Shown: piece after piece, positions 1 to 64,000 of the stretch
Position numbering within the stretch: position 1 is the stretch's first letter
Layout: each line of letters starts with the position of its first letter
Assembly: GCF_001895145.1 (NCBI RefSeq)
Contig: NZ_BDIR01000003.1
Coordinates: 62,001-126,000, forward strand
Direction of reading: 5' to 3'
Source: Arcobacter sp. LA11
GTDB lineage: Bacteria > Campylobacterota > Campylobacteria > Campylobacterales > Arcobacteraceae
Length of the DNA stretch: 64,000 bases
Notes under the pieces: generated by a model
What the model saw: the letters and a program-made list of their open reading frames with translations, nothing else
What the model was told of the DNA's origin: nothing
Database searches by the model: none
Translations under genes and position numbers: made by a program

Positions 1-1671
1 TAAAACAACAGGGTTTAGTGCGCATAACTTCTTAGAAACTTGATATATATCTGTTTCTCCTGAACCTAATACAGCTTTTAGAACAGATGGGTTTACATCA
101 AAAATTTTAAATAATCTTTCATTAAAAAACTCTACTAATTTTGATTTATCTAATCCTTTGTATGAATCAGCTAATGCATCAATGATTTTTTCTAAATCAA
201 CTGGAAGTTTGTGTTCCATTGCAATTTTAACTATACCAGCTGCTGCTCGTCTAAGTCCAAAAGGATCTTTTGAACCGCTTGGAATTTTACCTACAGAGAA
301 TAATCCCATTAAATTATCTAATTTATATGAAAGTGCAATAATACTAGAAAACTTACTTGATGGTAATTCAGAGTCTTCTCCATCTGGTAAATATTGTTCT
401 TTAATTGCAGTATATAAATTTATATCTTCTCCTGCAAGTTTTGCATAGTAATATCCCATCAGACCTTGTAACTCTGTAAATTCATAAACCATTTCTGACA
501 TTAAGTCTGCTTTACTCAACATTACAGCTTTTTCTACAAGTTCTTTTTCTTTTATATCAAAAATGTCTGCTAAGTAAGAGGCAATTTTTGCTTCTCTTTC
601 ACATTTTTCATACATAGAACCAAGACCTTCTACAAATACTAATTTTTTAAGATCTTCATTTGAAAGACCATTCTTGATATCATTTTTATAGAAAAACATA
701 CCATCTGCAAGTCTTGGTCTTAATACTTTTTCATTTCCAGCAATTATGTGTGTAAAGTCTTCAGTTTTAGAGTTTGAAACAACAATAAAGTTATTTGTTA
801 ACTTATCATTTTTATAAACTGCAAAATATCTTTGATGTTCTTTCATCGATGTTACAATAACTTCTTCTGGTAATTCTAAAAACTCTTCATCAAATTTTCC
901 AATTAATGCCGTAGGATACTCAGTTATTGCTACTACTTCTTCAAGTAATTCAGTATCAATTTCAATTTTTACACCATTATTTTCTTCAATACTTTTCATT
1001 TGATTTAGAATAAGGTTTCGTCTATCATCTGGATAAAGGATAACTCCGTTATCTTTTAATTTATCAAAATAAGTACTAGAGTCAAAAGTAAAAGGTTCAT
1101 ATGAAACCATTCTATGAGCAAAGGCTTTATTAGATGATTTTACTCCATATAATTGGGCATCAACGATTTCCTCACCTAGTAAAATAGCTAAACTTCTAAT
1201 AGGTCTAATAAAACTATCAGTTCGGCAAGCCCATCTCATTGATTTACCAAAATTTAAAGAGTTGATAAATTCATTTACCATTTCGTTTAATAAATCTTTT
1301 GAATCAGTTCCTTTTACTTCTTTTTTAAAGTAAAGAACTTCACCTCTTCCTTGATCAATTCTATCAAGTTGAGATACATCAACTCCACATTTTTTAGCGA
1401 AACCTAATGCAGCTCCTGTTGGTTCGTTATCTTTAAAAGCAATTTTTACAGGTGCTCCAAATTGTTCTTGGATAGAGTCTTCTTGTTTTACTTGAAAATC
1501 TTTATGCCATAATACTAATCTTCGAGGAGTATAGAAAAAATCAAAATCACATAGTAATCTATTTTTTTCTAAAATATCAGCCCACTTCTTCTCAATATTC
1601 GGAAGTTCTTTTAAAAATGGAATGGCTGGTAATTCTTCTACTCCAATCTCTATTAATAATGGTTTATTCAT
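1..1671 (-). CDS. glyS: Glycyl-tRNA synthetase beta subunit, 3' end cut by window edge
   Basis: Read on the minus strand from an ATG at 1671, the frame stays open for 557 codons to the left edge, so the C-terminal part (the family is usually about 670-700 residues) is outside the window. The protein opens MNKPLLIEIGVEELPA, the typical GlyS N-terminus, and later has stretches such as DPFGLRRAAAGIVKI that are characteristic of the family. GlyS is the tRNA-binding subunit of the alpha2-beta2 glycyl-tRNA synthetase, which charges tRNA-Gly in the cytoplasm; glyQ is not in this window. Its start overlaps the end of the small upstream gene by 8 bases, which implies translational coupling at the end of the ribA-rsmG operon. 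Confidence 0.95.
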   Translation of the reverse strand, partial: MNKPLLIEIGVEELPAIPFLKELPNIEKKWADILEKNRLLCDFDFFYTPRRLVLWHKDFQVKQEDSIQEQFGAPVKIAFKDNEPTGAALGFAKKCGVDVSQLDRIDQGRGEVLYFKKEVKGTDSKDLLNEMVNEFINSLNFGKSMRWACRTDSFIRPIRSLAILLGEEIVDAQLYGVKSSNKAFAHRMVSYEPFTFDSSTYFDKLKDNGVILYPDDRRNLILNQMKSIEENNGVKIEIDTELLEEVVAITEYPTALIGKFDEEFLELPEEVIVTSMKEHQRYFAVYKNDKLTNNFIVVSNSKTEDFTHIIAGNEKVLRPRLADGMFFYKNDIKNGLSNEDLKKLVFVEGLGSMYEKCEREAKIASYLADIFDIKEKELVEKAVMLSKADLMSEMVYEFTELQGLMGYYYAKLAGEDINLYTAIKEQYLPDGEDSELPSSKFSSIIALSYKLDNLMGLFSVGKIPSGSKDPFGLRRAAAGIVKIAMEHKLPVDLEKIIDALADSYKGLDKSKLVEFFNERLFKIFDVNPSVLKAVLGSGETDIYQVSKKLCALNPVVL

Positions 1672-1819
1672 CTACTTTTTCCTTATTAGCCTTTTGTTTT
1701 TCTATCTCTTCTAATTTATCTGTATGTTTTTTTATTTGTTGTTTATTAAAACCTCTAATAAACATAAATACCATAAAGACAAATAATACTGTTACAATAA
1801 CATCTAAAATTTCTTTCAT
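1664..1819 (-). CDS. Small single-pass membrane protein, 51 aa, upstream of glyS
   Basis: A 51-codon frame starts at ATG 1819 and stops at 1664-1666. Residues 5-22 form one hydrophobic segment (DVIVTVLFVFMVFMFIRGF). A strongly charged Lys/Glu tail follows, consistent with a single-pass inner-membrane peptide with a short cytoplasmic helix. The stop overlaps the glyS ATG by 8 bases, so the two are probably coupled. I do not recognise a named family. The coupling, the well-formed membrane segment and the placement in a packed operon favour a real gene over chance. Confidence 0.6.
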   Translation of the reverse strand: MKEILDVIVTVLFVFMVFMFIRGFNKQQIKKHTDKLEEIEKQKANKEKVDE

Positions 1820-1864
1820 ATTTAATCCAATATTCTTTATAAAAGTTGATATTTTATCTAAAAA

Positions 1865-2206
1865 TCACTTATTTTCCATTAAATCAAGAAGATTTGAATT
1901 GTTGTCAAAACTTTTTATTTTAAATAAATCTTCTTTATTTACGTGACATTCTTTACATGTAACTAACTGTTGGTGTTCATTTATTTCAGTTTTTATAAGT
2001 TTATTTTGAGAATGACATTCAAAACAATCTCCTCCACACTCGGTCATACCTTCAGGTACTTTTGTATGACAATTAATACATGTTTTTAATATTTTATGGT
2101 GTGGTTTTTCAATAGACTTTTTTAATACAGGATGACATTGTATACAATTTCCTGTACAAGAGAAACAGTATGTAGATATTAATATAATTAATAAATAAAA
2201 TCTCAT
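1865..2206 (-). CDS. Small tetraheme-type cytochrome c (four CXXCH)
   Basis: A 113-residue protein with a hydrophobic N-terminal export segment (about residues 4-16) and four heme c attachment motifs: CIQCH (21-25), CINCH, CFECH and CKECH. Additional histidines, including a HH pair before the second motif, could be distal ligands, so a low-potential multiheme electron carrier in the periplasm is likely. The spacing resembles small tetraheme cytochromes or the heme modules of NapC/NrfH-linked proteins, but I cannot place it in a named family. It lies 3 bases after a gene of unknown function in the ribA-glyS operon, an unexpected place for a respiratory protein. Heme attachment would rely on a c-type assembly system such as the ResB-CcsA protein at 60506-63256. 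Confidence 0.8.
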   Translation of the reverse strand: MRFYLLIILISTYCFSCTGNCIQCHPVLKKSIEKPHHKILKTCINCHTKVPEGMTECGGDCFECHSQNKLIKTEINEHQQLVTCKECHVNKEDLFKIKSFDNNSNLLDLMENK

Positions 2207-2209
2207 ATT

Positions 2210-2581
2210 TTATTTTAATAAATCTTTGTAAATTACTCCATCAATTTCTGCTTGAGCAATATCTTCAATCTCTTTATCTTGCTCAATAATGGCTAATATT
2301 TTAGAGTCAAACATATAGTTCTCTGCAATTTTTTGAATATTTTTTGCAAGTTTCTTATCAGAAATAATATATTTTGCACCTAAGGCATTAGCGTATATAG
2401 CTTCTTTTATAGAAGTTACGATAATGGCACTGTTTAATTGATTTTTATTACAATAAGTCAATAGATTTTCATCATAGTTATAAATTAGTGTAGAATTTGG
2501 AAGAGAATGTTCTATATCCCAAATACTATCTACTAAACTAAGATCTTCAAATGGAATTAAATTATCACCTAATAATATCAT
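2210..2581 (-). CDS. Conserved-looking protein of unknown function, 123 aa
   Basis: I place the start at ATG 2581, where GGAAA sits just upstream, rather than at the longer in-frame start at 2638; the longer version would overlap the preceding gene by 44 bases. The product opens MILLGDNLIPFEDL and has an alternating strand-helix pattern with segments such as SAIIVTSIKEAIYANALGAKYI and a short ISDKK, which suggests a small alpha/beta fold. No catalytic motif, signal peptide or membrane segment is visible. I do not recognise the family. Its neighbours in the operon are a membrane-anchored zinc-ribbon protein before it and a multiheme cytochrome after it. Confidence 0.7.
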   Translation of the reverse strand: MILLGDNLIPFEDLSLVDSIWDIEHSLPNSTLIYNYDENLLTYCNKNQLNSAIIVTSIKEAIYANALGAKYIISDKKLAKNIQKIAENYMFDSKILAIIEQDKEIEDIAQAEIDGVIYKDLLK

Positions 2582-2594
2582 CCTAGTTTCCTTT

Positions 2595-2813
2595 TTATTT
2601 ATTTTGAAGACAATCTTTTGAACAATAAAAATGCCCATTGCTTAAGATAGCTTCTTTTTTAGATACAAATGTACTACAAGTAGGACATTCTACCATAATA
2701 TCTTCGATTTTTTCATCTTCTTTTTTTGTTACACTTTTTTCTCTGTCTTTTTTAAATAAAACAATATAGACTAAAAAAAGTACAACAGCTATTGCTAAAA
2801 CTTTTAATATCAT
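2595..2813 (-). CDS. Small membrane-anchored zinc-ribbon protein (PP0621-like)
   Basis: A 72-residue protein: residues 3-20 are a hydrophobic anchor (LKVLAIAVVLFLVYIVLF), followed by a Lys/Glu-rich linker. A C-terminal metal-binding unit carries CPTC near residue 43 and CSKDC near residue 64, which would form a treble-clef or ribbon zinc site. The layout matches the PP0621-type small proteins seen beside housekeeping genes in proteobacteria; their function is unknown. The start overlaps the end of rsmG by 4 bases (2810-2813), so it is translated with the methyltransferase. No enzymatic residues are evident. Confidence 0.75.
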   Translation of the reverse strand: MILKVLAIAVVLFLVYIVLFKKDREKSVTKKEDEKIEDIMVECPTCSTFVSKKEAILSNGHFYCSKDCLQNK

Positions 2814-3391
2814 TTAGACCCTTTTAAATATAGATAATTTCTATCTTTTCTAGAATAAGTTTGTGTATTTTCAAGTTTTGCCTCTTCTATTTCACTTTCT
2901 AAAAGACTTCCTTTGTAAAATAAATAACTTGTTGTATCAGTAGATATGTTCTTTGTTATATCTAAGAGTAGTTTTGTATTTGTAACTGCTCTTGATGTTA
3001 CTAAATCTACTTTTACATTTTCTACTTCTTCTACTCTTTTTCCAATTACTTCAATATTCTTTAGACCAAGAGAGTTTTTTACAAAATTCAAAAAAGCTAC
3101 TCTTTTTACTCTAGGCTCTATTAAGTAACATTTGATATCTGCTCTTGCCATTGCTAGGATTAGACCTGGATACCCTGCTCCTGTTCCTATATCAGCAAAA
3201 CTATTATAAGAATCTAAATATTGCAAGGGATAAATTGAATCTATAATATTTTCTCGTATATCTTCAGTACTTAATCTACCACTTAAATTATGAACTTTAC
3301 CCCATTTTTGAAGTAACGTTGTAAAGACATTACATCTTTTTGGAAATTCGTCATCTAAGATAATATCTTTTATATTTTCTTGGAAATCCAT
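2810..3391 (-). CDS. rsmG: 16S rRNA (guanine527-N7)-methyltransferase
   Basis: A 193-residue class I SAM-dependent methyltransferase of the RsmG (GidB) family, which methylates N7 of G527 in 16S rRNA. Visible features are a NLSGRL stretch near residue 35, the SAM-binding loop FADIGTGAGYPG at 65-76, and the VTSRAV stretch of the family near 133. The length fits the shorter epsilon-type members. Its ATG overlaps the ribA stop as TAATG, a one-base overlap typical of coupled translation, and the next gene overlaps its end by 4 bases. Confidence 0.92.
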   Translation of the reverse strand: MDFQENIKDIILDDEFPKRCNVFTTLLQKWGKVHNLSGRLSTEDIRENIIDSIYPLQYLDSYNSFADIGTGAGYPGLILAMARADIKCYLIEPRVKRVAFLNFVKNSLGLKNIEVIGKRVEEVENVKVDLVTSRAVTNTKLLLDITKNISTDTTSYLFYKGSLLESEIEEAKLENTQTYSRKDRNYLYLKGSK

Positions 3392-3966
3392 TAAAACATG
3401 TGTCCCATATGTTCTTTTTTTGTATTTATATAATCTTCATTATATTTATTTGATTTTGTAATTGCTGGTATTCTTTCACAAATATCTATTCCTAAAGATT
3501 CCACATAATTGATTTTCTTAGGATTATTTGTAATTAACTTTATACTTTTCAATTCTAAATCTGTAAATACTTCTTCAACAACAGAATAATCTCTATCGTC
3601 TTCGCCAAATCCAAGTTCAAGATTTGCTTCTATTGTATTTCTTCCTGCATCTTGCAGTGCATAGGCATTTACTTTATTTAGTAAACCTATGTTTCTTCCT
3701 TCTTGTCTATGATATATTACTAACCCGCCATGTGCGGCAATAAATTTTAAAGCTAAATCTAACTGATTTTGACAATCACACTTAAGACTTCCCAGTGTGT
3801 CGCCTGTTAAACATTCAGAGTGAATTCTTACATAAGGTGATTCAATTTTGTCAAAATTTTCACTCATAATTGCTAAATGTTCTTGATTATCTTGCTTGTA
3901 AGCTCTTATTTTAAATTTTCCATATTTTGTAGGTAAATTAGCAATATTTGATTTCTCTATATTCAT
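3391..3966 (-). CDS. ribA: GTP cyclohydrolase II
   Basis: RibA opens the imidazole ring of GTP to give the pyrimidine precursor of riboflavin, releasing formate and pyrophosphate. The 191-residue protein has the zinc ligands Cys52, Cys63 and Cys65 in the pattern ECLTGD...KCDC, and the RQEGRNIGL stretch at 87-95 that contributes the catalytic arginine and GTP contacts. It is a stand-alone RibA rather than a RibBA fusion. It is the first gene of the minus-strand operon that runs through rsmG to glyS, and is divergent from hemB with only 60 bases between the two starts. Confidence 0.93.
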   Translation of the reverse strand: MNIEKSNIANLPTKYGKFKIRAYKQDNQEHLAIMSENFDKIESPYVRIHSECLTGDTLGSLKCDCQNQLDLALKFIAAHGGLVIYHRQEGRNIGLLNKVNAYALQDAGRNTIEANLELGFGEDDRDYSVVEEVFTDLELKSIKLITNNPKKINYVESLGIDICERIPAITKSNKYNEDYINTKKEHMGHMF

Positions 3967-4026
3967 AACCTTTTAAACCTTAAGTTGATAAAATGCTCAA
4001 GATTATATCTAACAAAGGTAAATATT

Positions 4027-5001
4027 ATGTTTAAAAGATTTAGAAGATTAAGAATTAATCAGACATTAAGAAACTTGGTACAAGAGACAAGTTTAAGTAA
4101 AGATGATTTTATATATCCATTATTCGTAAAAGAAGGTGAAAATTTTAAAAAAGAAATTGAATCAATGCCAGGTGTTTTCCAAATGAGTATTGATGAAATA
4201 TTAAAAGAGTGTGAATATATTAGAAGTATAGGATTAAATTCAATTATTTTATTTGCTATTCCCGATTTAAAAGATTCTGTAGGTAGTGAGTGTTTATGTG
4301 AAGAGAGTATAATCTCAAGAACAATAAAAGCAATAAAATCAAAATTTCCTGATATGTTTGTTGTTACTGATTTATGTTTTTGTGAATATACAGACCATGG
4401 ACATTGTGGTATTTTAGATCCAAAGACTGAAACTGTAGATAATGACAAAACACTAGAGATTTCTGCTTTACAAGCAATAGTTCATGCAAGAGCTGGTGCT
4501 GATATGATTGCTCCTTCTGGAATGATGGATGGAATTATAGAAACATTAAGAGAAGCATTGGATGAAAATGGTTTTGAAAACTTACCAATTATGGCTTACT
4601 CTACTAAATTTGCAAGTGCTTATTATGGACCTTTCAGAGATGTTGCAGAATCTACTCCAAGTTTTGGGGATAGAAGAACATATCAAATGAACCCAGCTAA
4701 TAGACTAGAAGCATTAGAAGAGTCTTTACAAGATGAAAAAGAAGGTGCAGATATTCTTATGGTTAAACCAGCACTTGCATTTATGGATGTTATTAGAGAT
4801 ATTAGAAATGAATCAAATCTTCCTATTTGTGCATATAATGTGAGTGGGGAGTATGCAATGTTAAAACATGCAGGTGCTGCTGGACTTATAGATTATGAAA
4901 GAGTAATGATGGAGACTTTAATTGGGTTTAAAAGAGCTGGTGCAGATTTAATTATTACATATCATGCAAAAGAAGCTTGTGAACTTTTAAATAAAAAGTA
5001 A
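4027..5001 (+). CDS. hemB: Porphobilinogen synthase (delta-aminolevulinic acid dehydratase)
   Basis: HemB condenses two 5-aminolevulinate molecules into porphobilinogen, an early step of heme synthesis. I use ATG 4027 (MFKRFRRLR) because AAAGG lies about 9 bases upstream and the 14 extra residues from 3985 do not look like family sequence. In the 324-residue product the catalytic lysines are visible as AYSTKFAS (Lys194) and MVKPALAF (Lys247). Cys117, Cys119 and Cys127 in DLCFCEYTDHGHCG form the metal-site cysteine cluster, as in zinc-dependent enzymes. It is followed 13 bases later by a kinase-regulator pair on the same strand. Confidence 0.95.
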   Translation: MFKRFRRLRINQTLRNLVQETSLSKDDFIYPLFVKEGENFKKEIESMPGVFQMSIDEILKECEYIRSIGLNSIILFAIPDLKDSVGSECLCEESIISRTIKAIKSKFPDMFVVTDLCFCEYTDHGHCGILDPKTETVDNDKTLEISALQAIVHARAGADMIAPSGMMDGIIETLREALDENGFENLPIMAYSTKFASAYYGPFRDVAESTPSFGDRRTYQMNPANRLEALEESLQDEKEGADILMVKPALAFMDVIRDIRNESNLPICAYNVSGEYAMLKHAGAAGLIDYERVMMETLIGFKRAGADLIITYHAKEACELLNKK

Positions 5002-5014
5002 AAATAGTTATATT

Positions 5015-6211
5015 ATGGGACAAACTTATCAAGAAGCTATAGAAAACTCAAATATTGTTTCTAAAACAGATATAAGAGGTGTTATTACTTTTGTAAATGA
5101 TGAGTTTTGTAAAATTTCTGGTTATTCAAAAGAAGAACTTCTTGGAAGTAACCATAATATAATTAGACATCCAGATATTCCAAAAGAGGCTTTTGAATCT
5201 CTTTGGAATACAATTCTTTCAAAAAAACCATATAAGACAACTGCGAAAAACCTTTGTAAAGATGGTTCTACTGTTTACTTAAATACTACAATAACACCTA
5301 TTCTTGACAATAATGATAATATAAAAGAGTTTATTGCAATTCGTTATGATGTTACAAAAGAAGTTGAGTTAAAAAAAGCATTAGAAAAGAAAGATGAAGA
5401 GCTAGAAGTATTAAATAAAACATTGGAACAAAGAGTATCTGAACAAACTGCTCAACTATTAGAGTTAAATCAAACACTAGAACAAAGAGTTCAAGTAGAG
5501 ATAGCAAAGAATAAAGAGAAACAAAAAATGCTTTTTTGGCAATCTAGAATGGCAAGTCTTGGACAAATGCTTGCAAATATTGCACATCAATGGAGGCAGC
5601 CTCTAACTGAACTTAGTTTGACAATGTTTAATATTAAGAAGAGTGCAAAAAACTGTAATCCTGAAAAACTTGATCAATATTACAAAGAATCATTAGGAAT
5701 TATTGAAAATATGTCAGAAACAATTGATGATTTCACAAACTTTTTTAATCCAAATAAACCTAAAGAGAAATTTTTTATAGATTATGCAATTGATGATGCT
5801 TTATTGATTACTAAAAAGCTATTACAAAGAGAAAATATTTATATAAATAAAGAGTTTGAAAAAATTGAAGTCTTTGGAGTTTTAAATGAATTTTCGCAAG
5901 TTATAATAAATCTTATACAAAATTCTAGTGAAGCTTTTAATAGTAATAATATATCTGACAAAGAAATTGATATAAAAGTTTATAAAAATGAAAAAAATGT
6001 TTTGATTTTATATTCTGATAAAGCTGGTGGAACAGATAATTTAGATAAAATATTTGAACCATATTTTACAACTAAGCACCAAAGTAATGGGACAGGCCTT
6101 GGTCTTTTCATGTCTAAAATGATTATTGAGAAAAGTTTAAATGGAATAATTGAAGCAAAAAATTGTGATGGTGGATTAGAGTTTAAAATTAAAATACCTT
6201 TAGGAGAATAG
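5015..6211 (+). CDS. Cytosolic PAS-domain sensor histidine kinase
   Basis: A 398-residue soluble kinase. Residues 5-115 form a PAS domain containing NHNIIRHPDIP, close to the motif of the FAD-binding PAS of Aer-type energy-taxis receptors, so redox sensing is possible. Residues about 118-170 are a coiled coil with repeated TLEQRV units. The H-box reads IAHQWRQPL with the phospho-acceptor predicted at His191, and the ATPase domain ends with GTGLGLFMS near residue 358. The usual DxGxG box is altered to DKAGG. No membrane segment is present. It lies 13 bases after hemB and its stop abuts the start of the response regulator, so the pair is co-transcribed and cognate by position. The signal is unknown. 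Confidence 0.9.
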   Translation: MGQTYQEAIENSNIVSKTDIRGVITFVNDEFCKISGYSKEELLGSNHNIIRHPDIPKEAFESLWNTILSKKPYKTTAKNLCKDGSTVYLNTTITPILDNNDNIKEFIAIRYDVTKEVELKKALEKKDEELEVLNKTLEQRVSEQTAQLLELNQTLEQRVQVEIAKNKEKQKMLFWQSRMASLGQMLANIAHQWRQPLTELSLTMFNIKKSAKNCNPEKLDQYYKESLGIIENMSETIDDFTNFFNPNKPKEKFFIDYAIDDALLITKKLLQRENIYINKEFEKIEVFGVLNEFSQVIINLIQNSSEAFNSNNISDKEIDIKVYKNEKNVLILYSDKAGGTDNLDKIFEPYFTTKHQSNGTGLGLFMSKMIIEKSLNGIIEAKNCDGGLEFKIKIPLGE

Positions 6212-6901
6212 ATGTCAAGTGATGAAATTTTATTAAAAGAGTTAAAAATACTTTTTGTAGAAGATGAGGTAAATATTTCTAAACTATTAAAAGATGCCCT
6301 TGCTGATTATTTCTTTTCATTCACTGTAGCAAATAATGGTGAAGAAGGTCTAGATAAATTTAAAAAAGTAAATCCTGATATTGTAATCACTGATATAATG
6401 ATGCCAAAGCTTGATGGTTTAGAAATGACAAAAAAAATCAAAGAGATAAATGAAGAAATACCAATTATTGTATTAAGTGCATTTTCTGATAAAGAAAAAC
6501 TTTTAAAGGCAATTGATATTGGTATTACAAAATATTTTATTAAACCTTTTGATCCAGAAGAAGTACTAGAATATCTTACTTTCTTAGCAAAAAAATTAAA
6601 TAAACATAGAATCATTTGTTTAAATAAGCATTTTAGCTTTGATAATAATACAAAGAATCTTTTTGAAGATGATACTTTTGTTAATATAACAAAAAGAGAG
6701 AAACAATTTATATCTTTATTAGTTGAAAATAAAAAAGATATTGTAACAGCAAAGTTAATAAAAACGAAATTATGGCCTGGTGAAGATGTTACAGATGAGA
6801 GATTAAGAACTTTTATTAAAAGGTTAAGAGCAAAAACGGCTAAAGAATTAATTAAAAATATTCCAGGACAGGGATATTTAATTTCTCCAAACGATATTTA
6901 A
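6212..6901 (+). CDS. OmpR/PhoB-family response regulator
   Basis: A 229-residue regulator. Residues 10-125 are a receiver domain with acidic residues Glu17-Asp18, phospho-acceptor Asp61 (VITDIMMPK) and the conserved lysine in YFIKPF near residue 111. Residues about 135-229 form a winged-helix DNA-binding domain ending GQGYLIS, the usual closing wing motif. The start codon follows the kinase stop directly. Targets cannot be read from the sequence. The 3' end overlaps the end of nrdG on the opposite strand by 24 bases, so the two transcripts are convergent and overlap. Confidence 0.92.
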   Translation: MSSDEILLKELKILFVEDEVNISKLLKDALADYFFSFTVANNGEEGLDKFKKVNPDIVITDIMMPKLDGLEMTKKIKEINEEIPIIVLSAFSDKEKLLKAIDIGITKYFIKPFDPEEVLEYLTFLAKKLNKHRIICLNKHFSFDNNTKNLFEDDTFVNITKREKQFISLLVENKKDIVTAKLIKTKLWPGEDVTDERLRTFIKRLRAKTAKELIKNIPGQGYLISPNDI

Positions 6902-7549
6902 ATCATTATTCAAACTGTTTAAATCAAATACTTTAGTTGAATTTTCTAAGTTTGATAGATTTTCAACTTCTAAAAACTTTTGTATATAAAAGTTGTCAGT
7001 GTAAGTATTTTCTACTAAAATCTTTTGCATAGTATTTATGTCATCTACATCTAACAAGTCATTATGCAAAGTTGTTCTTACTTCAAATTTACAATCGCTA
7101 GATTTTAGAATTTTTAAACTATCAATAAACTCATCATACAATGAACTTTTTGTTATATCTTTATATTTGTTTTTTGGTGCTTTAAAATCTAAAGCTACAT
7201 AATCTAGTAAATAGTTATCTAGTAGTTTTTTTAATAGTTTAGGATTACTTCCGTTTGTATCAAGTTTTATTTTAAAACCTAGGTTTGTTATATTTTCACA
7301 GATTTTAAATAAATCATGAGTAGTAGCTTCTCCCCCACTTAATACAACTGCATCTAATAAGCCAATTCTTTTCTTTAAAAATGAATATAAATCATTTAAA
7401 CTATAGTTTCCTTCTTTTGATTTAACAATATCAGGATTGTAGCAATAAAGACATCTCATGTTGCATGATGAAAACCATACAACACAAGATAAGTGATCTT
7501 TATAATCTGTAGTAGTAAACTTTGTTATACTATATATTATGTTTTTCAA
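6878..7549 (-). CDS. nrdG: Anaerobic ribonucleotide reductase activating radical SAM enzyme
   Basis: NrdG uses a 4Fe-4S cluster and SAM to generate the glycyl radical on NrdD. The cluster motif is CNMRCLYC (CxxxCxxC), followed by LSGGEATTHD, a GGE motif for SAM binding. I place the start at TTG 7549 (reads MKNIIYSITKFTT), preceded by AAGAAAGAG. An in-frame TTG at 7588 would add 13 residues that lie entirely inside the preceding small gene. With the TTG 7549 start the product is 223 residues and overlaps the glycyl-radical ORF by 20 bases, so all three nrd genes look translationally coupled. Confidence 0.88.
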   Translation of the reverse strand: MKNIIYSITKFTTTDYKDHLSCVVWFSSCNMRCLYCYNPDIVKSKEGNYSLNDLYSFLKKRIGLLDAVVLSGGEATTHDLFKICENITNLGFKIKLDTNGSNPKLLKKLLDNYLLDYVALDFKAPKNKYKDITKSSLYDEFIDSLKILKSSDCKFEVRTTLHNDLLDVDDINTMQKILVENTYTDNFYIQKFLEVENLSNLENSTKVFDLNSLNNDLNIVWRN

Positions 7550-7688
7550 TAAACTTAACTCTTTCTTGATGTTCACCTTTTTTACCAATATTAAAACTTT
7601 CTACTGGTCTATGGTATCCCATAACTCTTGTATAAACAATACACTTTGTTCTTTTTTCTTTTAATTTCTCAGGCTCTAAGCTTTTCAT
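7530..7688 (-). CDS. Separate glycyl-radical domain of class III ribonucleotide reductase, 52 aa
   Basis: Frame from ATG 7688 to TAG 7530-7532. Residues 21-44 contain RVMGYHRPVESFNIGKK and then QERV, which match the C-terminal glycyl-radical loop of class III NrdD (general form RVxGYxRPVxxWNxGKxxEFxDR); the radical glycine would be Gly24. The preceding nrdD ends without this loop. The two frames overlap by 20 bases in different phases. A strong AAGGAG lies 7 bases before this ATG, inside the nrdD 3' end, so it is translated as its own polypeptide. It presumably docks onto NrdD as the radical-bearing subunit, much as GrcA/YfiD supplies a spare radical domain to pyruvate formate-lyase. No other reading of this frame seems plausible. 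Confidence 0.85.
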   Translation of the reverse strand: MKSLEPEKLKEKRTKCIVYTRVMGYHRPVESFNIGKKGEHQERVKFIEKHNI

Positions 7689-9795
7689 TTTTTGTCTCCT
7701 TATTATTTAATTCTTCATTTAATATTTCTTGATCACAAATTGGACAATATTCATACTCTCCATTTATATATCCATGTTTTGGACATATTGAAAATAGAGG
7801 TGTAATTGTAATATATGGCAATGTATAATTTGAAATCACATTTTTAACTAACTTTCTACAAGCTTCAGTTGATGAAATTTTCTCTTTCATATATAAATGA
7901 AGTACAGTTCCACCAGTATATTTACCTTGTAAGTCATCTTGTAAGTCTAAAGCTTCAAAAACATCATCTGTTAAGTTTGCAGGAAGTTGAGAAGAGTTTG
8001 TATAGTAAATATTTTTACCAAATCCTGCTTGTAAAATATCTGAATATCTTTTTTTATCTTCTTTTGCAAACCTATATGTAGTTCCTTCTGCTGGTGTTGC
8101 TTCAAGATTATATAAGTTTCCTGTCTCTTCTTGGTATTGCACCATTCTTTCTCTCATGAAATTTAGAATCTCAGTAGCTAGTTGTATCCCTTCTTCTTTT
8201 GCAATATCATATCTTTTTTCAGTAAAGTTAACTATCATCTCATTAATACCATTTACTCCAATAGTAGAAAAATGATTGTTAAAACCAGGAAGATATCTTT
8301 TTGTATATGGGAATAAACCTCTATCATATAATTCGTTTACAAAAACTCTTTTCTTCTCTAGTGTAGATTTTGCTAAATCCATTAATTCAACTAGTCTTTC
8401 CATTAAAGCTTCTTTATCATCTTTATAAAGATATCCAAGTCTAGCCATGTTTATTGTTACAACTCCAATACTTCCTGTCATCTCTGCACTACCAAATAAT
8501 CCACCACCACGCTTAAGAAGCTCTCTTAAATCAAGTTGTAATCTACAACACATAGATCTTACATGACCTGGTTTATATGCATCTTCATTTGGTACTAGTT
8601 TTCCATTTTCATCTTTTATGTATTGACTACCAATGAAATTTTGAAAATATGAAGAACCTATTTTTGCCGTGTTTTCAAATAAGATATCTGTATTTTCTCC
8701 ATGCCAATCGAAGTCTTCAGTGATATTTACAGTTGGAATTGGGAAAGTAAATGGTTGACCTGTTTTATCACCCTCTGTCATTATTTCATAATATGCTTTA
8801 TTAATCATATTCATCTGTTTTTGAAAATCTTTATATGTCAATTCAGTTAAAGATTCATGACCTCTTTCTTTAGCTGATTCTAATAACTCTTCATCTTCAA
8901 TATCAATAAATAAATGTGCTTGGTTTTTTGTTGGTATTTGATCAGCTAAATCTCTTGGAACGGTCCAATCAATTGTGATATTTGTAAAAGGACTTTGTCC
9001 CCAACGTGCTGGTACATTTAAATTGTAAATAAAACTTCTAATATTTTTCTTTACTTCAGAATAAGATAATTTGTCTTTAAATACATAAGGTGCTAAATAT
9101 GTATCAAATGAAGAGAAAGCTTGTGCTCCGGCCCATTCACTTTGTAAAATACCTAAGAAATTTGCCATTTGACCTAAGGCTTCTCTAAAATGATTAGGAG
9201 CATCACTTTCAACTCTTCCTCTTACTCCATTAAATCCTTCATCAAGAAGAACTCTTAAACTCCATCCTGCACAATATCCACTTAAACAATCTAAATCATG
9301 AATATGATAATCTGCATTTCTATGAGCATAGCCTTCTTCTTTTGAATAAATTTTGTCTAACCAATAGTTTGCAATTACTTTTCCTGCACTATTGTTTATT
9401 AACCCTGCATGTGAATATCCAGTATTTGAATTAGCTTTGATTCTCCAATCTGTACCATTTATATACTCTTCTATAGTTTGAGTAGAATTAATATATGTTG
9501 TATCATCACTTAGCCCTAAGATTTGTTCTCTTTGCATTTTGTGCATGTGTCTATATAACATGAAAGATTTCATTACATCAAAATATCTAGCTTTATATAA
9601 TTCTTCTTCTATAGCATCTTGAATATCTTCTACAGCTATTATTCTTTTCTTTTTTAATAATTCTATTACGTTTAAATATACTACAGAATCATAAGTAACA
9701 TGTGTACTTTTAAATGCTTTTTTTATTGCATCTTTAATCTTAAATTCTTGAAACTCTTCATTTGTTCCATCTCTTTTTAATATTTCATTTATCAT
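7669..9795 (-). CDS. nrdD: Anaerobic ribonucleoside-triphosphate reductase, large part lacking the glycyl-radical loop
   Basis: A 708-residue class III reductase that makes dNTPs without oxygen. Residues 1-90 are an ATP-cone allosteric domain (opening INEILKRDGTNEEF). The ten-stranded barrel core follows, including SMCCRLQLDLRELL and GSIGVVTINMARLG. The C-terminus carries a metal-site-like CPKHGY...YCPIC, which normally precedes the glycyl-radical loop. The protein then ends after about 20 more residues with no RVxGY motif. The missing motif is in the overlapping 52-codon gene at 7530-7688. Order is nrdD, radical ORF, nrdG. RBS AAGGATAATAA precedes the ATG. Confidence 0.93.
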   Translation of the reverse strand: MINEILKRDGTNEEFQEFKIKDAIKKAFKSTHVTYDSVVYLNVIELLKKKRIIAVEDIQDAIEEELYKARYFDVMKSFMLYRHMHKMQREQILGLSDDTTYINSTQTIEEYINGTDWRIKANSNTGYSHAGLINNSAGKVIANYWLDKIYSKEEGYAHRNADYHIHDLDCLSGYCAGWSLRVLLDEGFNGVRGRVESDAPNHFREALGQMANFLGILQSEWAGAQAFSSFDTYLAPYVFKDKLSYSEVKKNIRSFIYNLNVPARWGQSPFTNITIDWTVPRDLADQIPTKNQAHLFIDIEDEELLESAKERGHESLTELTYKDFQKQMNMINKAYYEIMTEGDKTGQPFTFPIPTVNITEDFDWHGENTDILFENTAKIGSSYFQNFIGSQYIKDENGKLVPNEDAYKPGHVRSMCCRLQLDLRELLKRGGGLFGSAEMTGSIGVVTINMARLGYLYKDDKEALMERLVELMDLAKSTLEKKRVFVNELYDRGLFPYTKRYLPGFNNHFSTIGVNGINEMIVNFTEKRYDIAKEEGIQLATEILNFMRERMVQYQEETGNLYNLEATPAEGTTYRFAKEDKKRYSDILQAGFGKNIYYTNSSQLPANLTDDVFEALDLQDDLQGKYTGGTVLHLYMKEKISSTEACRKLVKNVISNYTLPYITITPLFSICPKHGYINGEYEYCPICDQEILNEELNNKETKNEKLRA

Positions 9796-9820
9796 TTATT
9801 ATCCTTAAAGCGATAGTGCA

Positions 9821-9876
9821 ATAATAGGCTTAAAAATCTTAAAAAATAATAATATAAAATGTCACAAAAATGTCAC
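9821..9876 (-). promoter_or_regulatory. Candidate nrdD promoter with paired upstream direct repeat
   Basis: On the minus strand a TATTAT -10-like hexamer covers 9826-9821, giving a short leader that contains the AAGGATAATAA ribosome site. No good -35 is visible. Upstream of it lie two direct copies of GTGACATTTT (plus strand AAAATGTCAC at 9856-9865 and 9867-9876), spaced 11 bases, one helical turn, at the position of an activator site. The half-site TGTGA resembles CRP/FNR-family half-sites, but it is repeated directly rather than inverted. This is a pattern call only. Confidence 0.4.
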
Positions 9877-9966
9877 TATATGGGCTCTAGAGAAAAATAA
9901 ATAATTAAATAAAAGTAAAAATAATAAGTTGAAAAATATTTAAGTGAATAGTAAATCAATTTTGGG

Positions 9967-9972
9967 TAAAAT
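9967..9972 (+). promoter_or_regulatory. Candidate extended -10 element for argF
   Basis: TGGGTAAAAT precedes argF, with the hexamer TAAAAT at 9967-9972 about 30 bases before the ATG. No convincing -35 is present, which is common for Campylobacterota promoters. Confidence 0.3.
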
Positions 9973-10003
9973 TTAATCTTTTTTAAAACATAAAGGTTAA
10001 ACT

Positions 10004-10930
10004 ATGAGACACTTTTTAACACTAAAAGACTACTCTAAAGAAGAGATTTTAGAGATTTTAAATTTAGCATCAAAAATTAAAATTGAAACTAAAAATAGAG
10101 TTTTTAAAGATTATATGCCAAAACAAACACTTGGAATGATATTTGAAAAAAGTAGCACAAGAACAAGAGTTAGTTTTGAAACTGGTATTTATCAATTAGG
10201 TGGAGTAGGATTATTTTTATCTTCAAATGATATTCAACTTGGACGTGGTGAGCCTATGAGCGATACATCAAGAGTTATATCAAGAATGGTAGATATGGTA
10301 ATGATTAGAACATTTGAGCAAAGTAAAATTGAAGAGTTTGCAAAATATTCTAAAGTTCCTGTTATAAATGGTTTAACAAATGAATATCATCCTGTACAAC
10401 TTATGGCAGACTATATGACTATCCAAGAAGCTGGTCTTGAAAAAAATCTTATAGTTGCATATGTTGGAGATGGTAATAACTTAGCACACTCATGGTTAAT
10501 GCTTGCATCAAAACTTGGATTTGAACTTAGAATTGCAACTCCAAAAGGTTATGAAGTACAACAAAATATTTTAGATGATGCATTAGAATTTGCAAAAGAG
10601 TCTGGTGCAAAAATTATTATCGGTAATGATCCAATTGAAGCTATACAAGGTTCTACAGTAGTCACAACTGATACATGGGTATCTATGGGACAAGAGGATG
10701 AAAAAGAAAAAAGATTAAAAGATTTTGACGGATATATTGTAGATAACAAAATGATGTCAAGAGCAAAAGATAATGCCATTTTCTTACACTGTTTACCTGC
10801 ATATCGTGGATATGAAGTTAGTGAAGAAGTAATAGAAAGTGAACAAAGTTTAGTTTTCGAAGAAGCTGAAAATAGATTACATGCTCAAAAAGGTGTAATG
10901 GTTTGGTTAGATAGACAACTAAAAAAATAG
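10004..10930 (+). CDS. argF: Ornithine carbamoyltransferase
   Basis: ArgF joins carbamoyl phosphate to ornithine to form citrulline in arginine synthesis. The 308-residue protein shows the carbamoyl-phosphate loop [10 protein letters not shown] near residue 48, [11 protein letters not shown] for substrate binding near 128, and HCLPAYRG near 264 with the catalytic cysteine. RBS AAAGG lies a few bases before the ATG. Its stop is 12 bases before hemN, so the two are likely co-transcribed even though they belong to different pathways. The next arginine enzyme, argG, is at 25873. Confidence 0.95.
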
Positions 10931-10942
10931 AAAGTTAATAAA

Positions 10943-12310
10943 ATGATAGATTTTAAAAAATTTGAAAAGTATTCAAAGCCTGGGCCTAGATATACTTCTT
11001 ATCCTACAGCACCTGAGTTTAGTGAAGAATTTTCACAAAAAGATTTAATAAATTATTTCGAAGGACAAGATGATAATAGAAACTTATCTTTATATATTCA
11101 TCTTCCTTTTTGTAGAAGTGCCTGTTATTTTTGTGGATGTAATGTAATATTTACTTCAAAAGATGACAAGAAAATTAAATATCTTGATTATTTAAAAAAA
11201 GAGTTAGATTTACTAAAAAAGGTATTGAATACTTCAAGAAAAGTAACTCAAATGCATTTTGGTGGTGGAACACCAACATATTTTACAGCTGAGCAATTAG
11301 ATGAAGTAATTACTATGATTAAAGATACTTTTCCTAACTTCTCTGATGATGCCGAAGTTTCATGTGAAGTAGATCCAAGATTCTTTACAAAAGAGCATAT
11401 GACTGTTCTTAAAAAAGGTGGATGTAATAGATTAAGCTTTGGAGTTCAAGATTTAGATGAAGAAGTTCAAAAAACAATTCATCGAATCCAGCCATATGAA
11501 ACAACACAAAATGTAATGCAAATTGCAAGAGATGCGGGAATAAATTCTATTAATATTGATTTAATTTATGGTCTTCCTCATCAAACTAAAAAAACATTTC
11601 ATGAGACTATCAAACAAGTTTTAACTTTAGATCCAGATAGACTTGCAGTATTTAATTATGCTCATGTTCCATGGCTTATGAAAACTATGAGAAAGTTTGA
11701 TGAAACAACATTTGCACCACCATCAGAAAAGCTTGAAATATTAAAAGATACTATTGAGTTTTTTACTTCTAATGGTTACAAAATGGTTGGTATGGACCAT
11801 TTTGCTAAACCTGAAGATGAATTATTTAAAGCAATCCAAAAAGGTGAATTACATAGAAACTTCCAAGGGTATACTACAAAAGGTGGAGCTGATTTAATTG
11901 GAATTGGTGTTACATCTATTGGAAATGGTGTTGATTATTATGCTCAAAACTTTAAAGATTTAAAACAATATGAAGAATCATTAGATAATGGTGATTTACC
12001 AATATTTAAAGGTTATAGATTAAGTGATGATGATATTTTAAGACAATATGTGATTATGGAACTTATGAGTAACTTTAGTTTAAATATTCCAAGAGTAGAA
12101 AAAGAATTTAATATTAATTTTAATGAATATTTTAAAGATGACTTAAAAGAATTAGATGAGTTTATTGAAGCAGAGTTAGTTTCAATTAATAATGATAAAA
12201 TTCAAGTTTCACAAACAGGGACAATGTTAATTAGAAATATTTGTATGCCATTTGATGCATATCTTAAAAAAGTTCCTGAAAATAAAAGAAGGTTTAGTAA
12301 AACAATATAA
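10943..12310 (+). CDS. hemN: Oxygen-independent coproporphyrinogen III oxidase
   Basis: HemN is a radical SAM enzyme that converts coproporphyrinogen III to protoporphyrinogen IX without oxygen. The 455-residue protein has the HemN-type cluster motif PFCRSACYFCGCN (Cys57, Cys61, Cys64, plus the following Cys66) and the SAM-binding GGGTPTYF. The length and the GPRYTSYPTAPEF N-terminus separate it from shorter HemW-like proteins, so a true HemN is favoured. Its stop overlaps the next start as TAATG. Together with hemB and ccsBA it shows heme supply suited to low oxygen. Confidence 0.93.
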   Translation: MIDFKKFEKYSKPGPRYTSYPTAPEFSEEFSQKDLINYFEGQDDNRNLSLYIHLPFCRSACYFCGCNVIFTSKDDKKIKYLDYLKKELDLLKKVLNTSRKVTQMHFGGGTPTYFTAEQLDEVITMIKDTFPNFSDDAEVSCEVDPRFFTKEHMTVLKKGGCNRLSFGVQDLDEEVQKTIHRIQPYETTQNVMQIARDAGINSINIDLIYGLPHQTKKTFHETIKQVLTLDPDRLAVFNYAHVPWLMKTMRKFDETTFAPPSEKLEILKDTIEFFTSNGYKMVGMDHFAKPEDELFKAIQKGELHRNFQGYTTKGGADLIGIGVTSIGNGVDYYAQNFKDLKQYEESLDNGDLPIFKGYRLSDDDILRQYVIMELMSNFSLNIPRVEKEFNINFNEYFKDDLKELDEFIEAELVSINNDKIQVSQTGTMLIRNICMPFDAYLKKVPENKRRFSKTI

Positions 12311-13605
12311 TGAATATACTTGATAAATTTGATTATACTGAAATTAGTGATGATTGTGTAAAGTGTGGTAAATGTAAGCCAGTATGTACGATTTTTAATA
12401 TAAATCAAGATGAAACTACATCTCCTAGAGGTTTTATTGATCTTTTAGGTGCTTATAAAAGAGATGAATTAGAACTTGACCAAAATGCAAAAGATATTTT
12501 TGAGTCATGTTTTTTATGTACAAACTGTGTTGAAGTTTGTCCAAATGATTTACCTACTGATATGATTATTGAGCAAGTTAGAGCTGATATAGCTCAAAAG
12601 TACGGTATCGCTTGGTATAAAAGAATGTTCTTTTGGTTATTAAGACATAGAAAAACTATGGATATGCTTTCAAGACTTGGTTGGGTATTTCAAACATGTG
12701 CATTAAAAATCGATAAGAAAAAACAATCAGGACTTCCTAGATTTTCATTACCAATAGTAAAAAAAGACAGATCATTACCATTTGCAGATATGAGAAGTTT
12801 TTTAAATAAATATCCTCAAAATATTTTTGCAAAAAATAAAAAGAAAGAGGAAGACAAAAAAAATAAAGTTGCAATTTTTATTGGATGTATGAGTAACTAT
12901 ACATATACAAATACTGGTGATTCTTTAGTAAAAATTCTTAAAAAGTTAGAACTTGATATTTTTATTCCTAAAAAACAGTTATGTTGTGGGGCTCCGGCAT
13001 ATTTTACTGGAGACTTTGATACAGTTGATTATTTAGCTAAAAAAAATATTGAATATTTTGAGACATGGATAAATAATGTAGATGCAGTAATTATTCCAGA
13101 AGCTACATGTTCTGCAATGATAAATCAAGATTGGGCACACTATTTTCATAATCAACCAGAATGGAAAAAAAGAGCTGAAACTTTATCTAAGAAAATTTTT
13201 ATGGCAACTAAATGGCTAGAAAATAATACTGATTTAAAAGAATTACTTGCAAAATCTGATAAGAAGATGGAAGATGTAATAACATATCATGATCCTTGTC
13301 ATGCTAAAAAGATGCAAGGTGTATGGCAAGAACCAAGAGAATTATTAAAACAAAACTATGTCGTGACTGAAATGAGCGACTCAAATAGATGTTGTGGTTT
13401 TGGTGGTGTTACAATGCAAACTGAAAAATATGATTATGCAAAAGCTGCAGGTGCTCCAAAAGCTGCAATGATTAAAGAGACTAAAGCACAAGTAGTTAGT
13501 GCAGAATGTTCTGCCTGTAGAATGCAAATTACAAATTCTTTACATCAAGCAGATGTTGATGTTCAATTTAAAAATCCAATTGAACTAATTGCAGAAGCAT
13601 TATAA
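12310..13605 (+). CDS. GlcF/GlpC-type iron-sulfur protein with two CCG domains
   Basis: A 431-residue protein with two 4Fe-4S motifs at the N-terminus (Cys16, 19, 22, 26 and Cys66, 69, 72, 76). Two cysteine-rich CCG domains follow: one with CCGAPAYFTGD near residue 225, the other with CCGFGGVTMQTEKY near residue 360 and a late CSACRMQI. This is the plan of GlcF, GlpC, LutA-type and heterodisulfide-reductase-like subunits that pass electrons from a flavin dehydrogenase. No partner dehydrogenase is adjacent, so the substrate is unknown. It starts on the hemN stop (TAATG), suggesting a role linked to anaerobic redox metabolism. Confidence 0.85.
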   Translation: MNILDKFDYTEISDDCVKCGKCKPVCTIFNINQDETTSPRGFIDLLGAYKRDELELDQNAKDIFESCFLCTNCVEVCPNDLPTDMIIEQVRADIAQKYGIAWYKRMFFWLLRHRKTMDMLSRLGWVFQTCALKIDKKKQSGLPRFSLPIVKKDRSLPFADMRSFLNKYPQNIFAKNKKKEEDKKNKVAIFIGCMSNYTYTNTGDSLVKILKKLELDIFIPKKQLCCGAPAYFTGDFDTVDYLAKKNIEYFETWINNVDAVIIPEATCSAMINQDWAHYFHNQPEWKKRAETLSKKIFMATKWLENNTDLKELLAKSDKKMEDVITYHDPCHAKKMQGVWQEPRELLKQNYVVTEMSDSNRCCGFGGVTMQTEKYDYAKAAGAPKAAMIKETKAQVVSAECSACRMQITNSLHQADVDVQFKNPIELIAEAL

Positions 13606-13616
13606 TAGGTTATAAA

Positions 13617-14435
13617 ATGGAGTTTTGGCAAAATATTTATTCTCAATTTGACCCCATAGCTTTTAACTTAGGTTCAATTGCTGTACATTGGTATGGAATA
13701 ATGTATGCCTTAGCCCTACTTTCTGCTATATTCGTGGCTAAATGGCTTATAAAGTATGATAAAATTCCTATTTCAAATGATTTATTTGATTCTTATATTT
13801 GGTGGGCAGAAATTGGTGTAATATTAGGTGCAAGACTTGGATATATACTATTTTATGATCCTAATACTATGTATTATATTAGCCATCCTTGGCAGATTTT
13901 TAATCCTTTTGTTAATGGAGAATATACAGGAATTTCTGGAATGAGTTATCATGGAGCATTTATTGGTTTTTTAATTGCTTCTATTTTATTTTGTAGAAAA
14001 AATAAGGTGTCATTTTGGTTTCTAGCGGATATTTCAGTTATTGGTATTTCTGCTGGATATGTATTTGGAAGAATAGGAAATTTCTTTAATCAGGAGCTTG
14101 TAGGACGAGAAACTGATTTACCTTGGGGAATTTATGTAGATAATGTATTAAGACATCCTTCTCAACTTTATGAAGCATTCTTAGAAGGTGTATTAATTTT
14201 TATTATCTTATTTGCAATAAGAAAGAGAAAGTCTTTTGATGGGCAACTAGCTATTTTTTATGGTATTTTATATTCTATCGCAAGAATTACTGCAGAATTC
14301 TTTAGAGAACCAGATATTCAGTTAGGATTTTTATATGGTGGATGGTTAACTATGGGAATGTTGATTTCAGGAATATTTGCTATTTTAAGTATAGTAATGT
14401 TGTTTGTAATAAATAAAAATAAAAAAACTATCTAA
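13617..14435 (+). CDS. lgt: Prolipoprotein diacylglyceryl transferase
   Basis: Lgt moves diacylglycerol from phosphatidylglycerol onto the lipobox cysteine of prolipoproteins in the inner membrane. The 272-residue protein has about seven hydrophobic segments. It has the family signature GRIGNFFNQELVGRETDLPWG near residues 160-180 and the early motif SIAVHWYGIMYALA that carries a key His-Trp-Tyr. SYHGAFIG near residue 110 is another conserved region. Its last 8 bases overlap the end of the opposite-strand receiver-PAS gene. Confidence 0.94.
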   Translation: MEFWQNIYSQFDPIAFNLGSIAVHWYGIMYALALLSAIFVAKWLIKYDKIPISNDLFDSYIWWAEIGVILGARLGYILFYDPNTMYYISHPWQIFNPFVNGEYTGISGMSYHGAFIGFLIASILFCRKNKVSFWFLADISVIGISAGYVFGRIGNFFNQELVGRETDLPWGIYVDNVLRHPSQLYEAFLEGVLIFIILFAIRKRKSFDGQLAIFYGILYSIARITAEFFREPDIQLGFLYGGWLTMGMLISGIFAILSIVMLFVINKNKKTI

Positions 14436-15729
14436 CAGTTATTCTGCCATATTGTTTTTCATAGGCTTCGATTACATCATCTAAGTCTTTGATTTTATCT
14501 CTATACTCATCTATATAGCCTTGTAATGTCATAATAGCTTCTTGTGATTTTAATAGTTTATCACTCATAATGACATTTTTCTTTTTAAATTTAGTATATT
14601 CTTCTACTGATACTTTAGCTGTATGATGTAGTTTTTCAATTCTACCTTGATATCCAATTTGAAGTTCATCTATTTTATCTGTAGCTTCTTTTAATTTCTT
14701 TTCTAATGATAATATTCTTCCTTTATCATCTGAATTTTTTGTTCTTAATATTTTTATTTGTTCATTTAATTCATGTATAAATTTTCCAACTTGCTCATCT
14801 TTTTGCATTTTTGCAATTTGTAATGCTTCATCAAATTTATCTTGCAAGTCTTTTTCATGTTTAACTTGATTACTTTTTTGATGCATGATATATTTTTTTA
14901 GTTTATGTTTTTCTTCTTCTTGTTCTGTAATTAAAAATCTACTTGCAACATATTTTTCTATATTTCCATCTCCATCTAAAATAGGGAAAATAGTAGATCT
15001 AACATAATAATCAGAACCATCTTTTGCACGGTTTTTCAATTTACCTCGCCAAATATTTTTACTTTGAATTGTATTCCATACTTCTTCATATATTTTTGGT
15101 GAAATATCAGGATGTCTTACTATATTATGATTAGCTCCAATTAGCTCTTCTTTTGTATATCCAGATACTTCACAAAAAATATCATTTGCATAAGTAATAT
15201 AACCTTTTAAATCAGTTTCACTTACAAGGTTTTCTAAATCTAAAATTTCTTTATATATATGTAATTCATTTTGTTGTTTTGTAACTAGTTTATGATTGTA
15301 ATTATCTTGTAGAATTCTATCCATAATTTTAAGGGTAGTATTAAGCTGCATTGGTTTTACAATATAGTCAGTTACTTTTAACTTGATTGCTTTTATAAGT
15401 TGTGAAATATCATTAAAAGCGGTAACTACAAGAACTGGTATTTCAAAATCTTGTTTTCTAACTTCTGCCATAAATCTTATACCATCCATATTTGGCATAT
15501 TTATATCTGTTAAAATTATATTGATTTCATCTTGATGTTTATTATAAAGTTCTAGGCCTACTTGTCCATCTTCTCCAACATAGACCTTTTTAAAAACTTT
15601 TTCGAAGATTGATTGAGTTTCTTTTCGTATTACTTCGTCATCTTCTAAATATAGAAGAGTTGATTCTTTAAGAATACTATTCTTAAAGTTTGGGCTATTT
15701 TCAGTTTGATTCAACGTATCCATATTCAA
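14428..15729 (-). CDS. Receiver-PAS-coiled-coil protein without an output domain
   Basis: A 433-residue protein. Residues 22-140 are a receiver domain with Asp75 (ILTDINMPN) as the expected phosphorylation site. Residues about 165-265 are an Aer-like PAS domain with NHNIVRHPDIS. From about 265 to the end it is a long coiled coil rich in Lys, Glu and Gln. There is no kinase, GGDEF, EAL or DNA-binding domain, so output must come through protein contacts or a partner. It overlaps the preceding 86-residue gene by 29 bases and ends on the lgt 3' end. It is probably soluble. Its role is unknown, but it combines phosphorelay and possible redox inputs. Confidence 0.85.
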   Translation of the reverse strand: MNMDTLNQTENSPNFKNSILKESTLLYLEDDEVIRKETQSIFEKVFKKVYVGEDGQVGLELYNKHQDEINIILTDINMPNMDGIRFMAEVRKQDFEIPVLVVTAFNDISQLIKAIKLKVTDYIVKPMQLNTTLKIMDRILQDNYNHKLVTKQQNELHIYKEILDLENLVSETDLKGYITYANDIFCEVSGYTKEELIGANHNIVRHPDISPKIYEEVWNTIQSKNIWRGKLKNRAKDGSDYYVRSTIFPILDGDGNIEKYVASRFLITEQEEEKHKLKKYIMHQKSNQVKHEKDLQDKFDEALQIAKMQKDEQVGKFIHELNEQIKILRTKNSDDKGRILSLEKKLKEATDKIDELQIGYQGRIEKLHHTAKVSVEEYTKFKKKNVIMSDKLLKSQEAIMTLQGYIDEYRDKIKDLDDVIEAYEKQYGRITVR

Positions 15730-15961
15730 CTGCTAATTCATCGATTTTCTTTTGTAATAAATCAATTCTCCAACCATGTCTATTAGCAAAGTTTTCAATT
15801 TCAACTTCTCTTTGTTCCGGCGTACAGAATATAAAAATTCTTTTCAAAAACGGTCTTGGGACCTGTATTGCAATTAATTGAAAATAGTTTTCCTTACAAC
15901 TTCTAGAGCAAAATGCTTTACTCATAGCTATTTTCTTACCACAGTATGGACAATGTGACAT
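15701..15961 (-). CDS. Small zinc-finger-like protein of unknown function, 86 aa
   Basis: Starts MSHCPYCGKK, and a second pair FCSRSC near residue 18 completes a likely Cys4 zinc site. The rest is basic and helical, with LKRIFIF in the middle and an acidic C-terminal helix. The four-cysteine pattern resembles small treble-clef proteins such as YacG, but I cannot assign it. The 3' end overlaps the receiver-PAS gene by 29 bases and its start is 3 bases after the 64-residue gene, supporting a translated operon unit. Confidence 0.7.
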   Translation of the reverse strand: MSHCPYCGKKIAMSKAFCSRSCKENYFQLIAIQVPRPFLKRIFIFCTPEQREVEIENFANRHGWRIDLLQKKIDELAVEYGYVESN

Positions 15962-15964
15962 ATA

Positions 15965-16159
15965 TTATTTCCCCTCTTTTAATGTTAGTTTATAAAATTT
16001 TGCATTTGTTACATCTTGTAAAAACTTAGGATCTACATCATGAAGTGCTATTATATCCACTTCTTTCTCATCCATCATCCAGCCTTTTCCTGTATCAATA
16101 ATTTTTTGTTCCTCAAACAGTAATACTAGCTCTTCTTTTGAAACAATTCTTTCTTCCAT
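15965..16159 (-). CDS. Hypothetical protein, 64 aa
   Basis: A 64-residue acidic protein (MEERIVSKEELVLLFEE) with a GKGWMMDEKEVDIIALHDVD stretch in the middle. No membrane segment, cysteine motif or known domain is visible, and I do not recognise it. It lies 24 bases after a response regulator and 3 bases before the zinc-finger-like gene, in the same direction, which is the main support that it is a real gene. Confidence 0.6.
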   Translation of the reverse strand: MEERIVSKEELVLLFEEQKIIDTGKGWMMDEKEVDIIALHDVDPKFLQDVTNAKFYKLTLKEGK

Positions 16160-16183
16160 AACTCTTTTTAAAGAATAAATGAA

Positions 16184-16885
16184 TTACTTTTGTAACTCAT
16201 CTATTATATAACCTTTATTTGAATGGTTTTTTATAATTTCATAGTAAGTTTTTTGTCTAATCTTATTTACAATGTTTCTCATTGTATAAATAGACATATT
16301 TTTACCTTTCCAAACTACATTTTTAATCATATCATAATCAGTAATTTCACCTTTTCTTGCAATTAAAAGTTTTAAGAAACCTTTTTCAAGTCTAGTGAAG
16401 TCAATAAGTGTTCCTCCAGATTTAAAGAATTGATCTCTATATTCATCAAAGTAAATTCCATCTTGGAATTCAATCTTATCACCTCTTTTTGTTTGGTTAA
16501 GACACATAATTACTGCTAATTTTATATCTTTTGCTCTTAGAGGTTTTGTTAAAAAAGTATAAGCACTATTATTAATTGCTGTTACAATATCATCATTACT
16601 ATCTTTATCTGAAATAATAATTTTTGGTAAAGTAGGAGCTGCTTGGGAAATATTTGTACATACTTCATCAAAATCTTTTGCTTCAACAGTTGTATCAATA
16701 ATTACCATATCATAATTATTTTCATCTATTAAAGAAATTGCTTCATTTGAACTTTGAACTAAAGTAAGTTCTTTAAAATATTCATCAAATTCAGTCTCAA
16801 TAGTTTTCTTTACTTCTACATCACTACTAACAAAAAGTAATTTTGCATTATAAAGTTTTCTGATGTTTTTTAATGTCTTTAGCAT
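16184..16885 (-). CDS. Atypical OmpR-type response regulator
   Basis: A 233-residue protein with a receiver-like domain (about 14-125) and a C-terminal winged helix (about 140-233, closing NKGYIIDELQK). The phospho-acceptor Asp64 (VIIDTT) and the lysine of FLTKPL are kept. The usual acidic pair after the first strand is replaced by SSDVE, so magnesium binding and phosphorylation may be altered. No kinase is adjacent; polA is upstream and small unknown genes are downstream. It may be an orphan regulator working by a non-canonical input. Confidence 0.85.
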   Translation of the reverse strand: MLKTLKNIRKLYNAKLLFVSSDVEVKKTIETEFDEYFKELTLVQSSNEAISLIDENNYDMVIIDTTVEAKDFDEVCTNISQAAPTLPKIIISDKDSNDDIVTAINNSAYTFLTKPLRAKDIKLAVIMCLNQTKRGDKIEFQDGIYFDEYRDQFFKSGGTLIDFTRLEKGFLKLLIARKGEITDYDMIKNVVWKGKNMSIYTMRNIVNKIRQKTYYEIIKNHSNKGYIIDELQK

Positions 16886-16989
16886 GATATTCTCTTTATA
16901 AATAAATTTTATACGTATTTTATCAGATTTTTACTATTTTGTCAAAATAAAATTATTAAAAAATAAATTAATACTACATATAAATCTTT

Positions 16990-19692
16990 TTACTTTAGCT
17001 CTTGCCAGCTTAATCCCGCACTTCTTGATACTTTTAAGGGTATCCTTAAATTATATATATTTTCCATGATTTCTACTAAATTTTTAGTTATTTTATCAAT
17101 TTCCTCATTTTTTACTTCAAAAATTAATTCATCATGGATTTGCAATAACATTTTCACATTATTATTATCTTTATAACTTTTATATATATCAATCATTGAT
17201 AATTTAATTAAATCAGCAGCACTTCCTTGAAAAAGTGTGTTAACTGATTCTCTTAAAAATGCTGCTTTCATCATTCCATTTGCTGAATCAAAATCAAAAA
17301 GTCTTCTTCTTTTAATTAATGTTTCAACATAACCGTCTGTAAAAGCTTTATCTTCAATTGATTTTAAATAATCTTTTACACTAACAAATGCTTCAAAGTA
17401 CGAATCTATATATTTTTTTGCATCTTTTGCGGGAATTCCTAAAGTATCACCAAGTTTTCTACTTCCCATTCCATATAATAAACCAAAATTTATTGATTTT
17501 GCAATAGATCTATTTTCATCTGCTTTTTCTTCACCAAATATTTGTACCGCAGTTTGTCTGTGAATATCTTTTCCTTCATTAAAGGCATCAACTAATGCTT
17601 TATCTTCTGAAAAGTGTGCTAATAGTCTTAATTCTATTTGAGAATAATCAATCCCTAATAAAGTATATCCTTCTCTTGGGATAAAAGCACTTCTAATTAA
17701 TGCCCCTGCTTTTGTCCTTACTGGTATATTTTGAAGATTCGGATTTTTAGAACTTAATCTTCCTGTTGCAGTACCTGTTTGTAAGAAAGAAGTATAAATT
17801 CTATTGTCATCATTTTTTAAACCAAGTTCTAATAATGGTTCAATATATGTTGATTGTAACTTAAAAGCTTCTCTATATTGTAATAGTAAAGGGATTATTT
17901 CATGCTCATCATGAAGTTTTTGTAATACAACTTCATTTGTACTATAGCCACTCTTTGTCTTTTTAGATGGAGGAAGTTTTAACGTATCAAAAAGAATAGT
18001 TCCAAGCTGTTTTGGTGAATTTATATTAAACTCAGTACCTGCAGATTCATAGATTTTACTCGTTAGTTCTTGAATATGAGTGTAGTTAATATCTTTTAAT
18101 TCTTTTAATTTATTAACATCAACTTTTATACCATTTTCTTCCATATTTGCAAGTACATATATAAAATCGAATTCATACTTATGGGCAATGTCAATTATGT
18201 GTTCACACTCTTTGTTTTTAAAGTCTTCTAATAATGCATAATAAATTTTGTATGTGTATAAAGCATCCTCTGCAGCATAATTACAAGCTTCAGTTATATC
18301 TACATTTGAAAAATTCTCACCTTTTTTTACTATATCTTTAAAAGCAATCATTTTATGATCAAAATATTTATCTGCTAAAAAATCTAAACCAATTTTTGAA
18401 CTTGAATCTAATAGCCATGCAAGTATCATTGTATCTGCGTATAATTTAAGTTCTAATCCTAGAGTTTGTTTTATTATTGCATAATCATATTTGAAGTTTT
18501 GTAATATTAATTTTTTGTTGTTTAGTATTGATATTGCTTTTATTGCTGTATTTTTTGATATTTGTTCAGGGGCACCTAAATAAAAATGTCCAATAGGAAC
18601 ATAGTATGCTCTGTTTTCTTCATAAGCAAAAGAAAATCCTACTATATCTGCATTTCTTGCGTCTATATCAGTAGTTTCTGTATCAAAGGCAACTAATGCG
18701 TCATCGCTAATAGATGAAACTACATCAAGAAGTTTTTTTTCATCATTTAATAAAATATACTCAACTTCAACTTTTTTTTCTACTATTTTACTTTGAGGTA
18801 TTTCTGTTTTATAATTCAAACCTTCTTTATTTACTCTATCAACAATTCTGTTTAGATCATATTCAAGTAAAATATCTGAAATCTTTAAAATAGGATTTTC
18901 TTTTGGAAGTACATATTTGTCTAATTCATCTATACAATGACAATCTTGGCTAAGAGTTACTAGCTGTTTTGATATATATGCTAGTTCTTTCCCTTCTGTT
19001 AAAAGTTTTTGCCACCTTGGCTTCTCAATTGATTCTAAATTATCATAAATACTATCAAGAGAACTATATTGTTTGATCAAAGCTTCTGCTGTTTTAGCCC
19101 CTACTCCTTTAACTCCTGGTACATTATCTGCACTATCTCCAAGTAAAGATTGATAATCTGTAAATTGCTTTGGTGTTACACCATATTTTTCAAAACATTT
19201 ATCTTCATTAATTACAACTTTTTTTATAGGATCAAATAAATATACTTTGTCATCATCAATTAATTGATATAAATCTTTATCATGGGAAACAATTCTTACT
19301 TCTAAATCTTTTTGTTTTCCATCAAGTGCAATTGAAGCAATAATATCATCAGCTTCAAATCCTGTTTTAATCGCAGTTTTAAAGCCCATTTTTTCAATCC
19401 AATCAATTGCAATTGGCAATTGTTTTAATAAATCTTCTGGAACATCAGGTCTATGAGATTTATATTCTGTATAAATATCACTTCTAAAAGTAGGTCCCTT
19501 CGCATCTAGTGCAAAAACTATATAATCTGTTTGAAAATCTTTTCCAATATTTGATATAAAATTCATAAATCCTGTCAATAAACCTGTAGGAAAACCTGCT
19601 TTTTCTCCAGACTTTGCTTTTAATGGTGGTAAGGCGTAATATGCCCTAAATAAAAATCCAAATGTATCAATAACTGTTATTGTTTTTTTCAT
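16990..19692 (-). CDS. polA: DNA polymerase I
   Basis: A 900-residue family A polymerase. Residues 1-290 form the 5'-3' nuclease with VFALDAKGPTFR and the acidic metal site near DSADNVPGVKGVG. Residues about 315-490 are the 3'-5' exonuclease, and its catalytic residues look intact: FDTETT near 335, NFKYDYAI, and the YAAEDALYTY motif. The remainder is the polymerase: motif A DYSQIELRLLAHF, the O-helix RSIAKSINFGLLYGMG, and motif C LLQIHDELIFEV. An apparently intact proofreading domain is worth noting, since many family members have lost it. The gene is divergent from a histidine kinase, and about 105 bases separate it from the downstream regulator gene. Confidence 0.96.
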   Translation of the reverse strand: MKKTITVIDTFGFLFRAYYALPPLKAKSGEKAGFPTGLLTGFMNFISNIGKDFQTDYIVFALDAKGPTFRSDIYTEYKSHRPDVPEDLLKQLPIAIDWIEKMGFKTAIKTGFEADDIIASIALDGKQKDLEVRIVSHDKDLYQLIDDDKVYLFDPIKKVVINEDKCFEKYGVTPKQFTDYQSLLGDSADNVPGVKGVGAKTAEALIKQYSSLDSIYDNLESIEKPRWQKLLTEGKELAYISKQLVTLSQDCHCIDELDKYVLPKENPILKISDILLEYDLNRIVDRVNKEGLNYKTEIPQSKIVEKKVEVEYILLNDEKKLLDVVSSISDDALVAFDTETTDIDARNADIVGFSFAYEENRAYYVPIGHFYLGAPEQISKNTAIKAISILNNKKLILQNFKYDYAIIKQTLGLELKLYADTMILAWLLDSSSKIGLDFLADKYFDHKMIAFKDIVKKGENFSNVDITEACNYAAEDALYTYKIYYALLEDFKNKECEHIIDIAHKYEFDFIYVLANMEENGIKVDVNKLKELKDINYTHIQELTSKIYESAGTEFNINSPKQLGTILFDTLKLPPSKKTKSGYSTNEVVLQKLHDEHEIIPLLLQYREAFKLQSTYIEPLLELGLKNDDNRIYTSFLQTGTATGRLSSKNPNLQNIPVRTKAGALIRSAFIPREGYTLLGIDYSQIELRLLAHFSEDKALVDAFNEGKDIHRQTAVQIFGEEKADENRSIAKSINFGLLYGMGSRKLGDTLGIPAKDAKKYIDSYFEAFVSVKDYLKSIEDKAFTDGYVETLIKRRRLFDFDSANGMMKAAFLRESVNTLFQGSAADLIKLSMIDIYKSYKDNNNVKMLLQIHDELIFEVKNEEIDKITKNLVEIMENIYNLRIPLKVSRSAGLSWQELK

Positions 19693-19763
19693 AAAATACT
19701 TCTTTCATATGCTTATTTAAAGATTTTATATTATAATAATATGACTAAAAATAAGGTTTTGTA

Positions 19764-21254
19764 TTGTCTATAGAAGATATTGAAAAATTAAAGAGAAATA
19801 ATCAAGAATTACAAGAAATAATAAATAATTCTTGGGATGGAATTGGAATTATAGATAAGTCTACAAAGTTTGTCTATGTAAATAATGCATTTATGCCAAT
19901 TCTAGGATTTTCAAGAGAGGAATTAATTAAAAAAAATTTTGTATCTTTAATGGAAGATAAATATGTACGTTCTTTTTTAAAACTTTTAGTAATTAAAAAC
20001 AAAGAAAAAAAATATCAAGCTGAAATAGATATAGTTTGTATAAGAAAAGATGAAAAAAAAGTTTATTTAAAAATAACTATCTCTTCTATGTTAAATAAAA
20101 ATCTTTTTGTAATAAATACAAAAGATATTACTCAACAAGTCTCAGATGACGAAATTCTTGATGATTACGTAATATCAATGCACACAGATTTACATGGACA
20201 TATAACTAGAGTTAGTTCCGCTTTTTTGAAGCTTTCAGAATATAAAAAGAAAGATATTATAGGAAAACCTTATTCTTCTTTAGCACATAAAGACACTAAC
20301 TCAATAATTTACAAAAATATAAATAAATCTTTACAGAATCTCCAAGAGTGGAGTGGAAAACTTAAAAATATTAAAAAAGATGGAACACCATTTTGGATTA
20401 ATATGAAAATTAAACCAATGTACAATAAATATGGTGATGTAACAGGTTATACTTCATTAATGTTTGATATTACAAATGAAATAAATTTAAATGATGAAGC
20501 TTCAATGCTCCAAAATCAAGTTTCTACAGCAAAAGAAGAGATTGAACAAAAAGATACACTTCTTATCCAACAATCAAAACTTTCAGTTATGACTGAAACT
20601 TTACAAAGATTATCTCATGAATGGCGGCAACCTTTAAATTTAATCTCTATACAGGCACAAAAGTTAGAGCTTGATTTTACTATAGATGAAGCCCCTTCAA
20701 CGGATAATGTAGTTTCTACTTTAGAGAAAATTAAAGATGAGGCTAATAGTTTATCTTCAATTATTGAAGACTTTCAAAGATTTTTACAACCTAGAACAAA
20801 AAAAGAACTTACAAAACCATCTGTTATCGTAGAAAAAGTATTAGAAATTTTTTCAAAAGATGAAAATCTAAATATTGAACTAATTAAAAACATAGAAAAT
20901 GATTTAAAATTTGAATCATATGCAGAAGAAATTATAACAGTTCTTACTAATATAATAAATAATTCAAAAGAAGCTATACAAAAGAACTCTGTTGAAAATG
21001 GAATTATAAATATAAAACAATATTTTTTAGAAGATACTATTTACTTTGAAATATATGATAATGGTGGAGGTATTGATAAAGATATAATTCACAAAATATT
21101 TGAACCATATTTTTCTACAAAAGAGCAAAAACATGGTGTAGGATTGGGACTTTATACAACAAAACTCATAATAAATATGCATTTAAATGGAGTAATAAGT
21201 GTAACAAATCAAGATGATGGTGTTATCTTTAAAATCTCTATACCTCTTAATTAA
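19764..21254 (+). CDS. Double-PAS soluble histidine kinase
   Basis: Starts at TTG 19764 with AAGG 8 bases upstream. A 496-residue soluble protein: PAS 1 at about 10-125 (DGIGIIDKSTKFVYVNNAF), PAS 2 at about 130-240, a short coil, an H-box SHEWRQPLN with His285, then an ATPase domain with DNGGGID and GVGLGLYTT. In PAS 2 the Aer-type RHPD motif is not kept. No regulator is adjacent, and kdsB follows 17 bases later. The partner and signal are unknown. Confidence 0.88.
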   Translation: MSIEDIEKLKRNNQELQEIINNSWDGIGIIDKSTKFVYVNNAFMPILGFSREELIKKNFVSLMEDKYVRSFLKLLVIKNKEKKYQAEIDIVCIRKDEKKVYLKITISSMLNKNLFVINTKDITQQVSDDEILDDYVISMHTDLHGHITRVSSAFLKLSEYKKKDIIGKPYSSLAHKDTNSIIYKNINKSLQNLQEWSGKLKNIKKDGTPFWINMKIKPMYNKYGDVTGYTSLMFDITNEINLNDEASMLQNQVSTAKEEIEQKDTLLIQQSKLSVMTETLQRLSHEWRQPLNLISIQAQKLELDFTIDEAPSTDNVVSTLEKIKDEANSLSSIIEDFQRFLQPRTKKELTKPSVIVEKVLEIFSKDENLNIELIKNIENDLKFESYAEEIITVLTNIINNSKEAIQKNSVENGIINIKQYFLEDTIYFEIYDNGGGIDKDIIHKIFEPYFSTKEQKHGVGLGLYTTKLIINMHLNGVISVTNQDDGVIFKISIPLN

Positions 21255-21271
21255 TAAAAAAAGGACAATTT

Positions 21272-21997
21272 ATGATAATAATTCCTGCAAGGTTAAATTC
21301 AAGCAGATTTGCAAATAAAATTTTAGTAGATATTTTAGGCTTACCAATGGTAATTAAAACAGCTAAACAAGTAAGCTCTTTAGACAAAGTAGTAATTGCT
21401 ACAGATTCTCAAGAAGTTATTGATTTAGCAAAAGAACATGGTTTTGATGCAGTTATGACATCAACAGAGCATCAAAGTGGTACAGATAGAATAAATGAAG
21501 CTGTAAATATTTTAGAATTACCAGAAGATGAAATTATTATTAATGTTCAAGGTGATGAACCTTTTATTGAACCAGAAGTTATTCAAGCTGTTATAAATAG
21601 AGTTAAAAAAGTTAAAGATAATAATGAAGGTATCATGATTACAAGTTGTTATAAAGAGATAAGTTCAGAATTAGCAGATGATCCTAATCATGTAAAAGTC
21701 ATATTAGATGAATATTCAAACGCAATATATTTCTCACGTGCAAAAGTTCCTTACCATAGAGATCATTATGATTCATCAGCTTATTGCGGTCATTTGGGTA
21801 TATATGGATTTACAAAAAAATCATTAAATGCTTTTTGTGAATTAAATTCATCAAAACTAGAGAACATTGAAAAACTTGAACAATTAAGAGCTATAGACAA
21901 TGGACATAAAATTGCAATGGTGAAAGTATCTTCAAAATCATTTGGTATTGATACTGAAGAAGATTTAAAAAATGCTCTAAAAATATTTGATAAGTAA
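21272..21997 (+). CDS. kdsB: 3-deoxy-manno-octulosonate cytidylyltransferase
   Basis: KdsB activates Kdo as CMP-Kdo for the inner core of lipopolysaccharide. The 241-residue protein begins MIIIPARLNSSRFANK, the CTP-binding loop of the family, has INVQGDEPF for metal and nucleotide contacts near residue 95, and ends with a FGIDTEEDL stretch. It has a clear AAAGGAC ribosome site. It implies that this organism makes a Gram-negative LPS core, consistent with lptB at 23421. Confidence 0.94.
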   Translation: MIIIPARLNSSRFANKILVDILGLPMVIKTAKQVSSLDKVVIATDSQEVIDLAKEHGFDAVMTSTEHQSGTDRINEAVNILELPEDEIIINVQGDEPFIEPEVIQAVINRVKKVKDNNEGIMITSCYKEISSELADDPNHVKVILDEYSNAIYFSRAKVPYHRDHYDSSAYCGHLGIYGFTKKSLNAFCELNSSKLENIEKLEQLRAIDNGHKIAMVKVSSKSFGIDTEEDLKNALKIFDK

Positions 21998-22026
21998 TTA
22001 TTTTTTTTCTAATTTCATTAAAAATA

Positions 22027-22056
22027 TTGGTAATATAAAATTATTTTTGTTATAAT
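22027..22056 (+). promoter_or_regulatory. Candidate promoter for the receiver-GGDEF gene
   Basis: TTGGTA at 22027-22032 and TATAAT at 22051-22056 are 18 bases apart, and lie about 45 bases before the ATG at 22102. This gives the gene its own promoter after the kdsB stop. Confidence 0.45.
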
Positions 22057-22101
22057 AATATAAAATGACAAGCTTAAAGACACTTTGAAGGGCAATTATT
22101 T

Positions 22102-23418
22102 ATGAATAAAGAAATTTTAAAAAATATTAATGTCTTATATGTTGAGGATGAACAAGATGTTCGAGAATTTACTAGTAAAACAATTAGTACTATTGTAAAT
22201 AGTGTTGTTGTAGCAGAAAATGGTAAAGAAGGCTTAGAAAAATTCAAAGAAAATCCTGAAATCAATTTAATTTTAACTGATATAAATATGCCTAAAATGG
22301 GTGGACTTGAAATGTGTGCAGAAATTAGAAAGTTTAATGATGAAGTACCAATAGTAATTACAAGTGCACATAGTGACCCTGACTTTTTAAAAAAAGCTAT
22401 AGATGTAAAAGTTAGCGCTTATGCGATGAAACCAATAGATTTGTATCATTTGATTGAAAGTATGATTAAAGCTGTAGAACCTATATTTTTAAGAAAAGAA
22501 CTAGAAGCTGTAAATTTAAATTTAGCCAATAAAGTAGAAGAAGCAGTTAAAAAAACAAAACTTATTTTAGATGCTCAAGATAATATGGTAGTTTTAACTG
22601 ATTTAACAAAAGCTATAGATGTAAATAAAAAATTCTTAGAATATTTCAATGTTGCTACTTTAGAAGAGTTTTTTGAGAAAAAGAAATCAGTAATAGATCA
22701 ATGTAAAATTGAAAATGGATTTTTTAACGCAAGTCAGGTAAAAGATACGAGCAGCTGGATATCAGAAATTTTAAAATTAAATGAAATTGATAGAGTCGTT
22801 AAAATTGAAAACACAAGTGGTGAAGATAGAGTTTTTGTTGTTAATATTGATGATTATGAACATAAAGGAGAACATTATGTTGTCTCTTTTACAGATATTA
22901 CAGAGTTAAAGGAAAAATCAAACCTTTTAGAGTATCAAGCTACACACGACCAATTAACGGGACTATTCAATAGGCAAAAATTCAATGAAATTTTCTTAAA
23001 AGAAATTAAACGTGATAAAAGATATGATAATGCTTTATCAGTAATTATATTTGATATTGACGACTTTAAATCTTTTAATGATCAGTTTGGTCACAATGTT
23101 GGTGATGAAGTGTTAAAAATTATTTCAGAAATAGTATTAAAAAGTGTAAGAGAGCATGATACTATTGTTAGATGGGGTGGAGAAGAATTTTTAGTACTAC
23201 TTCCTCAAACAGAAATTGAAGGCGCTGTTAATGTTGCAGAGAAAATTAGAACAACAATAGAAAATTATGAAAATATTGATATTCCAAGAAAGATCACTGC
23301 AAGTTTTGGGGTAACAAAACTACAAAAAGATGATGATGAAAATAGCGTAATTAAAAAAGCAGATGAAGCTTTATATTTAGCAAAAAGTAAAGGAAAGAAT
23401 TTAGTAGTTTCTAATTAA
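22102..23418 (+). CDS. Response-regulator diguanylate cyclase (REC-linker-GGDEF)
   Basis: A 438-residue soluble protein. Residues 8-125 are a receiver domain with Asp60 (LILTDINMPK). Residues about 150-275 have a divergent PAS-like layout. The C-terminal 165 residues are a GGDEF domain with the intact active signature RWGGEEF at 357-363 and HDQLTGLFNRQKF at its start. It should convert two GTP to c-di-GMP under control of phosphorylation. No separate kinase is adjacent. It converges with lptB with 2 bases between the stops. Confidence 0.92.
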   Translation: MNKEILKNINVLYVEDEQDVREFTSKTISTIVNSVVVAENGKEGLEKFKENPEINLILTDINMPKMGGLEMCAEIRKFNDEVPIVITSAHSDPDFLKKAIDVKVSAYAMKPIDLYHLIESMIKAVEPIFLRKELEAVNLNLANKVEEAVKKTKLILDAQDNMVVLTDLTKAIDVNKKFLEYFNVATLEEFFEKKKSVIDQCKIENGFFNASQVKDTSSWISEILKLNEIDRVVKIENTSGEDRVFVVNIDDYEHKGEHYVVSFTDITELKEKSNLLEYQATHDQLTGLFNRQKFNEIFLKEIKRDKRYDNALSVIIFDIDDFKSFNDQFGHNVGDEVLKIISEIVLKSVREHDTIVRWGGEEFLVLLPQTEIEGAVNVAEKIRTTIENYENIDIPRKITASFGVTKLQKDDDENSVIKKADEALYLAKSKGKNLVVSN

Positions 23419-23420
23419 TA

Positions 23421-24143
23421 TTAAAAACTAAAACTCTCACCTAAATAGTGTTCCCTAACACTTCCATCACTTTTTATATCTTCACTATTTCCTGAAGCTA
23501 ATAAAGTTCCACTTTTCATTACATAAGCTCTATCACAAATTTCAAGTGTTTCTCTAACATTATGATCTGTAATTAAAACTCCAATACCAATTTTTGTAAG
23601 CTCATGAATAATTTCTTGAATATCTTTAACTGCTATTGGGTCAACTCCAGCAAAAGGTTCATCAAGAAGTAAAAATTTAGGTTTAGAAACCAAAGCTCTA
23701 GCAATTTCTGTTCTTCTTCTTTCTCCTCCTGATAAAGAGACACCTTTTCTTTGTCTTATAGGTTCAATATTAAATACTTCAAGTAAATCTTCAACTCTTT
23801 TATGTTGTTCTTTTTTATCATCAGTTACAATCTGTGCTGCAAGCATTAAGTTATCTTCTACTGACAAATCTTTAAAAATAGATGATTCTTGAGGTAAATA
23901 TCCTATTCCCTTTAATGCTCTTTGATGTAAAGGAAGCTTAGTAATCTCTTCTTCATCAAAAAATACTTTTCCACTAGATGGACTAACTAATCCACATACA
24001 GTATAAAATGTTGTAGTTTTTCCAGCTCCATTTGGACCTAATAAACCTACAATCTCTCCAGAATTTACTTCAAGTGAAATACCATGTAAAATTTGAGTCT
24101 TTTTTATATTTTTTTTAATATCTTCAATTCTTAATTTACTCAT
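23421..24143 (-). CDS. lptB: Lipopolysaccharide export ATPase
   Basis: A 240-residue ABC ATPase with Walker [10 protein letters not shown], signature [15 protein letters not shown], Walker [14 protein letters not shown] and switch histidine in [10 protein letters not shown]. The spacing and the [21 protein letters not shown] stretch are those of LptB, which powers the LptB2FG complex that extracts LPS from the inner membrane. It overlaps the end of tsaE by 8 bases. The lptFG and lptA/C genes are not in this window. Confidence 0.92.
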
Positions 24144-24555
24144 TTAAAATATATTGCCTTTTATCATTTTCTTTTTTTATTTCTAGAAGAATAACATCAT
24201 ATCCATATGATTTTAATAATGCTTCTAATCTTTCATCACCCCATTCAACAAAATGGATACCATTTTTTTCAAATTCTTCAATCATACCAAAAGATATAAA
24301 TTCTTCTAAAGTTTTATTATATACATCATAGTGGTAAATCTCATTACTATATATTGATTGTAAAGAAAAAGTTGGTGAAGTAACTAAATCATCTAAACCC
24401 AGTGATTTTACATATTCTTTAACAAGTGTAGTTTTTCCACTTGCTAAATCACCCCTTAGTATAACTATACAACTATTTTCTAATATTTCTAGTTTTAATT
24501 TTAATTCATCAATAATTTGATTGATACTATCAATACCTAAAATAAATGATTTCAA
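24136..24555 (-). CDS. tsaE: tRNA threonylcarbamoyladenosine synthesis ATPase
   Basis: A 139-residue P-loop protein with GDLASGKTT as Walker A, followed by [11 protein letters not shown], the switch-like region of the family, and HFVEWGDE near the C-terminus. TsaE works with TsaB and TsaD to form t6A37 on ANN-decoding tRNAs. It lies between trpD (8 bases upstream) and lptB (8-base overlap), so translation is coupled. Confidence 0.9.
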
Positions 24556-24563
24556 TAAAAACC

Positions 24564-25547
24564 TTAATTTAATTTAGAAGAAATACTTATTAATTCTTCT
24601 AATTTTGCTTTTGCTTTTAAGCTTTGAATTGCATCTCTTGCAATTTCAATACCTTCTCTTATATCTCTAGCTTTATCATCAACAACTAACGCTGCTGCAG
24701 CATTAATTAACACAACGTCAAGTTTTGCACCTGTTAATTCGTTATTTAAAATTGCTCTTGTTGTTTTTGCGTTTTCTTTTGCATCACCACCAATTATCTC
24801 TTCTTTAGAAGCAAGCTTTAAACCAAAAGACTGAGGATCAATTTCAAAATCCACAATTTTACCATTTGTTAATGATGTTGCATAAGAAATATCTGAAATA
24901 GAAATTTCATCCATTCCATCATTTGAAGATACTACAATAGATTTTTTGGCATCTAACAAATCTAAAGCTGTAGCTATTTTATTTATATAAGATTTATCAA
25001 ATACACCTATTAACTGTTTAGATACAGAAGCAGGATTTGACAATGGTCCTAAAATATTAAATATTGTTCTATGTGGAATTGATTTTCTAATTGGCATAAT
25101 ATATTTCATGGCAGGATGATGATTTTGTGCAAACATAAAACAAAAACCCGCTTCTTCAAGCATTTTTACAGAGTTTTCTGGACTCATTGTAAGATGAATT
25201 CCTAACTCTTCAAGCATATCAGCACTACCTGATTTACTTGTAATACTTCTATTTCCATGTTTAGCAACATAACATCCACAAGATGCAAGTAAAATTGAAA
25301 CAGTAGTTGAAATATTAAATGAGTTTGATTTATCTCCTCCTGTACCACAATTATCAATTAATTTTTCTTTTAAATCATAGTGAACTGGTAATGGTAATAA
25401 ATGATCTCTCATTGCACTAGCTGCAGCTGCTATTTCAGCAGCAGTTTCCCCTCTTTCATATAATTCTATTAAATATGCTCTTACTTCTTCTTCAGGAAGT
25501 CTATTTTCAAATATATCATCAAATTTTAATTTAGCCATATTAAACAT
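24564..25547 (-). CDS. trpD: Anthranilate phosphoribosyltransferase
   Basis: TrpD transfers phosphoribose from PRPP to anthranilate in tryptophan synthesis. The 327-residue protein has the PRPP loop DNCGTGGDKSNSFNIST, the KHGNRSITSKSGSADMLE anthranilate-site region and NILGPLSNPA. The first ATG (25547) has AAGGA about 8 bases upstream and is preferred over the internal ATG three codons later. It sits 5 bases after the S4 gene. No other trp gene is adjacent, and a trpB-like gene lies far away at 54067, so the pathway is dispersed. Confidence 0.94.
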   Translation of the reverse strand: MFNMAKLKFDDIFENRLPEEEVRAYLIELYERGETAAEIAAAASAMRDHLLPLPVHYDLKEKLIDNCGTGGDKSNSFNISTTVSILLASCGCYVAKHGNRSITSKSGSADMLEELGIHLTMSPENSVKMLEEAGFCFMFAQNHHPAMKYIMPIRKSIPHRTIFNILGPLSNPASVSKQLIGVFDKSYINKIATALDLLDAKKSIVVSSNDGMDEISISDISYATSLTNGKIVDFEIDPQSFGLKLASKEEIIGGDAKENAKTTRAILNNELTGAKLDVVLINAAAALVVDDKARDIREGIEIARDAIQSLKAKAKLEELISISSKLN

Positions 25548-25552
25548 TATAA

Positions 25553-25804
25553 TTATCCTTCTATTTTCTTAACATACTCTTCCATCTTAGATTTTGGAGT
25601 AGATTTAGTAGTTGGTATTTGTAAAACTTTAAACTTATCACTTCTTTCAAGATATTTTATTTCTATAATATCTCCAACTTTTACTTCTTTTGCTTTTTTA
25701 ACAGCAATATCATTTATAAATACAACTTTATGTTCAAGCATATCTTCTGCAACTGCTCTTCTTTTTGTTATATTTACTGCATTTAAAAATTTATCTATTC
25801 TCAT
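25553..25804 (-). CDS. S4-domain RNA-binding protein (HslR-like)
   Basis: An 83-residue protein that is almost entirely an S4 domain: MRIDKFLNAVNITKRRAVAEDML, then VFINDIAVKKAKEVKVGDII. It resembles HslR (Hsp15), which binds free 50S subunits with stalled peptidyl-tRNA, but is shorter at the C-terminus. It is the first gene of the trpD-tsaE-lptB operon and is divergent from argG with 68 bases between them. Confidence 0.85.
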   Translation of the reverse strand: MRIDKFLNAVNITKRRAVAEDMLEHKVVFINDIAVKKAKEVKVGDIIEIKYLERSDKFKVLQIPTTKSTPKSKMEEYVKKIEG

Positions 25805-25872
25805 AATTAAGATTATAGCTAATTTTAGATAAAATATTAGCCTTAAAAATAACTATTATGTAGGATAAGTTT

Positions 25873-27111
25873 ATGAGTAAAAAAGAAGTTAAAAAAGTTG
25901 TATTAGCTTACAGTGGTGGGCTTGATACTTCAATTATTTTAAAATGGTTACAAGATGAATATAATGCTGAAGTTATTACTTTTACTGCTGACTTAGGGCA
26001 AGGTGAAGAAGTAGAGCCAGCAAGACAAAAAGCACTTGATATGGGTATTAAACCTGAAAATATTTTTATATTAGATATAAAAGAAGAATTTGTAAAAGAT
26101 TATGTTTTCCCAATGTTTAGAGCAAATGCAATTTACGAAGGTGAGTATTTATTAGGAACATCTATTGCAAGACCTCTTATTTCTAAAAAACAAATTGAAA
26201 TTGCACACAAGATGGGTGCAGATGCTGTTTCTCATGGTGCGACTGGAAAAGGAAATGACCAAGTAAGATTTGAATTAGGTTATTTAGGATTGGATTCAGA
26301 AATTACTGTTATTGCTCCATGGAGAGAATGGGATTTAAATTCTAGAGAAAAATTACTAAGTTATGCAAAAGAGCATGGTATTAATATTGATAAAAAACAT
26401 ATTGATGAAGATGGTAACCCTGCTGTTAGCCCCTATTCTATGGATGCCAATTTATTACATATCTCTTATGAAGGTTTATCTTTAGAAGATCCAAATGCAG
26501 AACCTGAAGAAGCTATGTGGTTATGGACTAATTCTCCAGAAAATGCACCTGATACACCAGAGTATATTACAATTGATTATAAAAATGGTGACCCTATTGC
26601 AATTAATGGTGAAAAAATGTCACCAGCAACTATATTAAAAACACTAAATCAATATGGTAACAAACATGGTATCGGAAGAATTGATATTGTTGAAAATAGA
26701 TATGTTGGAATGAAAGCTAGAGGTTGTTATGAAACTCCGGGTGGAACTATTATGCTAAAAGCTCATAGAGCTATTGAATCAATTACATTAGATAGAGAAG
26801 CTGCTCATTTAAAAGATGAGTTAATGCCTAAATATGCTAAATTAATTTATCAAGGGTACTGGTACTCTCCAGAAAGAGAAATGCTACAAGCTTCAATTGA
26901 CGCTACACAAAAAAATGTAGAAGGTACAGTTAAATTAAAACTTTACAAAGGAAATGTAATAGTTGTAGGAAGAGAATCTGAAAAATCTTTATTCTCAGAA
27001 GAACACTCTACATTTGAAGAAGATGAAGTTTATAATCAAAAAGATGCTGAAGGATTTATTAGACTAAATGCCCTAAGATTTATAATTGCTGGACAAACAC
27101 AAAACAAATAG
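25873..27111 (+). CDS. argG: Argininosuccinate synthase
   Basis: ArgG condenses citrulline and aspartate with ATP. The 412-residue protein has the PP-loop AYSGGLDTS near residue 13, [18 protein letters not shown] for citrulline and ATP contacts near 116, and APWREWDL near 155. ArgF in this window (10004) supplies the citrulline. A clear hairpin terminator follows at 27173-27203. RBS AGGA lies 8 bases before the ATG. Confidence 0.95.
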
Positions 27112-27172
27112 TAACAACTTTATAATAATTTTATAATCCGTCACAAAATAGACATTTTATAACCTTTCATAT

Positions 27173-27207
27173 AAGCCAAGTAATTATATAATTTACTTGG
27201 CTTTCTT
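27173..27207 (+). terminator. Rho-independent-like terminator after argG
   Basis: An 11-base perfect stem (AAGCCAAGTAA at 27173-27183 with its complement at 27193-27203), 9-base loop, then TTCTT. It separates argG from the peptidase-ligase operon that starts at 27256. Confidence 0.7.
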
Positions 27208-27255
27208 AACTTTTTAGGAATGCTTCTAATTTATATATAATCAAAAGGAACTTGA

Positions 27256-28347
27256 TTGGACTTTTTAGAAGATTTAAAAACTATAATAAATATTAATTCA
27301 CATACAGAAAATAAACATGGTGTCGATAAAGTTGGTAAACATATGTCTATATGGTTACAAGAACTTGGCTTTGAAACTATAAAATATGAAAGGGAACTAT
27401 TAGGAGATCACTTATTATTTAAAACTAAAAAAAGAGATGGAATAAAAATACTGTTATTAGGACATAATGATACTGTATTTCCTAAAGGCTATTTTGAAGG
27501 TTTTAAAGAAGATGAGGAATGGGTATATGGCCCAGGTGTATGTGATATGAAAGGTGGCAATATTGTTGCTTTAGAATCTTTAAGAAATATATATAAAGAG
27601 AATAATGAAATATACAATATTGACTTTCTACTTGTATCAGATGAAGAAACTGGAAGTGATGATTCAAAAGAAGTAACCATGTCTATTGCAAAAGATTATG
27701 ATTATTGCTTTGTATTTGAAGCTGCTGGTGCTAATTTGGAAGTAGTGACATCAAGAAAAGGTGTTGGAAGATATATAATAAAAATAGATGGTAAAGCTTC
27801 ACACGCAGGAACTTCATATACTAAAGGAATAAATGCTAACTTAGAAGGTGCAATAAAACTTCAAAAATATTCGGAATTAATAAATCTAGAAGAAGGTACT
27901 ATTGTAAATGTAGGACAAATTGAAGGTGGTATAGGAATAAATACAGTTTCTCCTTATTGTGAAATGAAAATGGAATTTAGATTTGACAAAAAAAATGAAC
28001 AAAAAAGAGTAATGGATGCTGTAGAAGAAATTACTTCTACTTCTTATGTTCTAGGAACAAAAGCTCATGCTGATGGAATAATTCAAAGAGGTGTTATGGA
28101 AGAAAATTCTAAACAACTTGAACTTATTAAATTTTTTGAAGAATTAACATCTGAATCTATTCCAAAAGAACGTAGAGGGGGAGTTAGTGATGCCAATATT
28201 GTGGCAAGCTGTGGTGTGACCACAATAGATGGCTTTGGTCCATATGGGGATGGGGATCACACTATAAAAGAGAGAGCTCTTAAAAGTTCTTTTTTACAAA
28301 GAATTGAAATGATGACAAAAATATTAAGGCATTATCAAAATATATAG
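27256..28347 (+). CDS. M20-family zinc peptidase
   Basis: Starts at TTG 27256 with AAGGA 6 bases upstream. The 363-residue protein has the M20 di-zinc plan: LLLGHNDTVFP (His70, Asp72), bridging Asp97 in GVCDMKGG, the catalytic pair Glu130-Glu131 in VSDEETGSDD, and a late ligand in GDGDHT. A lid dimerisation domain lies in between (SHAGTSYTKGINAN). It resembles glutamate carboxypeptidase (CPG2-like) enzymes that cleave C-terminal acidic residues from small conjugates. There is no signal peptide, so it is cytoplasmic. It is the first gene of a four-gene operon with two ATP-grasp ligases and an M14 carboxypeptidase, so its substrate may be the ligase product. Confidence 0.88.
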   Translation: MDFLEDLKTIININSHTENKHGVDKVGKHMSIWLQELGFETIKYERELLGDHLLFKTKKRDGIKILLLGHNDTVFPKGYFEGFKEDEEWVYGPGVCDMKGGNIVALESLRNIYKENNEIYNIDFLLVSDEETGSDDSKEVTMSIAKDYDYCFVFEAAGANLEVVTSRKGVGRYIIKIDGKASHAGTSYTKGINANLEGAIKLQKYSELINLEEGTIVNVGQIEGGIGINTVSPYCEMKMEFRFDKKNEQKRVMDAVEEITSTSYVLGTKAHADGIIQRGVMEENSKQLELIKFFEELTSESIPKERRGGVSDANIVASCGVTTIDGFGPYGDGDHTIKERALKSSFLQRIEMMTKILRHYQNI

Positions 28348-28384
28348 TTTTTAAAAATTAATAAATCTTAAATTAGGGGAAGTT

Positions 28385-29287
28385 ATGGGAAAAAGAAAGA
28401 TTGGTATGTGGTTATACCAAAATGGTGGTGGAGATAAAATCCAAGAGAAAATGATTTCTTTATTAAAAGAAAGAGAAATTGATGTTATACCAAATATAAA
28501 TTTAAGAGATGCAATTGCAAAAAATGGACATATTTTATATAATGATATAAAACTTGATAAGTTAGATTTATTTTTCTCATATAATGCTGGTGAGCAAACA
28601 CAATATCAGATGTATTTATATAAAGCACTAAATCATGTAGTACCAATGATAAACTCGTATGATGCATTTGAACTTACTGAAGATAAATTTCAAACTGCAT
28701 TTTTGTTAAGAAAACACAAAATACAAACAGCAGACTATAAACTTTGTCATAGGGATGATACTCATCATTTAAAAACAATCATGAAGAAATGGGATAAAAT
28801 GGTATATAAACCGACTGATGGTTGGGGTGGTGTTGGTCTTACAAAAATTGAAAACCAAGAAACTCTTGATATGCTTATGCCTTTTTTAAATCAAATGGAT
28901 TTAAGATATTTTTATGTAGAAAAATTTATTGATTATGATAATACTGATTATAGAGTTGATGTTGTTGATGGTCAATTTGTTGGTTGTTATGGAAGAAAAG
29001 CAAGTGGTACAGACTGGAGAACCAATGTAACAAGCGGAGGAAGTGTTTTTGTTAGAAAACCTAAAGATGCTGTAATCGAATTGGCACTAAATGCTGCTAA
29101 AGTTACAGGACTAGATATAGCAGGTGTTGATATTATATACGATAGAAAAAAAGAAGAATATATTGTTTTAGAAGTAAATGGAATTCCTGCTTTTGCCACC
29201 CCTGAACAGGAAAAAATGGGTCTTAACTTCAATGATAAAAAAATAGAATTAATTGTAGATTTAATTGATAGAAAAACAAAAAAATAA
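28385..29287 (+). CDS. RimK-like ATP-grasp ligase
   Basis: A 300-residue ATP-grasp protein. The ATP loop is seen as VYKPTDGWGGVG (residues 141-151), a substrate and phosphate arginine lies in TDYRVDVVDG, and the metal ligands in GVDIIYD...VLEVNGIP (Glu263, Asn265). This is the RimK/glutathione-synthase-like subclass that ligates amino acids to a carboxylate through an acyl phosphate. The N-terminal 90 residues are a pre-ATP-grasp alpha/beta domain. It starts 37 bases after the M20 gene and ends 13 bases before the second ATP-grasp. The acceptor is unknown. Confidence 0.85.
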   Translation: MGKRKIGMWLYQNGGGDKIQEKMISLLKEREIDVIPNINLRDAIAKNGHILYNDIKLDKLDLFFSYNAGEQTQYQMYLYKALNHVVPMINSYDAFELTEDKFQTAFLLRKHKIQTADYKLCHRDDTHHLKTIMKKWDKMVYKPTDGWGGVGLTKIENQETLDMLMPFLNQMDLRYFYVEKFIDYDNTDYRVDVVDGQFVGCYGRKASGTDWRTNVTSGGSVFVRKPKDAVIELALNAAKVTGLDIAGVDIIYDRKKEEYIVLEVNGIPAFATPEQEKMGLNFNDKKIELIVDLIDRKTKK

Positions 29288-29300
29288 AAGGAAATATAGT

Positions 29301-30803
29301 ATGAGTAATTTACCAAAATTAGGATTTTTATATCTTGATTATGTATTAAGATTTTTTGACCATTCAAATTTTAAAGGTTGGCCAGATAAAATTGAGACTG
29401 TTACATATCACTGGAAAAATGATAAAGATAGATTTATTAAAGAAGTTAAAAGAAAAAAAATTGAAATATTAATTGGTAATATTCCTGCAACTGCATATGA
29501 TACTTTTGTAGAAATTTCTAAAGAACTTCCTAATGTAAGATTTGTTCCCTCTTTAGAAACACAATTTCCAAATAAGTCAAAAGAGAATGTGACTCTTTTT
29601 TGTAACAAATATAATCTTTCAGCTCCTTATACAGAAATTCATTATGACAAGAAAAAAGGTTATGATTATTTAAAAAACAGAGCTAAATATCCTCAAATTA
29701 TTAAAAGATCATATGGTGCTTCAAATTATGGAGGTTACTATGTTCATAAAGCTGATAATTTTGCGGAAGCAAAAGCCTTATTAGATAAAGAAAAATATAA
29801 CCCTATTTATACACAAGATGGAATTGATTTAAAATATTCAGGAGATTTAAGAGTAATGCTGATAGGACATAAACCTATTTGTGCTTTCTGGAGATTTTCT
29901 GGCGAAGGAGAATGGATTACTAATACATCTCAAGGTGGTTCAATGTCTTATGAGAATGTTCCAATGAATGCACTTGAATTAGCAGTAGAAGCAAGTAAAG
30001 CAGCTAAAGCAGAATATTGGGCTTGTGACATTGCAATTGATGCAAAAACAGATAAAGCTTATATTTTAGAGTGTGCAACTGCTTTTGCAGCTTTCCCTTA
30101 TATTAGAGATTGGATTTGTCAATACTTGATGTGGGATTTTTCAAATGGAAGATTTAAGATGCCTCATGTTCCATTGTTCTCATGGGAAGAGTTAGGTAAG
30201 ATTGATTCTTCTTTATTACGAACTATGAGACATATTGGTTTTAGTAAATATAAACCTTCTTGTGATGGTACGTGGTATATAAATGATAAAGTAGATGAGT
30301 TCGATATGGAAAAAGCTGAATTAAGTGATTCTAGTGATGTTCCTGATTCAATTGCCCCTGAAGATTTGCCAATTAAAGATGATTTAACAAAAGAAGTTAA
30401 ACATGATAATCTTGAAATTAACAAATTAAACTTTAATAAGGCCACTCTAACTGATATTATGACACTTCATGGTATGGAAGAGGAATTAGCCTTAGAAATT
30501 CAAGAGTATCTTGAAGATAATATTGTTACTGATACAAGTGATTTATTAGAATTAGAATCTATAGATGAACAAATGCTAGAAACTTGGGATGACCATGTAG
30601 ACGATATGAGAGTAGATATTAATAAAGCTGATGAATCTATTTTAAAGAAAATAAAAGGAATTGGTGCTAAACTTGCGAAAATCATTCTAGATTTCAAAGT
30701 AAAAAATAAAGGTTTTAAAAACTTAGACCAGCTCGAAGAAATTGATGGTATAGGTAAAAACAAATTAGCACAATTAAAATCTAGATTTAAAATAGGAGAA
30801 TAG
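29301..30803 (+). CDS. Divergent ATP-grasp protein fused to C-terminal helix-hairpin-helix domains
   Basis: I use ATG 29301 (MSNLPKLGFLY), which has AGGAAA upstream; the longer frame from 29265 would overlap the previous gene. Residues about 1-300 have an ATP-grasp layout: IIKRSYGASNYGG (Lys135) for ATP, GDLRVMLIGH, and DIAID...YILECAT. In the last motif Glu257 is kept but the Asn expected two residues later is replaced, so the metal site is altered. After an acidic linker (about 330-372) come two helix-hairpin-helix units, 373-435 and 438-500; the second carries KGIGAKLAKII and DGIGKNKLAQL as in ComEA-type domains. Such domains bind DNA or proteins. The fusion is unusual for an amino-acid ligase. 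Confidence 0.75.
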   Translation: MSNLPKLGFLYLDYVLRFFDHSNFKGWPDKIETVTYHWKNDKDRFIKEVKRKKIEILIGNIPATAYDTFVEISKELPNVRFVPSLETQFPNKSKENVTLFCNKYNLSAPYTEIHYDKKKGYDYLKNRAKYPQIIKRSYGASNYGGYYVHKADNFAEAKALLDKEKYNPIYTQDGIDLKYSGDLRVMLIGHKPICAFWRFSGEGEWITNTSQGGSMSYENVPMNALELAVEASKAAKAEYWACDIAIDAKTDKAYILECATAFAAFPYIRDWICQYLMWDFSNGRFKMPHVPLFSWEELGKIDSSLLRTMRHIGFSKYKPSCDGTWYINDKVDEFDMEKAELSDSSDVPDSIAPEDLPIKDDLTKEVKHDNLEINKLNFNKATLTDIMTLHGMEEELALEIQEYLEDNIVTDTSDLLELESIDEQMLETWDDHVDDMRVDINKADESILKKIKGIGAKLAKIILDFKVKNKGFKNLDQLEEIDGIGKNKLAQLKSRFKIGE

Positions 30804-30806
30804 TTT

Positions 30807-33395
30807 TTGAAGCAACTTTATCGATCATACGATGAATCAACAGAAATTTTTAGGCAATACCAAAATAAATATCCAAACTATTTCAAAATAGACTCTATTG
30901 GTAAAACTTGGGAAAAAAGAGATATAAATTTAATTACTATTAGTAAAGATATTAAGAGTGCAGATAATAATCCTGCACTTTTCTTTACAGGAACTATTCA
31001 TGCTAGAGAATGGGTTGGACATGAGCTTGCAATTGAATTTGCAACATACATTTTAGAAAATCTTGAAACAGATCCAACTTTACAAGCTTATTTAAAAAAT
31101 ACAACTATATATATGGTTCCCTGTGCAAATCCTGATGGATATGAATACTCAAGAAATCATTTCTCTTTTTGGAGAAAAAATAGAAGAGTAAATGCAGATG
31201 GATCTTATGGTGTAGATTTAAATAGAAACTTTCCAATTGGCTATGTTAAATCAACTGCCACAACTTCAAATGTATACGGTGGACCAGAACCTTTTTCAGA
31301 GCCTGAAACTAGAGCTTTGAGAGATTTTGTTGAAGCTCATGAAAATATTACTATAGCTTTAGATTATCATTCACAAGGAAATGTATTTTTCCCTGCACAT
31401 GATTTTAGACATGAAGATACTATTGATACAACTGATATGAATACATTATGTGCAAATATGGCAGAAGAAATAAGAAAAATCTCAGGTAGAGAATATGGTA
31501 TTCATCAAGGAAAACCACCTACCAAGCTAATTTCTGGAAGTGGTAGAGAATTTTATCACTCACGTGGAATAATTTCATCTGTTGTAGAAGTAGGTACTAG
31601 AAATATATCTGATTATATGGATGACATGAATGAACATTTAAGAGAACATGTCCCTGCTCTACTTGCTGCTGTTAAAGAAGTTCCTAATTATTCAGAAAAG
31701 AATTCAGTCTATAGAGTTAAATCTTTTGAAATAACTGAAATAGGTTCAAATCATGCAAATTTATCTTGGTCTTATGAAACAGATAAAAATATATTTTTTG
31801 AAATTTATAGAAGTTTAAAAGATAAAAATTTTTGTAATGCATCAAATTTAATAGCAAGAACACAAAGTTTAGAATTTAGTGATATCAATTTACAAAGTAA
31901 TAAAGACTATTTTTACAACATTAGAGTTGTAAATAAAAAAACTGGTGAAAAATCACCTTTTTATCCACAAATCAAGCTTAGAACCAATCCTGATTATGAT
32001 GAATTTAGTAGAACATACTACGCAAATGCAAAAGAGACTGGATATGTAGCTGAAAATTTAAATCAAAATGATAAACATTTTGGAGTAAACTCTTTATTTG
32101 TTGGGGTAGATGAGAATAAAGGTGTTTCTTATGCAATTGTTACGATTGATGTAAAAACTTTACCTGCTAATGCCTTGATTAAGTCTGCATCATTTAACTT
32201 ATATCCTATAAATAGAGTTTCTACAACTATTGAAAAATATGGGGAATGGAATGTTGGTATAGTAGATCCAGAATCAATAAAAGATATTACAAGTTTTGAT
32301 GACGTTCAAAATATGAAAATATTAAGATATATAGGTAGACCGACTGAATCTCATCAATTAACTCAAGGTATTTGGAGAGGATGGCATTTATCTGGACTAG
32401 AGTGTGAAGACTTACAAGAATTAGCCTCTGATAAAAAGAAAGTTGTTTTAAGAGTTGAAGGGCCAAAAGAGTTAAGAATTGGACGTACAAGACAAATGAT
32501 GCAATGGGACATTGGTTATGGTAAATTTGGTTATGGATTAGGTTATAGACCTAGACTTGAACTTACATATACTATGAAACCAACTATCACTGAACTATAT
32601 CCAAAAGCTGTATATACAGTTAGTAAGAATGAAGTCAAATCAGATGAAATATCTGCAGGTTTTGATAAAGATGGTGCTTCTATATATTCTACTTTTGAAT
32701 TTAATTTATCATCTTTACCACCATATAACGATACTTTTATCACAAAAGCCTATTTTGAATTAAACTCAACAAAAATCTATATTAAAGATGATATTAGATT
32801 CCATTTAGAGTTTGTAGATGAAAATATTGACCAAGATTATAAGAGTATTAGAAATAGAGATATTATTCAAAATGTAGGATTTGATGTTAGTGCTACTGAA
32901 TTAAAAAACAATCAAACTCAATATTTTACTTTTGATACTTTTTCTGAGATAACTCTAAATGAAAAGTTAAAAAATAAATCTGATGTTGCTTTTGTCTTAA
33001 AACCAACTTCATCTAAAAAAGCTATAAAAGATAAAAGTGTTTCTTGGGAAGTAAAAAATAAATCTCTATCTCCAAAACTTATTTTAGAGCATATTCCAAA
33101 AAGAAGAAATGCAGTTGAAAAAGTTTCAAATGCTAAAATCATAAAAGAAAATGGGAAGATAAAAATCACTTGGGACAATCCAAAAGATGACGCATTTAAA
33201 GGTGTTAAAGTGATAAAAAATGCTTATAGAAAACCCTACTCTTCTCATGATGGACAAAAAATTTATGCAGGACTAGATGATTATACATATGATGATTTTG
33301 GTGCAAAAGATATAAATAAGTATTATGCAATATTCACTTATGATGATGTTCCTAACTACTCTGAGCCTATAATTTTAGAATACCAAGTAAAATAA
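30807..33395 (+). CDS. Large M14 zinc carboxypeptidase with accessory beta domains
   Basis: Starts at TTG 30807, with AGGAG upstream and only 3 bases after the previous stop. Residues 1-290 are an M14 catalytic domain: zinc ligands His65 and Glu68 (TIHAREWVG) and His188 (DYHSQGN), substrate residues Asn139-Arg140 (VDLNRNFP), catalytic Glu261 (VVEVGTRN). Then follow a fibronectin type III-like domain (about 305-395), two regions of about 150 residues each with a jelly-roll-like pattern, and a final Fn3-like domain (about 770-862). No signal peptide is visible despite these extracellular-type accessory domains. By position it may trim residues added by the two ligases. Confidence 0.85.
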   Translation: MKQLYRSYDESTEIFRQYQNKYPNYFKIDSIGKTWEKRDINLITISKDIKSADNNPALFFTGTIHAREWVGHELAIEFATYILENLETDPTLQAYLKNTTIYMVPCANPDGYEYSRNHFSFWRKNRRVNADGSYGVDLNRNFPIGYVKSTATTSNVYGGPEPFSEPETRALRDFVEAHENITIALDYHSQGNVFFPAHDFRHEDTIDTTDMNTLCANMAEEIRKISGREYGIHQGKPPTKLISGSGREFYHSRGIISSVVEVGTRNISDYMDDMNEHLREHVPALLAAVKEVPNYSEKNSVYRVKSFEITEIGSNHANLSWSYETDKNIFFEIYRSLKDKNFCNASNLIARTQSLEFSDINLQSNKDYFYNIRVVNKKTGEKSPFYPQIKLRTNPDYDEFSRTYYANAKETGYVAENLNQNDKHFGVNSLFVGVDENKGVSYAIVTIDVKTLPANALIKSASFNLYPINRVSTTIEKYGEWNVGIVDPESIKDITSFDDVQNMKILRYIGRPTESHQLTQGIWRGWHLSGLECEDLQELASDKKKVVLRVEGPKELRIGRTRQMMQWDIGYGKFGYGLGYRPRLELTYTMKPTITELYPKAVYTVSKNEVKSDEISAGFDKDGASIYSTFEFNLSSLPPYNDTFITKAYFELNSTKIYIKDDIRFHLEFVDENIDQDYKSIRNRDIIQNVGFDVSATELKNNQTQYFTFDTFSEITLNEKLKNKSDVAFVLKPTSSKKAIKDKSVSWEVKNKSLSPKLILEHIPKRRNAVEKVSNAKIIKENGKIKITWDNPKDDAFKGVKVIKNAYRKPYSSHDGQKIYAGLDDYTYDDFGAKDINKYYAIFTYDDVPNYSEPIILEYQVK

Positions 33396-33416
33396 GATTT
33401 CTTTCTTATTTTACTT
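33385..33416 (+). terminator. Inverted repeat ending the peptidase-ligase operon
   Basis: A perfect 12-base stem (AAGTAAAATAAG at 33385-33396 with its complement at 33405-33416) and 8-base loop overlap the M14 stop codon. It is AT-rich and lacks a clear T-tract, so it may be a weak terminator. Confidence 0.5.
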
Positions 33417-33417
33417 C

Positions 33418-33446
33418 TTGCAATTTACAAATCTAGTAGATATAAT
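33418..33446 (+). promoter_or_regulatory. Candidate sigma70 promoter for the gamma-carbonic-anhydrase-like gene
   Basis: TTGCAA (33418-33423) and TATAAT (33441-33446) are 17 bases apart and lie 30 bases before the ATG. It indicates that the downstream gene is not part of the peptidase-ligase operon. Confidence 0.55.
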
Positions 33447-33475
33447 AAATCCAAATTTTTAATATAAGGTTTTAG

Positions 33476-33976
33476 ATGATAATGAAATTTAAAGAGTTTT
33501 ATCCAAAAATTAATAGTAAAGCTTGGGTAGCTCCAAGTGCAGATGTAATAGGCGATGTTGAAATTGGTGAAAATTCTTCTATTTGGTTTGGCTGTGTAAT
33601 AAGAGCAGATGTAAATGAAGTAAGAATTGGTAAAAATACAAATGTGCAGGATTTGTCAATGATTCATACTGATTCACATACTAAAACTGTTTTAGGTGAT
33701 AATGTAACCATTGGACATAAAGTTATGTTACATGGTTGTGAAGTACAAGATAACTGTCTTATTGGTATGAGTGCAACAATTTTGGATAATGCTGTTATAG
33801 GTGAAGGTTCAATAGTGGGTGCAAATTCATTAGTTACTCAAGGAAAAAAATTTCCTCCAAGAAGTTTAATTATGGGAAGCCCTGCAAAAGTTGTTAAAGA
33901 ATTAACGCAAGAAGATGTTGATGGTCTAATTAAACATGCAGGACATTATGTCGAATATAAAAATGACTATTCTTAA
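33476..33976 (+). CDS. Gamma-carbonic-anhydrase-like left-handed beta-helix protein
   Basis: A 166-residue hexapeptide-repeat protein (VIGDVEIGENSSIWFGCVIRA and further turns) with the histidines expected for a trimeric metal site: one in SMIHTDSH and two in IGHKVMLHGC. This is the YrdA/PaaY/CaiE type of the gamma carbonic anhydrase family. Many such proteins have no measured carbonic anhydrase activity, and PaaY is a CoA thioesterase. The start is ATG 33476; an ATG two codons later is also possible. A shared bidirectional hairpin separates it from the convergent dUTPase gene. Confidence 0.88.
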   Translation: MIMKFKEFYPKINSKAWVAPSADVIGDVEIGENSSIWFGCVIRADVNEVRIGKNTNVQDLSMIHTDSHTKTVLGDNVTIGHKVMLHGCEVQDNCLIGMSATILDNAVIGEGSIVGANSLVTQGKKFPPRSLIMGSPAKVVKELTQEDVDGLIKHAGHYVEYKNDYS

Positions 33977-33991
33977 TATAATTTAATTAAA

Positions 33992-34020
33992 AAATAAAAA
34001 GAGACTTTCTCTTTTTATTT
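33992..34020. terminator. Bidirectional terminator between gamma-CA-like gene and dut
   Basis: A 12-base perfect stem (AAATAAAAAGAG at 33992-34003 with its complement at 34009-34020), 5-base loop. The arms give a T-rich 3' side for both convergent transcripts, and the right arm overlaps the dUTPase stop codon. Confidence 0.7.
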
Positions 34021-34935
34021 TCCTGGATAGCTATTTTCTAATTGTGAATAAAGATCATCAAAACTAACATTTTCCATAGTTTCTAATATTGAAACCATTA
34101 CAACATTATCTTCATCACCATTCCATTCTTTGATATATGTACCTTCTTTATAACCATGGTCTTGTCTAAATTTGTTTAAACAATTTTTACCAATATACAA
34201 TTTTTGAAGCCATGTAAATGATAATCCTGATATTTTACAACATCTAAAGAATTGATCAATAAATCTCTCAATTCCACTAAATGAAGGCATATTACCAGTT
34301 TCAATTGCTAATGAGATATAAGATAACTTTTCAGATTCTTTTACCATAGCTTTTACATCTACGTCTTCTACTGCTTCATAAATACAATGAGTATTTACTA
34401 AAGAAACCGCTCTAGGTACATTTGTTTCTTGTAAAATATAAGACATTAAAAAATGCCAAATATCAACAAGTTCAACATGAATATTGTTCATATCAGGTTC
34501 TGCATTAATATTTTTCCAATGTTTCCATGGAGTAGAATCAATTAATTCTGCAACTTCCATATGAATACATCTAAGCCAATTGATATCTTTACCAAATTTA
34601 TTTACACCTAATTCCCAATTTTTACCATTTGTTGAATCATTTAATTCTTTTTGTAATAAGAACATTTCTTCAAGTTTATGAGGGAAAGAAGATGCTTCAT
34701 CAAGTAATTCAGCTAAAGGTAAACACTCCTCTACTAAATTATCAAGAGAAATACTATTTGGTAAATCTTTATCCCCTTTTAATAGGTGAATGATTAACGA
34801 TATAGTATAAGGAACTTCATCTTTTTCTTCCCATTCAAGGATATCTGCTGGTGTTACGCCAATATAATGTACAAAATCTTCAATCGTAACAAAACCAAGT
34901 GATTTAATACTATCTTTTAAGTCTTTATATAACAA
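34015..34935 (-). CDS. dut: All-alpha dimeric dUTPase with N-terminal HTH-like extension
   Basis: A 306-residue protein. Residues about 80-306 match the dimeric, MazG-like dUTPase of Campylobacter: metal-binding acidic residues in MEVAELID and HVELVDIWHF, with WKHWK between them, and later CISGLSF-like and LYIGKNCLNKFRQDHGY stretches. The enzyme hydrolyses dUTP to dUMP, keeping uracil out of DNA and feeding dTMP synthesis. Campylobacter members are about 230 residues, so the first 75 or so are extra. That extension (FVTIEDFVHYIGVTPADILEWE) looks like a helix-turn-helix of the Cro/XRE type, followed by an acidic leucine-rich linker. Confidence 0.85.
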   Translation of the reverse strand: MLYKDLKDSIKSLGFVTIEDFVHYIGVTPADILEWEEKDEVPYTISLIIHLLKGDKDLPNSISLDNLVEECLPLAELLDEASSFPHKLEEMFLLQKELNDSTNGKNWELGVNKFGKDINWLRCIHMEVAELIDSTPWKHWKNINAEPDMNNIHVELVDIWHFLMSYILQETNVPRAVSLVNTHCIYEAVEDVDVKAMVKESEKLSYISLAIETGNMPSFSGIERFIDQFFRCCKISGLSFTWLQKLYIGKNCLNKFRQDHGYKEGTYIKEWNGDEDNVVMVSILETMENVSFDDLYSQLENSYPGK

Positions 34936-34992
34936 ATTATTACTCCTAAATTAATTAAAAAATTAAAGCTTTTATTTTACACAAATATTACT

Positions 34993-36501
34993 TTACATAA
35001 AATCATTTTCTTTTGGCAATTCAATTTTAAAAACAGCACCATTCTCTGAATTGCTAACTGATAATTTACCTTTACTATGTTTTTCTATTATAGTCTTACA
35101 CATATATAATCCAAGTCCAGTACCATTTTTATTGGATTTTGTAGAAAAATAAGGTTCAAATACTTTATTTAAAATATCTTCAGGTATTCCACCTGCATTA
35201 TCTTCTATTTCAATTACAAGGTATTTTTCTTCTTCATAGAATTTAATAAATAATTTTCTCTCTTTAATATCTCTATCAATTAAAACATCTCTTGCATTTT
35301 TTATTAAATTAATAAATACTTGAACTAACTCATTTACATGTATCATTATTTCAATATCTGTTTTTGAATCTAAAGTAACTTCAATAGAATCAGTTTTTGT
35401 CATAAAGCCTAAAAAGTCTAATGCTTTATTTACTACTTCAATAACTGCAACTTTTTCTTTAGGTTTATCAGGTAAAAAGAAATCTCTAAAGTCATCAATT
35501 GTTTTACTCATATATTCAAGTTGTTTACCAATACCAGAAACTACTTGATCTAAAAGCTCATCACTTATTTCGCCTTCAAGAACTTTATTTAAGGGTAGTT
35601 TTTGTATTAAAATAGAAACTGCTTGAAGTGGTTGTCTCCATTGATGAGCAATCATACTTATCATTTCACCCATAGCAGCAGATTTAGATTGTTCTACAAG
35701 TATATTTTGTTGTTCTTCTAAATTTTTCTTAGAAGTTATATCTTGTCTAATTGCATCATATGATTTAAAATTGCCATTAGAATCATAATTAGGAGTTATT
35801 ATCACGTGAACCCAATAAGAAGAGCCATCTTTTCTTCTATTTTTAAGCTCACCTTTCCATACTTGTCCAGATTCTATTGTCTTCCATAACTCTTCATAAG
35901 TCTCACTAGAAATATCTTGGTGACGAACTATATTATGCATATGACCTATTAATTCTTCTTCTTTATATCCAGAGATATCACAAAAAGCTTCAGAAACACT
36001 AATAATTTTCCCAGAAGCATCAGTACTAGACATAATTACATTTTTATCAATAATTTTACTAGATTTTGATAATTCATTTTCTACATCAAGTATAGAACGA
36101 GAATATTTATCTAGTACTCCTGCAAAATTACTCTCAAAAATATAATTTATCTCTTTTTCTATTTGTAAATTAGTGATTTTTAAATCATATGTATATTCAA
36201 GTAAAGCATTTTTAAAACCTGTACAGATTATAAAAAGTTCTGAAGGTGTAATATTTTTATCTTTTAAATATAAAACAAGCTCATCAATAACAGGACAATC
36301 TCCTATTTTTTTATTATCATTAACAATATCTATATAATAATCTAATATACCCAAGGCATATTTTTTGACAAATATTTCTCTATTTATTTGATGTACTTTT
36401 AATATTTTTAATATCTTACTATCACTAATCCAATATTTAATTATAGAAATTTTATTTTTTTTGTATTGAGAAATATAATTTTTTAGTATAAAAAGTTCCA
36501 T
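34993..36501 (-). CDS. Soluble PAS histidine kinase with all-alpha N-terminal domain
   Basis: A 502-residue protein. Residues 1-140 form a helical domain (FVKKYALGILDYYIDIV) that resembles RsbR-type non-heme globin folds, a guess from pattern only. Residues about 150-265 are a PAS domain with MHNIVRHQDIS, a variant of the Aer-type motif. The H-box IAHQWRQPLQ places the phospho-acceptor at His286, and the ATPase domain has DNAGGIPED and GTGLGLYMC. No membrane segment. No regulator is adjacent. It is followed on the same strand by dut, about 57 bases away. Confidence 0.88.
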   Translation of the reverse strand: MELFILKNYISQYKKNKISIIKYWISDSKILKILKVHQINREIFVKKYALGILDYYIDIVNDNKKIGDCPVIDELVLYLKDKNITPSELFIICTGFKNALLEYTYDLKITNLQIEKEINYIFESNFAGVLDKYSRSILDVENELSKSSKIIDKNVIMSSTDASGKIISVSEAFCDISGYKEEELIGHMHNIVRHQDISSETYEELWKTIESGQVWKGELKNRRKDGSSYWVHVIITPNYDSNGNFKSYDAIRQDITSKKNLEEQQNILVEQSKSAAMGEMISMIAHQWRQPLQAVSILIQKLPLNKVLEGEISDELLDQVVSGIGKQLEYMSKTIDDFRDFFLPDKPKEKVAVIEVVNKALDFLGFMTKTDSIEVTLDSKTDIEIMIHVNELVQVFINLIKNARDVLIDRDIKERKLFIKFYEEEKYLVIEIEDNAGGIPEDILNKVFEPYFSTKSNKNGTGLGLYMCKTIIEKHSKGKLSVSNSENGAVFKIELPKENDFM

Positions 36502-36503
36502 AT

Positions 36504-36674
36504 TTATCCACTTTTCAACTCATAAAATGAGCAATCAAGACCACTACTTCTTTTTACAACTACAGAAGGTATTGTTTTTGATTTAAAACCATAAGCTTTA
36601 CAACCATGAGGTTTGTTTTGTTCCCAAGTTACATAATAGAATTTACATTTTTGGCAAACTATTCTTTTATTCAT
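36504..36674 (-). CDS. Small four-cysteine protein, 56 aa
   Basis: A 56-codon frame from ATG 36674 to TAA 36504-36506. It reads MNKRIVCQKCKFYYVTWEQ, with CQKC near residue 7, Cys25 in HGCKAYG and Cys48 in GLDCSFY, which would complete a Cys4 zinc site. It lies 23 bases after recR and ends 2 bases before the kinase start, in the same direction, and the residue composition is protein-like. I believe similar small uncharacterised proteins exist near recR in relatives, but I cannot name the family. Confidence 0.65.
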   Translation of the reverse strand: MNKRIVCQKCKFYYVTWEQNKPHGCKAYGFKSKTIPSVVVKRSSGLDCSFYELKSG

Positions 36675-36697
36675 AAATAATATCTTATCTAACTTTC

Positions 36698-37270
36698 TTA
36701 AATATTAACTTTACTTTGTATAGCCTTAGCTAAAGACAAGATATCTACATTCTCTAAACTAACACCTGTTGGAACACCTTGAGCAATTTTTGTAAAGTTA
36801 ATTTTAAAATCTTTTAATTTATCCTCAATAAATAAAATAAAAGCATCATTAGATAAAGAAGGAGTTATTGCAAATAAAACATCTTCTACTTCATTTTCTT
36901 TTACAAAGTTTAACATCTTATCAACTGCTTCAGGTTCTAATTCTTCAATTACAAAGTATAAACCGTCAAATTGTTTAGATTCTTCAATTATAAATATATC
37001 TTTTGCACTTTGTACAATACAAACTTTTGTCTTATCTCTACTGTCATCTAAACATACTTCACATATCTCATGTTCACTCATAGAACCACAATTAATACAT
37101 TTTTTTATATTTCTTAACGCATTTTCAATACTATGTGCAATTTTAATACCACTATAACTGTCATTCATTACTATATGATATGCTAATCTCAAAGCAGATT
37201 TCTTACCTATTGTAGGCAAAGATTCAAATGCATCAACTAAATCATAAAACTTTTCTAAACCTTTTTTCAT
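36698..37270 (-). CDS. recR: Recombination mediator RecR
   Basis: A 190-residue RecR: an N-terminal HhH-like region (FESLPTIGKKSALRLAYHI), the zinc motif CINCGSMSEHEICEVC at about 58-73, and a Toprim domain (VCIVQSAKDIFIIEE) followed by the VPTGVSLENVD C-terminal motif. RecR acts with RecO (and RecF where present) to load RecA on SSB-coated DNA. It is divergent from dnaJ with about 70 bases between. Confidence 0.94.
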   Translation of the reverse strand: MKKGLEKFYDLVDAFESLPTIGKKSALRLAYHIVMNDSYSGIKIAHSIENALRNIKKCINCGSMSEHEICEVCLDDSRDKTKVCIVQSAKDIFIIEESKQFDGLYFVIEELEPEAVDKMLNFVKENEVEDVLFAITPSLSNDAFILFIEDKLKDFKINFTKIAQGVPTGVSLENVDILSLAKAIQSKVNI

Positions 37271-37341
37271 GCGCGAATTATATCTAATCTTAATAGTTAT
37301 TTAGATAAAATCGCGAAAATTATATTTATAGGAGTTAGTAA

Positions 37342-38475
37342 TTGACTGAAATTAATTATTATGAATTATTAGAAGTTACTAAGGATAGTGACAAAAGTAC
37401 TATAAAAAAAGCATATAGAAAAATGGCTATGAAGTATCATCCAGATAAAAATCCTGATGATCATGAAGCAGAAGAGAAATTTAAAGCAGTAAATGAAGCA
37501 TATCAGGTTTTAAGTGATGATGAAAAAAGACAAATCTATGATAGATATGGTAAGGCTGGTCTAGAAGGTCATGGTCAAGGAGGAGGATTCTCTGGTGGAG
37601 GATTTGATGACTTAGGTTCTATTTTTGAAGAAATGTTCAGTGGTTCAGGATTTGGCGGTTTTGGAGGAAATTCTAGAAGACGTGAGAGAAAAAGCTATAA
37701 CTATAACTTAGATATTGCTATTGAAATTGAAGTTGAATTTAATGAAGCAATTTTTGGTTGTAAAAAAGAGATTAAATATCCACATAAATCAGCTTGTAAA
37801 GACTGTAAAGGTACGGGTGCTAAAAATGGAAAACTAAGTACATGTACTCATTGTAATGGTCAAGGACAAGTACATATGAGACAAGGATTTATGACTTTTG
37901 CTCAAACTTGTCCTCATTGTGAAGGTTCAGGTCAAGCAGCAAGTAGTAAATGTAAAACTTGTACAGGTTCAGGATATAAAGAAACAAAAGAAAAATTTGA
38001 AGTAAATATTCCTGAAGGTGTTAACAACGGAAATAGAATTAGAGTTTCAAATAAAGGTAATACAGCACCAGATGGTACAAGAGGAGATTTATATTTACAA
38101 ATTAGAGTAAAAGAAGATTCTCATTTTGTAAGACATGATGATGATATCTATATTGAAGTACCTATTTTCTTTACTCAAGTTGCATTAGGTGCATCTATTA
38201 AAATTCCAGGTTTAAGAGGAGAATTAAATCTTAAAATTCCAGCTGGTACAAAAGATAAAGAGCAATTTAAATTTCATGGAGAAGGTGTAACTTCTGTTCA
38301 AGGTTATGGTAAAGGTGATTTAATTGTACAAATCAAAATTAAATATCCTAAATCATTAAATAACGAACAAACTGAACTTTTAGAAAAACTTCAAGATAGT
38401 TTTGGAGTTGAAAGTAAGCCACATGAATCGAACTTTGAGGGAATGTTTGAAAAAGTAAAAAAATGGTTTTCATAA
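37342..38475 (+). CDS. dnaJ: Chaperone DnaJ
   Basis: Starts at TTG 37342 with GGAG 9 bases upstream. The 377-residue protein has a J domain with the HPD motif ([11 protein letters not shown]), a Gly/Phe-rich region ([11 protein letters not shown]), four zinc repeats ([32 protein letters not shown]) and the C-terminal substrate-binding domain, so it is a full type I DnaJ that stimulates DnaK. DnaK and GrpE are not in this window. Confidence 0.95.
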
Positions 38476-38524
38476 TCCTTTAAAATTTAAATAATTTATT
38501 ATTAACTTGTAACTCTTATTTATG

Positions 38525-38530
38525 TATAAT
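38525..38530 (+). promoter_or_regulatory. Candidate -10 element for the multi-SBP kinase gene
   Basis: TATAAT directly preceded by TG, about 20 bases before the ATG at 38551. No good -35 at the right distance is visible. Confidence 0.35.
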
Positions 38531-38550
38531 AATGCTAAATAAGGGCTACA

Positions 38551-41500
38551 ATGCAAAATCTAAAAATAATCATATTTTTTCTACTATTTATCACACTTCA
38601 TTCTTTTGCCTCAAACAAAATTGAATTTACTAAAGAAGAATTAAACTTTATAAAAAGTAATCCTACAATTACTATTGGTGCAGAAAGAGATTGGCCTCCT
38701 TTTGATTTTGTTGAAAATGATGAATATACAGGTCTTGCAAAAGACTATTTAGATTTAATTGAAAAGAAAACTGGATTGAAATTCGATTACTCTATTGATT
38801 CTTGGCAAAACCTTTTAGATAAAACAAAAAACAAACAAATAGATTTACTTCCTATTCTTTCAAAAAATAAACATAGAGAAGAATTCCTTTTATACACAAA
38901 GCCATATTTATCTATAAGAGACTATGTATTTACAGATAATAATATCTCTTATAAATCAATGGATGAATTAAAAGGTAAAAAAATTGCAATAATAAAAGGT
39001 TATGTTCAAGAAAAGTTTATAAAGAACAATTACCCAAGTATAGAAATAGTTTATGTAAAAAACATTTTAGAATCAATTGATGCAGTTGTAACAAGAAAAG
39101 TTGATTTTATTATTTCAAATATTGCCATAATTAACTATTTTATAAATAAACACTCTATAAGTAATATAAAAGCGCAGTTTCATACAAAATATGAAGGTAA
39201 TCTTTTGTATATGGCTACAAGAAATGACTATCCGATACTAAAAAATATTATTGATAAAGCTTTATCAAGTCTAACAATAGAAGAAAAAAATAGAATATCT
39301 ATGAAATGGAAAAATAAAAAGTATGATGAAAACTTAAGTATTCAATTAGACTTGAATGAAAATGAGAAACAATATTTAAAAGAAAAAGATGCTCTTTATA
39401 TTGCAAATGAGCTAGATTGGATACCTTTTGATTATTATGAAAATAATACACCTAAAGGTTATACTATTGATTATATCAAGCTTATATCTCAAAAACTTGG
39501 ATTAAAACCAATTTTTGTCACTGATAAATGGACTTCTCTTATAAAAAGACTCAAAAATAAAGAGATAGATATTCTTCCTGTAATAGGATATAACAAAAAA
39601 AGAGAAGATTTTTTATTATATACTCAATCTTTTATGTCACAAACGTTATCAATTGTTACAAAAAAATCTCGTACTGATATTATAAATATAGATGATTTAA
39701 ATAATAAAAAAATAGGTATGGCAAAAGGATGGCATCTTACTAATGTATTTAAAAAAAATTATCCAAATGCAAATGTAATTGAATTTGAATCTTTAACAGA
39801 TATCTTTAATTCAATAGAAAATAACTTTATAGATGCAACAATTCAAAATGATTTATTAGCAAGTTATTATATAAATAAAAACTATTATGGAAAATTAAAA
39901 GCAAGCAGCCATGTATCACTTGATGGTTTTAAAAGTGAATTATATGTAGGAGTAAGAAAAGATTTAAATGTACTCCATCCATTAATTGACAAAGCTATAA
40001 GTTCTATAACAAAAGAAGAACAGAAAGCATTAGAAAACAAATGGATTAATATTTCTAAAAAAATTAATTTTACTAACGAAGAATTGAATTTTATAAAAAA
40101 TAAAAAAATAAATGTAATATCTACAAATAATTGGTCTCCCTTTAATTCAGTAGAAAATGATGAATTATACGGAATAAGTGTAGATTTTTGGAATTATATA
40201 AAAGATAAAGCTAATTTAAAAACAAGCTTAAGCTCAAATAATAAAATTTCAGTAGTATTAGATTCGATAAAAGAAAAGAAAAGTGATATATTAATTGCAG
40301 CAACAAAAACAAATGATAGAGAAAAATATTCTATATTTAGTGACGGTTATTTAAAATCCCCAATTGGAATTGCTACATTACAAGATAAAAATTATATTGC
40401 AAGTGCAGAAGAATTAATAGGTAAAAAAATTGCTGTAGGAGAAAATTCCTCTGCACATAGATTATTAGAAGAAAAATATCCAACAATTAAATTTGTTTTT
40501 GTAAATGATGTTATCCAAGGATTAGAGTATGTAAGTGAAAATAGAGTCTTTGCGTATGTAGATATAATGCCTGTACTCTCTCATAATATAAAGAATAGAG
40601 GCTATTCTAATTTAAAAATAACAGGTCAAACAGGAATTGATTTAAATCTAAAGTTTATGATTAGAGATGATTACCCTGTTCTTAAAAGTATTGTCAATAA
40701 AATTTTAAATAGTATGTCTCCAGAAGACAAAGATCAAATATATAAAAAGTGGTTAAATACTAATATTCAACAAGAAGTTGATTATTCATTATTATGGAAA
40801 ACAATTCTAGTATTTTTAATTATTATTATATTTGTTCTTTATAAAAATAAACAGTTAATTGATTATCAACGTAATTTAAAAAAGACTCAAAAAGAGTTAG
40901 AAAATTCATTAAAAAATTTTAAATCTTTGATAGATTTAAATATTGCTGGTGTATTAATTATTGAAAACAAAAAAATCAAATATTTAAATGATGAAATAGT
41001 TAATATGTTAGAATATAGAAATAAATCTCAACTTATGAATAGAGAACTTACAAATATATTAAAAGAAAATTCTTTAATAGATATATATAAAGATGATTTT
41101 GATGGAAATCATGAAATAGAGGCTATAAAAGTTGATGGCTCTACAATACCTGTTCTTCTAAAAACAAAAAAAATAGATTTTGATGGAAAGTCTTCATTTA
41201 TCCTTTCAATTATCAATTTAACTGAAATTAAAAATAAAGAAGAAATTATGTTTCAACAGTCAAAAATGGCAAGCTTAGGAGAAATGATTGGAAACATTGC
41301 ACATCAGTGGAGACAACCATTAAGTTCAATTTCTACTGCTGCTTCTGGAATAAAGGTACAAAAAGAGTATGGATTATTAAATGACGAATTATTAGAATAT
41401 AATCTTGATTCTATAACTGAAACAACAAAATTTTTATCTCAAACTATAGATGATTTTCAAAACTATATAAAAAGTGACAAAAAGAAAAAGAAATTTGATG

Positions 41501-41949
41501 TTAAAAACAGTATTGAAAAAGTTTTAACTATTGTTAATGCATCATTTAAAAACAATTTTATTAATGTAAATACAAAAATAAATTCAATATATATAAATGG
41601 ATTTGAAAATGAATTAAATCAAGCTCTATTAAATATATTAACAAATTCAAAAGATGCATTAAAAGAGATAGATGAAGAAAATAGAAATATATTTATTAAT
41701 ACTTTTTGTGAGAATAAATTTGCAGTAATTCAAATCATGGATACAGCGGGTGGAATAGATGAAAAGATTATCCGAAAAGTTTGTGAACCATATTTTACAA
41801 CTAAACATAAATCACAAGGTACAGGTCTTGGATTATATATGACTCATAAGATTATTACAGATAGTATGAAAGGTTTTATTAAAATAGAAAACTCGCAATT
41901 TGAAGATAAAAAAGGTGCAAAAGTTACTTTATACATTCCTATTCAATAG
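38551..41949 (+). CDS. Hybrid-type sensor kinase with three periplasmic solute-binding domains
   Basis: A 1132-residue membrane kinase. A signal peptide or anchor is at 4-21 (LKIIIFFLLFITLHSFAS). Three SBP_bac_3-like domains follow in tandem (about 25-262, 270-500, 508-742), each opening with a NELDW/ERDWPPF-like motif. One transmembrane helix lies at about 750-768. A PAS-like domain is at about 785-890, the H-box IAHQWRQPL has His918, and an ATPase domain ends with GTGLGLYMT. The layout is EvgS-like but has no receiver or Hpt domain. The last 21 bases overlap the convergent GGDEF-EAL gene. Ligands are probably amino acids or small organic acids, by family only. Confidence 0.88.
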   Translation: MQNLKIIIFFLLFITLHSFASNKIEFTKEELNFIKSNPTITIGAERDWPPFDFVENDEYTGLAKDYLDLIEKKTGLKFDYSIDSWQNLLDKTKNKQIDLLPILSKNKHREEFLLYTKPYLSIRDYVFTDNNISYKSMDELKGKKIAIIKGYVQEKFIKNNYPSIEIVYVKNILESIDAVVTRKVDFIISNIAIINYFINKHSISNIKAQFHTKYEGNLLYMATRNDYPILKNIIDKALSSLTIEEKNRISMKWKNKKYDENLSIQLDLNENEKQYLKEKDALYIANELDWIPFDYYENNTPKGYTIDYIKLISQKLGLKPIFVTDKWTSLIKRLKNKEIDILPVIGYNKKREDFLLYTQSFMSQTLSIVTKKSRTDIINIDDLNNKKIGMAKGWHLTNVFKKNYPNANVIEFESLTDIFNSIENNFIDATIQNDLLASYYINKNYYGKLKASSHVSLDGFKSELYVGVRKDLNVLHPLIDKAISSITKEEQKALENKWINISKKINFTNEELNFIKNKKINVISTNNWSPFNSVENDELYGISVDFWNYIKDKANLKTSLSSNNKISVVLDSIKEKKSDILIAATKTNDREKYSIFSDGYLKSPIGIATLQDKNYIASAEELIGKKIAVGENSSAHRLLEEKYPTIKFVFVNDVIQGLEYVSENRVFAYVDIMPVLSHNIKNRGYSNLKITGQTGIDLNLKFMIRDDYPVLKSIVNKILNSMSPEDKDQIYKKWLNTNIQQEVDYSLLWKTILVFLIIIIFVLYKNKQLIDYQRNLKKTQKELENSLKNFKSLIDLNIAGVLIIENKKIKYLNDEIVNMLEYRNKSQLMNRELTNILKENSLIDIYKDDFDGNHEIEAIKVDGSTIPVLLKTKKIDFDGKSSFILSIINLTEIKNKEEIMFQQSKMASLGEMIGNIAHQWRQPLSSISTAASGIKVQKEYGLLNDELLEYNLDSITETTKFLSQTIDDFQNYIKSDKKKKKFDVKNSIEKVLTIVNASFKNNFINVNTKINSIYINGFENELNQALLNILTNSKDALKEIDEENRNIFINTFCENKFAVIQIMDTAGGIDEKIIRKVCEPYFTTKHKSQGTGLGLYMTHKIITDSMKGFIKIENSQFEDKKGAKVTLYIPIQ

Positions 41950-44223
41950 TTTTTCAAACTCTTTATAGTTCATAGGTTTTCCATAAAAGTAACCTTGAAT
42001 TTTATAACATCCATTTTTAACAAGAAAATCTATCTGCTCTTGGTTTTCAACACCTTCTGCTATAACATCAAGTTTTAAACTCTTTGAAAGAACAATTACT
42101 GATTTTGTGATAGCTGTATCTTCTTCATCAAAAGGCAAGTCTTTTACAAATGCTCTATCAATTTTAAGCTTATTAATTGGAAGTTTTTTCAAGTATGCTA
42201 AAGATGAATATCCTGTTCCGAAATCATCTACAGAAAGTTTAATCCCTAAAGAACTTATTTCTCTCAACTTTTCAATAGATTCAGAAGGATTTTCCATGAT
42301 TCCTCCTTCTGTAACTTCTAATTCAATAGAATTATGCTTACAATTATTATCAATTATAGTTTTATTTAATAATTCAATAAAATCATCACTTTTTAGCTGT
42401 TTCATAGATAAATTTAAAGATAAAGTACCTGTATCTAATCCTTGATTTTTCCAAATAGAAAATTGTTTTATTGCTTTTTTCATAACAAGTCTATCTAAGT
42501 CAACTATTAATCCTGCTTCCTCTGCAATTGGAATAAACGCATTTGGAGGAATTAGTTCTCCTTCTGTATTTTTCCATCTAACTAAGGCTTCCATTCCTAT
42601 TAATTTATTTATTTTTCCATCATATTGAGGTTGATAATATACAACAAACTCATCATTTTTAATTGCTTCTCTTAGTTTGTTTTCAAGTACTATTTTTTTC
42701 ATTACTTTTAAAGTCATATCTTCTGTATAAAATTTAAAAGTATTTCGCCCCTCTTCTTTAGCTCTATACATTGCGGAATCAGCATTTTTTAATAAATCAT
42801 CAACTGTTTTACCATCATTTGGATAAATTGAAATACCAATACTAATTCTTAGATGAATATTCTGATGATTGAAGGATATAGGAGTATTCATACTAGACAT
42901 AATCTTTTTTATAACATTTATTATATGTTCAATATTCTCAATATCATCAACTAAAATTAAAAACTCATCACCACCATGCCTACTAATTAAGTCATTTCTT
43001 CTCATAATTTTTTTAAAACGATTCGAAATTTCAATTAATACTTCATCTCCAAATTTATGACCAAAAGAATCATTTATTTCTTTAAATCTATCTATATCTA
43101 TAAATAATAATGCAATTAATTTATCCATACTATTTTTGTTATTTATTTTATTGTCAAAGATTTTTTTAAAATAATTTCTATTGTAAAGACCTGTCAAATC
43201 ATCATGAGTAGCTTTATAGCTTAATTTATGTTTTGATATTTTATCCTTATGCCAAATTAATATATATAAGACTTGTATTAATATTACTACTAATAATACA
43301 GAAATAAAAACAAATAAATTAAAATCTTTTAATGTCAATTGCTTTGTTATAAGAAGGAAACTATGCTCAAAACCCTCAATTTTTTTAAGATAAATCAACT
43401 TCTTAAATATATTTTCTTTTTTAGAAGAATTAGCTTCTAGATATTTTCCATACTCATTTATATCTACTATTTCAATATGATATTTATTAAACTTCTTTTT
43501 TACTTTTTCTAATAATTTATCAATATTTATATTTATAATGTAAAAACCATTAGTATTTGCATACCTTAAAGATTCATTTTCAATTCTATCTTCACCCTTA
43601 TATGTAGCTTTAATAAAAAGATTTAGTTTATTACCAAGTTCATCAATTACTCTATCTTTTACTATTACTTTCCCTGATTTAGATGAAAGAATAAAAGCTT
43701 CATTGAATATATTATTGTTATATATATCAAAGCCATAAAACCTAGTATATTTGTATGACGCAGGTTCTATATATATAATAGGAGCATATCTATCTTTTAA
43801 TTTATTAATTTTTATAAGTTTTTGATTTTTATCATAATCTTTTATATAGAAATTGTATAAGCCATTATCTTTCATCTCTTCTTCAAAAGAGACTCTTTCT
43901 TTCTCTTGTACAACTGTTGCAAAAGCAATAACTTCCATAAAGTCATAATTTTTTAATAAATCATTTGAGAAACTAGAAAAAGAAGATGTATTCATATTCG
44001 ATGTATATTGATAATAACTACTTAATGAAGTAATAACACCCTTGGTAGTTGAAACCCTATTAGATAACTCTTTTTCAATGATATTTTCAATATTGTAGTT
44101 AAATTTATTTTTTAAATTTGAAACTTGATAAATATATTGAACTACTCCAATAATCAATAATATTAACAGGTTTATTAAAAATACAGTTACTTTTAGTTTT
44201 AAAGAAAAGAAAGGAGTCTTCAA
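41929..44223 (-). CDS. CHASE-GGDEF-EAL membrane protein
   Basis: A 764-residue protein with a transmembrane helix at about 10-30, a periplasmic CHASE-like domain (about 45-270, ending near a second hydrophobic segment at 295-320), a GGDEF domain with intact RHGGDEF, and an EAL domain with EALVRW, a LELEVTEGG-type metal motif and DDFGTGYSSL. Both c-di-GMP active sites look complete, so it may be bifunctional. It is 2 bases after the solute-binding-protein gene on the same strand, which suggests that the binding protein supplies its signal. Confidence 0.9.
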   Translation of the reverse strand: MKTPFFSLKLKVTVFLINLLILLIIGVVQYIYQVSNLKNKFNYNIENIIEKELSNRVSTTKGVITSLSSYYQYTSNMNTSSFSSFSNDLLKNYDFMEVIAFATVVQEKERVSFEEEMKDNGLYNFYIKDYDKNQKLIKINKLKDRYAPIIYIEPASYKYTRFYGFDIYNNNIFNEAFILSSKSGKVIVKDRVIDELGNKLNLFIKATYKGEDRIENESLRYANTNGFYIININIDKLLEKVKKKFNKYHIEIVDINEYGKYLEANSSKKENIFKKLIYLKKIEGFEHSFLLITKQLTLKDFNLFVFISVLLVVILIQVLYILIWHKDKISKHKLSYKATHDDLTGLYNRNYFKKIFDNKINNKNSMDKLIALLFIDIDRFKEINDSFGHKFGDEVLIEISNRFKKIMRRNDLISRHGGDEFLILVDDIENIEHIINVIKKIMSSMNTPISFNHQNIHLRISIGISIYPNDGKTVDDLLKNADSAMYRAKEEGRNTFKFYTEDMTLKVMKKIVLENKLREAIKNDEFVVYYQPQYDGKINKLIGMEALVRWKNTEGELIPPNAFIPIAEEAGLIVDLDRLVMKKAIKQFSIWKNQGLDTGTLSLNLSMKQLKSDDFIELLNKTIIDNNCKHNSIELEVTEGGIMENPSESIEKLREISSLGIKLSVDDFGTGYSSLAYLKKLPINKLKIDRAFVKDLPFDEEDTAITKSVIVLSKSLKLDVIAEGVENQEQIDFLVKNGCYKIQGYFYGKPMNYKEFEKLLNRNV

Positions 44224-44225
44224 AT

Positions 44226-45176
44226 TTAATCCATGTCATATTTTTTTGATTTTATTAATATTTTTCTAGGGAGCTTAATTTTTGCACTATCTACTAACTT
44301 TAAATTAATAAAATTGTTCCAAGTCTTATTTGTTGTGATTGAAATATTTTTTATGGCATAACCATTTAAAATACCTTTTGCAGTATTTGCTGCCCATTGA
44401 CCTTGCTCTTCTGCTTTAATTATTAATCCAATCATAGAAAAAGGCATCATCCATTCATAAGTAGCAAGAACTAACTTTTTACTATTTTTCAATAAAAAAT
44501 CTTTTACTTTTTTGTCATTCCAATTCTTTATAGCAGAGTTATGTCCTAAAATAATAAAATCACTATTTAGTTGTGCTTCTAAATAACTATTTTTCCATTC
44601 ATTAATATCATCTACTAAATTATATGATAAATCAATTCCATATTTTTTAGAATATTTAATAAAATATGACAAGTCTTTTTTATCGGTAATAGTATTATCA
44701 CCTATAAAAGTAGCTTTTCTTCCAATAGACAAATCAACTGCCATTTCATACAGTGCTCTTATAGGTATTATCTCAATCATTCCTGTTACATTAGAATAAG
44801 GGAAGCCATATTTATCTGCAGTCCAATTTACTCCTGTAAAAACAAAAGGTATTGAACTATCTTTATAATAAGGTTTTATTAAATATTTTGCAGCATTATC
44901 ATCTGAAGTGATTACAACATCTGGATTAGTTTTATCTATTAGCTTTTTTGCTTGTAAGGCACTACTCTTTATTGAAGCTTCATCTTTTTTTCTTTTTGTA
45001 TCCATATTAAATTGAATAACATCACAACTATCTTTTAAAATATATTTTATTTCTTTTGCAATGGTATCTGACCAGACAAAACCATCATGGTAAGAATTTA
45101 TATATACACATTTTTTATTTGATGTTGAAAATAATAATATTGGCAATAGTAATATAATATAATTGAATCTAAACAT
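44226..45176 (-). CDS. Orphan periplasmic ABC-type substrate-binding protein
   Basis: A 316-residue protein with a signal peptide (FNYIILLLPILLFST) and a fold like the ABC_sub_bind family (INSYHDGFVWSD at the start, VVITSDDNAAKYLIKP and PFVFTGVNWTA in the middle). No permease or ATPase gene is adjacent. The next gene, 2 bases on, is the CHASE-GGDEF-EAL protein, so a sensory role is more likely than transport. The ligand is not evident. Confidence 0.85.
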   Translation of the reverse strand: MFRFNYIILLLPILLFSTSNKKCVYINSYHDGFVWSDTIAKEIKYILKDSCDVIQFNMDTKRKKDEASIKSSALQAKKLIDKTNPDVVITSDDNAAKYLIKPYYKDSSIPFVFTGVNWTADKYGFPYSNVTGMIEIIPIRALYEMAVDLSIGRKATFIGDNTITDKKDLSYFIKYSKKYGIDLSYNLVDDINEWKNSYLEAQLNSDFIILGHNSAIKNWNDKKVKDFLLKNSKKLVLATYEWMMPFSMIGLIIKAEEQGQWAANTAKGILNGYAIKNISITTNKTWNNFINLKLVDSAKIKLPRKILIKSKKYDMD

Positions 45177-45366
45177 TTGTACTATTCCTTTACTATTTAT
45201 TAATAAAATAACTTTATTTTTAACTGAATAACAGGTATATATATTAAATAATAATTTATCATTAAATTTATAAAATCTAGATTAAAATTATAAATTATAT
45301 TATTGAAATCTCATTTTATCAATTATTAACGCTATTATTGTTATAACATAAATAAAAAGGATCAAT

Positions 45367-45747
45367 TTGATTTATGATTCTCAAAGAATGGTAATGTATC
45401 CGCACTTGAATGCTGCAGGAATTCTTTTTGGTGGTCAAGCTTTGTCTTGGATTGATGAAGAAGCTATTATCTTTGCAGCACAACTTCTAGATACACAAAG
45501 ATTAGCTACTGTTAAAATGAGTGAAGTATGTTTTAAAAACCCTGCAAATATTGGTGATATTTTAGCAATAGGAACAGAACTTATTAGAACAGGAAAAACT
45601 TCTATTACAGTTAAATGTCAAATAAAAAATAAAACTACAGACAGGATTATTCTCACTGTTGAAGAAATTGTTATTGTTGCCTTAGATTATAATAAAAATC
45701 CTACAAAGCATATATTAGCAGATAGAGAAATAAAAAGTTTAACTTAA
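45367..45747 (+). CDS. Hotdog-fold acyl-CoA thioesterase
   Basis: Starts at TTG 45367 with AAAGGAT upstream. A 126-residue protein of the YciA-like type: the NAAGILFGGQALSWIDEEA stretch with the catalytic region, then VCFKNPANIGDIL. It should hydrolyse acyl-CoA thioesters in the cytoplasm; chain preference cannot be read. It is a single gene closed by a strong hairpin and is near an aromatic-acid CoA pathway, but not in that operon. Confidence 0.88.
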   Translation: MIYDSQRMVMYPHLNAAGILFGGQALSWIDEEAIIFAAQLLDTQRLATVKMSEVCFKNPANIGDILAIGTELIRTGKTSITVKCQIKNKTTDRIILTVEEIVIVALDYNKNPTKHILADREIKSLT

Positions 45748-45766
45748 AGGCTAAACAGCCTTTAAG
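45743..45766. terminator. Hairpin terminator after the thioesterase gene
   Basis: A 10-base perfect stem (CTTAAAGGCT with AGCCTTTAAG), 4-base loop AAAC, between convergent genes (thioesterase and symporter). Confidence 0.65.
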
Positions 45767-45768
45767 TA

Positions 45769-47403
45769 TCAGTCATTAAAACATTTGTTTAAATGTTTTT
45801 CTTCCATTGGTTTTGTCATTAAAGATACAATTATTGCTGTAATAATTGATAAAGGTAATGCAATTATTAAAGCATCTACAAATATAATTTTTCCACTCAA
45901 TACAGAATGACTTCCTGTTAAAGCTTTTGCAATACCTAAAGCTTTTGCTTCTTTAAAATGAACAAAGACAAGCCAGAATGATGAAGAAAGAAGCCCCACT
46001 AACATAGATGCTATAGCACCAGTTCTTGTCATTCTTTTCCAAAATAACCCTGCAATATATGATGGAAGAAATATTGATGCACATAAAGCAAAGAAAATTG
46101 CTGTACTTCTTGCAATTATTGCTGGCTGTTTATCAAATGCATAAGCTAAAGCAACAGAAAAAGAAATCATAATAATAATTCCAAGTCTAGTTACTATGAC
46201 AGAATTACTTTTTGGTTTAATTTGTTGAATTAAATCTCTACCTACTGCTGTTCCCATTGTATGAAATTGAGAAGAAAGTGTACTCATAGCAGCCGAAATT
46301 AAAGCAAACAGAAAAATAAATGCAAACCATTTAGGCATAGCTGTATTTATGAAGTGAGGAATTACTTTACCAATACTTCCCGCACTCTGTAATGCATTTT
46401 TACCTTCATTAAACTCAAAATACCAAGCATTTGTTAAAGAACCAACTATAAAAACTATACCTGTCATTGAAACAATAAATATTCCACCAATTAGTACTGC
46501 TCTATTTAATTCTTGCTTTGAACTAACGGTCATAAATCTTACTATTAGTTGTGGTTGTGCTAAAACACCTATACCTACACCTAAAGTGATAGTTGTAATT
46601 ACAAATAACCATCCTGGACTAAAAAATGATGGCATTGAATTCCAACCAGAAAAACCCCACATAGTTGAAAGTTTCATCATAAAATCTGGACCACCAGGTT
46701 TTAATTCTTTTATAGAAGTATTTGCTAAAGACCCAACAGTTTGATTCCAAACATTCTCTAGTTTTCCAAAAGCTTGATCTATTCCACCTAAAGAATCAAA
46801 AGTTACAAATAAAAGTATAATCATTGCAATAAACATGATTGAACCTTGAAGTGCATCTGTCAACATCACACCTTTTAACCCACCTGCTATTACATATGCA
46901 GTGATTATTAAAGAAAATACTAATAGTGCACCATGATAATCAACTTGAAAATATAATGCAATAAAATGAGTACCGCCAATTAATACTGCTGTTGCATATA
47001 ATGGCATGAATAATAGTATAATTATTCCCCCGAACATTTGAATAAATTTTGAATCATATCTTTTACCTAAAAACTCAGGAAAAGTATGTGCATTTAGGCG
47101 ATAACCCATTTTTCTAGTTGGATTACCAAAAAAAACAAATGCAACAAAAATACCAATTATTATGTTAAAAAATGTTAACCATAATAAAGAGTTACCTAAC
47201 CATGCTGCTACTCCCCCAAAACCTACAATTGCAGCAGTTGAAATAAATGTTGCCCCATATGATAATGCCATAATAAAAGGATGAGTATCTCGTCCTGCAA
47301 TTAAATAATCAGTAGTATTCTTAGTTTGTTTGTAACCTAAAAAACCCAAGTAACCTATTAATGATAAGTACAAAATGATGATTATATTTTCAAAAGCTCC
47401 CAT
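45769..47403 (-). CDS. Sodium:solute symporter, SSS family
   Basis: A 544-residue membrane protein with about 13 hydrophobic segments and the SSS plan: YLIAGRDTHPFIMALSYGATFIS at the start, HTFPEFLGKRYDS, and YVIAGGLKGVMLTDALQG, the family signature. Members carry proline, pantothenate, acetate and other monocarboxylates with sodium. It starts on the stop of a 55-residue gene (TAATG) and is divergent from the ior operon, which makes an organic acid substrate plausible, but the ligand is not shown by sequence. Confidence 0.88.
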   Translation of the reverse strand: MGAFENIIIILYLSLIGYLGFLGYKQTKNTTDYLIAGRDTHPFIMALSYGATFISTAAIVGFGGVAAWLGNSLLWLTFFNIIIGIFVAFVFFGNPTRKMGYRLNAHTFPEFLGKRYDSKFIQMFGGIIILLFMPLYATAVLIGGTHFIALYFQVDYHGALLVFSLIITAYVIAGGLKGVMLTDALQGSIMFIAMIILLFVTFDSLGGIDQAFGKLENVWNQTVGSLANTSIKELKPGGPDFMMKLSTMWGFSGWNSMPSFFSPGWLFVITTITLGVGIGVLAQPQLIVRFMTVSSKQELNRAVLIGGIFIVSMTGIVFIVGSLTNAWYFEFNEGKNALQSAGSIGKVIPHFINTAMPKWFAFIFLFALISAAMSTLSSQFHTMGTAVGRDLIQQIKPKSNSVIVTRLGIIIMISFSVALAYAFDKQPAIIARSTAIFFALCASIFLPSYIAGLFWKRMTRTGAIASMLVGLLSSSFWLVFVHFKEAKALGIAKALTGSHSVLSGKIIFVDALIIALPLSIITAIIVSLMTKPMEEKHLNKCFND

Positions 47404-47570
47404 TATAACCCCTCATCTATTTTATCTTCTGTTTTAGCCCAATTCTTTACACCTTTTCCTGAATCATTACTTCCTTTATTCCAATTAATAGCACCATAAA
47501 CTACACATATTAATGTACTAATAATTGTTAAATAAAAAGCAAGATTTACCCCAAAATCTGCTCCAACCAT
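47403..47570 (-). CDS. Small membrane protein, probable symporter accessory subunit, 55 aa
   Basis: A 55-codon frame from ATG 47570 (GGGAG 5 bases upstream) to TAA 47403-47405. Residues 8-28 form one hydrophobic helix (VNLAFYLTIISTLICVVYGAI), followed by a hydrophilic tail. The stop overlaps the symporter start as TAATG, a strong sign of coupling. Small partner proteins encoded before SSS permeases are known in other bacteria (DUF485/DUF4212-type); this one is shorter and I cannot assign it to those families. Confidence 0.65.
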   Translation of the reverse strand: MVGADFGVNLAFYLTIISTLICVVYGAINWNKGSNDSGKGVKNWAKTEDKIDEGL

Positions 47571-48043
47571 CTCATCTCCCTTTGAAATTATTAGAAAAAG
47601 TTTATAAGAAACTCTATTACATTTTGTTAAACTGTTTAAAAAATATATTTAAGTTTATAATATAAACAAAAATTCAGCTTAATAATTAAATTAATCTTTT
47701 TATAAATTTTTAATTATTGTTTAATAAATTTAAATATAGTTAAAAATATAAATAACCTATACAATAAATATAAATTATAAAATTTTTTGTTAATTTATTA
47801 AAATATTTGTAAATTTCTTAAGTTTTCTTACTAATTTTGTCAACTTACTAATTATCACCTTTTAATAATTGAATATCTATTAGTATATTAAATACAACTA
47901 TATAGGTTAAAAAGTATATTTTTCCATTCATTACCTAATTATTATGATTTTCTACAATTATTTGTAATTTTTAATCATTTAATTTACAATAAAAATTATA
48001 CTTAGTATAATATTTTAAATTTTATTTAATAATTAGGAAAATC
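47571..48043. other. Long AT-rich divergent intergenic region
   Basis: About 470 bases between the symporter partner gene (minus) and iorA (plus), extremely A/T-rich with no open frame that looks coding. The right end holds the iorA promoter at 47983-48011. The left end holds the GGGAG ribosome site for the minus-strand gene. I see no strong inverted repeat. Regulators of both divergent units probably bind here. Confidence 0.6.
47983..48011 (+). promoter_or_regulatory. Sigma70-like promoter of the ior operon
   Basis: TTTACA (47983-47988) and TATAAT (48006-48011) are 17 bases apart, which predicts a start near 48018 and a leader of about 25 bases with RBS TAGGAAAA before the ATG at 48044. Confidence 0.6.
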
Positions 48044-49876
48044 ATGAAACAGACGCTTATGGGAAATGATGCAATTGCTTGGGGGATTATTCACTCAGAT
48101 ATTGATATGGTTTCTGGATATCCAGGAACACCGTCTAGTGAAATACTAGGAAATGTTAATAAACTAAAACATCAAATGAATTTAGATTTATATGCAGAAT
48201 GGGGAACAAATGAAAAAGTTGGTTTTGAAGTAGCCTATGCAGGTGCAGTTGCAGGAAGACGTGCAGCTGCAACTATGAAACAAGTAGGTTTAAACGTTGC
48301 AAGTGATGCTTTAATGAGTGCTGCATATATTGGTAACCTAGGAGCCTTTGTATTAATAGTTGCAGATGATCCTGGTTTTCATTCATCTCAAACAGAGCAA
48401 GATTCAAGGGTCTTTGCTAAATTTGCAAAAATCCCTGTACTTGATCCAGCAACTCCTCAAGATGCTTATGATTTTGTAAAAATTGCAGCAGATATATCTG
48501 AAACATTTCAAACACCTACAATGTTAAGGCCTGTCATGAGAGTTTGTCATGCAAGACAAATTGTTGATATTGATGAGGAAACTAATTTTAAACCAGGGAA
48601 AGGTGAATTTAAAAGAGAAATAGGAAGGTGGGCAGCAGTTCCAAGAGCAGGTAGAATAATTCAAGGTTATGAACAAATTGAAAGAATAAATGCTCTTAAA
48701 GAATACAACTGGGAAAATCTTATTAAACCTGAATTTGATAAATGTAAAGGTGGTAAACTATTAATACTTACATCTGGAACAGGTGATGGGTTTGCAAGAG
48801 AGACATTAGAAGATATTGGTATTGAAGCAGACGTAGTTAAATTTAAGATGCCTTACCCTCTTCCTGAAAATCAAATTAGAGAACAATTTAAAAACTATGA
48901 AAAAGTTTTAGTTGTAGAAGAACCTATGCCCTGTATTGAAGAGCAAATTTTAACTGAAAAAGTTCATGGTAAACTAGATGGAACTATGCATGTTATTGAT
49001 GAGATGCAAAAAGTTTATATTCAAAATGCATTAATAAAAATAGGAGTTTACACTGGAGCTGATTTATATCCAGTTGTACCTTTTAAAGAGGAAATAGCTG
49101 CACGTCCTCCTAATCTTTGCCCAGGATGTCCACATAGAGATATTTATTATGCTATTACGAAAGTATTTAGAAAGAAAAAATCTATTTACCCATCAGATAT
49201 TGGGTGTTATACTCTTGCAATAAACCAAGGTGCAATTGATACAGTTTTATGTATGGGTGCTTCTGTATCAATGGCAAGTGGTTTTTCAATAGCAGATCCA
49301 GATAAATATGTAGTAGCAACCATTGGAGATAGTACATTTTTCCATGGAGGTATACCACCATTAGTAAATGCGGTATATCAGAAACACAAATTTATGTTAG
49401 TTGTCCTTGATAACTCTGTTGTAGCAATGACAGGAAGACAACTTCCACCACAAAGAGAAAATAAAGAGATTGATATTATGAAGATTGCTGAAGGTTGTGG
49501 AGCAGATGTCTATGAACATATCTACTCAAATGATATTCAACACTCTCTTGATTTCTTTAAAGACATGAAAAAAGTATACGATGAAGCAGATGGGCCAATA
49601 GTAGTTGTAGTAAGAGAATTCTGTGTTCTTGATAAAGAAGTAGTAGATGACCATATTCCATTAGAGTTTGCAGAAGTAGTTCCTGAAGATTGTACAGCTT
49701 GTGATCAATGTACAACTATATATAAATGTCCTCCAATGGCTTATAATGCAGATGGAAAAGTTGAAATTGATCCATTCCTTTGTATTGGTTGTGGTGCCTG
49801 TTTAAGTGTAGTTTGTCCAACAGATGCTTTTGTTCAAGATACAAGTCGTGGTATAATTAGAGAGGAAAATAAATAA
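48044..49876 (+). CDS. iorA: Indolepyruvate:ferredoxin oxidoreductase alpha subunit
   Basis: IOR oxidatively decarboxylates aryl pyruvates (from Trp, Phe and Tyr) to arylacetyl-CoA with ferredoxin as acceptor. The 610-residue protein has the N-terminal pyrimidine-binding domain (DMVSGYPGTPSSEIL), the middle domain, a thiamine-diphosphate domain (GDSTFFHGGIPPLVNAVY), and a C-terminal ferredoxin domain with CTACDQC near residue 553 and CIGCGACLSVVCP near 583. CPGCPHRD near 360 is the family motif. The stop overlaps the iorB ATG by one base. Confidence 0.94.
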   Translation: MKQTLMGNDAIAWGIIHSDIDMVSGYPGTPSSEILGNVNKLKHQMNLDLYAEWGTNEKVGFEVAYAGAVAGRRAAATMKQVGLNVASDALMSAAYIGNLGAFVLIVADDPGFHSSQTEQDSRVFAKFAKIPVLDPATPQDAYDFVKIAADISETFQTPTMLRPVMRVCHARQIVDIDEETNFKPGKGEFKREIGRWAAVPRAGRIIQGYEQIERINALKEYNWENLIKPEFDKCKGGKLLILTSGTGDGFARETLEDIGIEADVVKFKMPYPLPENQIREQFKNYEKVLVVEEPMPCIEEQILTEKVHGKLDGTMHVIDEMQKVYIQNALIKIGVYTGADLYPVVPFKEEIAARPPNLCPGCPHRDIYYAITKVFRKKKSIYPSDIGCYTLAINQGAIDTVLCMGASVSMASGFSIADPDKYVVATIGDSTFFHGGIPPLVNAVYQKHKFMLVVLDNSVVAMTGRQLPPQRENKEIDIMKIAEGCGADVYEHIYSNDIQHSLDFFKDMKKVYDEADGPIVVVVREFCVLDKEVVDDHIPLEFAEVVPEDCTACDQCTTIYKCPPMAYNADGKVEIDPFLCIGCGACLSVVCPTDAFVQDTSRGIIREENK

Positions 49877-50409
49877 TGAGATATCAAGTAGTAATAGCAG
49901 GATTTGGTGGTCAAGGGTCTGTATTTTTAGTAAAGATTTTAGCGTTATGTGCTGGAAATAAAGATGTAGCATGTTTAGGAACAGAAAATCATGGTATGAG
50001 TCAAAGAGGTGGTGCAGTTTCATGTACAATCAAACTTGGTAACTATACAAATCCAGTAATTGATGCAAACCAAGCAGATTTATTAATTGGATTAGAAAAG
50101 AATGAAGCATTAAGAAATGTTCAGTTTTTGAAACCAACTGGAACTTTAGCAGTAAATGCAGAATCAGATTTTCCTTCGTCTGATATAAATGCTACTGTTT
50201 TTCAGGTTGATGCATTTGATAAAGCAAAAAAGAAAGAATTACCAATACAAGGTTTAAACGTGTACATGTTAGGTGTTGTAGTATCTAAATGTGAGGATTT
50301 CCCTTTTACAGAAGAAGATGTTAAACAAGCACTAAGAGATTTTAATCCAAAAGTTGCAGAACAAAATATTGAGGTTTTAGAAAAAGCAATAGCAGATACA
50401 AAGGCTTAA
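49876..50409 (+). CDS. iorB: Indolepyruvate:ferredoxin oxidoreductase beta subunit
   Basis: A 177-residue gamma-type 2-oxoacid oxidoreductase subunit: VIAGFGGQGSVFLVKIL at the N-terminus and NHGMSQRGGAVSCTIKLG near residue 36, the CoA-site features of the family. It completes the IorAB enzyme and is coupled to both iorA and paaK (1 base after its stop region). Confidence 0.93.
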   Translation: MRYQVVIAGFGGQGSVFLVKILALCAGNKDVACLGTENHGMSQRGGAVSCTIKLGNYTNPVIDANQADLLIGLEKNEALRNVQFLKPTGTLAVNAESDFPSSDINATVFQVDAFDKAKKKELPIQGLNVYMLGVVVSKCEDFPFTEEDVKQALRDFNPKVAEQNIEVLEKAIADTKA

Positions 50410-50410
50410 A

Positions 50411-51706
50411 ATGATTTGGAATAAGGTAGAGAGTAGTTCTTTAGAAAGTCTTAGAAAACTACAAACAAAAAGATTAAAAGAAACTATTAAAAGAGTTTAT
50501 ACATTAACACCTTTTTACAAAAAGAAATTTGATGAGTTAGGAATTAATCCAAAAGATATTAAATCAATAGAAGATATTTCAAAACTTCCTTTTACAAAAA
50601 AGCAAGATTTGAGAGACCATTATCCTTTTGGTCTATTTACAGTACCAATGAGTCAAGTAATTCGTGTACATAGTTCATCTGGAACTACTGGAAAACCTAC
50701 TGTTGTTGGATATACTGAACATGATATGGATGTTTGGGATGAAGTTATGGCTAGAGTTTTTAAAATGGCAGGAACTACAGAAGAAGATATAGTACATAAT
50801 GCGTATGGATATGGACTTTTTACAGGAGGACTTGGATTACATAATGGTGCTGCAAAAGTAAAAGCGACTGTTATTCCAAGTTCTGGAGGATTTACTGATA
50901 GGCAAGTAATGCTTATGAAAGATTTTGGAGCAACTATCCTTGCTTCTACTCCATCATTTGCACTACATATGGCAGAGTCTGCATCTAAAGCAGGAATAGA
51001 TTATAAAAAAGATTTTAAATTAAAAGCTGGAATTTTTGGTGCAGAACCAACTTCTAAAGGTCTTAAAAAAGAGGTATCAAAAGTCTGGGGAATAGATTAT
51101 CATGAAATATATGGACTTTCAGAAATTATTGGGCCAGGAGTTAGTTGTTCATGTAAACATAGTGATTTATTGCATATATTTGAAGATCATTTTTATCCAG
51201 AGATTATTGATTCTAAAACAGGCGAAATATTACCTGATGGTGAAAGAGGAGAGTTAGTAATAACATCACTAACAAAACAAGCTCTTCCTATAATTAGATA
51301 TAGAACAGGTGATATTACTTCACTTAAAAGAGAACCCTGTGCTTGTGGAAGAACGATGGTTAGAATGGAAAGCGTTGTAGGCAGAGCTGATGATATGATG
51401 ATAATCAATGGTGTAAATATCTACCCTTCTCAAATAGAACACGTAATTTCTCAAACAGAAGGACTTACGATTAACTATCAAATAGTTGTAAGTAAAAAAG
51501 GACATCTTGATGCTTTAGATATTTTAATTGAAATATCAGATGATGTTATGATAGACTCTATTTCAGAAATTGAAAATATTAAAAAATCAATACAACACAA
51601 TTTGTTAAATAATCTATATATAAATGCAAATGTAAAACTTGTTGAACCAAGAAGTATAGAAAGAAGTGTTGGAAAAGCTATTAGAATAATAGATAAAAGA
51701 GAATAA
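50411..51706 (+). CDS. paaK: Phenylacetate-CoA ligase, copy 1
   Basis: A 431-residue AMP-forming ligase with the P-loop HSSSGTTGKPTVVGYT, NAYGYGLFTGGLG, YGLSEIIGPGV and RYRTGDITSL. It interconverts arylacetate plus CoA and arylacetyl-CoA. In an ior operon it could either release arylacetate with ATP gain or activate exogenous arylacetate for reductive carboxylation by IOR. A second copy of equal length lies inverted at 52152. Cysteines in CSCKHSD and CACGRT suggest a structural metal site. It follows iorB by one base. Confidence 0.92.
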   Translation: MIWNKVESSSLESLRKLQTKRLKETIKRVYTLTPFYKKKFDELGINPKDIKSIEDISKLPFTKKQDLRDHYPFGLFTVPMSQVIRVHSSSGTTGKPTVVGYTEHDMDVWDEVMARVFKMAGTTEEDIVHNAYGYGLFTGGLGLHNGAAKVKATVIPSSGGFTDRQVMLMKDFGATILASTPSFALHMAESASKAGIDYKKDFKLKAGIFGAEPTSKGLKKEVSKVWGIDYHEIYGLSEIIGPGVSCSCKHSDLLHIFEDHFYPEIIDSKTGEILPDGERGELVITSLTKQALPIIRYRTGDITSLKREPCACGRTMVRMESVVGRADDMMIINGVNIYPSQIEHVISQTEGLTINYQIVVSKKGHLDALDILIEISDDVMIDSISEIENIKKSIQHNLLNNLYINANVKLVEPRSIERSVGKAIRIIDKRE

Positions 51707-51714
51707 GGACTAAA

Positions 51715-52140
51715 ATGAGTAAATATACTATCAAACAATTATCTGTATTTATTGAAAATAAACAGGGCGAATTATCAGATATTACATCTTTATTATCAAA
51801 AAATAAAATTTCATTAAAGGCCATTAATCTTGTAGATACGAGTGAATTTGGTATTTTAAGACTATTAGTTGATGATGAACTATCAACTAAAAGAATTTTA
51901 GATGCAAATGGTTTTTCTTTAACTATTACAGAAGTTTTTGCAGCTGAGATTGATGACCATATTGGTTCATTTAATGATGTAGTTACAATATTATCTGAAA
52001 ATAATATCAATTTAGAATATACCTATACAATTAACAATGCTAAAAATGGTGCATTTATATTTAAAGTAGGCCTTGCTGATTTTGAAAAAGCGACAAAACT
52101 ACTAAGTAAATCAAAAGTTAAATTATTAGAAAAGATATAA
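51715..52140 (+). CDS. Tandem ACT-domain protein
   Basis: A 141-residue protein with two ACT domains (residues 1-68 opening YTIKQLSVFIENKQGELSDI, and about 72-141). ACT pairs bind amino acids as regulators. It is the last gene of iorA-iorB-paaK, a common neighbour of these genes, so an aromatic amino acid is the likely ligand. There is no catalytic or DNA-binding domain. Confidence 0.88.
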   Translation: MSKYTIKQLSVFIENKQGELSDITSLLSKNKISLKAINLVDTSEFGILRLLVDDELSTKRILDANGFSLTITEVFAAEIDDHIGSFNDVVTILSENNINLEYTYTINNAKNGAFIFKVGLADFEKATKLLSKSKVKLLEKI

Positions 52141-52151
52141 AAGGAGAGTTA

Positions 52152-53447
52152 TTACTTCCTTTTATCTATAATTCTTACTGCTTTACCTGCACTTCTTTGA
52201 ATTGAATTTGGTTGTACTAATTTAATTTCTGCATGTATATATAAATTATTTAAAATATCTTTTTGAATTTCCGCTTTTAACTTTTGTAATTCATTTACTG
52301 AATCAGACATCATATTATCAGTTAATTCAACATCTAGTTCTAATTTATCCAAATAACCTTTTTTATCTAAAATTATTTGATAATTTAAGGAAACACCTTC
52401 TATATTTGATAATACATGTTCTATTTGAGAAGGAAATATATTTACTCCACCTACAATAATCATATCATCACTACGCCCTACTACACTTTCCATTTTTACT
52501 GTAGTTCTACCACATCTACAGGGAGTAAAATCTAAAGAGGTAATATCTCCTGTTCTATATCTAATTATAGGAAGACCTTGTTTTGTTATTGTAGTTAAAA
52601 CTAACTCTCCTCTTTCTCCTTCTTTTACAGGTTCTAAAGTATCTGGATCTAATATTTCTGGATAAAAATGGTCTTCATTTATATGTAACCTATCTGAATG
52701 CTTACACCCTCCTGCAACTCCAGGACCAATTATTTCAGATAATCCATATACTTCATAAAAAGGTATTCCCCAGATATCCTTTATTTCATCTTTTAGACCC
52801 TTTGAAGCAGGCTCTCCACCATAAAAACCACATTTTAATTGTAAATCTTTTTTTAGATTATAGCCCTCTTTTTTAGCAGTTTCTGCCATATGAAGTGCAA
52901 AAGATGGAGTAGTATTTAATACTGTAGCTTTGAAATCTTTCATTAAGAGAAGTTGTCTTGAAGTAAATCCAGTAGAACTGGGTATTACAGCTACTTTCAT
53001 TCTTTGTGCAGCTTCATGAAAGCCAAGTCCTCCTGTAAAAAGACCATAGCCAATTGCATTATGCAAAATATCAGAAGAATTAACTCCACCCATATAAAAT
53101 ATACGAGCCATAACTTCAGACCAAATATTCATATCTTTTGCTGTATAACCTACAACTGTAGGTTTTCCAGTAGTTCCACTAGAACTATGTATTCTAACAA
53201 TTTCATCCATATCAACTGCAAATAAGCCATAAGGATAATTATTTCTTAAGTCTTGTTTTTTTGTAAAAGGTAACTTTCTAATATCATCTAATGATTCAAT
53301 ATCTTTTGGATTTATTCCTAAGTCATCAAACTTTTCTTTATAGAAAGGAACTAAAGAATATACACGTTTAACAGTCTCTTGTATATTTTCTAACTGTACT
53401 CTTTGCATCCTTTTTCTTGTATATGATTCTGCTTTACAATATATCAT
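52152..53447 (-). CDS. paaK: Phenylacetate-CoA ligase, copy 2
   Basis: A 431-residue ligase very similar in motif and length to copy 1 (HSSSGTTGKPTVVGYT, GYGLFTGGLGFHE, YGLSEIIGPGVAG, RYRTGDITSLDF, and PCRCGRT for the metal site). It faces the ior operon and converges on the ACT gene, with 11 bases between stops. It has its own upstream region shared with the HTH-like gene at 53618. The two copies may differ in substrate (phenyl, indolyl or hydroxyphenyl acetate). Confidence 0.92.
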   Translation of the reverse strand: MIYCKAESYTRKRMQRVQLENIQETVKRVYSLVPFYKEKFDDLGINPKDIESLDDIRKLPFTKKQDLRNNYPYGLFAVDMDEIVRIHSSSGTTGKPTVVGYTAKDMNIWSEVMARIFYMGGVNSSDILHNAIGYGLFTGGLGFHEAAQRMKVAVIPSSTGFTSRQLLLMKDFKATVLNTTPSFALHMAETAKKEGYNLKKDLQLKCGFYGGEPASKGLKDEIKDIWGIPFYEVYGLSEIIGPGVAGGCKHSDRLHINEDHFYPEILDPDTLEPVKEGERGELVLTTITKQGLPIIRYRTGDITSLDFTPCRCGRTTVKMESVVGRSDDMIIVGGVNIFPSQIEHVLSNIEGVSLNYQIILDKKGYLDKLELDVELTDNMMSDSVNELQKLKAEIQKDILNNLYIHAEIKLVQPNSIQRSAGKAVRIIDKRK

Positions 53448-53617
53448 ATTGGCCTCAATTATTTTATTATTATTCTAAATATTGTAACAAAAATTACCTT
53501 ATAGCTTAAATTAATAAATTAATTTATTAATATTAGGAAAAAATTATCATTTGTAAAGGTTTTTTAAAAATAATTCAATTATAATTATTCTTCAATTAGA
53601 ATAATTAGGAAAATAAA

Positions 53618-54067
53618 ATGCTAACTCCAAAAGAAATAAGTTCATTATTTGAAGTGCAAGTAAATACTTTATATAACTGGCGTAAAACTAAACCAAAACT
53701 TTACAGTTATTTACAAAATGCAGACTATAATTCAAAAATTAATAACGAGATAAATGTATTATTGGAATATTTTTCAAAAACTATAAATAAAAACTTTCTT
53801 TTAAATGAAATTGATTTCTTGATTACTAGTGATTATGAGTTAATTACAATCGATGAAGTAAATGAATTTCAAGAGCATTTTATAAAAGCTAATTATAAAT
53901 TATTGACAACAGAACATAAGCTTGTACTTGGTATCTACGATAAAATAAAAGAACTTAATATCGTTGAAAAATACTTGCTTTATAAGAAAATTTATAAAGT
54001 AAGACAAGTAGGAGATAAAAATAGAGCAACTTTTTTCAAAGAATTTTTACAAGAAGGAAATAAATAA
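53618..54067 (+). CDS. HTH-like protein of unknown function, upstream of trpB-like gene
   Basis: A 149-residue protein opening [29 protein letters not shown], a helix-turn-helix of the type that reads DNA or recruits partners. The rest is helical with no known domain. RBS TAGGAAAA lies just upstream. Its stop overlaps the trpB-like ATG by one base, so the two are coupled and probably share a role, perhaps local regulation. I do not recognise the family. Confidence 0.75.
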
Positions 54068-55281
54068 TGTCTAAATATTTAGAATCAACACCAAATGAAG
54101 AAGGATATTTTGGTAAATTTGGAGGTTCTTTTATACCACCAATGCTTGAACAACCTTTTGCAGATATAAGAAAAGCATATAAAGAGTTAAAAAACGACCC
54201 AAAATTTATTGAAGAATTAAAATATGTTAGAAAGCATTATCAAGGAAGACCTACTCCCATCTCTTTTGCTAAAAACTTAACAGAGCACTGTGGTGGAGCA
54301 AAAATCTACTTAAAAAGAGAAGATTTAAATCATACTGGTGCACACAAATTAAATCATTGTATGGCAGAAGTTATCTTAGCTAAGCATTTAGGAAAAACAA
54401 AAGTTATTGCAGAGACTGGTGCAGGTCAACATGGGGTTGCTTTAGCAACTGCAGCTGCTTATTTTGGATTAGAATGTGAAATTCATATGGGTGAAGTAGA
54501 TATTGCAAAAGAACATCCAAATGTAGTTAGAATGAAAATCTTAGGTGCAAAAATTATACCAGCAACACATGGGCTTAAAACTTTAAAAGAAGCAGTTGAT
54601 TCTGCCTTTGAATCTTATGTTCCTCAAGCTGATACTGCTATTTATTGTATCGGTTCAATTGTAGGCCCACATCCTTTTCCAATGATGGTAAGAGATTTTC
54701 AGAGTATTATTGGCTTTGAATCAAAAGAACAATTTTTTGAACATGAAGATAATTTACCTGATAATGTAGTTGCTTGTGTTGGTGGAGGTTCAAATGCAAT
54801 GGGTATTTTTGCAGGATTTATTGATGATAAGGAAGTAAATCTTTATGGAGTTGAGCCTATGGGTAAAGGTGATACAATAGGAGAACACTCTGCAACATTA
54901 ACATATGGAGAAGAAGGTGTAATGCATGGTTTTAATTCAATCATGTTAAAAGATGAAAATGGTGAGCCTGCACCTGTTTATTCTATAGGTTCAGGGATTG
55001 ACTATCCATCAGTTGGTCCAGAACAAGCCCATTTAAAAGAAACAGGAAGAACAAAAGTTGGTCTTTGTAATGACGAAGAAGCTGTTGATGCATTTTATAA
55101 ATTATCACAACTAGAAGGTATTATTCCAGCTTTAGAATCAGCACATGCAGTGGGATATGCGATGAAGTTAGCAAAAACCTTATCAAAAGACAAAACAATT
55201 TTAGTAAACTTAAGTGGTAGAGGTGATAAAGATATAGATTTTGTAGTTGAAAATCATCCTGTTCCAAACGCTAAATTTTAG
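54067..55281 (+). CDS. trpB: Tryptophan synthase beta-like protein
   Basis: A 404-residue PLP enzyme of the TrpB1 type: PLP lysine Lys94 in [11 protein letters not shown], catalytic Glu116 in [20 protein letters not shown] for the phosphate, and [12 protein letters not shown] near the C-terminus. The [13 protein letters not shown] stretch after the lysine departs from the usual INNxxGQ pattern. There is no trpA beside it, and it is coupled to an HTH-like gene next to an aromatic-acid operon. It may be the housekeeping TrpB or a specialised copy that uses free indole. A terminator hairpin follows. Confidence 0.85.
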
Positions 55282-55284
55282 AAT

Positions 55285-55306
55285 AAAAGAGGCTTTTGCC
55301 TTTTTT
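55285..55306 (+). terminator. Rho-independent terminator after trpB-like gene
   Basis: AAAAGAGGC, a TTTT loop, then GCC and a run of six T, with one G-U pair in the stem. It overlaps the end of the convergent gene at 55305. Confidence 0.7.
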
Positions 55307-55964
55307 ATCTAAATTGACTAATTAAACTTTCTTCAATACTTTTTGCTTCATCATATTTATATATTAATTCTTGATATTTTAAATAATAGTCATTATATAA
55401 AAAAGAGTATTCATTATCATCTTTATATTTGTCATATTGGTCTTTATAACTATTTGATAAAGTACTAATAAAATTAAAAGAATTTACAGCTAACAAGACT
55501 TTATCTATCATATTTTGAGAAATTTTATCACTAGGTTTCTTATCATCTTCTTCAAATCTTCTGGTCATACTTTTATGTAATAAATCAGATAAAGAATTGT
55601 TTTTAGAATTAAAGAAAGTATTTTTATCTTCATACATATCAAACAAATAACTATACCCAAGTTCAAAAGGTTTTCCTAGTACAGTATTAAATAAAGCATT
55701 TGCTAAATATTTGTCTTCGGTAAAAAGAGTTGTAAGTCTTAAGTTTTTTGCCATATCTTTATCTTCTTGATTATCAAAAAGAGTTTCTATTTCTTCTAAA
55801 CTTATTCCTTTGATGTTATTAAAGGTTAAATCTGAAGTTCTTACTTTCTCTTTATTCTCTTTTGTATTAAGTAAAGAGTCTAAAAATAGTTCTTTATTAT
55901 TGTTTGTAAGATTTTGATTAAGCTGCGAAGACAATAATATTTCATTGATATTTGAAGTAATCAT
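55305..55964 (-). CDS. Hypothetical protein, 219 aa
   Basis: A 219-residue acidic, Asn- and Lys-rich helical protein (MITSNINEILLSSQLNQNL). No signal peptide, membrane segment, cysteine pair or known motif is visible. Tyr-rich helices near the end (YNDYYLKYQELIYKYDEA) suggest a coiled or export-substrate-like protein. I do not recognise the family. It is a single gene convergent with trpB. A 58-base gap separates it from the DUF455 gene. Confidence 0.7.
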   Translation of the reverse strand: MITSNINEILLSSQLNQNLTNNNKELFLDSLLNTKENKEKVRTSDLTFNNIKGISLEEIETLFDNQEDKDMAKNLRLTTLFTEDKYLANALFNTVLGKPFELGYSYLFDMYEDKNTFFNSKNNSLSDLLHKSMTRRFEEDDKKPSDKISQNMIDKVLLAVNSFNFISTLSNSYKDQYDKYKDDNEYSFLYNDYYLKYQELIYKYDEAKSIEESLISQFR

Positions 55965-56022
55965 ATAAAACCTTTTATTTATAATAGAAAAATAGTTCTT
56001 ACAAAAGCTTTACTTTTTATTA

Positions 56023-56841
56023 TTAATTACAATCATCTCTTTTTGATAAAAATTTTAATTCATCACACGAGAAGCCGGCTTTTTTCCGAGCATCGATATT
56101 CAATTCGTATTTTTTCTTTGTACTTCCAGGAAATATTTCTTCTATTATTTTTAAATAAGTCTCTTCTGGCTCAAGTTTTAGCTTCTCACATTCATACTTA
56201 AACCACCTATCTCCTTTTGTTACATGATCGATTTCTTCTTCTAGTATAGTATTCAAAGCATCTAATATCTTTGTATTGAATTCATCTGGATTTGAATTTA
56301 ATTTATCCATGATTTTCGGATTTTGTTCTAAGCCATTTGCTTCTAAATATCTTGGGACAACAGCCATACGAGATAATAAATCTGGAGTTTTTTTCATTGC
56401 TTCAAAAAGACTTGTATGTACTTCTAAATCTCCATAAAAAGAATCTAATTCTTCTAAAAGTTTTTCAATCATTAAAAAATGTCTAATTTCATCTTCTGCA
56501 ACTTCTAACCAGTCTTCGTAATACTTTCTTGGCATATTTTTAAATCGTAAAGCTGCATCCAATGCTAGGTCAATAGCTGAATACTCAATATGTGCAATAG
56601 TATGTAAAAGATTTATTTTACCTTCTCTTGTATTAACATATTTTCTTTGTTTTGCATTTTTAGGTAAAACAACCTTTAAAACGTTATTATATGAAGGTTC
56701 CATCATTTCATAAGGACTATAGTCATCTTCAAATGTTAGCTTTTCTTCGATAAAGTCATTATAAAATTTCTTAAAACTTTTAATTTTCTTTTTTGGATTA
56801 GATTCTAATATAATACATTCTAATAAATAATAATAATTCAT
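56023..56841 (-). CDS. DUF455 ferritin-like protein
   Basis: I use ATG 56841 (MNYYYLLECIIL), which has AAGGAAG upstream; a longer frame to 56943 would run into the divergent MBL gene. The 272-residue protein has the carboxylate and histidine pattern of a di-iron four-helix bundle: HTIAHIEYSAIDLALDA, then EDEIRHFLMIEKLLEEL, and EEEIDHVTKGDRWF. It belongs to the DUF455 family, distantly related to the tRNA hydroxylase MiaE. Its substrate is unknown, though a tRNA or protein oxidation role has been suggested for the fold. Confidence 0.88.
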   Translation of the reverse strand: MNYYYLLECIILESNPKKKIKSFKKFYNDFIEEKLTFEDDYSPYEMMEPSYNNVLKVVLPKNAKQRKYVNTREGKINLLHTIAHIEYSAIDLALDAALRFKNMPRKYYEDWLEVAEDEIRHFLMIEKLLEELDSFYGDLEVHTSLFEAMKKTPDLLSRMAVVPRYLEANGLEQNPKIMDKLNSNPDEFNTKILDALNTILEEEIDHVTKGDRWFKYECEKLKLEPEETYLKIIEEIFPGSTKKKYELNIDARKKAGFSCDELKFLSKRDDCN

Positions 56842-56907
56842 AAACTTCCTTACAGCTCTAATAATATATACTAAGATAAATTTTATCAAAGTAAGGGTTA
56901 AAAAATA

Positions 56908-57501
56908 ATGGGTATAAAAATCCAACCTATGGGTGATTATCAAACTAACTGTTACATCGTAACTGTTAAAGATAAAGACTTTATCATTGATCCAGGAGTG
57001 GGTGCCACTTCATGGGTAAAACAAAACGTAAAAAATCCAATAGCCATTTTAAATACACATGGTCACTTTGATCATGTATGGTCAAATAAAGAACTTAGTG
57101 AGTTATTAAACTTAAAAATATATACTCCAAAAGAAGATAATTTTATGCTTCAAAAGGATCCTTATGGCATGGGAATGACTCCTTCAAGAGCTGATGTATT
57201 AGTTGATTATGATGAAGAGATTGATTTTGATGGAATAAAAGTTAAATTTCACTTTTTCCCAGGGCATACGCCTGGTTGTTCTGCTATTGAGATTAATAAT
57301 AATCTATTTTCTGGTGATTTTATATTTAATGGATCAATAGGAAGATGTGATTTCCCTTATTCAGATCCAAGTCTTATGATAAAAAGTATAGATAAAGTTT
57401 TATCGTGGGATAGAGATATTACAATTTATCCAGGTCATGGATCTTCTACTACATTAAATAAAGAGAGAAACTCTTTAGAAAACTGGAAAAATTACTTATA
57501 G
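56908..57501 (+). CDS. Metallo-beta-lactamase-fold hydrolase (glyoxalase II-like)
   Basis: A 197-residue MBL-fold enzyme with the di-zinc motif NTHGHFDHVW near residue 50, a second histidine in FFPGHTPGC, an aspartate in FSGDFIF, and a late YPGHGSST. The length and motif order are those of the small glyoxalase II-like or persulfide dioxygenase-like subgroup; the exact substrate cannot be fixed. It is the first of three plus-strand genes, ending 8 bases before the first GGDEF gene. Confidence 0.88.
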   Translation: MGIKIQPMGDYQTNCYIVTVKDKDFIIDPGVGATSWVKQNVKNPIAILNTHGHFDHVWSNKELSELLNLKIYTPKEDNFMLQKDPYGMGMTPSRADVLVDYDEEIDFDGIKVKFHFFPGHTPGCSAIEINNNLFSGDFIFNGSIGRCDFPYSDPSLMIKSIDKVLSWDRDITIYPGHGSSTTLNKERNSLENWKNYL

Positions 57502-57509
57502 GATAGTGA

Positions 57510-58418
57510 ATGCAAAAACAGAATGAATTAAATACATATAACTTTCAAGCAATTATAGCCTTAAATGATCATCTTGTTGGTTTAAATAGACTAGATGATA
57601 TTTTTAATTACATTGCGTCATATCTCAAAAAAGATTATTCAATAGATAAATTCAAAGCTACAATAAACAGTAATCAACTATATATCAGTTGCAGAAATGA
57701 CAAGTCATTAAATACTAAAGAATTTGATATAAAACTTAACGAAAATGATGATTTAAAAATAACTATTTTATACGAAGATAGAGAAGAACAAGATATAAAT
57801 AACTCTATAAGTTTAGTAAAAATGACTTTTAGTATTATTGCACAAACAATTTATAATAAATACCTAGAGTATAAACTAATCGAAATGACTTTAAAAGACT
57901 CGCTTACGGGTCTTTACAATAGACAATATGTAGATGAATATTTAAAAAGTAGTTTACCTTTATCTAATAGAGAAAACAAAAAAATTGGCTTTTTAAAAGT
58001 AGGAATAGATCATTTTAAAGCAGTTATCGATGAATTTGATTATACTACAGGGGATAAAGTTTTAAAAGAACTTGCAAAAAGTTTAGAACATACAGTAAGA
58101 GAGTCTGATATAGTAGCAAGAATTGAATCAGATGAATTTTTAATAATACTTCACAATATAATTAATGAAAATAATGCTATAATGATTGCAGATAAAATAA
58201 TTAATAACTTTAAAAATGTTAAAGTTGTAGTTGATGAGAATACAAAACAAACTTTAATGAAAACTATTTGTACAGGAATCTCAATATACCCTGATGATGC
58301 AGACCGTATTGACGAGATTTTCAGATCATCTGACATAGCTTTGTATGAAGCTAGAAACAAGGGTAGAAGTCAATCTTTTAAATTTCAAAAAGATGTGGAT
58401 ACACTTGAATTATTTTAA
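57510..58418 (+). CDS. GGDEF protein with degenerate signature (ESDEF)
   Basis: A 302-residue soluble protein. Residues 1-125 resemble a divergent GAF-like sensor region. The GGDEF domain starts at LKDSLTGLYNRQYV. The signature reads ARIESDEF (about 206-210), where both glycines are replaced, so diguanylate cyclase activity is doubtful and a c-di-GMP or GTP binding role is possible. It is a tandem paralog of the next gene: they share IGVDHFKAV-type sequence and a length near 310, and lie 8 bases apart. Confidence 0.85.
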   Translation: MQKQNELNTYNFQAIIALNDHLVGLNRLDDIFNYIASYLKKDYSIDKFKATINSNQLYISCRNDKSLNTKEFDIKLNENDDLKITILYEDREEQDINNSISLVKMTFSIIAQTIYNKYLEYKLIEMTLKDSLTGLYNRQYVDEYLKSSLPLSNRENKKIGFLKVGIDHFKAVIDEFDYTTGDKVLKELAKSLEHTVRESDIVARIESDEFLIILHNIINENNAIMIADKIINNFKNVKVVVDENTKQTLMKTICTGISIYPDDADRIDEIFRSSDIALYEARNKGRSQSFKFQKDVDTLELF

Positions 58419-58426
58419 GGTGCAAA

Positions 58427-59401
58427 ATGAGAAATAATATTTTAGAATTAATCAAATCATCAGCAAATAACGAAAAAGACTTTAAATCATTAGAAAACAT
58501 TTATAAGTTATATGATCAATTGCAATATTCTTCTAATATAAAACAAATGGGTGAAGATATATATCTTTGGTTACATACAAATTTTAATATTGATAATGTA
58601 ACCTTCTCTTTATTTGATATTGAGAGAAACAATAGAGAAAATATTTTTGTTGAAGGAGAAGAGTTCTATTTAGATGATAATTTATCTTTCTTTTTTATTA
58701 TAAATACTCACACAAACTTAAATGCTATAGTTTCTTTTAGTGCAACATCTCAAACACACCATGAAATATTAACAAAAGAGTATAGTATAATTGAAGCTGC
58801 ATTTTTTCAAATATCCCCTATTATTCAAAATGGTATTATCAAAAAGAACTTTATTGAGTCATTATCTTTAGATTCTGTTACAAAAGTTTACAATAGACAC
58901 TATTTAATCGAAAATTTAAATAAACAAATATCTTTATCAAAAAAAGAATATAAATCTATTTATTTTATTATGATTGGAGTGGATCACTTTAAAGCAGTAG
59001 TAGATGAGTTTGATCATGATGTTGGAGATCAAGTACTAGTTGAATTAGCAAAAGTTATTCATACTAACATCTCAGAGTTTGATATGGTTGCAAGACTAAG
59101 TGGAGATGAATTTCTAATTTCAATGTTAAGTACAAATAATGTAAATGATATTACAACAATTTCTAATAATATTATAAATGACTTTAGTAAAGTAAAAGTA
59201 AATGTTGATAATCAAGGTCACACATTACAAAAAACTATCTGTATTGGATTTGATGTTTACGAAACTTTTAATAGTGATGATTCAATTGATAAAACTATTA
59301 AAAATGCAGACATCGCCCTTTATGAAGCAAAGAATAAAGGTAGAAGCGAACTATTTAATTATGGAGACCTAAATGAAGAAGATACAATAGATTTATTTTA
59401 A
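58427..59401 (+). CDS. GGDEF protein with SGDEF signature
   Basis: A 324-residue soluble protein, sibling of the previous gene. The GGDEF domain opens LDSVTKVYNRHYLI and the signature is RLSGDEF (about 225-229), a variant that is active in some cyclases. It may make c-di-GMP while its neighbour regulates it. The N-terminal 140 residues look like a GAF-like sensor. It converges with cmoB with 1 base between stops. Confidence 0.85.
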   Translation: MRNNILELIKSSANNEKDFKSLENIYKLYDQLQYSSNIKQMGEDIYLWLHTNFNIDNVTFSLFDIERNNRENIFVEGEEFYLDDNLSFFFIINTHTNLNAIVSFSATSQTHHEILTKEYSIIEAAFFQISPIIQNGIIKKNFIESLSLDSVTKVYNRHYLIENLNKQISLSKKEYKSIYFIMIGVDHFKAVVDEFDHDVGDQVLVELAKVIHTNISEFDMVARLSGDEFLISMLSTNNVNDITTISNNIINDFSKVKVNVDNQGHTLQKTICIGFDVYETFNSDDSIDKTIKNADIALYEAKNKGRSELFNYGDLNEEDTIDLF

Positions 59402-59402
59402 T

Positions 59403-60317
59403 CTACTGTATTTTTCTAGCTTTCATATAAACTCTTTTGGGTGCAGGATAACCTTCTATAGTCTTTGAACTATCTTCTGGATCTAAAAAATCTTCTAAAC
59501 TTTGATCAAAAGACCATTTTGTTTTTCTTTGTTCTTCGTTTGTAGTGGTTGTTGTTGCAATCACTTCAATATTCTCAAACCCTGCCCTACTTAACCAATT
59601 TTTTAAAGCAGGAATTGTTGGAATAAAATATATATTTGGTATTTTTGAATATCTTTTATTTGGTGTTAAACATAATTCTTCTTCTCCATCAATCATAAAA
59701 GTATCTATTAAAATTTCACCTTTACTATTTAATCCACGAGCAAGTGATTTTAAAGTTCCAACAGGATCAGGTCTATGATATAAAACACCTAACATAAATA
59801 TAAAATCAAATTTATGATTATAGTATTCTAGATGTTCAACTCCAAGCATTTCATATTCAATCTCTGACTTAACAAAGTGATTTATAAATTCAAATTGATG
59901 TAAAGTCAAAGCAGAAGGATCAAAACCAATTAATTTTTTTGGCTTATCTTCTAACATTCTAAACATATAATAACCATTGTTACAACCAATATCCGCAACA
60001 ACTTTATTTTTTAAATTAAAATGTGGTCTTATTAGATTATATTTTATATTGCTTTGCCATTCACTATCTATTTCTAATCCAAATAAATTAAAAGGACCTT
60101 TTCTCCAAGGTATTAATTTTTTTGCAGTCTCTTCTAATAAATCAAATTCTTGTTGAGTTAAATTCTCTCTTTTCCCGATTGTAAACCAGTCACCATAGTC
60201 AATATGTAAATTATTTTTTTCTATTTCTGATACTTTTAATATCTGACTATACCATGGTTCTACATTTTTCCATGATCGACAATTTTCTTTTTTCTTTTTT
60301 AATTCTTCTAAATCCAT
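59403..60317 (-). CDS. cmoB: tRNA U34 carboxymethyltransferase
   Basis: CmoB uses carboxy-SAM to carboxymethylate 5-hydroxyuridine at position 34 of tRNA, the last step of cmo5U. I prefer ATG 60317 (MDLEELKKKK); two more codons are possible. The protein has WRKGPFNLFGLEIDSEWQS for the tRNA side, VADIGCNNGYYMFRM for the cofactor loop and MLGVLYHRPDPVG, all typical of CmoB. CmoA, which makes carboxy-SAM, is not in this window. Confidence 0.93.
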   Translation of the reverse strand: MDLEELKKKKENCRSWKNVEPWYSQILKVSEIEKNNLHIDYGDWFTIGKRENLTQQEFDLLEETAKKLIPWRKGPFNLFGLEIDSEWQSNIKYNLIRPHFNLKNKVVADIGCNNGYYMFRMLEDKPKKLIGFDPSALTLHQFEFINHFVKSEIEYEMLGVEHLEYYNHKFDFIFMLGVLYHRPDPVGTLKSLARGLNSKGEILIDTFMIDGEEELCLTPNKRYSKIPNIYFIPTIPALKNWLSRAGFENIEVIATTTTTNEEQRKTKWSFDQSLEDFLDPEDSSKTIEGYPAPKRVYMKARKIQ

Positions 60318-60431
60318 ATGCAATTATATTAACTATTTATTAAAAAATACTTTTAGATGATTACAATCAAAGAGTTAAGTAAAGTTTTTTGGTTATAATT
60401 ACGAAAAATATGGGCTTTGTAATATTATTAC

Positions 60432-60472
60432 ACATAAACTCCACATAAAGTTCATATAAGCAATAGTATAAT
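60432..60472 (+). promoter_or_regulatory. Candidate ccsBA promoter with an 11-base direct repeat
   Basis: ACATAAA at 60432-60438 and 60443-60449, and a related CATATAA at 60453-60459, are spaced 10-11 bases. TATAAT follows at 60467-60472, about 34 bases before the start codon. The repeats lie on one face of the helix where an OmpR-type regulator could bind. Pattern call only. Confidence 0.35.
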
Positions 60473-60505
60473 CACAAAATTAATTATACTTTTAAAGGAT
60501 AAAAA

Positions 60506-63256
60506 TTGAAAAAGATTCTTGATATCTTATTCTCCTTCAAGACAACACTTACTTTATTGGCTATTCTAGCTATTGGTGCTGGTGTAGCAACATTTATTGA
60601 AAATGATTTTGGTACATCTTCTGCTAGAGTTTTAATTTATAATAATATTTGGTACGAAACAGTTTTAGTTTTAACAACATTAAATATGGCTGGAATTATT
60701 TATAAATATAAAATGTGGAAACATAAAGCTAGATTTATTTTCCATACATCGTTTGTAGTAATCTTAATCGGTGCTGCAATGACTAGATATGTTGGATATG
60801 AAGGTATTATGCATATTAGAGAAGGTAAAACTGAAAATAGAATGATTTCATTAGAACCTTATTTGCAAGTTAAAATAAAACAAGAAAATGGTAGCTACTA
60901 TAAAGAGTATCCTTTAGAATTAACTGCCTTAGGAAGCAATGACTTTACATACAAAATTAAATTTAATGGAAAAGAGTTAGTTGTAAAATTCAATAACTTT
61001 ATGTATGCAAAAAAAGGTCAAAACAATATGAGTATTTTAAGTGTAGATGCAATACTTAATGGGCAAACCAAAACTGTCAAACTACCTGGAAAAAGAGGAA
61101 TGAAAGGGATTTCTAAAATGGAAGACTTTGGAGATACTATCGTTACTTTAGAATATGGTTCAAAAGTATTATCTTTACCTTTTTCTATACACTTAAAAGA
61201 TTTCCAACTTGATAGATATCCAGGAAGTATGGCTCCTTCTTCATATGCATCAGAAGTTACAGTAAACAATGAAGATGGTACAAAATATGATTATAGAATC
61301 TTCATGAATAGAACACTTCATCAAGGAAACTTCTTATTTTTCCAAAGTTCATATGATCAAGATGAAAAAGGTACAGTACTTTCAGTTAATAATGACCCAG
61401 GGAAGTGGCCTACGTATCTGGGATATTTTTTATTAACACTAGGTCTTGTTTTAAATTTATTTGATAAAAAATCAAGATTTTGGAAACTTACAAAATATGT
61501 TAATGCAAAAAATGCAGCCGGTCTAATTACTGCATGTATGTTAGCCTTTTCAACAAATAGTTTAGAAGCAGCAGAACCTAATACAACGGGATTAGATTTT
61601 AATGCAACAAAAAATGATACAACTGCTTACTTAAATAATTTTAAGGAAAAGTCAGTACTTACTGCTGATAAGTTTTCTAAACTAGTTGTACAAAGTAGTG
61701 GTGGAAGAATGAAACCATTAAATACGCTTAATAGAGAAATTGCTTATAAACTATCATCTAAAAGTTCAATGTTTGGAATGAATTCAGATCAAATTATTCT
61801 TGGAATGCTTACAAGACCAGAACTTTGGCGAAATGTAAAAATGATTAAAATTAAAACACCAAAATTAAAAAAGATTTTAGGTGTAGAAACATCAAGAAAA
61901 TATATTGCATTCTCTGAAGTTTTCAAAGGCGGAAAATATGTGCTTAATGATGAAGCACAAAAAGCTTCAATGACTAAACCAAATGAACGAGGTACATTTG
62001 AAAGAGATATTATAGCACTTGATGAAAAATTAAATATTGCATACATGGTTTACAACGGTAACTTATTTAATTTATTCCCTCAAATAGGTGTTAATGATAA
62101 TAACAAATGGTATACACCTCTTGATGCTATGAAATCATTTAAAGGAGAGAACCAAAAAGCTGTAGAATCTATGGTTAGAGGTTTTATAAACTCTGTTATA
62201 AATGAAAACTGGGAAGTATCAAATAAATTTTTAGATATGTTATCACAATATCAAGAAAAAGCAGGAGCACAAGTTATTCCTTCTAAGTCACAAATTGATA
62301 AAGAGATTGCTTTTAACAATTTAGATATTTTTCCTAAAATTACACTTGCATATATTATTTTAGGTTTTGTAATGTTAATTGTTGCATTTATTGTTGTTTT
62401 TAATCCTAAAATTAAACCAAGAAAAACTACATTTGTATTTTTTATTTTACTAGCAATTCTTTTTGCACTTCATACTTTTGGTATGGGGTTTAGATGGGTT
62501 GTTTCAGGACATGCGCCTTGGTCAGATACATATGAATCTCTTTTATATATTTCATGGTCAGCAATTTTTGCTGGGGTTATTTTCTTTAGAAAATCACTTC
62601 TTGCATTAAGTGCAGCTGTAATAGTAGCTGGTATTTTTATGTTTACAGCACACTTAACAGGTATTAACCCTCAAATTACAAACCTAGTGCCTGTACTAAA
62701 ATCATACTGGTTAACAATTCATGTTTCAATTTTAACAGCTTCATATGGATTCTTTGGATTAGGTGCTATTTTAGGTTATATGTCATTAATAATGTATATA
62801 TTTAGAAAAGGTAGACCTCATTTAGATGAAACAATTAAACATATTACTGCTATTAATGAAATTGCGTTAATTATTGGATTATCAGCGATTACTATTGGAA
62901 ACTTCCTTGGTGGAGTTTGGGCAAATGAATCTTGGGGTAGATATTGGGGATGGGATCCAAAAGAGACTTGGGCTTATGTATCAATCGTATTATATGTATT
63001 AGTTGTACACTTAAGATTTGTTAAACCACTTAACAATCCATTTGTATTCTCAACAGCATCATTATTGACATTCTCTTCAATTTTAATGACATATTTTGGA
63101 GTAAACTTTTATCTATCAGGAATGCACTCGTACGCAACAGGGGATCCAGTTCCAGTTCCTATGTGGGTATACTATATAACAGCTGCTATCTTTGTAACAA
63201 TAGGACTTGCATACAAAAATAGAAATCTAAAAGATGATGTTTGTCATACAAAATAA
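60506..63256 (+). CDS. ccsBA: Fused cytochrome c assembly protein ResB-CcsA
   Basis: Starts at TTG 60506 with AAAGGA upstream. A 916-residue system II heme handling protein: residues 1-330 are ResB/CcsB-like (FKTTLTLLAILAIGAGVATFIE, then transmembrane helices and a large periplasmic part). A long periplasmic region follows, and the last 280 residues are CcsA-like with the tryptophan-rich heme motif WGRYWGWDPKETWAY near 810 and histidines in flanking helices. It delivers heme to the CXXCH motifs of apocytochromes in the periplasm. Such fusions are typical of Campylobacterota. It would serve the tetraheme protein at 1865. Confidence 0.94.
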   Translation: MKKILDILFSFKTTLTLLAILAIGAGVATFIENDFGTSSARVLIYNNIWYETVLVLTTLNMAGIIYKYKMWKHKARFIFHTSFVVILIGAAMTRYVGYEGIMHIREGKTENRMISLEPYLQVKIKQENGSYYKEYPLELTALGSNDFTYKIKFNGKELVVKFNNFMYAKKGQNNMSILSVDAILNGQTKTVKLPGKRGMKGISKMEDFGDTIVTLEYGSKVLSLPFSIHLKDFQLDRYPGSMAPSSYASEVTVNNEDGTKYDYRIFMNRTLHQGNFLFFQSSYDQDEKGTVLSVNNDPGKWPTYLGYFLLTLGLVLNLFDKKSRFWKLTKYVNAKNAAGLITACMLAFSTNSLEAAEPNTTGLDFNATKNDTTAYLNNFKEKSVLTADKFSKLVVQSSGGRMKPLNTLNREIAYKLSSKSSMFGMNSDQIILGMLTRPELWRNVKMIKIKTPKLKKILGVETSRKYIAFSEVFKGGKYVLNDEAQKASMTKPNERGTFERDIIALDEKLNIAYMVYNGNLFNLFPQIGVNDNNKWYTPLDAMKSFKGENQKAVESMVRGFINSVINENWEVSNKFLDMLSQYQEKAGAQVIPSKSQIDKEIAFNNLDIFPKITLAYIILGFVMLIVAFIVVFNPKIKPRKTTFVFFILLAILFALHTFGMGFRWVVSGHAPWSDTYESLLYISWSAIFAGVIFFRKSLLALSAAVIVAGIFMFTAHLTGINPQITNLVPVLKSYWLTIHVSILTASYGFFGLGAILGYMSLIMYIFRKGRPHLDETIKHITAINEIALIIGLSAITIGNFLGGVWANESWGRYWGWDPKETWAYVSIVLYVLVVHLRFVKPLNNPFVFSTASLLTFSSILMTYFGVNFYLSGMHSYATGDPVPVPMWVYYITAAIFVTIGLAYKNRNLKDDVCHTK

Positions 63257-63261
63257 CTTTT

Positions 63262-63293
63262 TTATAACTAAGCCAATTATGGTTTAGTTATAA
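63262..63293. repeat. Inverted repeat after ccsBA
   Basis: A 13-base stem (TTATAACTAAGCC at 63262-63274, partner at 63281-63293) with one G-U pair and a 6-base loop. There is no T-tract after it, so it is a weak terminator or a regulatory hairpin before the regulator gene at 63405. Confidence 0.5.
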
Positions 63294-63376
63294 CAAACTA
63301 GTCATATTTGTAACTAAAATAAACAATATAAATAAAATTTTCTAACAATTTAATAATTTTTCAAACTATTTTTTAT

Positions 63377-63382
63377 TATAAT
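63377..63382 (+). promoter_or_regulatory. Candidate -10 element for the right-edge regulator
   Basis: TATAAT at 63377-63382, 22 bases before the ATG at 63405, with AAAGG as the ribosome site between them. No clear -35. Confidence 0.35.
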
Positions 63383-63404
63383 AATCTATAAAGGTTATAT
63401 TTAT

Positions 63405-64000
63405 ATGAATCATGACAAGTTACACAATATTATTGCATTTACAAAAGATTTACATGTTCTATATATAGAAGACAATTTCGATGTAAGAGAACAGACTATA
63501 AAAATGCTTCAAATCTTTTTTACGTCTATAGTAGTTGCAAAAAATGGTTCAGAAGGATTAAATCTATTTAATTCAAACAATAAATATGAATCTACATCTT
63601 TTGATTTAATTATTACAGATATAGAAATGCCTGTAATTGATGGAATTTCCATGATAAATTCTATTAGAGATACAAATAAAGATATCCCAATTTTAATTTT
63701 TTCTGCACATAGTAATACTGATTACTTTCTAAAAACGATCAATGCAGGAATTGATGGATACATACTAAAACCCTATAATATTGAACAAATATCTAATTCT
63801 TTGATGAATATAATTGAGAAAAATAAACTTACTAACTCAAATGATCATATAATTCATTTAGAAGATGATTATATTTGGAATTTAAAAGATTCTTTATTAT
63901 ACAAAAATGAAGAAATCATAAAGCTAACAAAAAATGAGATAAAACTTTTTACTTTATTTATAACTTCGAAAGGTTCTTTAAAAACCTATGATGAGATAGA
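63405..64000 (+). CDS. OmpR-type response regulator, cut by right edge
   Basis: The frame from ATG 63405 is open to the window end, 198 codons seen. Residues about 15-135 are a receiver domain: acidic pair in YIEDNFDVRE, phospho-acceptor in LIITDIEMPVIDG, threonine/serine site in ILIFSAHSNT, and lysine in YILKPYN. After about 150 a winged-helix DNA-binding domain begins (LTKNEIKLFTLFI). The rest is outside the window. A partner kinase may lie downstream. Confidence 0.9.
   Translation, partial: MNHDKLHNIIAFTKDLHVLYIEDNFDVREQTIKMLQIFFTSIVVAKNGSEGLNLFNSNNKYESTSFDLIITDIEMPVIDGISMINSIRDTNKDIPILIFSAHSNTDYFLKTINAGIDGYILKPYNIEQISNSLMNIIEKNKLTNSNDHIIHLEDDYIWNLKDSLLYKNEEIIKLTKNEIKLFTLFITSKGSLKTYDEI

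Follow-up and report, generated by a model that had tools for sequence, protein, structure and literature searches.

A separately encoded glycyl-radical loop points to a two-chain class III ribonucleotide reductase with a separable radical subunit

In glycyl radical enzymes the radical glycine normally lies in the large chain, which oxygen cleaves irreversibly. In Arcobacter sp. LA11, the glycyl-radical loop of the class III ribonucleotide reductase (RNR) NrdD is encoded apart from the catalytic chain, on a 52-codon gene of its own ahead of nrdG. The explanation that best accounts for the observations as a whole, and that we consider probable, is a two-chain class III RNR plus activase, whose radical subunit would be separable, exchangeable and suppliable by phage. 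The majority of nrdD-bearing genomes in our samples of Campylobacterota and of a proteobacterial class appear to possess a class III reductase with such a separate radical chain.

Results

The locus lies in a 64,000-nt stretch of the Arcobacter sp. LA11 genome (hereinafter the window), with all features described here on the minus strand. The nrdD gene (7669–9795) encodes a 708-aa polypeptide (hereinafter the body) comprising an ATP-cone (PF03477, residues 5–86), a catalytic barrel and a zinc knuckle, and lacking the glycyl-radical loop; its translation ends in ...CPKHGYINGEYEYCPICDQEILNEELNNKETKNEKLRA, with RVxGY absent. The zinc-knuckle-like motif CPKHGY...CPIC (C671–C687; 7735–7785), presumably metal-binding, is located near the end of the body, and its C671, H674, C684 and C687 are invariant in 28 rows. 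The loop is found instead on the small gene (7530–7688), a separate glycyl-radical-loop subunit whose 52-aa product, MKSLEPEKLKEKRTKCIVYTRVMGYHRPVESFNIGKKGEHQERVKFIEKHNI, carries Gly24 within RVMGY (codon 7617–7619). The small gene is read in a different frame from nrdD, shares 20 nt with it, and has its own AAGGAG Shine-Dalgarno (SD) sequence (7696–7701), situated inside the nrdD frame 7 nt before the ATG. Downstream of the small gene and overlapping its end lies nrdG (6878–7588), which encodes an NrdG2-type radical SAM activase (TIGR02495; E 2.8e-56, 189.9 bits, cut-off 131.15). The listed nrdG start is the TTG at 7588; an alternative in-frame TTG at 7549 would give a 20-nt overlap. In RefSeq, the small gene already bears the name nrdD.

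The two products divide a single family profile cleanly. Of the 562 positions of PF13597 (NRDD catalytic domain), the body covers only 2–529 (E 5.1e-160) and the small ORF 531–562 (E 3.5e-7, above the gathering score), and a Pfam scan of the small ORF at E up to 1 returned no family besides PF13597. Two hallmarks of class III RNR are distributed over the locus: the RVxGY loop is present only when both chains are taken together, being absent from the body alone, and the dedicated NrdG activase is provided by nrdG (TIGR02495). The original prediction, that NrdD has no RVxGY and that the loop resides on a separate 52-codon gene with its own AAGGAG and ATG, in an overlapping frame ahead of nrdG, is thus confirmed by the open reading frames and the division of PF13597, and the comparison of the small product with the NrdD profile that it proposed gave the 531–562 match. 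One loop gene was found in the window's genome, along with one body without a loop. PF01228 gave no match in this genome at E up to 1, while control genomes gave matches; the idea that the small gene is tied to some further glycyl radical enzyme of this genome was considered and dropped.

Gly24 aligns with known radical glycines. Searched against the PDB, a small-protein profile gave only weak matches (E 0.27–0.28), to residues 616–645 of Thermotoga maritima NrdD; in that protein the body match stops at 615, the small-profile match starts at 616, and G621 falls under the loop glycine. Alignments of a model in which the body and the small chain were joined by hand (pLDDT 75.8, pTM 0.71), wherein the docking is partly imposed and the register is taken from range ends only, finish in register with G580 of T4 NrdD (5 rows), G621 of T. 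maritima NrdD (4 rows, with the fifth, 4u3e_B, off by one), G711 of P. copri (Prevotella) NrdD (1 row) and G734 of pyruvate formate-lyase (PFL; 3 rows). Alignment with the T4, T. maritima, P. copri and PFL glycines supports the original prediction of a radical glycine on a separately encoded polypeptide, and we predict that the radical is located on Gly24. A CxxHG knuckle in the body and a Cys in the small chain occur together in 134 of 138 pairs; the T. maritima NrdD sequence has no Cys at the position matching small-chain Cys16. A zinc staple with Cys16 as the fourth ligand was set aside as an idea only, with one locus (L122) having the His without the Cys.

The small ORF is beyond a chance occurrence, because it was matched in 185 of 397 genomes of the phylum sample. 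Among the 184 genomes having both parts, the loop is on its own open frame in 181 and fused in three. This count leaves out G365 and G387, wherein the body reaches the contig end with no loop match, and G169, with a broken match; it includes as split G061, G210 and G343, which look fused by open frame and have stop codons between the parts in the DNA. The class to which a Pseudoxanthomonas genome belongs was sampled as well: of its 27 nrdD-bearing genomes that could be classified, 21 are split and six are fused, with G663 and G614 (partial matches) outside the 27 and G694 counted as split by virtue of stop codons between the parts. Counted by distinct loci, the split is present at 131 of 135. 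Conservation across Campylobacterota, which the original prediction proposed to check, holds.

The small gene usually has its own SD sequence and ATG, an SD of at least 5 nt being present at 50 of 53 Campylobacterota loci and 65 of 78 other loci. Relative frames 0, 1 and 2 are all represented (12/25/16 in Campylobacterota and 24/27/27 in others), and in Campylobacterota the distance from body to small gene spans –31 to +139 nt. Seven genomes have the small gene away from the body, and in all seven it adjoins nrdG. No second loop gene was found in the nine fused-nrdD genomes (three from the phylum sample and six from the class sample).

Free-standing copies of the small gene occur on prophages, plasmids (one of them in Allochromatium vinosum) and viral contigs; these copies, and the spread outside Campylobacterota, go beyond the original prediction. 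The PF13597 match is confined to the tail in 49 of 50 whole viral records, the exception (G437) failing to match PF13597 at the limit applied. NrdG2 scored above cut-off in none of the 50, although nine radical SAM matches below threshold turned up in viral record G433. Among the viral loci, for which several contigs were fetched by both scans, 3 of 115 have no motif match and 1 of 115 has a long open frame. One locus (L112) was judged to be phage by its likeness to another (L113), without a scan for phage families. In the annotated phage collection, the window's small protein retrieved nothing at E up to 0.1, and a proteobacterial phage query, run at E up to 1, retrieved three weakly matching records, of which two carry a class III RNR annotation. 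In PHROGs, the small protein corresponds to phrog_4132, listed as unknown function.

Discussion

We consider it very probable that the nrdD body and the small chain make up a functional two-chain enzyme. As we envisage it, nrdD, the 52-codon gene and nrdG would yield two obligatory polypeptides plus an activase: the body would contribute the ATP-cone, the barrel, the finger-loop cysteine and the zinc knuckle, and the small subunit would contribute an inward loop with Gly24, docked beside the finger loop in a putative two-chain complex. NrdG would generate the radical on Gly24, from where it would pass to the cysteine of the body and on to the substrate.

That the protein is tiny and separate, and that many phages bear it by itself, suggests that the radical part is replaceable or mobile. 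Being separable, the radical chain could be renewed while the body is kept: a chain cut by oxygen at Gly24 would be swapped for a fresh 52-residue chain, and the 708-residue body reused. Such replacement after oxygen damage is plausible, and our judgement is evenly balanced as to whether chain exchange or repair is the selected function. A phage could supply a chain of the 52-residue type alone, and the phage copies may use the host NrdD body. To the fuller proposal we give slightly less credence: a phage or plasmid subunit would plug into the host body, be charged by host NrdG and restore or raise dNTP synthesis under oxygen or during infection, making up a spare-part system.

The strongest alternative, which we rate as possible and somewhat less likely still, is that body and small chain stay together permanently and act as if fused, the fission being tolerated with no advantage in exchange or repair. 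Overlapping or close genes would permit co-translation, and separation of the loop is dispensable, given that fused genomes exist and are nested among split ones. In a tree of 44 split and 5 fused rows, well supported branches force at least three changes, as if the state drifts; this tree is a quick search with no known root, and its split-to-fused ratio is biased, the proteobacterial rows having mostly been fetched with the small protein. Neutral drift nevertheless fits poorly with a split state in 181 of 184 genomes of the phylum sample and in 21 of 27 of the class sample, and equally poorly with the separation of the small gene and nrdG from the body in seven genomes and with the solo copies on phages and plasmids.

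It is unlikely that the phage copies oppose the host, acting as a decoy or as a modified subunit by which host RNR is inhibited or retuned during infection. In several prophages the solo copy sits in the lysis cassette, among late lysis genes, an odd setting for early dNTP supply. Against an anti-host role, 88 distinct viral sequences, retrieved by a search that included the motif, all retain the loop; dN/dS in the viral small-gene set is low (about 0.28, a value lowered by motif-based selection of the set); and 2 of 67 scanned neighbours match thymidylate synthase.

A programmed ribosomal frameshift joining both frames is disfavoured as highly improbable: the SD-like AAGGAG and A-rich run at the nrdD/small-gene junction resemble prfB, which has a +1 frameshift with an SD-like element, but the frame relation varies (0, +1, +2), stop codons part the same-frame cases, and unlinked genes cannot be joined. 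A sequencing error within one continuous nrdD, the reservation attached to the original prediction and one that an overlap of a mere 20 nt in the window might invite, is refuted by separate frames in 181 of 184 genomes, by the use of all three relative frames at distances of –31 to +139 nt in Campylobacterota, and by the genes lying far apart in seven genomes.

Fused class III NrdD (T4, E. coli, T. maritima and P. copri) is covered by PF13597 over both pieces, as here, and shares with the window's system the ATP-cone, the zinc knuckle, an RVxGY-type loop and the NrdG activase. In the fused enzyme a single chain ends, at its C-terminus, in the glycyl-radical domain, whereas in the window the cut falls between the zinc knuckle and the loop.

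The original prediction also compared the small chain with GrcA/YfiD. The comparison is apt as an analogy, in that the piece is found by itself on phages and plasmids, but does not extend to homology, the small chain matching the PF13597 tail and not PF01228. YfiD/GrcA of E. coli and Y06I of phage T4 are, like the window's small chain, small free-standing glycyl-radical proteins, and one study describes a phage-encoded version for them as well, charging of YfiD/Y06I by the activase of the large glycyl radical enzyme, and Y06I as the T4-borne counterpart part for PFL (PMC8683613). YfiD and Y06I mend oxygen-damaged PFL, of another family, whereas the window's small chain would be the normal radical carrier of a class III RNR. 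GrcA/YfiD, moreover, accompanies an intact enzyme, whereas the small chain is the only putative radical carrier found in its genome; a role as a GrcA-like spare beside an intact enzyme is contradicted by this single copy and by the lack of a second loop in all nine fused genomes. The same study regards it as possible that further glycyl radical enzymes have spare parts, with YfiD and Y06I the only validated cases (PMC8683613). If the spare-part reading is true, the present system would be one for a glycyl radical enzyme besides PFL.

Division of an RNR also has precedents. NrdJa/NrdJb of Pseudomonas is a class II reductase in two chains with the C-terminal module split off (PMC9669993); unlike the window's system it is B12-dependent, and its detached part is no radical carrier. 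Phage nrd genes, nrdD included, are described as split by introns or endonucleases, or fragmented (PMC3653736). Those are mobile-DNA interruptions or unexplained breaks in single phages, whereas the cut described here is conserved and falls at the radical loop. We found no description of a conserved nrdD split at the loop in the open-licence literature.

The split accounts for proteins annotated twice as nrdD or, as phrog_4132, of unknown function, and body-only constructs from split-nrdD organisms would miss the radical glycine. With a radical chain that is encoded separately and borne alone by phages, the idea of repair through exchange of the subunit is open to direct experiment. In Cupriavidus necator H16 the small gene is H16_RS32675, on pHG1. 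For nrdDG of Alcaligenes eutrophus pHG1, Siedow et al. in 1999 reportedly gave NrdD as 76.2 kDa, which would presumably fit a 676-aa body. The NrdD of Pseudomonas aeruginosa is given as 76 kDa.

A split nrdD with the glycyl-radical loop on its own gene

In the window, the nrdD body (7669-9795, minus strand) encodes 708 aa, ends 21 residues past the CPKHGY...CPIC knuckle and lacks the RVxGY loop. The loop, carrying the predicted radical glycine Gly24 (RVMGY), lies on a 52-codon ORF (7530-7688, minus strand) that overlaps nrdD by 20 nt in a different frame and has an AAGGAG 7 nt upstream of its ATG. Pfam cuts PF13597 (562 positions) in two accordingly, with positions 2-529 in the body and 531-562 in the small ORF, and the coordinates of nrdD and of the separate loop ORF in the original prediction are confirmed. 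Downstream lies nrdG (6878-7588, minus strand), encoding an NrdG2-type activase; with TTG 7549 as its alternative start, nrdG and the small gene would share 20 nt, just as the small gene and nrdD do. Read by eye, the plus-strand stretch 5015-6901 encodes a response regulator and a PAS-type sensor histidine kinase and runs tail to tail into nrdG.

Conservation of the split in Campylobacterota

The small ORF is matched in 37 of 60 relatives. Of 397 sampled phylum genomes, 187 have a body match and 185 a loop match, and 184 of the 187 body-bearing genomes also have the loop, leaving out G387, G365 (body reaching the contig end) and G169 (broken match). Judged from the open frames of the matches and from locus DNA, the loop is on its own open frame in 181 of these 184 and fused to the body in three (G113, G184 and G285; loci L099, L101 and L102); in five genomes with an unclear frame assignment, the DNA itself has stop codons between the same-frame parts. 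The split is conserved across the phylum sample, and the absence of a single continuous frame in 181 of 184 genomes rules out a sequencing error in nrdD. A frameshift joining both frames is ruled out as well, since relative frames 0, 1 and 2 all occur (12, 25 and 16 of 53 Campylobacterota loci; 24, 27 and 27 of 78 loci elsewhere) and stops part the same-frame pieces.

Body and loop are both visible at 135 distinct loci, of which 131 are split, and the body-to-loop distance in Campylobacterota ranges from -31 to +139 nt. ATG is the best loop-gene start in 52 of 53 Campylobacterota loci and 78 of 78 others; a Shine-Dalgarno match of at least 5 nt precedes it in 50 of the 53 and 65 of the 78, figures favoured by choosing starts partly on this score.

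Register of Gly24 and a proposed two-chain reductase

By sequence, the solved relatives are class III reductases. Against solved structures, the small-protein profile matches only Thermotoga maritima tails, weakly (E 0.27-0.28), with the loop glycine aligned to G621. We modelled the body and small chain artificially joined for this purpose only (pLDDT 75.8, pTM 0.71) and compared VIA alignments of the model, which end at model 733 = T4 587, 739 = T. maritima 634, 748 = P. copri 733 and 745 = pyruvate formate-lyase (PFL) 753. If ungapped to these ends, Gly24 (model 726) falls on T4 G580, T. maritima G621, P. copri G711 and PFL G734, the published radical glycines. Among the rows of these four enzymes, to which the comparison was confined, this register is given by 5 of 5 for T4, four for T. 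maritima, three for PFL and one for P. copri (the sole row reaching the loop), while 4u3e_B is off by one. The register supports, rather than proves, the assignment of Gly24, as joining the chains favours such docking. Of 138 body-loop pairs, 136 conserve Cys16 (codon 7641-7643), which sits eight positions ahead of the predicted radical Gly24 and possibly serves in docking, a disulfide or metal binding.

The findings are most simply read as a class III reductase whose two chains are both obligatory: the body and a radical subunit that NrdG would charge. Glycyl radical enzymes are known to be cut at the glycine by oxygen; because that glycine is predicted to lie on the 52-residue chain, only the small chain would have to be replaced after cleavage. 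The comparison with GrcA/YfiD drawn originally, which extends to the T4 counterpart Y06I, holds as an analogy of working like a spare part of PFL. The small protein does not, however, belong to the YfiD/GrcA family, and on this reading it is the regular part in its host, whereas YfiD/GrcA is a spare.

Unlinked small genes lie beside the activase gene

Seven genomes sharing one genus code were selected for a small gene distant from the body (G126, G213, G237, G244, G254, G301 and G400), and nrdG adjoins a small gene in all of them. Their unlinked bodies also end after the knuckle, with neither loop nor nrdG near the body in the fetched stretch. G386, rated 99% complete, has the small gene and nrdG (locus L315) and no nrdD body match in the genome. 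Where body and small gene are apart, the small gene thus stays with nrdG.

Extra loop genes and viral copies

More than one loop match occurs in 14 of 185 phylum genomes, and in 11 an extra loop gene lies away from nrdD (G028, G161, G218, G247, G251, G253, G254, G274 and G300, with two each in G126 and G381); not counted are a broken piece in G170, the duplicated operon of G264 and an alignment fragment in G396. Of the two G126 copies, one is surrounded by holin, spanin-like and tail-assembly genes and one by similar ORFs; a tail-fibre gene precedes the G254 copy, a GH108 endolysin gene adjoins those of G161 and G247, and the G300 order is spanin, holin, loop gene, endolysin. The G253 copy resembles these lysis-gene copies in sequence, and other copies have transposition-protein, methyltransferase or unknown neighbours. 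At L088, L108 and L113, a metabolic gene sits within phage lysis cassettes, its neighbours being genes for a GH108 endolysin and for holin or spanin. The two operon copies of G264 (L078 1608-4764 and L079) have loop genes that differ at a single residue, ahead of the probable start, and one has its body in two overlapping frames.

Two IMG/VR scans yielded 36 loci and 80 of 163 confirmed loci. In 110 of the 115 viral loci scored, a loop ORF was found without body or nrdG in the locus; the others are one full split operon (L122), three without the motif and one long open frame. Across 50 whole viral records, possibly fragments and none rated at least 90% complete, the PF13597 match is confined to the tail in 49 (521-562 at widest; above cut-off in 35) and absent in one, and NrdG2 is above cut-off in none; a single record contains nine weaker radical SAM matches. 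Neighbours (67 and 60 proteins scanned) include, among the first 25 families listed, thymidylate synthase, integrase, endolysin, holin, portal and terminase. The motif TRVMGY, compared across 88 distinct viral sequences, has T in 98% and is otherwise invariant, as expected of a motif used in both the search and the filtering; dN/dS is ~0.28 in these versus 0.17 in 131 host sequences. The PHROGs family matched, phrog_4132, is annotated as unknown function.

The phage copies come nearest to a genuine spare and are the newest feature of the system; they may serve a host body, and chains may exchange. Within open-licence literature we found no published description of the nrdD split or of phage loop copies, while the loop gene itself is already visible in database records.

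Split nrdD beyond the phylum

The body-loop-nrdG trio is found on plasmids of Cupriavidus necator H16 (pHG1: 676-aa body, 142-nt gap, 66-aa loop gene, then nrdG), Bradyrhizobium, Azospira, Sulfuricystis, Shinella and the Campylobacterota member Sulfuricurvum kujiense. Five of the six records annotate the loop gene as nrdD, and in that of Bradyrhizobium both pieces are annotated anaerobic ribonucleoside triphosphate reductase. Allochromatium plasmids carry the loop gene alone, with no nrdD body in the whole A. vinosum plasmid record, and Acidiphilium and Actinomyces plasmids carry fused nrdD. On Azospira sp. I09 plasmid pAZI09 (L318 1-6111), the order is NrdA, nrdD body, loop gene, nrdG, NrdB and integrase, placing class I genes on either side of the split class III operon.

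Among the best 80 of 581 loci from a named-genome scan by small-protein alignment, the body lies upstream of the loop gene in 77 and is not found within the locus in three; none is fused, the small-protein query biasing the set to split loci. A less biased, evenly drawn sample of 281 genomes in the class of a Pseudoxanthomonas genome has PF13597 in 29 (21 split, six fused, two partial). Fused rows lie among split rows in the body tree, whose well supported branches require at least three split/fused changes, in either direction. Two class genomes have a separate loop gene and a body of two PF13597 pieces in one open frame (G584:C2:195825-198649, 1021 codons; G746:C37:5125-7733, 1567 codons), the pattern expected from an intein-like insertion. 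A third, G694, has a split operon and, on a different contig, one more loop match (G694:C3:18350-18451).

Follow-up and report, generated by a model that had tools for sequence, protein, structure and literature searches.

Four adjacent genes of Arcobacter sp. LA11, which encode an M20 metallopeptidase, a RimK-like ATP-grasp amidoligase, a second ATP-grasp amidoligase fused to an HhH domain (ATP-grasp-HhH, hereafter AG) and an M14 carboxypeptidase, form one functional unit, as is strongly supported by their inheritance as a block even where AG or M14 has been relocated. We tentatively propose, with slightly less than an even chance, that this quartet operates a reversible acidic-residue ligation cycle made of two ligase-hydrolase pairs, AG-M14 and RimK-M20.

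Architecture of the locus

The quartet lies in a window of 64,000 nucleotides, i.e. positions 62,001 to 126,000 of contig NZ_BDIR01000003.1. ORF coordinates confirmed that the four genes lie on the same strand, separated by 37, 13 and 3 bases, and Pfam agreed with the families assigned to them in a previous sequence-only reading. Homologues favour the ATG at 29301 as start of AG over a longer TTG ORF, and a purine-rich stretch resembling a ribosome-binding site is located upstream of all four starts. The terminators that had been postulated at both borders were recovered upstream, where a hairpin is followed by a U-rich tail, and in part downstream, where the hairpin lacks a clear U-run.

Table 1. 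Features of the quartet locus; positions refer to the window.
Feature	Position	Strand	Remarks
Intrinsic-terminator-like hairpin closing argG, upstream operon border	27173-27203	+	-16.4 kcal/mol, z -4.0, U-rich tail
M20 metallopeptidase gene	27256-28347	+	TTG start; Pfam PF01546/PF07687 (M20 + M20_dimer)
RimK-like ATP-grasp amidoligase gene	28385-29287	+	Pfam RimK, PF08443, E 3.6e-22
AG (ATP-grasp-HhH) amidoligase gene	29301-30803	+	Pfam RimK (PF08443) + HHH_3
HhH (ComEA-type) domain of AG	30609-30788	+	residues 437-496; PF12836, E 1.5e-22
M14 carboxypeptidase gene	30807-33395	+	Pfam Peptidase_M14, PF00246, E 3.2e-60
Arg247 codon of M14, carboxypeptidase A residue-255 position	31545-31547	+	alignment to CPA4
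AU-rich hairpin, downstream border	33385-33416	+	-13.6 kcal/mol, z -5.0, without clear U-run

The regions between the M20 and RimK genes were scanned for regulatory boxes. The ends of the regions were trimmed for the Pho-box scan, since the RimK start ATGACAG reads CTGTCAT backwards and inflates matches. Following trimming, enrichment of Pho boxes was limited to Alteromonadales, and control of the unit by the phosphate regulon is regarded as a weak lead. Nothing clear was detectable for CRP, LexA, ArgR, Fur and other boxes in these M20|RimK intergenic regions. An FNR-like palindrome is present in 12 of 75 of them, as compared to 0 in shuffled sequences.

The four genes are inherited as one unit

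The sequence-only reading had named rare co-occurrence of the four genes as an observation that would speak against it. When this was checked, AG was detected in 32, RimK in 31, M14 in 32 and M20 in 32 of 298 Campylobacterota genomes, and all four genes were present in 30 genomes, the carriers of the unit spanning 7 families and 14 genera. Every gene pair co-occurs (Fisher p <= 1.7e-36 across these 298 genomes, which are phylogenetically non-independent). Among 141 Vibrionaceae genomes, AG, RimK and M14 were all found in the same 26. The complete quartet is present in 74 of the 80 best named loci, which come without exception from Campylobacterota or from mostly marine Gammaproteobacteria; the named carriers are mainly Campylobacterota MAGs and Gammaproteobacteria of marine or halophilic type. 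Since the genes co-occur in Campylobacterota and, independently, in Vibrionaceae, chance adjacency is rejected.

The order of the four genes is conserved and the flanks vary between loci, with no recurrent neighbour that would reveal a pathway (among 113 flanking proteins, no family occurs more than 5 times). In genomes G009 and G129 AG is unlinked from M20-RimK-M14, and in G249 M14 resides on a separate contig, yet the relocated gene is retained in each case. Solitary members exist as well, i.e. M14 alone in G256 and M20 alone in G061. The proteins of the unit share ~45-65% identity across two phyla, and there are signs of transfer: Shewanella marina falls inside Vibrionaceae and Veronia beside Pseudoalteromonas. 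Among 321 evenly drawn Gammaproteobacteria, the centre genome was the only strong positive. A search for virus-borne copies returned 85 pattern matches in viral contigs, 0 of which were relatives.

AG is coupled more tightly with M14

Within the unit, AG and M14 show the tighter coupling. A split comprising 13 genomes, which were picked as a clade for the tree test after the AG tree had been seen, obtained support of 100 in the AG tree and in the M14 tree and was rejected by RimK (p 0.003) and M20 (p 0.011). Patristic distances of AG and M14 correlate with r 0.89, and the best patristic partner of RimK is M20 (0.71). Moreover, genome G218 retains AG and M14 only, and G105 retains RimK and M20 only. 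Because the deep AG/M14 split is rejected by RimK and M20, and in view of these two partial sets, we read the quartet as an AG-M14 pair and, by inference, a RimK-M20 pair.

Features of the two ligases

Both ligases exhibit the fold, the catalytic Asp/Glu residues and the TN..GG motif of the RimK-fold ATP-grasp superfamily, with the exception that AG carries Ala in place of the Asn of the ExN motif. In the RimK-like enzyme the canonical D/E/N metal triad is present, D249, E263 and N265 being invariant in the alignment of homologues. Its scores stay below the cut-offs of the family models MptN (142.8 bits), rimK_fam (127.3 bits; cut-off 143.4) and S6 ligase (54.4; cut-off 331). Residues R190 and N265 are equivalents of RimK R189/N262, which contact the last Glu (PMC10092738). 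In P. aeruginosa RimK the poly-Glu chain is held by R64 and S68 (PMC10092738); the corresponding positions of the RimK-like enzyme are occupied by Tyr66, which is invariant, and by a Glu.

AG keeps D243 and E257, and the Ala at the position of the Asn is invariant (ECA). As this metal ligand is missing, activity of AG is an assumption. In a comparison of sequence profiles, the solved structures closest to AG are those of LysX, with which it has the motif R..W.TNT..GG in common, and the AlphaFold model (pLDDT 85) is closest to the folds of ArgX, RimK and LysX (Z 21-22). One alignment row from a plasmid collection was left out for structure prediction. The C-terminal HhH domain is present in most of 56 AG homologues and may recruit AG to a substrate, perhaps one located on nucleic acid.

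Features of the two peptidases

The closest solved relative of M20 is carboxypeptidase G2 (CPG2; 1cg2, E 2.6e-30; profile E 3.5e-43), and residues H70, D97, E131, E155 and H335 are conserved and align to the metal-ligand positions of 1cg2. The score remains under the cut-off of the NCBIfam glutamate carboxypeptidase subfamily (175.5 vs 349). M20 resembles a glutamate-releasing enzyme, and glutamate release is its putative activity.

M14 possesses the features of the carboxypeptidase A (CPA) type, i.e. the Zn ligands H-x-x-E/H, the catalytic Glu and the Arg binding the substrate carboxylate; H65, E68, H188, N139, R140 and E261 are invariant in 51/51 homologues, and the predicted structure (pLDDT 86) has the CPA fold. 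Arg247, likewise invariant in all 51 homologues, aligns with the Ile of SGSSID in CPA4 and thereby places an Arg at the CPA residue-255 position, as in acidic-specific, carboxypeptidase O-like (CPO-like) M14 enzymes. Arg255 confers acidic specificity, although even among eukaryotic CPO paralogues the identity of residue 255 does not fully predict it (PMC9925722). With Arg247 at the specificity position, M14 is predicted to remove C-terminal Glu or Asp. The protein has neither a signal peptide nor a prodomain, and the N-termini are not hydrophobic. Its tail contains a DNRLRE domain at residues 595-760, and FN3 is found in 31/51 homologues; no separate structural match to the tail appeared among the matches listed, which M14 domains fill. 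Since tailed, beta-rich M14 enzymes are more typical of surface proteins, the assignment of M14 to the cytoplasm depends on its lack of a signal peptide.

A candidate acidic-residue cycle and its alternatives

Co-inheritance of two ligases with two probable acidic-residue cutters points to a make-and-break cycle for intracellular acidic amino acids. In the proposed cycle, an acidic amino acid, most likely L-Glu, would be ligated to an acceptor carboxylate in the cytoplasm and subsequently removed. AG would add the acidic residue to the C-terminus of a peptide or protein, and M14 would trim it, Arg247 selecting C-terminal Glu/Asp. For the RimK-like enzyme the acceptor would be related or smaller and the residue attached to it probably Glu; the CPG2-like M20 would hydrolyse the bond so made. 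The acceptor, the amino acid used and the direction in which each enzyme works are inferred. The sequence-only reading had understood the pairing of ligases with peptidases as reversible peptide tagging: co-occurrence bears out the single unit, the chemistry suggested by the M14 pocket Arg, the CPG2-like M20 and the RimK/LysX-type ligases lends moderate support to reversible acidic-residue ligation, and the target may be a protein or a small molecule. A more specific version, in which the quartet would be the equivalent in bacteria of eukaryotic glutamylation cycling, with two ligases and two carboxypeptidases dedicated to reversibly appending acidic residues to cytoplasmic proteins, HhH directing AG to nucleic-acid-bound targets and phosphate or salt tuning the process, appears rather unlikely.

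The strongest competitor, a serious possibility although not the one we favour, is that the quartet builds and salvages a small acidic oligopeptide serving as osmolyte, reserve or cofactor-like metabolite, the ligases acting stepwise and the peptidases degrading the product as in dipeptide osmolyte or cyanophycin systems. The conserved set consists of two ligases and two exopeptidases and nothing else, relatives of M20 work on small N-acyl or dipeptide substrates, and the marine and halophilic carriers would suit an osmolyte; the single strong positive among the evenly drawn Gammaproteobacteria is also in favour of this reading. However, habitat-bound gene transfer could also give the marine distribution, the unit travels without transporter, amidotransferase or acetyltransferase, and a CPA-type M14 with a body of 860 residues as well as an HhH-tethered ligase seem made for larger substrates.

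Carrier chemistry of the LysW type, in which a LysX-like AG would charge a small, acidic carrier protein with an amino acid and M20, of the LysK-like family, would release the product, is improbable. It would fit the resemblance of AG to LysX by profile and to ArgX/RimK/LysX by fold, and M20 weakly matches the LysW-lysine hydrolase model. Against this, LysW was detected in 0/10 carrier genomes by a model that was positive in 4 control genomes, the intergenic gaps in the window are too short for a small ORF and no further gene accompanies the unit. These gaps also leave no room for a precursor ORF, whereby a graspetide RiPP cluster with a hidden precursor peptide was rejected.

Patchy distribution, gain and loss of the whole unit and signs of transfer would be compatible with defence or self-immunity through ligation and cleavage of a peptide toxin. 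We consider this very improbable, given no match to 5027 defence models (PADLOC, none at E up to 0.01), no viral copies, no recurring defence neighbours and strong sequence conservation of all four proteins.

The sequence-only reading had mentioned RimK with RpS6 as an example of such tagging. Modification of ribosomal S6 in the RimK/RimB manner with different proteases has the RimK-like fold and ligase family in its favour and is nevertheless the least credible alternative, as the poly-Glu-holding residues are replaced, the score is below the rimK subfamily cut-off and the S6 tails of Arcobacteraceae carriers terminate in KKAN or similar, as do those of non-carrier relatives. The S6 C-terminus of the genome itself is EEAAKKAN, and comparison of the tails rejected S6 as target here; some other carriers have Glu/Ala-rich S6 tails. 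Hence, S6 and LysW are both disfavoured as acceptors.

Comparison with known systems

Few cases of bacterial ligation by RimK-type enzymes, be it post-translational or on metabolites, are known. Should the proposed cycle act on proteins, bacteria would possess another glutamylation-type switch in addition to that of S6; should its targets be small molecules, marine bacteria would be expected to contain a new metabolite, an acidic oligopeptide. The acidic C-terminal specificity of M14 is a sharp prediction within reach of one enzyme assay.

Amidoligase-peptidase neighbourhoods, in which unrelated peptidases accompany ATP-grasp ligases within conserved operons, were reportedly described by Iyer et al. 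in 2009, and the quartet follows the same general logic. The sequence-only reading had regarded the combination as uncharacterised, and indeed no description of the quartet was found in literature and family models, the 2009 survey lying outside that search; to this extent we consider the quartet an undescribed variant of the amidoligase-peptidase logic.

In the NAGGN dipeptide osmolyte system, a trio of amidotransferase, GNAT-ATP-grasp fusion and M42 peptidase likewise combines an ATP-grasp ligase with a metallopeptidase in a small, conserved operon of bacteria adapted to salt, but all three components are missing from the quartet according to Pfam. Tubulin glutamylation by TTLL ligases is opposed by M14 cytosolic carboxypeptidases (CCP). 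The likeness to this system and to carboxypeptidase O, which bears on function by analogy, lies in an ATP-grasp-type ligase opposed by an M14 enzyme whose acidic pocket is based on Arg; unlike the CCP subfamily, the quartet M14 is of the CPA type with a DNRLRE/FN3 tail and no prodomain, and we know of no tubulin-like acceptor for the quartet. The LysX/ArgX-LysW-LysK systems share with it an ATP-grasp enzyme of the AG subfamily and an M20 hydrolase, whereas the 10 quartet carriers screened lack LysW, the quartet M20 is closer to CPG2, and nothing in those systems corresponds to M14 or to the second ligase. Finally, RimK and RimB act on S6 in Pseudomonas and E. coli as glutamate ligase of the RimK family and glutamate-removing protease, respectively (PMC10092738, PMC11957791). 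A RimK-family ligase alongside a protease is common to both, but RimB is a retropepsin in place of the M14 and M20 zinc exopeptidases, the S6 tail and the poly-Glu residues do not fit, and a second ATP-grasp enzyme with HhH is found only in the quartet.

Conservation of the four-gene unit

The window lies on contig C3 of a 3.1 Mb Campylobacterota genome, and the quartet is bounded there by argG and a hexapeptide-repeat gene. The sequence-only reading had described four genes of these families on one strand, separated in order by 37, 13 and 3 bases, which agrees with coordinates and Pfam assignments. It had also placed a terminator on each side; the upstream one is indeed a good terminator hairpin, whereas the downstream hairpin has no clear U-run, so the claim is partly right.

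Genes of the quartet in the window
Gene	Position	Strand	Basis
M20 metallopeptidase	27256-28347	+	Pfam
RimK-like ATP-grasp ligase	28385-29287	+	Pfam
AG (ATP-grasp-HhH)	29301-30803	+	Pfam
M14 carboxypeptidase	30807-33395	+	Pfam

The proposed association of the four families held when each protein was searched in 298 whole Campylobacterota genomes. AG, M14 and M20 were each detected in 32 genomes and RimK in 31, and all four occurred together in 30, representing 7 families and 14 genera (Fisher p ≤ 1.7e-36 for every gene pair, values that overstate independence because the genomes are related). Chance is mostly removed as a doubt, since a second, separate group agrees: among 141 Vibrionaceae genomes, AG, M14 and RimK are present in exactly the same 26. 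It is near certain that the unit exists and is obligately co-inherited.

Scanning 84,980 species genomes turned up 365 close AG relatives, the best 80 of which belong to Photobacterium, Vibrio, Shewanella marina, Pseudoalteromonas, Alteromonas, Colwellia, Endozoicomonas, Halomonas maura, related genera and Campylobacterota. The four genes are complete at 74 of these best 80 loci, usually with M20 divergent and facing RimK-AG-M14. Among 321 evenly drawn Gammaproteobacteria the centre genome was the sole strong positive, so the unit is rare across this class overall. No paper or family model for the quartet was found, in a search outside of which the 2009 amidoligase survey lies.

Function, beyond linkage, keeps the unit together. 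In G009 and G129, AG is isolated between efp and dnaE and M20-RimK-M14 are kept together at another place, while in G249 M14 resides on a separate contig. In G037, AG is a decayed fragment with stops, and M20, RimK and M14 are all lost; in G256, M14 is the sole remnant between argG and the hexapeptide gene after clean loss. Flanks vary by genus: among 113 flanking proteins, any one neighbour family accounts for 5 at most.

AG stands alone between efp and dnaE within one genus (L047, 6000-7418; L060, 6619-8040; L061, from G037, with the decayed fragment). Two of the 26 Vibrionaceae carriers hold two unit copies (G628, on C12; G638, on C62/C63), and in at least one of the extra copies AG and M14 are broken together. 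The Shewanella marina copy (L067) places inside Vibrionaceae and the Veronia pacifica copy (L079) beside Pseudoalteromonas in several gene trees; judged from these placements, the unit appears to have been transferred between families.

Proposed ligase-hydrolase pairs

In trees built from 51 full clusters, AG and M14 share a deep split setting apart 13 Campylobacterota including the window (support 100 in both). As this group was picked from the AG tree, the independent part is the M14 agreement. Grouping of the same 13 was rejected for RimK (p 0.003) and M20 (p 0.011). Patristic distances agreed best between AG and M14 (r 0.89; 0.91 inside Campylobacterota), and the best partner of RimK was M20 (r 0.71). 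Partial systems comprise AG and M14 only (G218) or M20 and RimK only (G105, no AG trace behind RimK). Because trees, distances and partial systems split alike, we infer a unit of two ligase-hydrolase pairs, which in most cases act jointly; the RimK-M20 pairing is the less firm half of this reading.

Possible phosphate regulation, and expression

Pho-box-like repeats (CTGTCAT, 4 bases, CTGTCAT) are enriched in M20|RimK intergenic regions of Alteromonadales: matches of at least 11/14 occur in 7 of 22 non-redundant regions, while control intergenic regions reach this level in 2 cases of 118. Permuting the word gave a higher score only twice in about 200 versions, both containing TGTCA. The enrichment was not seen in the corresponding Vibrionaceae or Campylobacterota regions. 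In G218 (L048, 3356-12313), AG-M14 without RimK and M20 lies divergently beside an operon of pstS-pstC-pstA, an ABC ATPase and phoU. Phosphate control of the unit is suggested, no more.

Direct TGTCA repeats spaced by 11 were noticed between M20 and RimK at L091, L092, L097, L101, L119 and in other Alteromonadales. Two published proteins might be unit members, namely a chromosome II 'GshB' of Photobacterium damselae, up 38-fold at low salt (PMC10308900), and the 'RimK family' protein EAR30706 of Pseudoalteromonas tunicata, among the top biofilm proteins (PMC12153261).

Predicted function and comparison with known systems

The explanation we favour, giving it nearly an even chance, is a cytoplasmic cycle in which acidic residues would be added to, and then removed from, the carboxylate end of an acceptor. 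A pathway for small acidic oligopeptides is the main rival, possible though rather unlikely. S6 was rejected as target in the window genome, as it has no acidic end there and the same tail occurs in close relatives lacking the unit; a LysW carrier is absent in ten carriers of the unit, none of 5027 defence models matched, and no viral copy was found among the viral contigs searched.

As to the hydrolases of the favoured add-and-remove cycle, M14 is of carboxypeptidase A type by sequence and predicted fold, with FN3 and DNRLRE domains in its tail. Zinc ligands, catalytic Glu and Arg247 are invariant (Arg247 in 51 of 51 homologues), and Arg247 aligns with carboxypeptidase A residue 255 (SGSGRE vs SGSSID); acidic specificity of carboxypeptidase O rests on Arg255 (PMC9925722). 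Because neither signal peptide nor prodomain was found, M14 is probably cytoplasmic and active. M20 is closest to carboxypeptidase G2, a glutamate carboxypeptidase, and keeps all metal-ligand positions.

AG has a RimK/LysX-like fold (Z 21-22) and a LysX-like R..W.TNT..GG stretch, and most homologues possess the C-terminal HhH domain. Its metal triad consists of D, E and an invariant Ala replacing Asn; therefore activity is not to be assumed, and AG is a predicted ligase. In P. aeruginosa RimK, an Arg and an Asn contact the last Glu, and Arg64 and Ser68 hold the growing poly-Glu chain (PMC10092738). The RimK-like protein retains the former two but not Arg64 and Ser68, which fits a Glu-type ligase for another acceptor.
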